Position numbers and translations under genes: made by a program
Part shown: in pieces, positions 1 through 42,430 of the stretch
How the letters are laid out: each line of letters starts with the position of its first letter
Position numbering within the stretch: the stretch's first letter is position 1
Notes under the pieces: generated by a model
Databases searched by the model: none
What the model saw: the letters and a program-made list of their open reading frames with translations, nothing else
Told to the model about the DNA's origin: nothing
Assembly (NCBI GenBank): GCA_000310025.1
Contig: FN648435.1
Span: forward strand, 18,266 to 60,695
Reading direction: 5' to 3'
Source: Ectocarpus siliculosus
Taxonomy: Eukaryota; Sar; Phaeophyceae; Ectocarpales; Ectocarpaceae
DNA: 42,430 nucleotides

Positions 1-749
1 GCCAGCCGCACAGCCCGCAGTACTTCCTTTTTTTTTTCTCTGCGTGGTAAACGGCAACTAACTGCAACGCGGAACGGGGGAAATCAATCGGAGTCCGGTT
101 TGTGCGTAATATGCCATATCGGAAATCTTTGCACCGTTCGCGCTCTGGGACAGCTCATGTCCACACAAGGTTTGGGCGGCCTGGTTCCCTATTGCTCGTC
201 CCTCACAGGGTAGGCAGGACCTGGAGCTACCCTTGACTAAGTTGCAAGCAACAATATCATCGATCATTGCACTCCGCACTAGCTTGGAACACGCACGACG
301 GCGAACGCTAGCCTCCCTCGAGGGTAGATAGGAAACGCGCCAGCTTGCGCTCGGATGCGCTGAGTTTGCCCTCGCCATTTCAAGCTTCCCTGCTCCTGCT
401 CCTCAAAATCAGCTCAGCCGAGTGCATGCGGTTGTGTGGAGCAGTCGAGCCCTGACAAGCGTGAAGCGAATGGCAGGGTGCGATCGTCACTCGTCGCACA
501 ATCCCGGTCTCAAGCTTTATCAGGAGCTGCAGACCAAATCATCGACCGCCCTCCAAGTGCTGCCCGAACGGCGGTCGTTGGTCCATGTGGCAAGCACGGC
601 GGTCCACGACGACAAACGTAGTGCGCCGAACGAGCGGGCCCACGAGAGCATGCGCGTGTGCTGTAGCGCGCCATCGGAGCGGCGATGGATCTTCACACGC
701 GCTCCGTTGTGTCGTTTCGTTTTGACCGCAGGTTGCCATCACGCAGGAG
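1..749. other. No gene recognised at left edge
   Basis: Open frames occur on both strands here, but none has a recognisable domain, a convincing start or a splice-consistent continuation. A T-rich run lies at 27-38. The stretch may be the 5' flank of the candidate gene that follows. Confidence 0.4.
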
Positions 750-3061
750 ATGTTGCTGAGCATCCTTGGCCTGGCCCCGTTCGACGATGAGGGAGACGGC
801 GGGGCGCGGGGGGGAGCAGCGGGCGGAGGAGGAGGAGGAGGAGGAGGAGGAGGAGGAGGAAGGGGGGAAGGGGCAACGGCGGCGGCAGGCGCGGGCGGAG
901 CCAACAGAGGCGGGCATGTGAGCTGCAAACCATGTTGTTTTTCGGGAGCTGCTATGCATGTATTTGGTCCATTGTTTTCTTTTGTCGGTGATTGCTGGGA
1001 GGGTGGGGGGCGTCCTGGGGTCGGTCTTAGAACCCCGGTGGCATGGAACACAGGTGTGGCAGCCGGCGGTGAAGAAGGGAGACCCACAGAGCGTTTGGCG
1101 TGCGCACCGGCACACTTGTCAAGCTCGCCGAAGGAATTGTCGCCGAGAAAGATGTTGCCCCCGCCCCCCCCCCTCTGTACACCTATTCGCATGCCCCTTG
1201 TGCAGCAGCACCCGGTCCACACGGAAGTTGCGTCTCTTTCCCCCTCTTGTGTTCCACGTAAACTTTTGCAACAAGTCTCCACCGCTGGTTTTTACTTAGT
1301 CTTTCGCTTCGCTGAGATTTTTGCTGTGGAAGCGTGTGAAGCTTGGTACCAACGAACGGTAGGGGCTCTTATGTGGTCAAGCGGGTGGCAAGAACTCTCT
1401 GTCCCGAGCCAGACCTGCGGATGCAGCAGCATGCGCGCCTGACCTCCGCAAGCCTGATACCCCGTTAAAAGGTTGTTGTTGGATGAGATGAATCGGATAT
1501 TTTACCTGGTGGGGTTCGGTGTGATGGGTGAACACGCACGCCCCCGACCTGAGTTTTGATATTTTTTGCTCCGTTGTCGGGGTCCGCAAGTATGTCGGTC
1601 TTGAGTACGGCGGTCGACCTGAACAAGGAGGATGAAAATTGTCTGGCATAGACGGAAGAATCCATTACACGTTGAACATGGCGGCTGCCCCTTTTGTAAG
1701 GCGGACATTGTCTGATCCCTACCACCGACTTGTTCGGGGACCCCGACTGCGCATTCATGTGCCGCGGCAGCAGGGAGCGGCTGCGGGAGCGAGAGGAGGT
1801 AGTCCGACGAGAAGGCTAAGCGCACGGGCGCGCCTGGCGTTGCTCCACCGAGCCATGGGGATGATCTCGGGCATGGGTGGCGAGGAAGAGGACGAGGAGG
1901 ACGAGGAAGAGAGCGAGTATGAAGGGGCCGGGAGCAGCCAGGACAGCGAAGACGTCGACTATGGGGAGGAGGAGGAAGAGGAAGAGGAAGAAGAAGAGGA
2001 GGAGGAGGAGGAGGAGGAAGAGGAAGAGCAAGAGGAGCCTGGGCGGCCCATTCGGGTGAGGAACACGGCACCAGGAAAGCTGTTCGCTTGGTAACCTACC
2101 CATTTCTTGAGATCCGGCACTTGGCGAGAGCTTCGTCGGCATGTGTCCCTATATGAAGTTTGTCGGAGACGGGCTTGTCAGAATTTTCTTCCAGAGTCGG
2201 AGGCTCGCTCACCTTCTTCGCATCATATTTATCGTACATACCCTGTCCAGAGCTGGGTTGCGAATCGGACAGGCTTGTTATTGGTCAAGCGAACAAGGAA
2301 CAATGTTTCAGACACGAAACCTACCTCTACAACCTCGCGCTCTACCTTGCCCTTCCTAACAGCGGGCGCCAGGAGGAGAATACAGAATAGCGCCCTCACT
2401 CGAGAACCTTGCAGTGTAGAACGTCATCCTCCATATTGTAGTAAACATGAACTTCGAGCACCATTTGTGAGCCCGGGCAAGACTACACTAAAATCTATGT
2501 AGCGGCCATTTGTAGTCGCAGTAGATCGAACCATCGTCTTACCAGAGCGCGACGTTGCTGCTACAATTTGTCAAACACAGGAGCTTGAGCACCGTTTGTG
2601 GGCCCTAAAGAACCCCTTACGCAATATAGCGGCGATTTGTAGCCCACAAGATGGACTGAGAACCCCTTGGCCAAAGCTAGAGGCTATTGCGTGCGGGCGC
2701 TGTCTGTATTATATGCATTGACTACTTCCGATACGGTATCCCCTTTCTATGCGCCCGTCGTGCACTCCATGGGGTGGCGATGTAGGTTTTCAACGCGCTT
2801 TGATGTTGTGCCGTTGCTGGTAAATGATCTGTGTATCTGCCACTCACTATTTTGCTCGAAATATTGCGCATTGTTAACCATTTCTGTTGTCGGCAGGGCA
2901 CCCCGCTGCAGGGGCCTAGGGAGGGAGGGTTGACGGCGACGGCAACAGCGGCCGGTCTCAGCCTCGAAGTCGTCTCGTGTGAAAGCGACAGCAGCGGCGA
3001 CAACGAAGGGAGCGGCGCCGGCGCCGGCGGTCAGATACCGAACGGCGATGTCACGGGATGA
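750..3061 (+). CDS. Possible three-exon gene for an acidic low-complexity protein
   Basis: I do not recognise this protein. Three coding-like stretches join in phase 0. Exon A runs 750-917: a real ATG, hydrophobic start MLLSILGLAPF, then a Gly-rich run, with donor CAT|GTGAGC. Exon B runs about 1774-2055: after a cag acceptor it is Arg/Ala-rich, then almost entirely Glu/Asp, with donor CGG|GTGAGG. Exon C runs 2897-3061: acceptor tgtcggcag|GGC, ending in TGA followed at once by an AATAAA-like string. The junctions keep the frame, and exon C is Ser/Gly/Asp-rich like exon B. The acidic tail resembles those of chromatin or histone-binding proteins, but composition alone proves nothing. The GAG/GAA runs could instead be microsatellites that happen to stay open, and the acceptor of exon B is weak. 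The gene would converge on ovoA. Confidence 0.3.
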
Positions 3062-4605
3062 AATAAATGCAGAGGCGGCGGCAGCGACCACTCCCTCGCA
3101 TGAGCGGCAGCGGCGTCATGATCGAAGAAGAGAAAGTTATGGCGATGCAGTTGTCCTCGATATTTTACGGCTCGGCTCGTTTCCGCAGGGCGTGCGCTTT
3201 GGTTGTATTCGCGTAACTTATTTAATTGTCTTGGAGTCTAGCTATAAACCTTGGGGTGGGGTCATGCCTACGCATACGCCAACAGAAGTTGTACATAACA
3301 AGACCCGGAGAGGTCAATTATAAATGTAATGGAGTGTGTCGGCCGGGCTATCCGCCTGAGCGTGACACGTTGATTAGTCTAAGCGGGACAACAAAAAGGA
3401 ACGCAAGAGGGAATCTGTAGCCCGGCGTCCGCTGAGTGAGTGAATGTGTCTTGTTCTCACGTGGTGCACTCCATCATGCGTCAAATCCTGCTCGTTTTGA
3501 ACGGATGTTCGTCATGTTTTTCACACAAGCAAAAAAGGGCGCGCTCGGTAGAGATTGTATACGGGAAGTTTTATTCACAGCGATTTTTGAGTCCGATATT
3601 CCGACTTCCCCAGATTTTCAAAAGGTTTGGACAAAGTCTCGTGTACATTTTTTTCGGTGCCAGTCGTTCCCAATTTTCTCAATGTCCATTTTTCCTTCCT
3701 CCGCCGCAAATCGAGGTTCAACGGTCTACGGGTTTAGAAACTTGGAACTTTGAAAGCAAAATCAACATGTTGTATGAAACGGCCCTTACGTGACCGAGAC
3801 GCCCCCGCATATATCAGCATCATCTCCACATGAGCAATGTATGCTACGGACAGTCGTCCGTAGTGCTAGGATACAAAACCATAATACGCGATAGCATTGC
3901 CCCCCCCATGCTACAACATCGATCGGCCGATGCTGTCAGCTCCGGTGGCAAGTGCAGACCACCCGAACCCATTCAACCCAACGTGCCACCACGTCTTTGT
4001 GAGGCAAAAGTTAGGCCACGTTTGACGAAGCGCTGCAGTGGATCGAACTTGTGGTGCTCTGATCGCCTCTCTCTCAGTTCATGTTCATTTCATTTTGTTT
4101 CCAACAGTACGAGCGAGCGATCCAACCCGCGCTATCCATAGCGTACAATAACATACAACGACAACGACCGAGCAGAAGTGTATGTTGCTCTCGTTTGGCA
4201 TTCCGCTATTCGGCATGGTCCGTGGGGGATTTCAATGCCGCCGCCCCGCCCCGCTATTATGTGTGGCGTTCGAACCAATTACGGCGAAGACTGACGGCAG
4301 GTCGCCCTGAGAATTTCCCCCATCTCAAAAAATTGTCAGACGAACGACGACGTGGTGGCAGCGATGCAGGCCTACGTAACATGGACAAACGCACAAAAAA
4401 GAGCGCCAAGAAGTGAATCGACGACTCCCGACTGCCGGTTTGGGGCCGATTTCTCGTCAATGGTAGAGGACAGTTCATTCCCCTTTTTCGCAGACGACGG
4501 CGGTTCATTCCCGCTTTTCACAGCGAGACACGTATCGCCGCCTTTCCGCCACTTGTATGCATACGCTGCTGCCGTGTGCAAACTACAGTTTCCAAACATT
4601 AGACC
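3062..4605. other. Intergenic stretch without a recognised gene
   Basis: Several 100-120 residue frames exist, for example around 3440-3793 on the plus strand. None matches a family I know or has codon bias like the recognised exons. It is followed directly by the inverted-repeat transposon. Confidence 0.4.
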
Positions 4606-4633
4606 ACAGTAGGTGTCCCGATATAGTGCCGGT
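4606..4633 (+). repeat. Left terminal inverted repeat of the MITE
   Basis: Twenty-eight bases, identical to the reverse complement of 5897-5924. Confidence 0.85.
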
Positions 4634-5896
4634 ATGTGTCCAGGCGAATTGACCGGCACTATACCGGGCATCGGCACTATTCAGAATTGTGCCTGAATAG
4701 TGCCAAATCCCTCTATAGTGCCGGCTTGGCGCTATTCAGGAGTGTTCGACTTCAGAGTGCAGCGCTTGCGCTTTGCGGGGCTGACCGAGTACCACACGAA
4801 CGGTATTTGAATCAATCGTGAGGTGGGCGACGTGGGCGGGACTCATTCAGTTTCGTGAGGCTCTTGGACTATCGAAAACACGGCATTGGTCACCTTAAAA
4901 TCAACTTGATTGGCCAGATAGATCTGTTCCACAGCAGTTGTTCTCTTTCCACCTCAGCGCAAGCACTCGCTAGTGAAACGTTGCTGCTGCCTTTCAACCG
5001 TAGACCGTGCTGCCCGATAGTGCTCCTGATATAAACACACAAAAACAGATGCAACCTAAAAAAGGGGCGAAGAAGATAACGAACTCCCCTGTTCATTCGA
5101 CAAAAAGGTAGAGAGAAGACCAAGCCTTCAGAAGCAAGAAAAACGACTGGCCAACCAAAAGACGCCAGTCTCAGTGCGGTCAAAAACAGAAAAAAATTGT
5201 TTCTCAAGGCCGTGAGAGGGCGTTATGGAGGAGGCTGCGCTATTCTCTGGATAAAAGACAGAAATGATAGCAACAGAGAGAGGAGAACTACGTGACTGCC
5301 AAGGCTTACTACTTTGAACACGCGTATGTATCGCAGTGTTTTCATCCTTCCTCAAAAGTATTTTATTTACAACCACTCTTCACTACTAATGTTTTACCAC
5401 TATTGGCTTTCATCTCTAGATTCTGCGCCCCTGCGGCGTTTGTTGTGAGGGAGGTCATCTCGCTCGAAACTCTTGTTGTTCACCTCAACGCCATATTTTC
5501 CTCCTGCATTATCACTGCTGCCCTTGGCTATTTTTTCCATATCCTTCGTCACTACCACCATCTTCCTTTTCGCTCGCCTCACTACTGAAATCCCAGCCGA
5601 TTGGTGGAACCTGGTCGATCGGTATATCGTGACATTTGAAGACGTCACGCGTACCGAGAGAAACCGAGCTATACTTGTAGCTCGAAGGGAAACCGTCTCC
5701 GAATCCTGTTGGCGTGGAAGTTTTGAGGCGACAAAAGGCTGTGTGCGGGGTGTGAACCGGCACTATGGAGGGGTTCGATAGTGCCTGAACCGGCACTATA
5801 GCGGGCAGCCCTCAATAGTGCCGGTTTGTCACGATTCAGGCCTGTGTCTGTGTCAAGAAAATTTACCGGCACTATACCGGACTTTGGCACTATTCA

Positions 5897-5924
5897 ACCG
5901 GCACTATATCGGGACACCTACTGT
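5897..5924 (-). repeat. Right terminal inverted repeat of the MITE
   Basis: Twenty-eight bases, the exact inverted copy of 4606-4633. Confidence 0.85.
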
Positions 5925-6976
5925 ATTAGTCGAAAAGTCTCAACCTACGTAGCGGTTCTTGCCAAGCATTCATTTTTCACCGGCGAAACAGACATGCAAA
6001 GTGAATCGCGCGCACTAAGTGTGGGAAAGAGCACGGAAGATATCCTAGAAAAAACCTGAGTACCACCTGTGCATAGGCTATACATAATACATCAAAGAGA
6101 CAAAGAAGGTTTGGGTCCGCGCGCGGCCCCGACAAATACAAAATTCCTCCGTGAGGGTTACTTCATTTTTCTCCTGCAAAATATGCATACGGCCACCCTG
6201 TGTATACCGCCGGGTGACCCGGAAGCAAAACGATTTTCACAACAATGCCGCGCTCCAATAGAGCCTAATACGATTTCCCCATCCATCCATCCATCCAAAT
6301 GCGTGCGGAATTGATCTCTGTAACAGGGTCGCCAGAGCTTCCAAGGGCCAGCAGTATTATCTACCCAATTCACCGAGACAAAAAAACTGCACCACAGGCA
6401 TACACATAAGAAACACTGCAGCAGCATCCCCCCCCCCCCTGATCGCCCGTTGTATACTCTAGACTATTGAATAGCGTCACTTGGGTACTTCATTTAGCCC
6501 ACCCCAACCTCTAGTCTAGAGCCTGGTCCGGTGAGAACCCGGCGTGCTCCGTCCCGGCTTTGTAGGGATGCGAGGTCAATGGTCGAACGACTACCGCATG
6601 CACGACTATGAGTACACCCAACCTCTAGTCTACATGTTGGCTCCGAAGATTCTGCCGGTTGTTTGCCATTTTTCGCTTCGATTAGGGCAACGAAAACGCG
6701 TCGTCTCTCCCGGCCCTGTACTACAGCAAATAACTCGCAATATCACAGCAATCTCTTTCCGCCGCCCATGTCCATTACATCAATTTAGCCCTCGCACACA
6801 CACACCCGGCGACTTTTTACAGAGTATAGGACATCTAGAACTCGATGACGCGACAAAATTCAACACGCAACTACAAGCGGGCATCGACACCATGTTATCT
6901 ATCCATCGAGCGCGCGTTTTCAAGACCCACGGATGCCACGTCAAACAATAAAACACAACCAACCTCCGGGCGTCAG
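5925..6976. other. 3' flank of ovoA with dispersed repeat
   Basis: No gene recognised. It contains a four-copy CATC tract near 6280-6300, a C-run at 6427-6439, and the dispersed repeat at 6520-6618. The ovoA stop codon lies at the right end. Confidence 0.4.
6520..6618 (+). repeat. Dispersed repeat family, copy 1
   Basis: About 99 bp that reappear in inverted orientation at 20767-20865 with only a few changes, and more divergently at 9711-9763. Both long copies can be read as the same peptide fragment (GFVGMRGQWSNDY), but no family is recognised. It is better treated as a non-coding repeat. Confidence 0.75.
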
Positions 6977-9900
6977 TCAGTCTCTGCGCCACACCGTCGC
7001 CTCCGCGGACGCATACTCGAAAGTGCGGTCTGTCAGCGGCCGCATGCACGGCACCCTTTCCACGTGGACAAGCTTGAAGTCGTCGCCCAGCCCTCTCGAC
7101 AGCCCCTGGATCGAGGGGACCTGTGTACATGTGTGCGGGGCGTGTGTGCGGGGCGTGATTCCGTCGGCAAGTTTCGTCGGTTTTCGCAAGAATTATCATA
7201 GGCACCTCCTGTGGTGAGACCCCGGCTGGCGGTTAATCCAGGAATTGTACCACGATGGGCGAAAAGGTCGGCATCCCTAGATGGGATGTGACCAACAAAT
7301 GAAAAAACTGCAATACGAAAAAGGCCGAGGCTCGCCGTGTTCTTTTTCCGGAGACTCCTCCAACGGCCGCACTAGCTAACGCACAGTAGAAGCTCTTATA
7401 CGGTAAGTAGTATCCTATCCTACTGTGTGAAGCACAGCCCGAGCCCGGAAATCATCGGTACCACGGCCGTATAGCTCTAGGTCCGCCGAAAAAGGATCTT
7501 CGACTTCCGACGACGGGGGGTCTGCTTCTTGTTTCGGTCGAGCGCACATTGCCACATAAAGGTACCGTGTAGCGCAGGATCCACCGCTGAGCCAGCCGGG
7601 CTTCTGAACCACACCCTTCTAATTTCTCGGGAATAATCTGAACAATCTACACCTTCTATACAACGCCATGATGCATGCTTGCTTCCTCGTTGCGAACCCA
7701 CGGCTCATACTCAGTACTATGTTCACTTGGCTGCTTTGCTACGACGAGCACGTATGTATGCCGGACACGCAGTACGCCCCCCTCGCGATACGAACGAACC
7801 TCGTTGCCGTCCTCGTCGAGGTAACCGCCCAGCCACGCCCTCTCTGGGGTCACGTCCTCATTCCACTCGTACGCCGACACCACCACCACCACGCCCCCGT
7901 TCTCCCTCACGATGCCCCTGGCCCCTCCCATCCGGCCCAGGAGCCCGTTCGGGGAAGGGATGGCGTCGATCGTGCTGTGGATTAGGGCCGCGTCTAGCCC
8001 TACGTCGTCGTTCGTCGTCGATGCGGCGGGGAGCGGACGGACGGACGGACCGTGAAAGCGGGAGCCGCCAGGCTTGAGTTCGGTCGAAAGAGTGCTTCTG
8101 AAGCAAACTACCGTACTGTTTTTTGTTAAGATCGTCGTAGGGTCGTGGTCAGTATAAAGGACGTGTGCACTCACCATGGTGCTTCTCCGCGGGATACTAC
8201 TGCTGTGTGTACTGCCGAGATATCACGGTGCTGGAACGTGTGCGAGCTATAGTTGCTGACCTGAGTTCCTGCGCATTCGAGTGAATAGTGAAAGCTGTAA
8301 ACTGTCAATCGCGTTGCCGCAAAGCGTACATGTATCCCTCGCAGTCAGTGCATGCGCAACACCTCCGCCTCAAGCCCGCGACACAACCACCATGGTGATA
8401 ACATAAATCCCAAAAGAGGACGGGGGTAGTCTACACCAAAAACAAAGCCGTACGTAGTAGGCATTCCGCATTTGACACGCCGTCGCCTCCCTAACCCAGC
8501 CAAACCGTACCCAGAGGCTCAACCAAACCCAGCCCTCCGAAGCGACAACCTCCTCACCGGCCAAGCCTGCCGGGAGGCACATCGGATCGCACTGCTTGAA
8601 CGTTATCCTGTCCGGGTTGGCCTCCCCGTCGAGAGAGACTTCCCGGGCCACGCTCCTCGCACCCCCCGACGGATAGGCGACGGTCAGCCTGGATTCCGTC
8701 GCCATCTTCGACGCGGTGTCGATGAGACTCTTGTTGGCCTCCAGCGCTACGACTCTCCCTGTGTGGTGGTGGGTGGTGTCCCGTCGGGTTAAGGGTTAGG
8801 GTTAGATCAGGGATAGCAATAGGGTTTGGGTTAGATCAGGGATAGGAATAGGGTTTGGGTTAGCCAGAAGGGGCACGTTCAGGCGCGGCGTGCGGGGAAG
8901 GGAGGATCATGCTAACGCTTTTTGTGGGGGTGGGGCCCACAGTTTGGTTCTGGTTTCTTTCCGCAGAAGGTCAGCCGGAAGGGCCGCGGTATGGTGGAAT
9001 GGTGGACTTCGAAACACTTCATTCACCAAGGTGGTTTGCATCGGTATGGCGGTGCTCGGTTCCGTCCTGCTGTACACAAGAAGGTAGTTTCAACCTGCAT
9101 GCACAGGCGTTCGTGTCACAGCGGCAGAGGCGATGGGGCGCATCCCTCGCGAAAGACGAGCCAATCCACTACCGAAACCGACAAGCGTACGCAAAAAGCA
9201 ATAGCAGCAAGTCCGCCACCTTCGTGCGTGTACACACCCTCCAAAGGAAATCCAAGCACGAAACGGTGGTGGAAATTACCACATCGTGAGTCGTTCCACG
9301 GAACCGTCGTGGAATGTACCACATCGTGAGTAGTTCCACGGGTCTGATGGCCCGGCCAGAACCGTGGCTCCGGCCGTGGGGGAGTGACTTACCTACACCC
9401 TTGGAGAGCTCAAATGACGCTCCGCCCGCGCCGCATCCGACTTCAACCACATGGGCCTCTCCGGCTGGGAGCACGCCGTCGAGGGCGCGCAGGACGATTT
9501 TCGCGCACCTGCCACGCACAAACAAACAAACAGCAGTTTGTTACCCGGCGGTTTTCGCGAACAAGCCGACGAGAAGGTGCCTGGAATAATCTAGGGCAGT
9601 GATATTGTCGCGATTTTTGGAACGTGTGATATAGGGTTAAGGTTTCAAAGCCGAGGAAAGCATGCAAGGAAGGCCAAAACATGAGGAATAAAACACCCCC
9701 TTCCCTATCACGCGAGGTCAACGGTCAAACGAATACGGCACGCACGGCTGTATGAGTACACCCCCTACGGTTACCCCTCTCCCGTCACCTCTCTCCTAAA
9801 AAAAACGCGCACCTTTGCGGGTACTGCAACCCTTCCGCGACGGTGGGGTCTTGTCGGGCTACCTCGGGCACCGCGAAGTGCATCGCCACGTTCGAGGCGA

Positions 9901-12900
9901 AGCTTCTCTCGGCTTGAGCCTCGCGCTTTGCCCACCCGGAGGACGAGGCAGACGCCCCCTTGTCCGCGGTGCGGAAGGGGTAGCTTCCGACGAAGGGGCT
10001 GGGAGCGTCTGTCGCGCGCGGAGGCGTCGCGGTTGGGCAGAATGAGCGCAAAGACCTCCGATTATGACACGACGAACGGTACGGTAAGAGTTCTTGAAGG
10101 AAGCGGAGTGGTGTGCGTGTCTGTGGTTTTCTGCATTGGCATCGACCGTGCTAAAATAGGCGACCAATGAAAAGACGCCAGTCTTGCAGCGGGATAAATA
10201 ACGCCAACACTTTCGAATCAATGCGTGTGCGTGTGCGTGTCCGCGCGCCAACCGACTGACCGAATGAAAAACACGTCGATGCGGTCAAACTAAAATACGT
10301 TTCCGAAGGTGGTTCCTTCCTGAGAACGGGGATTCACGGAGGAGGATACCATAGGCGATTATCCGGAATGAAGATGCTGGTTTGAGTTTCCTGGGTCAAC
10401 TTCTTTCGTGTGCGCCGTGTCGCTCACAAAGAATGGTGTTGCTGTTCTGTGTGGAGGGTACACGCGCATGTCGTTGTTCTCTAGCGCTCTCGCACGAAGC
10501 GACAACATAGGTAATGCTGCTGTTTTTTTACATGGGCCCCGCAATCTCTCGGCACCCCGCCTATTTCAGCATCTAGCCGAACGATCGCCAAGGTGAAGAA
10601 GACATGCTCCACCGCTGCCGACCAAAGAGTAAGCGTTGCCTACCGCAGGAGGCCGAAGAATGTGATTCATCTATCCATATGCTCGTCCACCGTATCCCAG
10701 GAGTGTTCAAGTGCGACGAAAAAGATCCTCGGAAATGACACCCAAGGCCCAACAAACAAAGAAATCTCAAGACTGGAAATCAGAACAGATGTTACATTCG
10801 CCAAGACCAACACTAAACGTCAATACTTACCAGTCGCCGGCGGGTTCAAGGTACAAAACAAAGACGCCTTTCTTCACACTCTGCGGTGGCGGGTTCTCTT
10901 CTGTATGCACATGCTGCCCGCCTGCCGGCACAACTGGCGGTTACCCTCAAACCTGTGCAAGACGTCACGAAGCGCGTCGCCTCCTCCTTTCGCTCCGGAG
11001 CGACCAGCCGGAAACCGGCGTGCTGGTGGAAGTGGGGGCGGAAGTGGTACCGCGCGAAGACGCTCGCCTCGTTGCCGGTGCTGGCGAAGCTCCCGCCCGC
11101 GATGATGTGGTGCTCGCCGTCGAAGCACGGGGTGGAGAAGTCCTGAAAACGGGCAGAAGCGCACGACAGGGCTTGGGTTGTTGTAAATTGCCGGAGTATA
11201 TGGGCCGGGATGCCTAGGCGGGGGGATTGTTTCCTCGTCGTCGTCGTTTGCTCGAGCCGCTGACTCGTAGGTCATGCGGGCGGCATTCGTGCGCATTTGT
11301 TTGGTTCCCCCCCGTGTCGGGGTGGGTGAGTGATATCTTGTCGTCCGAAGGGAAAAAGACGAAATAAGGACGTAGCAAACAATGCTGTGATGTCTACATT
11401 TCGTGAAGGAAGGGAAAATGACGCCTTGTGCACCTATTGGGGAATCGGGAAACACAGGAGAAGGCGCATGATACGACAAACAGATTATCTATGAGCGTCA
11501 CGGCGGTCGTCTAGACTGGAGAGGGAAAAGGAGTGTTATCATCACCGCAATCAAGAGGCCACGTCGCACCTCGTAGAGCGGGCTGATCGAAAAGCCTTCC
11601 AGAGCCGAGAGGTGGTCCTCACACCTGCGGCACGGGTAGGGGAGGTAGGTTTTCGCGGCCAAGGGTCGAGAGGCAAAGCGGCAGCAGGAAGCAGCCAAGC
11701 GCGGTCGGCGAAGAACAACCGGAAACGGTCGGGCCCATGAGAACCCTTCGCATGCACGTGCCGCGGACCATCGGGAAAAAAAAAAAAAAAGTCGTACCGT
11801 TAGTGAAAGCCAGATCCAACACGAACCGTCCCAAATCGGTCAACACCCGCGCCGTCTTCACTGCGCACGCTCGAGAGTCGCACTCCCACATCCCTTGCAG
11901 CCAGAACTCCACGCACGGTCGACCACGCTCACGCGCGCGGCAACGCCGTCCCCCGCAGCACAGCAAAAACCCCCATCGCCACCCTCGGCATCGCGCCTCA
12001 CTACGACACGCTACACACCCGGACTCACCACTCCCACGCGTTGCCGCGGGTGTCGCAGAAGCCCATCTCGTTGGGCGGGAACGCGTCCACCGGGGTCTCT
12101 GACCCCACGGTGAGGTTGGTGTTGGCCGCCCCGTGCCCGGCACCGTCACCACCGCGGCGATGGAGGTCTTGCGCGTCCGACAGCGACAGCACCGGGTCGA
12201 TGAGCTGTTGTTGCGGAGCGGACGAGAGGGGACAGAGTGTCGTGAGCCGGGGCGATCATGCCGTCGAGGAGAGGGGCGCCGCGGAAGAGCTTGGCGGGGT
12301 AGGGGGGGGAGGGGGGGGGGAAACCTTCTCGCGGGACGAAAAACGAAGCTGTTTTCAACCGCACTGCGTTGAGGCTGACGCAGTTTCATTCGTCAGCCGG
12401 CTAGCGCGGTCGGTGCAAACAATGAAGCACACGCGCGCAGACACACGCGGCTCTATGCTGTTCCCGGTAGTTTCCGTCTTCCAATCCGGGGAAAGATCTA
12501 GCCTCGCCCCGTGACTCCCCTCTCTCACGGGGGGGGGGCAGACCATGGCGTCGTTACAAGCGTTCTCCGTTTTCTTGCCGAAAGTGAGATCGGCCTCTTC
12601 TCATTTGTTCAGACGGCCCGTGAATGAAGCACATAGACAGACACACACGGAACCGCTGCCTTTCGCACGAACACCTTGGGGGACAAACCACGCTCGATAA
12701 AAAAAAAGAAAAGAAAAATGAAACGTGTCCCACCTCGGGAATGTCGGGGCTGGATCGCTCGGCGTTGCAGCCCCTCATGAGCTTCTGCTCCAGCTCTGTC
12801 GTCAGCCGGTAAGCCCTGCCGCCCTCGCCAAAACTCTGCGAGCGCGGCGGACGCACCAGCATGCAACAGCAGCAGTTCGGATCGGAAGGAGGCAAACAAC

Positions 12901-15900
12901 GCCAGTACCGCTCGCTGCGGGGTCGACCAGAGGCCCAAGCGTAAGGGGGGCAAGGAGAAAAAATCAGCCTCAAAGCGAAGGAGTAGGCATGGCGGCAGCG
13001 GCAGCGGCGGCGGCGGCGGCGGCCGCAGACGCGCCGTCACGCGAGGGGGACAATGCCACGAGAGCGTGTGCCTACTCCCCGGGGTCCGATTCCTCCGATC
13101 GATTGCGTGCAATGCTCAACGCCGCGGGGTACTCACTCGAGCAACGCATCACATCACATCACCGGTTTGACACACCCACACCCACACCCACACGCATACC
13201 CTCCCGCACGAGTCCCCCTCACGGGGTCCCAGATCATGGCCTTTATCGAAGAATTGTTTTGTGTTTTTTCAACCGCACTGCTGCTGACGCCATTTCATTG
13301 GTCAGCCGGCTAGCGCGGTCGGTGCCAATCATTAAAATACAACCACGCAGACACACACGGCTTCATGTTGTTCACGTTGGTTTCCGTCTTTCAATCCGGG
13401 GAAAGGTCTAGCCTCGCTCCTTGACTCCCGTCTCTCACGGGGGGGGCAGACCATGGTGCCGTTACAAGCGTTGTCCGTTTTCTTGCCGAAACTGAGACGG
13501 ACGTGACGTCATTGGTCAACCGGTTGGAACGGTCGATGCTATTTTACGAACACCCCCACAACAACACAACCAAAAAAAAAAAAATGTTGTTTTCTCATTC
13601 TGACCCCTCTCACCTCTTCCTCTTTCAAGGTTTTCCACGTTGCGAAGGCTTTTGCCTCGTGGAAATTAACCAGAACGGGCGAGTCGCGCGGAAGCGGCAC
13701 CTCGTCAAACAAGGTACGGAGACGGTACTGGTGGAAGCCCGAGGGGCCCTGCAAATAAGTAGGCAGGGTGGACGCCAGGGGGGGGGGGGGGGGGGGGGAC
13801 TCCGTGAACAAAGAGCTGCGCAAGATTTTGTGCGACAATGGACGTCTGGCATTGGCGGAAACACACTCGTGGCCGAACGGTTCGCCGTGTGGCAGCGGAC
13901 ATCCTGTTGTTGTTAGTGCCTGCGGATCCTTCAGTGCATGCAGGCTTAAGCGGACCCAGAAAAAGCCAAATATCCAGCAGATGTATTTCCCGACTGACTA
14001 TGGAGACTTCATTCAACACTACACACCCCTCGACTTGAGTTATTGTACACGTATATACTTCGAAATAAATTTCATTCCGTTTCTATTTCCGGGCGTCTGG
14101 TAGCAAGCACAACCAACACACATTTACCGTGACTATACATCGGGATCGTTGCCGCCCAAAACCACGCACCCACGCCGGCAAACCGCGTACAAAAAAAATG
14201 TAGAAAACAAACCCGCGACGGACCATGACTTCATCATACAACTTCCCGACAAACATTCTGCCCGTCTTTCTTGTCTTCACTTCAAGTCGACGTTCACAAC
14301 ATTTTTTGCGTTCGTTTACTCCAGCCCGAGGTCACACAGAAGGGTTTCCTCTCCCTGAGGCCGGCCCCCTACTGCCTGTTCCCAAAAAAAACACACCCAC
14401 CGCGGCTCACCTCCGACACCCAGAACTGCGGCTTCTTGACGTTCCGAAACATCTTCCACCTCCACCCCACGTCCGACCACAGCTCCTGCCGCGCGTACCC
14501 CGCGTCCGCAACGAACTCCAAGAACTCGCCGTTGGTCACCATGTGCTTGGCGGCCTCGAAACTGGGCACGGAAAACTCGCGCGACCCGTACTCGTTGTCC
14601 CAGCCGAAGCTGCGCGTTTAGAATTAGCAAAATATATACGCGCAAAGCGGGCGTTGAGTTTTAGCGAAAACATATACGCAAAGCGCGGGGTCAGTTTCAG
14701 CAAAAACATATATGTATGCGCAAAGCGCGCGGGTAGTTTAAGCAAAACATACGTGCAAAGCACAGAAATCCTATCCGTTCGAGATGTAGACAACCACAGT
14801 CGAAATAAAGGGTGTTCAAGTGTGAGTGACGCATTTTTGCTTTGTTTCGATGCCGTCGAATTGCACCGTTGCCGGCCCATCCCACGTGGTGCCAAGGAGG
14901 GGGGGGGGTGGTCGGGTGGGATGCCCGCCGGGGTAGAGGGCAGGGGAGACGCAGAGCAGGAATCGCAGTGGCGTTTACAAGCCATGTTGGAAAGGGTGGC
15001 GGCCTCTTTTGGGTGGAGGGAAGTCGAGCTAAAACGATGACAGATGGCTCGTATTGACACGCACATTTCATGACCGCGACAGGTTTCTGTGTCCTGATGC
15101 CCGGACGTCAGTCGCCTCTTCTCTGTCGAACGACCTTGGGAGGTCGTCCCTCCCGATCTACTTTCTAGACAATTTGCTCGACCAGGCGTTGAAAATAGCT
15201 CGTAACTCAGGGGAACGGCACCTAGGAGGCGAGCCTTTCGTTCCTCGTGTTGTGGTCGGCACAAGTACGGGCAGCATTTTCTATTTGGCGACCTCGTGCT
15301 TGTCGACTACGCGCTGGTCAAAGCCGTTCCCAACGTTTCTCGTAACATACGAGCGGAGGAAAACGTCCGAGATAACGCCCTCGGGGGCACGGTCCCCACA
15401 GCTTCTTCGTCTGATTCTGCCGTCGTCTGCAACTTGCCCATTATCGTCCGGTTCAAAGACCATTGTGGGTACGAGGCGAGCTGTTCATTTTGCGTCCTAA
15501 ACAACTGACAACACACACACACTTTCCCGCACTAAGGCTGACGTCTTTTCATTGGTCAGCCGGTTAGCGCGGGCTAACAATAAATAAACACACACACACA
15601 CAAACCTCCGATAAAGTATGTACATAGAACGCGTACATATACGACGCGCCGACAGCTATGTATGGGCGCGATCCACACACACACACACCCCGAACGCACC
15701 TCGGAAAATCCTTCGGCTTCCCCAGGCGGACCACGCCTCCCTCCACTCGCACCAGAGGGTTTTCCATTGGAGGCGGTGTTTGCGAGCGGTCGCTGCTGCC
15801 GTCAGAGTCGGGGACGTGCGGGGCCGGCCACGTCGCCGGGCGCGAGACGTGCTCGAGGGGGAGCTCGCGGATCAACACGCTCGACGTCTCAACGTGGATG

Positions 15901-17324
15901 CGCTCGTGCTCCATGGCCATCGGCAGGGCCCAGTATGGGCTGTCCGCGCCGATGTTCGAGACCTCATCCTCGGGGGCGGCCTGTATGACGGAGGAAACCA
16001 CCCGGTAGACCTGCTGCCGGTAGGCGTGGACCTCTTGAAGGGTAGGCCACTCCATCTGTGGGGGAGGCGTTCGAACAACGGGGGGTGGGTACTCATGTTT
16101 CGCGTGCCTTCGATTCTAGAAGATTGATCACGCGTCATTGCGAGGACGGGGCATTATGGTCCTACCGGACCGAAGGGGGGGAGAAGGCGCAGGACGGATT
16201 TTTTCGGGGTTCGGGAGACTGCACGAGACTTTCTGCCAGGGCGCGAAATCGGGTGGAAAGGATAGGCGGAAAAAGGGCGCGCGAAGGAGCACAACCGGAC
16301 AACGGAGAACTCTGAAGCCGGACGCAATAAATCTGAGACGCTGCAGAGGTTTTTCCAGTTGAGTATAAGAATCGCGAGCACCGCTGAGGTAGAGCGTCTT
16401 CTGCTTAACCCCGGATGGGAGTTGCTTTGGCTAGGAGAGGAACCCGACAGGGAGGGGTAGAAAGTATGGGCGAGCGACGGCAATGAGATGGGGAGACAAC
16501 AACAACAACGACGACAACGACGACAAGAGAAAACAACAACAGGGGGGTAGAAAACGTTTTCGGCGGGGCTTGGGCGAGGCGCCTGAGATGGTAGAGAAAA
16601 TGCCCACATGCGCGCGCGGTCAATCGGAGTCCAACAGAGCGAACATAGCATGGCCCACTGGGAATACGCGTGCATGTGCGCCGGGAACCGCTCGGTCCGC
16701 TTATCCTCGCTCACGTTGTCATTGCCAACGTCGTCCCACGCCATCTCATCCACTCCTGTCTCTAGCAACGCCTCGAAGTAGGCGTTGACTGGTGCCTGTC
16801 GACAAAGAAGAAAAGCCATGTTCGCATCCAGCTTAGTATCGCAAAGTTCACTCGCGCGATAGACTATGCGGAGAAATAGTATAGGGTGAATGGCTGCTAC
16901 GGCATGCCAGCAGTGTATCGTTTCCCGGCACGTGTAGCCTACGGGCCGGCCGTAGACGCGTATACTACACTACATGCTGCACGAATGGGGAGGGCGGGAT
17001 TGCGAGGGACTGAACGTAATGGCAATGTTTTCAGCAAATGAGCTGGTTGCAGGATGCGATCCGGGATTGCGAGGGACTGAACGCAATGGCCACGTTTTCA
17101 CCACATGTTCTGGTGGGAGAATTCGATTCTCCCGACGGGTACGCCAAAACCCCTCTCTCGTGCCCCCTCTGTATCTACCCCCCCCCCCTCTCTGTGCTTA
17201 CCCTTCCATTTCTCTCTCTGATTTTTCCTCTCTCCCTGCCTCTTTCTCTCTCTCTCTTCCTCTCTCTCTCTGTATTTTTCTTCATCGCGCTCTCTTCCGC
17301 TCTCTCTCTGTGTATTCCTCTTCT

Positions 17325-17407
<83 letters not shown>

Positions 17408-19315
17408 GCCTGCAAGATCCCTGCAGCCCTTAGCTTGTTCACGTAGAGGGCGGCCGCGTGGCCGTAGTAGAAAATGAGGGGATGGCGGAGCCCGTGCAAG
17501 GGGCGAAGCAGAAACGCCTCCTCGCCCTGGAGACCGGCGAACAGGCTCTCGGTTAGCATCCACGAGTTGTCGAAGTAGGCCTGCAAAGACTGGACGACGA
17601 AGACGGCGGCCACAACCGCGGAGCAGAGGAGAAGAGAAAGAGCGTGAGCGCCGCTACCGCCTCCGAAGCAACAGCAAAATGGGATGTCGCTCCGACTCGC
17701 CAAGATAACAAGGACCGTCGACGTGGTAAACACGCACAGTCGCTATTTTCAGTAGTTTACGCATGTTTCTCGAGAGAAAACAAACACGCTGGACAAAGTA
17801 AAATCGGCTAGGTTGGGGTTGGGGTCTGCGTGGCCCCTGCCTGGTCTTTTTGGTAACGAACTCACGGCGGTCCGCCTATTTTCTTGCCGATATTTGGAGG
17901 CGGTGTGTGTGTGCATGCAGAGCTGTACACCATCAACGTCTCCATAGAACTGGAACACTGGCGGTACTCTTTCTCGAAACGCGCGTGTGTGGGACGGGTT
18001 TGCTGTGTGAGCGGCGTTCTGTTTCTTCTCCGGTGGCACGCTCGAAACCTATCGGATCGTGATGAACTGACACGTCCGCGCTTGGCGCACGGGCGGCGGT
18101 AGTCGGGGGCCATGGACGGGGCTACCGAGGGCGGCAGTGAGCCCTTCGGCAATCCAACAAGACCCGCGAACAGGCAACGCCGTTCACAACCGGCCTCCAC
18201 TTCCCTGGCTCTCGTTTGGCGCGAAAGCCAGATTTCTCACCGCCGTGTGACTCCATCCAGAGAGTGTCTTTTACCTCCTCTATGTGTTTTTGATGCCCCA
18301 CCGTTTTCCCACCTGCGGTCGGTGCTTGCGATTGATGTGATTGCGACAAGGATTCAGCGCCGTCCCTTCCCCTCATCGAGCGTGGAGTCAAGTGTATATT
18401 ATCACCCACGAAATCGATGCTTTCCACCGCAGCATGTAAACAATACTTTTCTCACTCGACAGAGAGAGAATCGAACTCACAACCCGGGGTGCTTGTTCTG
18501 CAATCTTAAGAAAAATAAAGTGTAGCCTCAACATCAAAAACTGCTGGAAAAAAAAATTCTCTTCTCGTGGGGGGGGCCGATCCTATATCTGCTCTTGGTG
18601 CTGCCACGAGAAAACCTGACCGGTTTCCTTCACAAGAATAGCGGTGCCTCGTTGCGACCATGCAGGGTTCACGGGATGACGGCCGTCGGAATGATCCGTC
18701 CGTGCATCGAAGAAGTGGCATGTTTCGCTCGGAAGACAGACGCGGCACCACCACGCCACTACACGGCAGGAACGCACGATCGATCATCGCTCACGCGGGG
18801 TGGGTACGCACGTATGCGCCCATCAGCTTCTTGTAGAGGCCCCGCTGTGTCCCCTTTTCACTCCCCCGCTTTGCCACCGGCGCAGGAAAAAAAAAAAGGA
18901 CTATTTAGCTGCAGTGTTTCACTCCATGAAACTAACCGGTAACCGGTGACAACTTTACTCAACGACTCGCTCACTCCACATAATACCGTGCGCAGCGCGA
19001 GAAAGAAAGAAAGGCGGGCCGGCCGGGCCGGGAGTGCAAGCGTACCTGCTTGGTGCAGTCCCGGAGGACGAGCTGCGGCAGGGACGAAATTTTCCCGTCT
19101 TCTCGCCTCCCTGGCACCTCCCCTTCCTCGGAAGGCCGTCGCCCGGTCCACCAGCCGTCAGAGCGGGGCCCGAACAGGTCGCCCGGTTCAGCCAGGGGGG
19201 GGGGATCAACACCGCGGTCGGCCTCCCGCGGACCCTCGCCATCTCGGTCATGGCGGTAGGGGTCTTGAGCCGCGGCGGCACCGGTCGAGAACTGGACGGG
19301 GAGAAGCGTACACAT
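6977..19315 (-). CDS. ovoA: 5-histidylcysteine sulfoxide synthase / ovothiol methyltransferase OvoA (15 exons)
   Basis: The enzyme couples cysteine to histidine oxidatively using non-haem iron, and its C-terminal methyltransferase then completes ovothiol A, a cytosolic antioxidant. Exons, high to low: 19315-19046 (start uncertain), 17589-17410, 16795-16715, 16055-15700, 14609-14411, 13748-13614, 12835-12734, 12204-12029, 11624-11570, 11142-10953, 10008-9813, 9508-9393, 8758-8558, 7999-7800, 7120-6977. All junction phases agree, giving 776 residues plus exon 1. Seen in order: the N-terminal DinB-type domain with the HX3HXE iron motif HERIHVE (15908-15888); the FGE-sulfatase domain (SFGWDNEYG, GNAWEW, HQHAGFR); the SAM domain with VEVGCGAGG in exon 12; and the family C-terminus ending ATVWRRD. 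Exon 1 is recognised by WWTG and CTKQ; its 5' limit is unsure. The start may be 19315, or 19251 if a 10-base C run (minus strand) has lost one base. Intron 2 uses a GC donor. No inactivating change is visible in exons 2-15. Confidence 0.93.
8786..8864 (+). repeat. Interstitial telomere-like tract in ovoA intron 12
   Basis: GGGTTA and GGGTTTGGGTTA units are interleaved with two copies of a GATCAGGGATA spacer. On the ovoA strand it reads CCCTAA-rich and ends about 27 bases before the acceptor of exon 13. Confidence 0.75.
9264..9341 (+). repeat. Two-copy tandem repeat, 40-bp period
   Basis: Two copies of a unit containing ACCACATCGTGAGT and GTTCCACGG lie in ovoA intron 12 and differ at a few positions. 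Confidence 0.7.
9393..9508 (-). other. ovoA: OvoA exon 12: SAM-binding motif of the methyltransferase domain
   Basis: Encodes the glycine-rich motif I (VEVGCGAGGASFEL) of a Rossmann-type methyltransferase. Exons 13 and 14 continue the domain, with ALEANKSLID resembling the motif II acidic region. Its presence means the gene encodes the complete bifunctional enzyme, not only the sulfoxide synthase. Confidence 0.85.
9711..9763 (+). repeat. Dispersed repeat family, divergent partial copy
   Basis: Matches the right half of the 6520-6618 repeat (CGAGGTCAA, then GTCAAACGA, ending ATGAGTACACC) with several substitutions. Lies within ovoA intron 11, next to the exon 11 donor. Confidence 0.6.
12352..12589 (+). 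repeat. Intronic repeat copy A (ovoA intron 7)
   Basis: About 238 bp sharing long identical blocks, in the same orientation, with 13266-13498: TTTTCAACCGCACTG, GTCAGCCGGCTAGCGCGGTC, GGCAGACCATGG and GTTTTCTTGCCGAAA. The copies sit in the two introns flanking exon 7. A partial repetition of the unit's start follows at about 12590-12645. Confidence 0.85.
13266..13498 (+). repeat. Intronic repeat copy B (ovoA intron 6)
   Basis: Direct-repeat partner of 12352-12589. It too is followed, from about 13500, by a partial repetition of its own beginning (GACGTCATTGGTCAACCGG), so the unit probably existed as a head-to-tail array. Confidence 0.85.
13779..13798 (+). repeat. 20-base G homopolymer in ovoA intron 5
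   Basis: A pure G run directly upstream, on the gene strand, of the exon 6 acceptor region. Its length is probably unreliable in the assembly. Confidence 0.8.
14612..14765 (-). repeat. Minisatellite of about 45 bp abutting ovoA exon 5
   Basis: About four imperfect units built on CGCAAAGCGCG and AGCAAAACATATACG (plus-strand reading). The unit nearest the gene contains the exon 5 acceptor itself (aacgcgcag, ending at 14610). Confidence 0.75.
15538..15598 (+). repeat. Intronic repeat, third partial copy (ovoA intron 4)
   Basis: Shares TTTTCATTGGTCAGCCGG, then TAGCGCGG and a CACACA tail, with the copies in introns 6 and 7. Only about 60 bp of the unit is present. Confidence 0.65.
15888..15908 (-). 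other. ovoA: OvoA iron-binding HX3HXE motif
   Basis: Exon 4 encodes HERIHVE. The two His and the Glu match the conserved HX3HXE signature of the DinB-like domain in OvoA and EgtB-type sulfoxide synthases. The downstream SSVLIRELPL also fits OvoA. Confidence 0.9.
16995..17120 (+). repeat. Two-copy tandem repeat, 67-bp period, ovoA intron 2
   Basis: CGGGATTGCGAGGGACTGAA occurs at 16995 and 17062, followed in both by an AATGGC block and a GTTTTCA block. Confidence 0.75.
17329..17404 (+). repeat. CT/GA microsatellite at the start of ovoA intron 2
   Basis: More than 35 uninterrupted CT units. On the gene strand this is a GA tract starting five bases after the GC splice donor of exon 2. Confidence 0.95.
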
Positions 19316-20766
19316 CGGCGGTTGAGCAAGGATTTGTATGTGTTTAGTCATGAGGTGCGGCATATGCCGCCGATAGTGTAGGACGGGGTTTGCTGTTGTG
19401 TACACACGATGAGAGTGTTTATGGCCAGGTTTGTTTTTTTGTCGTTGTGGGCTTGCGTGGCGGTTTTTTCAAGTAGGGAGTTGAACTGCTCCGATTTCAT
19501 GAGAGCGTTCTTGGCGCCATTGCTGCCGAAACACTGCTGCTGCAGCATACTTGTAGACAAAGGAGCATCAAAACATCCAACACTGTGTAGTCCAGATAGT
19601 TGCGGCGGCCGAGCACCTGTTAAGGCGGGGCAGACACAGCAGTAGTCGGCCACCCGAACCCTCATCTACGAAGATGGGGTGTGGCGACATATAATACGTG
19701 GCAACAACACCTCTTCTTCACCTCACTTGTATAACAAGAAAAAAAGTGTAATCGTCGAACCGACAAAATATGGTTTTTAGTAAGGAAAACAACATAAATA
19801 AGAGGTCAGAAAAAGATTTTTCCTTCGTACCGTAAGTTAACAAACTTCCAGGGTGCGGGGACTCCCGCCGACTGTGCCAGCATCTGCGGCGATCGATTGC
19901 TGGCATGGTACACAGCAAACACCAAGACTACGACGTCGGCGCCTGAGGCATGACCGGATGTGACCACACTGGAGTTTAGATTGCGCCGCATTTTATAGCT
20001 GGCCACGCACATACACGAAGCCCAATATTATATTTGCAACGCCTGACAGTTTTCCATAAAATGACTGAAGTTTACAACAGAGGACACCCTTGCGCGGAAA
20101 GAGGCCGGGTACCTCGCCACAGAGCAAAGCCAACGAAGGAAGAGACTTGACAGCTGCTGTTGGTGATACCAAAGCATGTCATCTACTTGGGGGGTTGCGA
20201 TCCGACCCTCCCCAATAGAGATTGGTGTCGCCAAATATGATGTGGAAAATGAAGCACGTGAGATTCTACTTAGAACACAGAAGTTCAAATATCCCGCCGC
20301 CACGCGACACCGCACGCAACAGGTCTACACTCTCTGTGTCAGATGAAACCCACGATGGGCAAATCACTGAATTCTCAATGCGCAGTTTTCCATCGCAACA
20401 CGTGGCGGGTGCTAAGAAAGCCCACAACCCCCTCTTGTATCACCAGCAGTTCTCAGTCCACACGGCTCTCTCCAATACGGCCACGTCATCAAGAAGACAG
20501 GGGTTAGACCGGTTAACGTTATGTAGAGGTCGGCCGTTAGGGCGCTATAACACACCCGCACCAGCAAACAGCGACGTGAAACCACCTCTAATACCACTGC
20601 GACACACGAACAGGGAGGCGTCGCGCTTTTTAAATGTTTTTGGATGCAGAGAGGGCCCGGTAGTGGTGCTTTTTGTTTTGAAAAAAAAAAGCTGTTTAGA
20701 GGGATTCCATAGAGATGTATGCGCGAAAAAAAAAACGGAAATTTGACCATGAGGGGGGGGGGGGGG

Positions 20767-20865
20767 GTGTACTCATAATCGTGCATGCCGTAGTCGTTAG
20801 ACCATTGACCTCGCATCCCTACAAAGCCGGGACGGAGCACGCCGGGTTCTCACCGGGCCAGGCTC
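20767..20865 (-). repeat. Dispersed repeat family, copy 2 (inverted)
   Basis: Reverse-complement copy of 6520-6618, nearly identical over 99 bp. It lies beside a G homopolymer, as copy 1 lies near a C homopolymer. Confidence 0.75.
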
Positions 20866-21917
20866 TCACATCACCAAGCGCGAAGCGCCGTGAGGTATTC
20901 GGCGAATCGCATGAAGGGTGCGCTGCATCCTGCTAAGGGTGTTCGGCACCTTGTGCTTACTTCGTTGCGTACGGATGACAGCTGCGCATGACTTAAATTT
21001 ATTTTCTGGTGCTTTCACATCCAGAGACAGTTGTAAACGCTGTGTAACTGCCTCGAGGGTGCTTGACCAATTTAACATAACGTGCGATTATCCCCTTTGC
21101 GCGGAGTGACGGTTCTCGACCACGCACAACATGATATACTCGACCACCATGATGGTTACCGCCAAAAAAAAGCAAAAGGCAAAAAAAGAAAGGGGCAACC
21201 TTGTTGCCGAGTTCACTAAGTGAATTGGCTTGTTTTACAACATCGCTGCCAATCGACGAAAACCCAACCCCGATGGCAAACACCGGGGGGGGCGACTTGT
21301 AAGGGGCGGCTGCGAGGGGAGTGGGCAAAATATACGAAAGACGTCCGTCTGTGACCACGCTCGATAAATACGCAGCAGACTTGGGCCCATTTCACCATCT
21401 AGGCACCAAATTGCAATCTAACACTCGCCCACAAAAAGTAAAATTGTGTCCCAACCGCTACATTTTCAATCCGTGGTCGGTGCGTGTAGATATTGTAGCA
21501 CAGCATCTGTGCCGATACAAAGTCATGTCAAGTCGGGCAGCGAGCGTCGCCGCCCAAAACTAACCGGGGCAGGCGTGATTTTTTTTGTTTTCCGCTGCTG
21601 CTTCTGCTGCTGTCTGTGCTCAGCAGCTGCTACTGCTGCAAGATACATACACATAGATGAGACAGGGAAAAACAGAACTTTCGCTGACGCTATGGATTCA
21701 TTGCTATTATAGTCTATGACTCTTTTATTTTCTATAGGTAGTCTAGAGATGCCTTCGTTGCGTTGGTTGGGTCATACTGACAAGATTTAAAAAAAAAACA
21801 TGGGCAAGGGGGGCGGGAGACACACACCGGGAGAGCGAGGCGAGAGGGTATGCCCTATACTGCTGTTAGCTTTCGGTGGAGGAAGCGAGAGGACAGAAAG
21901 AAAGCCTTCGGGTATGT

Positions 21918-22136
21918 ACCGTATATGACACAAGATAACACACCCCCTGGACCGATTTTCAAAGCTCGATTACTCCACGACGAAGAGGATGCATAAATGA
22001 AATAATACGTTTTCGAACAGCTCTCGACGAGACGGTTCCAACGCCGCCGTTTTCGGCGCTGTGACTCTTCCTGCTGTTGAGAAATCGAGCTTTGAAAATC
22101 GGTCAAGGGGGTGTGTTATCTTGTGTCATATACGGT
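21918..22136. mobile_element. Foldback inverted repeat (54-bp arms, 111-bp loop)
   Basis: Arms at 21918-21971 and 22083-22136 are inverted copies with one mismatch in 54. Each runs from ACCGTATATGACACAAG at the outer end to CTCGATT at the inner end. RNA across it would form a long hairpin. It could be a small foldback transposon or a MITE end pair; no target-site duplication was established. Confidence 0.85.
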
Positions 22137-23333
22137 ATGTTGGTGGTGTGCGTTTGTTGTCATCATCAGCGAGCGAGAGAGAGAGGACAGAGAGAGGCAC
22201 AACAACACACGATGCTAGACACCACCATTGATAATGCATGTACTGCTGTAACCCTCTCCTCTAAGGGCCTAGGGTGCCACCTGTGTCTTCCGTGCTACAG
22301 TAGTCTGGTCACCCATCACACGCTATAAGGTTGCCGGATGAAAGCTCGAAGCAGAGAGAGGAACAGCGTTTTTTTCTTTTTTTTCGCTGCAAGCTGATGG
22401 TGAATAACACCCCCCCCTCTCTAGCTCATGATGATGAGCACCACCTCAATAAACGCGCGAGCCTACAGGTACTTTTTTCAACACAAAAAAAACAAGGTGT
22501 GGCGATACTGGACTGTGTGGGTTGCAGCGACGTGTTGTGAAAGGTCTGCTCTGACAGGTTGTTGTGGGGGCGGGCTGCGTGAGGATGTTGTTGTTGTTGT
22601 TGTTTCTCTCACATTGTATCCCCGGCTAGAGGTACGCCTGATTCTGTCTGACATCATTCTTCTAAAAAAATCTACAGTTTTGGACCCAAAAAGTCGCAAG
22701 CAGCCAGCATCCACACGTCCCAAACGATAGTTGAGCACCACAGCTACTCGTCCCACTACTCCAAACGGTGGCCTACAGCGCTCGCGAGATCGATATCCAG
22801 TGCAAAAAAAAAGGTGGCGCAATCTACTTAAACTCCTGACACTGACATGCTCACCCGCACTCACTCTAGATGTTTTCTGTTGGCACATGCGTGAATGCAT
22901 GCACCAACGATGCATGCACCAACGACCATTGTAATGTATACAGCTCATGCGCAAACCCACCAGCGCCGATCGACAAAGAGAAAAAAGAGACTGCATGTTA
23001 GGAAAGAAGCGAACACGTTCAGCTACACATACAAATGCCACGGCGGTTTGATGATTGTGATGGTACGCGTACGTACGTACGTACGTAGATGTTTATATAC
23101 CAGCCCCGGCAGTGTCGACAGCGAGAGTATCGGTGCTTTGGGCCGAAAGATGTGTACTTACGGACAGACAACGGAGTTGAGACAACAATGGTTGGTGAAC
23201 ATCTTGTTTGTCAGGATCCATGCATGCACAAAACACGTTATTTTTGCGTTCGTTGCGCACTCAACGACTCTCACCTGTGTAGTTGCTCGTACCGCTGCTG
23301 TAGGCGTCACTCTCCTTGGGGCAACCGCCGGCC

Positions 23334-23529
23334 TCACGCCGCCTTGGCGAGCGGGACTGTTGGCGAGCAGGGCACCGTTTCCAGCAAGTGCAGCGGCAGC
23401 ATGATTCGTCTGTTGAAGCCGTCGCGGTCCGAACCCTGCGCGAAGCAAAATCCGGGAGAGTAGGGGGAGCGGGCGGCCTGCGAGTGTGTGTTGGCGAGGA
23501 GCTCGTTGTACTTGAGACCGCGGTAGACG
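23334..23529 (-). CDS. Possible terminal exon of an unrecognised gene
   Basis: This minus-strand frame reads SSVYRGLKYNELL to the end PLAKAA and stops with TGA at 23336-23334. Nearly every codon ends in G or C, as in the ovoA and RPN11 exons, which is why I prefer this frame to the overlapping plus-strand one. I do not recognise the family. No upstream exon could be joined with confidence; acceptors near 23545-23570 are weak. It may be a relic exon. Confidence 0.35.
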
Positions 23530-23582
23530 GAAGAAGAGCCGCGCAAAAGCGCTAAGACTGGGCCCGGAACGCCGGAGGACAA

Positions 23583-24496
23583 AAAGTTTTAGCATGCTCG
23601 GGCAGCAGCAGGAGCGCAGCAGGCTGGTTACCTGCTGAGAAAATCTCACACGCGGCTCCGAAAGCCCAAACGGTAAACCCCACGCCGCATTCTTAGCAAA
23701 AACACGCTGCCCCAGAAGGCGTCAGATGGGCAACACTCCAGACCCCGCCGCCGCACACCAAACAACTCGAACCTGAGTTGGTCAGAGACGAGAGCAAGCG
23801 CCGGCCTTCAACGCGGATCATGGCTGTGTGGTTGATGGCGTCTTACTGGAGAATCTTGCACTCCCACACTGTTGTGAGGGCAGGCAGGTGCTGCCGCTGC
23901 GTGAGAGTTTGAGCGCAGGGACTTACGGCGGGTTTATCGGGGGTTTGCGGTTTGTGCCGGGTTGATAACGTGCCGATAAAAAAAAAAAAATGCCGACGCC
24001 CAATACCACCCGGGCACACATAGCGCGCAGAGGGAGTGGAGGACTCCAGAATATATGTCGTTGATTTCTATTGACTTGCAAACCCCTCGGGCCCAGTTTT
24101 TTTGAGTGTACCTTTCTAGGGTAAGTTAACCTTTGACCACGGGAATCGACCGCGTCGAGTGTTGGATCAGACGGACATACGAAGGTACTGGGTAGGAGAG
24201 ATCGGAACGGAACCCTTACGTGACTACACCCCCGAATCGGGCATGTTAGCAGGCACGATAACTCTTATATGCGACAACTTTCGAACCGAATTGAGCTGTG
24301 GATACCTGCGTCGACGACGGCTCGACGGTACGACTAGACCGCTCGAAAAGAAACAAAGTAACGACCGGGGACAGAAACAGCACGTCCCCTATACAGAAAA
24401 TTGAAAGCCTGGGAGTTGCAATGCTCCGCAGCACCCTGCATCCCGCGCTGCTGCTGTGCTGCTGTGGACCTCAGTCCAGCACGCAGAAACGCGATA
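23583..24496. other. Upstream flank of the OTU-piggyBac gene
   Basis: No gene recognised. It holds a 13-base A run near 23978 and a TTAA at 24126-24129 followed by CCTTTGACC, a possible remnant of a piggyBac-type left end. No convincing core promoter is visible. Confidence 0.35.
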
Positions 24497-24700
24497 ATGA
24501 TGCTGTTTTTCCTCCTGCTTGTTGCGATTTTTCGCACGAGCGCTATGGACGGGGTTCCTGTGTATCACGTTCGCAAGGAACAGGAGCTAGCTCCCCAGCC
24601 GGCTGCGTTGGGCCAACGGGTACAGCAGCACATCGATGGATCTGCGTCGCGCATCATTTGCAGCACAGAATTGACAAGAGGTGGGAGGGTTATGGTCTTG

Positions 24701-25318
24701 CCCGACCGCGCTGGTGTGTATACCGTAAAGCCGGATGGCCACTGCGGGTTTAGTGCGATGTCCGCGGGTCTGCAGGTTTGCCTCGGTAGAACAAGGGCCG
24801 CCCCCACCCCAGAGAACATGAGGAGCGTGGTCGCCCGTCGAGCCACGGAACATGTTCTTGGCGCATCCGGTGTTGAGGACTTGACAGCTGTACTCTCACC
24901 AGACCAGCTTGGGCGGGCCCGGAGTGTGCGTATACCGGATGTTTTAGGAGCTGCCGTGGAAGAAATGACGGCGCCGGAGGATAAGACGGTCGGTTGGTTT
25001 CGCGAGAAAGCCCAGCTAAGTGCAACAACAAAATGGATTGACGTGACCTGGTTCTCTTTTCTGGCGTCGGAGTACGGGGTGAACATCATGTTGTGGGAGC
25101 CAAGCCCCACGTACGGCACAGTTCAGCCGTACTCAGCAGCCCTCACGGCAGGCATGTTCTTGTTCGAGAAAAAAGACAAAATGGACGAGGAGGGGGATCG
25201 CTGGGTGCATCTGCTCTATCGGAAACACGACGATCCGTGGGCAGCGCGCGAGGGTGTAGGTGAGGCAGGCCATAAACAGCACAACCACTTCGACCGTCTG
25301 CAGCTTGGACTCAACGTA
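24701..25318 (+). other. OTU-like cysteine protease domain
   Basis: The D-G-H-C-G-F block with a preceding hydrophobic strand, and the distal H-N-H-F-D block after a WVHLLY strand, match the Asp/Cys and His motifs of OTU deubiquitinase-like domains in order and spacing (about 180 residues apart). Both presumed catalytic residues are present, so nothing visible rules out activity. Confidence 0.75.
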
Positions 25319-28272
25319 CATACTTCCTTCATCGATGTCGTCAGAGTTGCAAAGGAGAAAGCGCTAGGAATGGCGGCGCCGGTGCCGTCGGCGAGCGCCA
25401 CGGCCGGGAAGAAAGCGCCAGGGTCCGCAAAGGTGGACGGAGAAGAGGTGGACGATCCCGAGTTCAGCATGAGACCAAGCGGCAGCAACAGCAACAACAG
25501 CAGCAGCAGCAGCCGGCAAGCGGAGGGAAAGGCTGCAGCGGGAAAGAAAAGCAAGGCGAAGATCGGGAGTAAGGTCGGGGTGAAGCGACCAACCGAGAGG
25601 CAGCCAGGGGACAGCAAGAGGCACAAGGCGGGGGGTGCACCGGGGAAGCAGCGCAAGGCGGTTGGTGTGCCGGGGAAGCGCAAGGCGGGGGGTACACCAG
25701 GGGAGGGGAGGGGTGCCGCAAAGAAATGCAAGAGTACGCCGACGGGTAGGAGGAAATCGGTGAAGAGCAACGGCCAAGTAGACGAAGCCAACTATGATTC
25801 CGACGGCAGCATCGGGGGGGGGGACCACGAGCGAACCCAGGGCTCCTTCGCTAGCATGTCGCAGAACGAGAAGAAGGTGGTGGCCGCCATGAAGAAGATC
25901 CAGGAGCTCAAGTACAGGCGGGCGTACTTGCTGAGCAACAAGAGGAGGGCGCGGGGTCTAAAGGTGGGTTTGTGTTCGTGTAGACTTTTCTCTTGGCATT
26001 TTCCAGGCGAATAGGCGGACCTAAGAGAAGACGACGATTTATGGTGGTGCAAAAGTTGAGTCCGATAAATAGTGCGAATCAATACTGCTGTAGCAGTTTC
26101 TTGCGTTTTTTTTTTCGCTTGGAATACCGAGTAGAGAGTGCCCTATCAACGCTGAACAAACGCGTGTCTAGGTAGGCACTTTGTTTCGCCTCGTGTGGTC
26201 GCTAGTCTCTACCAAAAATAATCTTAGAAGTGTTGGTAAAAAGCACCTTGGTTGCTTGCATGATCATGTTGACGCCTCCGTGCCTGGCTCCTGTTGCTCA
26301 ACACGGGTGTGGTTTCCAATGTTGGCAGGGGGGCAACGAATGTCGAGTTCACGATTCGGAGTATGTAAATGCATGTGCGTGACCTGAACACCCTACTGGC
26401 CCTGTATGGTGTTACTTTTGATCGCCGTGTCAGTTTCATGTGAATCTCTCGCTCGCTCGATTCGTAGGTGTTAGTGACACCGTCGCCTCGTACGACTTTA
26501 TTTTTTTTCGGATGATTGAACACAACACGGCAGGGTATGAATTGACACACCTGCCGCTCTGTTTCCGCTGTTTGCCGACGACGTGCTCAACCCAGCTCAA
26601 GGCCATACGCGACAGGGAGAAGGAGAGGCTCAAGAAAGCGGCAGAAAAGGAAAAAGAAAACCAGCTTCGGCCGCGGCAGGAGGTGGAGGAGGAGGAGCGA
26701 CAAGAGAGAGAGGAGCTAGAGAAGCAGCAGCAGCAGGAGCAGGAGGAGTTGAAAGCTGAGGCGGAGGAGTACCCGGAGGTGGCGTGGACTGACCGCGGCA
26801 TTCCTGACTTTGCGGGAACGACGGACCACAAGAAGAGAACCCGGCGGCAAGCGGTCAGCGCTGCTTCGCTGTCGGCGTCCGCGCGATCGAAGTTGCCCTC
26901 TCTCGATACCTTCATGGGCGGCCGCGACGAGAACGGAGAGTTCCCGCTGAGTGGTTTGATGAAGACGTGCTTCAACATGATGTTCCCCGACAAGGCAGTA
27001 GATCTTTTCGTGCAAAAGGTGAGCATTGGTGTTTTCGTGTGGTCGCATTCCTTATTAAGTTGCACTCGAACAACTCAGTAGGGGGGTTGCACGCAAGTAA
27101 GAGACCGAGCCGTTATGCGTCGGACTTGAAAGTAGTTCCGCGGGAAGGGGGGGAGGGGGGGGGGCGGGATGAATTGTATGCCCTTTGTTGGTGTTTACAC
27201 TGCATGATGTCGTCTGCATGCCTTGGTCGCCTAATCATACTGGCCGAATGTAGATCACAGCTCATCAAGATTGTCAAACACACGGGGGTTTATGCGGTGT
27301 TCATGCATACTTCCCTCCGGACGTGCTACGTACCAGCGTATCGTGCATGGGGTGGTTTGCAAGGGCGGATGCAATACCGCGGAATGTACTCCCTGTAGAG
27401 AAGCACCCTCCCCCCCCCCTATCCAGCGCGCGGGATCCCTGTTATGTATGTTGTAATTTGATTACCGATATCCACCCGACCAACCCAACAATTGAAAGCG
27501 GGTACTAGGTAGATGCCTGAGAACACAGTCTGTTGTGGCCCCTTGCGGTATTGCTTACGTTCCAAGACACCCGCGGAAGGCATATGCGGATTAATTTAAT
27601 CAAACATGTCTGTGCTGCCACGGCTTGCATCAACAATCATTGTGTATATATACGACACCTCGGCGCGACCTCTGGGGCGAATATGCTAATCTTCGCTCCG
27701 TCTTGTTGTCCCTGACCTCTTCCGCGCGAAACGTGATACTTTTCCAGACCAACAAGTACGTGAACCTTTGCACCACACCACCACCCCCCGGAGCTACGGA
27801 GAAGCGCAAGGAGCATCAGATGAAGAAGACGAGAACTCTAGGCAGGGTCACCCTGCCGGAACCCGCATTCGAGCGCAAGCACATCTACGGCATGCTGGGC
27901 ATCACGATCACGATGGGGCTCACCAAGAAAACGCGCATGAGGAAGCACTGGAGTAGATCGTTGCACGACGACTATCCTCTAGTGAGGGCGTGCATGCCGC
28001 GTGACTTGTTCGAGCTGTTGTACTGCCGTTTCATCCACTGCTCGGACGGCAACGCTCCTCCTCGATTGTTGGACGAGGACAACACCCCTAACCCGGACTT
28101 CGATTCGAAGTGGCACATCAGGTGAGTTTTACCCGTCGGAGACTTCGAGCGTTCTGACTGTTGGACCACGCTCCTCCATTTTTTCATGTGGTGAAATAAA
28201 ACGGCCTCCAAGCCGGCGAGTACCCTAGAATCCAAATCCAAAGGGTTCATGTCGTTGTACCTGTCGTTGCCC

Positions 28273-28390
28273 TACACCACCCGCCCTCCCCGTGGAATAC
28301 TACACGTGACCACTACAGTAGCGTACAGTTGTACACCACCCGCCCTCCCCGTGGAATACTACACGTGACCACTACAGTAGCGTACGGTTG
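28273..28390 (+). repeat. 59-bp tandem duplication in transposase intron 3
   Basis: Two adjacent, almost identical 59-bp copies begin TACACCACCCGCCCTCCCCG. The single difference noticed is near the copy ends (GTACAGTTG versus GTACGGTTG). Confidence 0.9.
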
Positions 28391-30177
28391 GGATGATCAT
28401 AGCTACGGACTAGCGTGGTTGGTGTGTGTAATCAATAGGCGAGCATTCGTATGTCCGTTCGTGTCCCACGAATGTTCTACAACAGATTAACCAACGCCAC
28501 ACCTCCGTGCTAATCTTGACGTCGCTTCACCGGCAGAGAGCTCGAAGACATCTTGAACACCGCGTGGACGGAAAACATGGACTTCAACCAGTGGCTGTGC
28601 TACGACGAGCAGATGGTGAAGACTGTGTCGAGGTACGCGCACTTCCTCATGAGACACCAGCCCAAGAAGCCCATCACCCACGGTACGCGGTTTGTGTTTC
28701 GTGTTGTATGGACGATTCCTGCCGACTGTGTGTTTTCCTTGTGACGGCCTTGCGGTGTGAGGGCTCGGCGGCTGGGGACATGGGCGAAGACCTTGTATAG
28801 TATTCGGTTTTCAAGGGCCACCATGTGGTGGAGTTGTCATTTTTGCTTTTGTGGAGTTGACCCCCCCCCCCTCTCCCTCTACTGGAAAAATAGGAGCAGG
28901 AACATTTGGCGTTTAGGTCACATGAAGAAATCATGCCCGTGGGCATAATCCAAAGCTCGATTGCTACACAGAGCTCGGCGGTGCCGAAAATGGCGGAGCT
29001 GGAACCGTCAATGACTGTCCACGAGTTTCAAGCGGCAAACTCGAATAGAGTGCAAACGGGCACGATTGACTGCTGCGCCGCCTTGTTAATTCGCTCCACC
29101 ATTTTTCCCTATTCACGTTGTTCCAATGCAGGCGTGAAGATGCTCGCGATCTGCGACGTCGCGGGGTACTGTTTCGTCAGCAGCGTCGAGGGTGGATTTT
29201 CGGGGGATCCCAAGCTGAGGAAGTGGTCTGACTGCCCTCTGGGACGGACCACTCGGCACGTTCTACATGTCCTGCTCGACGCCTGCAAGGAGTTCGGTGA
29301 CAAAATCGACGGCTCTGGCGTGCACATCGCAATGGACAACTACTTCACAAGCCCGACACTGTTCGAGTGTCTTGCGGGCCACGACATCTTCGCGGTGGGT
29401 ACGTGCCGGGTTAACCGAACCGCTGGCGCGATCCCTTTCTTGCAGAGCCTCGATCGCATCCCCGTCAAGCGGGGAGACATGAACTTTGCCCGCGCCGGCA
29501 ATGTCGCATTCGTGCAGTGGCTCGACTCGAAGGATATCATCCTGTGCAGCACCATCCACCTCGCGCAACCTCGCGCCGCCATCGGCCAGCCCAAGAAGGA
29601 AGACGACGACGGCGGCGACGACCATTTCGCACCTCTACCTTACAGGTGACCTTTTTTGTTGTTGTTGACCAGATTCATGTTTTTATTTCTGCGTCTTCAT
29701 GTCGGATGCCTCGCTCGAGTAGCATGTCGGTCAAACTGGTTCGTGCAAAGGTTGATGGAGTTCAAAGTTTGGTGTTGCCAAAATGCAGCGGCTCGGGTTC
29801 ATGCCTTTAGTATTCGGTTCGTCACACAGGCTGTTCTCACCGACCGGGAACGTGCTTGGGGCTTGAGCATTGTAGTGTTGACAGGGGCTGATGCTACGCC
29901 GGGGTAAAAATAGGTTGCTACGTCCGACGACCTCCATCCAGTTCGTCGTCGCCGCAGCCGCAAGTGTGGTGCCTGACCCATGTGTTCCGCCTGCCCCCCG
30001 CCTGCCTGCCCCTTTTCGTGCGTGTCCAGCCTGCGCAAAGCTGGGCAGAAGGGGAAACCCATGGAGCTACAGCAGCCGTGGATGCGTAAGGATTACGTGG
30101 CCAACATGGGGGGAGTAGATACGGCCGACCAACAGAATGGTTCCCACGCCCATGACCACAAGGCGTGCACGAACTAC

Positions 30178-30180
30178 TGA
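30178..30180 (+). other. In-frame TGA interrupting the transposase
   Basis: The frame before (ending KACTNY) and after (RRVMEAKIEQTF) continues a conserved piggyBac segment in which a Trp commonly occupies this position. A single G-to-A change of TGG would explain it. The 177 codons beyond are open and keep the Cys-rich tail. Confidence 0.8.
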
Positions 30181-30714
30181 CGGCGAGTGATGGAGGCCAA
30201 GATTGAGCAGACGTTCACCAACATTTTCGTGATGTTCAAGGCTTTGGTAGCCTTCTGGGACGGTGAAGCGAAGGAGAGGCTCGAGAGAGGAGACCTAGAC
30301 CTTGAGTCGTCGATGGAGTTGGAGGGAGTGGTGAAGGAGCTCCGCAGGTTGGCCAATCTTGAGAGGTCGGACTGGGACGAACAGATGTCGACGGAGCTCA
30401 TGGGGAGGTGCGGTGTTGGTAGCCTCAACAAGGGGGGGAGACAGGTCAAAGATACGGAACCCCCGAAGGACGTTTGGGGGAGCGTTCACATTAAGACAAA
30501 ACGCAAGTGCATGTACCCCGGATGCAAGAAAACGACAAGAAAAGGGTGTGCCTGCGAGGCGTTCTGCGGTGCAGGGCGGGAGGGGGGCGGGGGGGTTTTG
30601 ATGTGCAAGGGATGCTTCGAGAACCCGGCGAGGCACGCTAGGGCCGCACGGGCTGAACGGGAGGCCTCGAAGTTCGGAAAAAGGACACGGAAGGATATGA
30701 ACTGGTGCTCGTGA

Positions 30715-31980
30715 CCGTTTTTTGTTGTTGTTGCGAGTGTTTCGGGCGGAGGAAACAGGGATCGACTCGTGTAAGGGTCCCTTGACATATTTTTTGGCAG
30801 GCAGACTGATCGTAGCGCATCATCTTCCCGTCCGTCATGAAAATGTTTTACTCCGTCGTTTACCTGTTGTGTCTTCCCGATAGCAGTGGTATTATAGTGT
30901 GGGGCGTTTGTGTTGTGTACTTGTTTACCACCCATCTGTATCATGTAGCGGTCGAAGTACGATCGTTTTCATCCTTGCGAGATAAAGTGCAAGTTACTGA
31001 ATCACAATATTGTAGGTCTTTTATTCCGCGCTATTTCTGAAAGCGTGTGTCTTTAGAGTCTGAAGCGTCCTCCGGGATATGCGGTGAAGAGTGCTTGTCG
31101 GGCAACTGTTGGTGGGCGCCGGCGGTGTCACCTGCGGTAGTGAGTTTTTAGCCCCCCCCCCTTTAGCCCCCATTCGCTTGTAACTACTGTCAGTGTTGTT
31201 GCGATTAGCCACGGCTCGTGTATCGCTCGTTGTGTGTCGTTTTTAACCCGAAACCTATGTGGCAAGAGCCTTAGGTTTGGCGTCGGTATCCCGTGCTTTG
31301 GTCGACAGACATGTTCGCACGTAGACAAGGAATGGAGTACGAAGTGTACAAGGTTTGCAGATACCAAGGTTTGCAGATAAAATCGAAAGAAGTCTTCGGC
31401 ATCTAGATAAACAACGTTTTCCTGGCACTTTAGTTTTTTCACTGCGTGCGGTGTAGTCTAGTCCTTTCGTGCGACAACGTCATACACACCACGTGCCGGT
31501 GGTGCTCACCAGTAGTTCAGAGACCGCAAACGGCATCGGAATCCAACCGTGTGCCAATGACAGACATTCCGGAGACCTTCATGCGATCAAGTCGTGAATA
31601 CTTGCAAGATCATTTGTTCCATGTTTATTCCATTTCTTCATCTCGAAACCAAGGCGCTGATCTCTGCGAAAATGCAATACACATCTCCCGGCGAGTGCGC
31701 CTGCAACATGCGACGAAACATACGGAATTTTCAGATCACACCATTGCACCATCGGTTGTTCCACCGAGTTGTGCCTTGCAGCACTCTTTCTCCAAATAAC
31801 CCCAGCGAATTGAACGACAAACCCAGCGAACTCAAAGTCATGCGGGGGCACGACGCCCTGCAAACTAGCCAAGCGCAAACCTTGAGGGTCTGCTCGAAAC
31901 TCTTGTAAGTACGAAACCCTCTCCACCCCCCCACCCCACCCCTCAGGCTCCATGATCAGCCTAAAACACGCGCTCGAGAA
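30715..31980. other. 3' flank of the transposase gene
   Basis: No gene recognised. A minus-strand frame at about 31579-31920 is open but not recognised and lacks consistent codon bias. Confidence 0.4.
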
Positions 31981-32130
31981 TCACGACAATGCCTCCGCAA
32001 TGGCCGCTGGTATGGCTTCGTCTCCCGGCCACACCGCGCGGCACGCCTGCGTGAAGCAGTCCCTCCTCGTGATTTGAACGCCACGACCCCTCGCGTTGAG
32101 GCGGGTGCTCACGTCGAACGAAGCCTGCAC
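31981..32130 (-). CDS. Possible terminal exon of an unrecognised gene
   Basis: After a plausible acceptor (cgcaacgtgcag|GCT) the minus-strand frame ASFDVSTRLNARGRGVQ continues to PAAIAEALS and a TGA at 31983-31981. Third positions are strongly G or C. I do not recognise the family. It may belong with the exon at 32888-33236, but their phases do not join directly (phase 1 donor, phase 0 acceptor), so either an exon is missing or they are unrelated. Confidence 0.35.
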   Translation of the reverse strand: MQASFDVSTRLNARGRGVQITRRDCFTQACRAVWPGDEAIPAAIAEALS

Positions 32131-32887
32131 GTTGCGGGGGAAAAAACGACGACGTAGGCTTGTTTTTTTAGAGCGTGCACTCCAGTCTTTCGTGGGAAAA
32201 TGGAGAGCCAACAAACGTTACGTGGCATGCAGTATCTGTGAGAGACAGACGTTCACGCAATGGGGCGGCGCGTGCGTCTTTTTCTCCGTTCGGACTACTA
32301 ACCGCCCGTTCGGATTACAAAACCTAACTTCGGACAAGACAGAAAATTATGCTCGGCCTCCCCAGTACATCGTTACCCCTACTACTGTCTAATGCGGGGG
32401 AGTACAAAGCTGCGGGCTGCCAGCCTATTCGTACGAAATGGGAGAGTCTCCAACCTAACTGATACGGAAGATAACACCATATCTGTCTCAAAAGGGGAGT
32501 CGACGCGCTGGGCGCCGCTTGTCTTTCCAGAGCATTTGCTGAGCATTGCGGAGGTTCATAGGGATAGGGTTGCTGTAAACGCGTCTTTCAGGTCTCTCAT
32601 CCCTCTTTCCTGTCTACTTCGTGTGGTGATATGATCTGTCTGGCAGCTGCATTGATCCGCAGGCTCGAAAAACACACGCACGTTAGTCCAGGTTGAAGTT
32701 TGTGGGCCTAGTGTACTGCTGTTGTAGCACTCTTACAAGCCACCATGTCAAACAAAGCTGAACGTGAAGCACACCTATAATACACGAGGTGCAACGCGCA
32801 CAGCAGGTGCACAACCGATCTGGGTCAGCAGCCCATCATTTGTGGGGTTGCCAAATATCAATTGTACTATACTTACTTGATTCCTCA

Positions 32888-33236
32888 GACGCTTCGCTGT
32901 GACCTGCCCCCCCGAGCTCCTCTCGGCTGCCTTTGAGAAATCTACATCCCCGATCCAAGCGGGAGTGGTGGTACCCGCAGAGTCCGGGGTGCTGCTGAGC
33001 TGCGGTCCTCCTTGCTGCCAGGTCCCTTATGTCTGGGAGGGGCTGGGGCTCGTTGTCCCCGTGGCAGCAGAACCGCTTCCCAACCGCCCTGGCTGCAGCA
33101 GATGTCGCCTCGGGCAGGAGCTGGGGTGTTGTGTCCGCGATGAGAACCAGCTCGTCCCACACAACTAGGGGAGCATTCACTGGGTCCCACTCAGCCGCTT
33201 TGGCCTCCCAGAACTGAGCGATGTCCTCTGGGTCCA
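32888..33236 (-). CDS. Possible first exon of an unrecognised gene
   Basis: A true ATG in good context (ACCATGG) opens the frame MDPEDIAQFWEAKAAEWDP. It continues through VVWDELVLIAD and ends in SEASEESS at the strong donor TCAA|GTAAGT. The length and the ATG-plus-donor combination suggest a real exon. No family is recognised. It lies in a transposon-rich region and may belong to a mobile element. Confidence 0.4.
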
Positions 33237-33611
33237 TGGTGGTGATGTTGGTACTGCTGTACTGCTGTTGTTGCTGCTGTTGTGCTGGCAGGCTGTGGCG
33301 GAGTGACAAAGTGTCAAAAAGAGACACCCGCCCCCGTGCCTTCGCGTTTTTGAGAGGGTTTTCGTGACTACAGGCACGATAGGAGGCATGATAAAACCTG
33401 TCTTTATCTGGTACGATAAAGCATGCTCTCGCTGTTGACTTGTGTGCCTTCTTCCTTGCCTTCGGAATGTGGTTGCAGAACTGAAGGCCAAGCTTACGAG
33501 GCCTCTCCCCGAGTTCTCCTGCGCGCGTGTGTGTTCGAGTGTATTCCTTGTCCGTCTTCAACCAACCGCCACCACAAGGCATAGTTTATCTCTCGCGCGG
33601 CTCGTGCTTGC

Positions 33612-33652
33612 TGCTGCTGCTGCGGCGGGCTGCTGCTGCTGCTGCTGGTGCT
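33612..33652 (+). repeat. CTG trinucleotide tract
   Basis: Two runs of CTG units separated by CGGCGGG. Further shorter CTG/CAG runs lie nearby (33250-33290, 33825-33840). Confidence 0.8.
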
Positions 33653-34212
33653 TTTTCATTTTCGTTTCGCATGCATGCATCCAACAAACAAACCGCGTGC
33701 GTGTGTGCTTCTTGTCTCCGCTGGATTTACCACCCAACCAAGTGGCATTGGAGGCGGTGCCATGCCTTGCGCCAGTGTGCTGCATCGGCGGCGGGGTAGA
33801 ACTGCTGTGCATGCGATGTATCTCTACTGCTGCTGCTGTATCCATGTAGACTATCACCATGTAATCGTGTTTGGGGTAAAGAAATACGGCGCCCTCTCCT
33901 CTCTCTCTCCTCCGGTTTCCGACAGCACCTACATACAGCAGTACAGCAGTCAGTGTAGTTATCGGTCACTCATCACATTCTTCACGTGAGGGTTACGCTG
34001 CTGTTGGGCACTAAACCTTTGTGGCACCATGGGGTGCGTGCGGTTGACCCATGTGGGAACCTGTTGGTGCGCAAACAAACGTGCAAACGTTCAAGTGCAG
34101 GTGTCGTGTGTGTGTGTCTCATGACTCATCGGTCTATTCGGTCCCGGCAGAACAAAAAAAAACGCGGAAGATCCAGAAAGAACCCAGTCACGAAAGGGTT
34201 AATGTGAAAAAA

Positions 34213-34235
34213 GACAACAACAACAACAACAACAA
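34213..34235 (+). repeat. CAA microsatellite
   Basis: Seven CAA units, starting 11 bases after a TTAA. Confidence 0.85.
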
Positions 34236-34391
34236 TTGGGGAGCTGTGGCAGCAGTGCGCTTGTGAATTCATCTGCTGCAGCGGAAGCACGGCAGTGATG
34301 TGGGTTGTGTGGATACAGGTCTTGCTCTCTCCAAGCACCAGAAGAGTGTGCTCCAGCAGCGACCGGGTGGGGTCGCCATTCGATGTATCGG

Positions 34392-34533
34392 TCGGTGCAA
34401 TTACTTACCGACATACATGCGTCTCCTCTCGGGGGATTTGTTCTGTTTTTCCCCGCTCACGATGACTATCGGCGCAATAACTTACCGAAATACGTCTCCT
34501 CTCGGGGGATGTGTTCTGTTTTTCCCCGCTCAC
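34392..34533 (+). repeat. Imperfect tandem duplication (about 68-bp units)
   Basis: Copies at about 34392-34460 and 34469-34533 share CGTCTCCTCTCGGGGGAT and GTTCTGTTTTTCCCCGCTCA. The second lacks a few bases. Confidence 0.85.
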
Positions 34534-34869
34534 AGAAGATCTGATCAGAACCGCGGACTTCCTGCCTGCAGTCTCAATGTAGACAGCAGCAGAGTCTACA
34601 GCAGCAGCGCTGACGGATCCGCCGGCGAGCTGCTGAAAAGCAACACGGCAGCAGCAAGGAGCATTATATTGGCAGTCTAACAAGCATGGTGTGCGCTCAC
34701 TCACTCATACAGTACACCTGCTGTTGTGCGTGCAATGGTTGCGGCAAGTTCGGTAGAGATGGATTCGCTGTGGGTCATGTAGTCTATCTACTGACAAAAA
34801 CAATGTGAGCTGCGTGAAACAAGCATCCAGTCGTTTGCATACAACAACAAACGAAAGGACAGCCTCAAT

Positions 34870-35060
34870 TGCCTCAGCGGGAGCCCCAAGCAACAACAAA
34901 AGCACTCTTTCTCCGTAGATACACTGGTCGCCCCGGTGGTCAGGTCATGGGTTCGAATCCCGGCGTAATAAGTAATAAGCGAGCTTTTCTCGCAAAGTGA
35001 GTTTTTCTTTCGCTTCCGCTCCTGGCCGAGTGGACAGCGCTAGTTGGTGTGTACACAGAC
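34870..35060 (+). repeat. tRNA-like box motifs (possible SINE remnant)
   Basis: GGGTTCGAATCCC at 34948-34960 matches a tRNA B box and T-loop, and TGGCCGAGTGG at about 35024-35034 matches an A box of Leu/Ser tRNAs. They occur in the wrong order for one gene and no cloverleaf could be drawn, so this is more likely debris of tRNA-derived repeats than a tRNA gene. Confidence 0.3.
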
Positions 35061-36256
35061 GGAAGAGAGTGCTGAACTCTTCTCGCATTAAAAATCTAAG
35101 GCAAAGTACCGCTGGAGGGGAGGGTAGAGAGGGGCTCTTCTGTGTGACCACGGGTTGGAGTAAACGGCACTAGTGCTGTGAGCGCTGATTTGAAGTGAAG
35201 ACAAAAAAAAAAAAAAAAACACTCTAGATCCTGCCTCTGTCTGTCCGGGGTTGTTTTCAGGGCCTCGTTCAACGCTCAACACTGCAGCTGCTACATGTAG
35301 CTACAGCAAGCAGTGTTTGCTCCATTGCACAGACATGGCAACGTCCACGAGACTTCGGGAGGATGCGCAGTCGGTGTTCGCTCACGAGCTTCACCACAGC
35401 CCTCTATTAGTTTCACCTTTACCGAACAAGTGCAGTAAAACATTTTCCTGCAGGGTCAGCTTGCGCACCCGCCCCGCGAGTGTGCAAAGAGGGTGCGAAA
35501 CTTGAGGGCAAAATGCGTACCTCTAGCGCAGATCAAGGGTGTTCCAAAAAAGCATCTCCGGACATCTAGCTTCATCGATGTAGCTTCAGAGGGTTTATTG
35601 CAAGCGGGCACTGAAACTCAAATCCCCTAGGGGGCTTGAGAATAGATACAGCAGGGTCAGCAAGTTCTGGTTACGTTTGGGTTCATCACAACACGAAAGC
35701 CATTTTGGCATCTGCCATTCTTCCCCAGCAGCATCAACGCACAAAACGAAAAGGCGCTGCAGTTTCGAGGGTGCGGGCTTGCGCACGACGGTGTGCAAGG
35801 AGAAAAACGAGAATTCCCGCCTTCGAAGATAGAAGGAACTCTGGTCCTCGACAGCGTGGTGCCGTTGCGCATGCACACCACAGTAGTTGGTCGGCCAATT
35901 CCTTGGCAGGGCATGCCAAGGAACCGTGGCCGCTGCAAGAAACTCCAGTCGGCGAAGAATAGTTCCACACCAGAAGAACAAACGCCCCGGAGCAACAGTC
36001 AAGGCCAATAAGACACGGGAAGGTCCGGATGGACCCTAAAATGTCCAGACTCAGAGGGCCGAGTCCCAAGAACCACATGTGTCTCCGCGTGACTGCGTTC
36101 AATGCGAATTAAGTCAAGCATGGCCATCCACCAGACTGCACCAGACACAAACTCTACACGTCCGCTTCCCACAGTATGCTCCCCCTCGGCGTCCGTCCGT
36201 CGAAACGACGCCCATCATCACGCGCCACAAGGTACGTACATTATGTATCTAGCATA

Positions 36257-40825
<4,569 letters not shown>

Positions 40826-41022
40826 CTTTGGCACTCGCCGAGCTCCTCGGGGCTAGATTACGCAGCAGGCAGTTGGGGCAAGCAACACCCCCTGGCTCCA
40901 ACACCGAATCAGCAGCAGCACCAAGTGCGAGTCGCGCTTGCAAGCTTTGAGCGTTAACTGAACTCGATAGGGAATCACACGCAGTTGCTTGATCCCGATA
41001 CAAAGTAAACCGTTAGGCAAGA
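40826..41022. promoter_or_regulatory. Putative bidirectional promoter
   Basis: Only 197 bp separate the RPN11 ATG (minus) from the ATG of the candidate plus-strand gene. If the latter is real, both must be transcribed from this interval or from inside each other's 5' ends. No TATA box or other core element is obvious. Confidence 0.45.
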
Positions 41023-42430
41023 ATGTGCAGGACCGTGGCGTTTGCAACGCTTTTCAACGGAGAGGTAAGCAGCGAGAGAGCGGGAACTTTTGCTCGCTTG
41101 CTCTGGCGAACTCGGCCCGCAGGCAGGGCGGCGGGGCTCGAAATACAACGCCTCCTGCATTCATACGAAACCCCAGAGGAGATCTGCGCTCCGGTGCGTG
41201 GGGACTCACAGGACTGCATGCATACGATACCTCTCGACGGCAAGAGTCAGAGAGCTAGTGTTAGGATAAGGCACGGAGTGTGAAATAGTAGGGGTTCACT
41301 GGGCGTGCGGCAGTCAGGACGAATCTCAGCGGCGCTCCTTGCAGCAGAAGACGAACTCAGGGAGCTTTGATCCGCTCGCATCTGTCGCGGACCAGCTGGA
41401 AATTGCCGCCGCTGCCGCTGCTACTGCAAAGTTTTGCTCTCTTCGCGGCCGCACGACAGCTGCAGCAGCATCGTTGCCGCTGCTGGAAGTTGCCGACCTT
41501 CCGGCGCGGACGAAGGAGGTGAGGAGTAGTTGTGATGCTTCTGGATTGGTAGATCTTGTGTGCTCGGGCAGAGGTTTGAAATTTAGTAGCTCGCGAGTGC
41601 AGCAACAGCAGCAGCAGCAGCCGCAGCAGACGCGAGTTAGCGCGTTGGGTGTCGGCGGTGCAGGCTCGCGAGTGCCGGTTCTCGGTGACGAGTACAAGCA
41701 CGGCCTACGGAGTAGCTATCCGCAAGACCCCCGTTCTTGGTTTTGCAAGCTGCGCACACACACGAGTCCCATACGGGTCTGATCCTCAACGAATTACTCG
41801 CCGTTTTTGGCACATCTCAGTTCCCTTCGTTGATAGATGCACAGGGTATGCCGCGGGGTGAGAGGGCCGTGTCTCTCTTTGAGGCGCCCTCCCACTTGGC
41901 TTCGCCGACGACGTCGCGCCGAATGGCGAAGAGGGTAGATGCGCTACGTCCTGCTTTCCGGTAGTACGTGCTCACACACGACAAAAAAAACTCAAGAAAC
42001 CTTTATGCAACAAACACCAGCAGCACAGGCCAGTGTCTCGGCCTTGTTCGTGCCGTCCCGGCTGCCCGCATGTTTGAGCGGAAGCCTCTGCTGTCGGAGC
42101 CACCGCGCGCCGCGGCGCGCGACAGCTCATTTTTCTGCACGGCGCAGGCGTGTCCGGTAGGCTGTTGGCTCTTGGTCTTTGGTAGTCGAGTGTGTGTCGA
42201 ACGGCGCAGCGGGCGAGAAAATAATAAATAATCCTCGCTTTGAATTGTGTGTGTGCAGCAGCAGTCGGTGCGCGGAATCCCTTACCGTCCACTCCGCCGA
42301 ACCACCCTCGCGTTGCCGGTATTCGATTGCATGCGTGTTCTACCCGGCAGGAATAGCAGGAGAGAGAGAGGGGGGGCGGCACACGCCTCCACAGGTGGTG
42401 GTGACGTCGGAAGGTGGGGGGGGGGGGGGG
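41023..42430 (+). CDS. Unrecognised gene divergent from RPN11 (partial, runs towards right edge)
   Basis: Exon 1, 41023-41064, has a true ATG (MCRTVAFATLFNGE) and a strong donor GAGAG|GTAAGC. Exon 2, about 41345-41517, follows acceptor ctccttgcag and reads QKTNSGSFDPLASVADQLE, an Ala-rich run, then LPLLEVADLPARTKE with donor GAG|GTGAGG. Exon 3, about 41836-41960, follows acceptor gatgcacag and reads GMPRGERAVSLFEAP to VDALRPAF. All three join in phase 0. A further GC-rich coding-like stretch lies at about 42030-42170, but its frame is undecided. I recognise no domain; the alternating Ala and Gln runs suggest low-complexity linkers. The exon 2 end could be a shadow of the CAG-rich sequence beyond it. 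Confidence 0.4.

Follow-up and report, generated by a model that had tools for sequence, protein, structure and literature searches.

Does the brown alga Ectocarpus siliculosus possess a transposase that is built in one protein with a ubiquitin-type protease and, if so, what kind of mobile element carries it and what could the protease do there? This question is raised by a locus within a stretch of 42,430 nucleotides of contig FN648435.1 (positions 18,266 to 60,695, hereafter the window; C66:18266-60695 in the genome surveyed, 189 Mb in 492 contigs), for which the original prediction proposed six exons with matching phases. The present analysis retrieved these six exons on the forward strand with slightly refined ends; they are separated by five GT..AG introns and give a joined frame of 3609 nt. 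Exon 1 (24497-25963) encodes a hydrophobic leader, an OTU-like domain, a basic linker and the start of a charged helix. Exon 2 (26596-27018) encodes a charged helix or acidic linker and then the start of the N-terminal region of the transposase, which continues in exon 3 (27748-28121) and exon 4 (28537-28682). Exon 5 (29132-29645) encodes the catalytic core, Asp 812 and Asp 872 being the first and second of the three Asp, and exon 6 (30030-30714) carries the third (1005), an in-frame TGA and then a Cys-rich tail (C1135-H1177). The linker between the OTU-like and transposase parts is basic, of nuclear type and of low complexity; together with the exon 1 tail, it spans 25354-25963 (NYDSDGSIGGG ... 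KKIQELKYRRAYLL).

The DDE_Tnp_1_7 profile matches 29 places in the genome, which manual grouping reduces to 25 loci; the OTU-like query matches 42 places (split matches counted). An OTU-like match lies upstream of the transposase, on the same strand and within 10 kb, at 17 of the 25 loci: 12 belong to family A (the window type), two to family B (C472 and C184) and three to family C (C16, C122 and C187). The situation that the original prediction regarded as fatal, i.e. OTU and transposase parts always forming separate genes, is therefore not what this genome holds. OTU parts devoid of a transposase match were found at C74 (family B) and C11 (family C). Identity of the OTU part to the window is about 60% in family B and 34-37% in family C. 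Family A includes many near-identical copies (98-100% identity to the window over the compared stretches) and has therefore moved, or been duplicated, recently. Exon 1 is open in frame to the donor in six of the 25 family A loci read (window included), shows a stop or a shift before the donor in 14 and has no donor string in the stretch read in the last five, and exons 3-6 are open in two of the four family A loci read. Some of the single-base shifts may sit in long G runs and be possible assembly errors. The same host genome harbors at least 150 matches to EsV_1_7_cys (880 candidates, of which 150 were scored). Brown algae have an expanded set of this family (PMC7457493), and the matches thus point to a brown-algal host.

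The critical join of the predicted gene is the one between exons 1 and 2. Of seven loci, six (the window, C472, C74, C16, C122 and C187) have the donor GT of exon 1 and one, C184, is altered; the exon 2 acceptor AG, followed by CTC, stands in all six loci read at this site, with phase 0 throughout. Reading past the donor gives nothing common between families A/B and family C, A and B being partly alike. Since A and B can still be aligned as DNA over the whole start of intron 1, this pair alone is no proof of the donor. The claimed phase-0 join at 25963/26596 holds across divergent families by its conserved donor and acceptor, and, at the sequence level, there is good support for the predicted in-frame joining of an OTU-like exon and a piggyBac-type transposase.

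Comparison of the copies delimits the whole element, which is 9,986 bp long and lies on the forward strand (24213-34198): identity between copies starts abruptly at 24211-24216 and stops at 34198. It is bounded by 12-bp terminal inverted repeats starting with CCC (CCCTTA...), CCCTTACGTGAC on the left (24213-24224) and, as reverse complement, CCCTTTCGTGAC on the right (34187-34198, minus strand), which match each other at 11 of 12 positions. TTAA precedes 19 of the 25 left ends read (window copy counted, loci overlapping another locus excluded). Twenty right ends were read from 29 matching places: the exact repeat is present in 16, with TTAA directly behind it in 14. A search for TTAA limited to the window sequence did not find the target site, because the window copy is flanked by GGAA on the left and by TTAA (34199-34202) on the right. 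Copy C30 has TTAC on both flanks. Furthermore, C53 has common flanks with C24, and C162 with C23, so that the ends of the copies do not all represent independent insertions. The left ends of families B and C resemble the family A repeat: of seven copies read, six show TTAA-CCCT, whereas C122 is decayed. Both a TTAA target-site duplication and short terminal inverted repeats starting with CCC, which characterize piggyBac elements, were thus found. Taken together with its anatomy as described here, the element is almost certainly a piggyBac-superfamily DNA transposon and, from this membership, would move by cut-and-paste at TTAA.

The 3′ third of the element also harbors a second gene on the minus strand (32839-33237, start ATG at 33237). 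It is conserved near family B copies, which switch to another frame after about 32954, and is under purifying selection between family A and the C184 relative (dN/dS 0.22, p 9.1e-8). This opposite-strand gene, the transposon ends, the copy number, the conserved hydrophobic leader and the in-frame TGA all lie beyond the original prediction.

That prediction also announced a complete DDD piggyBac domain followed by a Cys-rich tail. The three Asp are indeed present (ICD812, AMD872 and GGVD1005), all ahead of the stop, and the part before the stop matches DDE_Tnp_1_7 with an E-value of 9.1e-33 and 114.4 bits (cut-off 22.4); the catalytic triad of PB is D268, D346 and D447 (PMC7351741). However, the TGA at codon 1025 (30178-30180), between the third Asp and the tail, severs the latter, whose seven Cys and one His (1135-1177), a candidate for the C-terminal Cys-rich zinc domain of the piggyBac superfamily, are present in the DNA behind this stop. 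The codon is not a stop in any of the nine other distinct loci matching the anchor (eleven matches, two loci having been read twice; C184, C122 and C91 are among those outside this count), and the TGA therefore seems private to the window copy. PB cannot do without its Cys-rich tail, through which it binds the transposon ends (PMC8086355); the window copy, which is stopped before this tail, is therefore probably not autonomous. The exon 6 tail is under little constraint between families A and B (dN 0.306, dS 0.34).

Is the domain encoded by exon 1 an OTU? It extends over 24698-25353 and displays a Cys box (DGHC at 80-83, with Cys83) and then a His box (NHFD at 263-266, with His264 and Asp266). 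A Cys box followed by His-x-Asp is the order of OTU-type enzymes. DGxCG is found in all eight loci. As for NHFD, seven of the eight keep the His and seven keep the Asp, the exceptions being C11 (Tyr for His) and C184 (Gly for Asp). When exon 1 was shuffled 200,000 times, both boxes in this order never arose, and of the 54 stop-to-stop frames of at least 150 aa within the window only one has them, which is exon 1 itself; the pattern was drawn from OTU motifs and chosen after the sequence had been seen. The OTU part is under purifying selection between all pairs of families (A-C, Fisher p 1.3e-11; A-B, p 5.1e-4, dN/dS 0.49; B-C, p 9.6e-5, dN/dS 0.47), and the catalytic exon 5 likewise shows an excess of synonymous changes (dN/dS 0.13 for A-C and 0.41 for A-B), in tests that skipped stop codons and included B and some C copies that are themselves damaged.

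Searches with profiles gave a different picture. None of the OTU-clan profiles matches the domain at the curated cut-offs, and a genome search with Pfam OTU (PF02338) gave 25 places at E<=10, 13 of them over the cut-off and none at these loci. The nearest Pfam matches from the OTU clan and allied families, the Otubain C-terminus (E 0.13, one family B fragment) and SidE_DUB (E 0.039, window), are both far below the cut-off. An HMM of the other OTU copies of the genome gave E 13 or worse against the domain. In profile-profile comparison with these copies, the local score of 25.2 beats 300 of 300 shuffles (maximum 20.6), for a match that covers only 11 columns at the Cys box and has a probability of 8.8%; over the whole alignment, 141 of 300 shuffles reach the observed score, which thus does not stand out from them. 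The announced OTU-like domain is made plausible by its two conserved boxes, but no OTU profile recognizes it significantly. From these conserved motifs, we consider that exon 1 quite probably encodes an OTU-type fold.

Eight of the 25 transposase loci have no OTU match (C234, C50, C91, C474, C137, C16:1849347, C7 and C183), and the upstream region was followed for the first three of them. C234, a member of family C, retains its left end together with roughly the final 77 codons of exon 1, the part between them being gone; it is therefore a deletion derivative. C50 and C91 form family D, with 97% mutual identity where both are read. In C91, exons 3-5 have 43-48% identity and unchanged boundaries; its similarity to C50 begins only at L072:3725, so that its exon 1 is outside the comparison. 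Exon 1 of C50 is a 409-aa stop-to-stop frame without OTU motifs. Its tail, which ends in a phase-0 donor, is homologous to those of families A and C, with scores of 28.5 and 24.6 bits when no more than two short sequences were searched. The exon 1 tail is kept in family B as well. Since the OTU-less C50 keeps both this tail and the phase-0 donor, exon 1 belongs to the transposase gene. From these comparisons, the OTU-like domain is a module within exon 1 in families A, B and C that is absent from C50; a gain before the separation of A, B and C and a loss in D are both possible.

The first 16 residues (24497-24544) form a conserved hydrophobic, signal-peptide-like leader that resembles FFxLLLAxFRxS in the three families: MMLFFLLLVAIF in A, MRPFFLLLLAIF or MIPFFLLLLAIF in B and MRTQFFTLLLAVF in C. 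A hydrophobic leader, MGRHLRPAWSALSIWAALLVVLAVAL, likewise lies ahead of exon 1 in the OTU-less C50. The constraint on these 16 codons is weak by itself (A-C, p 0.049). Such a signal-peptide-like leader does not suit an enzyme of the nucleus, and the protein may be translated from a later Met (Met17 in A). A far more daring proposal, which we consider very doubtful, combines the leader with the built-in ubiquitin-type protease: the transposase would be routed to or held at a membrane (e.g. the ER or nuclear envelope), would escape ubiquitin-dependent removal at that site and would then be released by its own protease.

What, then, could such a module do for the transposon? Our preferred reading, put forward tentatively, is that the OTU-like module would be an active deubiquitinase protecting the transposase: it would act in cis on the transposase or the transposase-DNA complex and strip off the ubiquitin that would otherwise send the transposase to the proteasome. 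A comparable role, the prevention of proteasomal loss of proteins needed for transposition, has been proposed for transposon-borne deubiquitinase domains (PMC9741609). Several observations count against this reading: (i) the OTU profiles are not significant, (ii) the hydrophobic leader sits uneasily with a nuclear protein, (iii) many copies of exon 1 are decayed and (iv) C50 and C91 seem to manage without an OTU.

Alternatively, the module may remove ubiquitin not from the transposase but from host chromatin or from repair proteins where the element is excised or inserted, which we regard as unlikely but credible, as the module is in the same protein as the DNA-cutting enzyme and is joined to it through the basic linker. 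To our knowledge, the piggyBac transposase of insects lacks a domain of this sort, which counts against this target. According to a proposal in the Ginger paper, proteases of this type would target repair factors while transposition proceeds or once it is over (PMC2836005). The insect piggyBac transposase excises seamlessly (PMC7351741), which also counts against this target.

It is less probable that the domain belongs to some other type of papain-like protease, or that it is devoted to self-processing, e.g. splitting the leader or OTU part from the transposase. The lack of any significant OTU model, the conserved hydrophobic leader ahead of the domain and the long low-complexity linker behind it would suit this explanation. 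Nevertheless, the order of the Cys box and His-x-Asp is of OTU type, and no cleavage site was recognized in the polypeptide. We find it slightly less probable again that the domain has no catalytic role now and persists as a structural or binding part or as passenger sequence: in single loci, the His (in C11), the Asp (in C184) or the greater part of the OTU region (in C234) is missing, but purifying selection acts between families and Cys, His and Asp are conserved, and C184 and C11 have further defects (stops, truncations or the lack of a transposase match). Finally, two adjacent genes, an OTU gene ending at TAG 26012-26014 and a separate transposase gene starting in or before exon 2, would accommodate the 16 sense codons by which the exon 1 frame continues past the donor, the in-frame ATG upstream of exon 2 and an A-B similarity of the intron start that alone does not mark the end of coding, but this arrangement is highly improbable in view of the phase-0 donor and acceptor shared by the three families, the run-on reading that differs between A/B and C, and an exon 1 tail and a donor phase that the OTU-less C50 has in common with them.

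Compared with known systems, the element resembles the piggyBac superfamily by its TTAA target, its terminal repeats starting with CCC and its DDD core; a Cys-rich tail is present too, but lies behind the stop in the window copy. In a survey of Ectocarpus transposons, the PiggyBac row begins with 4 and 1588, figures that we take to be families and copies (PMC12477816), and the elements described here may be among these copies. Differences from the known piggyBac systems are the N-terminal OTU-like exon, the length of 9,986 bp and the second gene on the opposite strand, and "otu" has no occurrence in the main text of this survey (PMC12477816). The best-ranked open-access papers did not include any OTU-piggyBac fusion, Repbase and most subscription papers being outside this search. 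The pairing of a transposon enzyme with a ubiquitin-type protease is thus already known, and we found no description of it with the piggyBac class. Since this young piggyBac family with the domain exists beside relatives without it, elements with and without the module can be compared in a superfamily for which the chemistry is well understood and assays are well established.

As stated in the original prediction, OTU or ubiquitin-like proteases are carried by several mobile elements, and Ginger1 and the Helitrons are examples (PMC2836005, PMC9741609). Ubiquitin-type proteases recur in unrelated transposons, with OTU in Ginger1 and Helitrons and Ulp1 in Ginger1 and Mutator. Teratorn, in which a piggyBac-like element is fused to a fish herpesvirus, likewise joins a piggyBac-type transposase with a larger gene set, but it is 41-182 kb long with virus genes, and the passages on it make no mention of an OTU fused to the transposase (PMC6431247). 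Helitrons and Helentrons with an OTU or VTD deubiquitinase also combine a transposon protein with a ubiquitin-protease domain for which proteasome protection has been proposed; however, they rely on a rolling-circle RepHel and have no DDE transposase, and VTD has Asp-x-His in place of the His-x-Asp found here (PMC9741609, PMC6431247). The likeness to Ginger1 lies in the association of a cut-and-paste transposase and an OTU-type cysteine protease within one protein. As described for Ginger1, though, the transposase is of the Gypsy-integrase type and the OTU is C-terminal and assigned to pfam02338 (PMC2836005), whereas the protein of Ectocarpus has a DDE_Tnp_1_7 transposase and an N-terminal OTU-like part that does not match pfam02338. 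Membership in Ginger1 is ruled out by this transposase and by the N-terminal position of the OTU-like part.

A hydrophobic, signal-peptide-like leader was found at the N-terminus of the transposase encoded by the window (24497-24544) and of that of the OTU-less family D relative on contig C50 (about 2017-2120 of stretch L095), in transposases with and without OTU alike. Exon 1 of the C50 relative (L095:1837-3066) encodes a short Cys/His motif, CGAIISRG...CGNK...FCKHH, and comparison of this region with Pfam gave only sub-threshold matches.

The element also carries a second small gene on the minus strand (32839-33237), which is conserved (dN/dS of 0.22 relative to the family B copy C184). Its product reads MDPEDIAQFW...CGYHHSR, includes Cys/His pairs and has no match in Pfam.

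The C30 copy of the element (L010, L053) is flanked on both sides by TTAC in place of TTAA, and an internal deletion has removed about window 24803-29738 from copy L046 (C456:105270-115269). For five copies whose OTU exon is 100% identical (C12:2169078, C30, C241, C456:133168 and C456:619241), no exon 5 match was found in the vicinity.

A MITE-like inverted repeat (arms of 62 bp, 95%) lies at 21917-22137, and intron 4 (28951-29009) holds inverted fragments of it. The element adjoins a dispersed repeat (24019-24210) with copies at 88-90% in L045 and L047. By eye, intron 3 displays a tandem duplication of ~58 bp (about 28270-28385).

Further OTU-like places of the GDGACLLRCIARR type, several of them near-identical, occur in the host genome (L073-L088) and are probably carried by other transposons. 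The window itself includes minus-strand JAB/MPN exons (38886-39754; Pfam JAB, E 5.2e-11 and 1.4e-10), which resemble Rpn11, the proteasome deubiquitinase.
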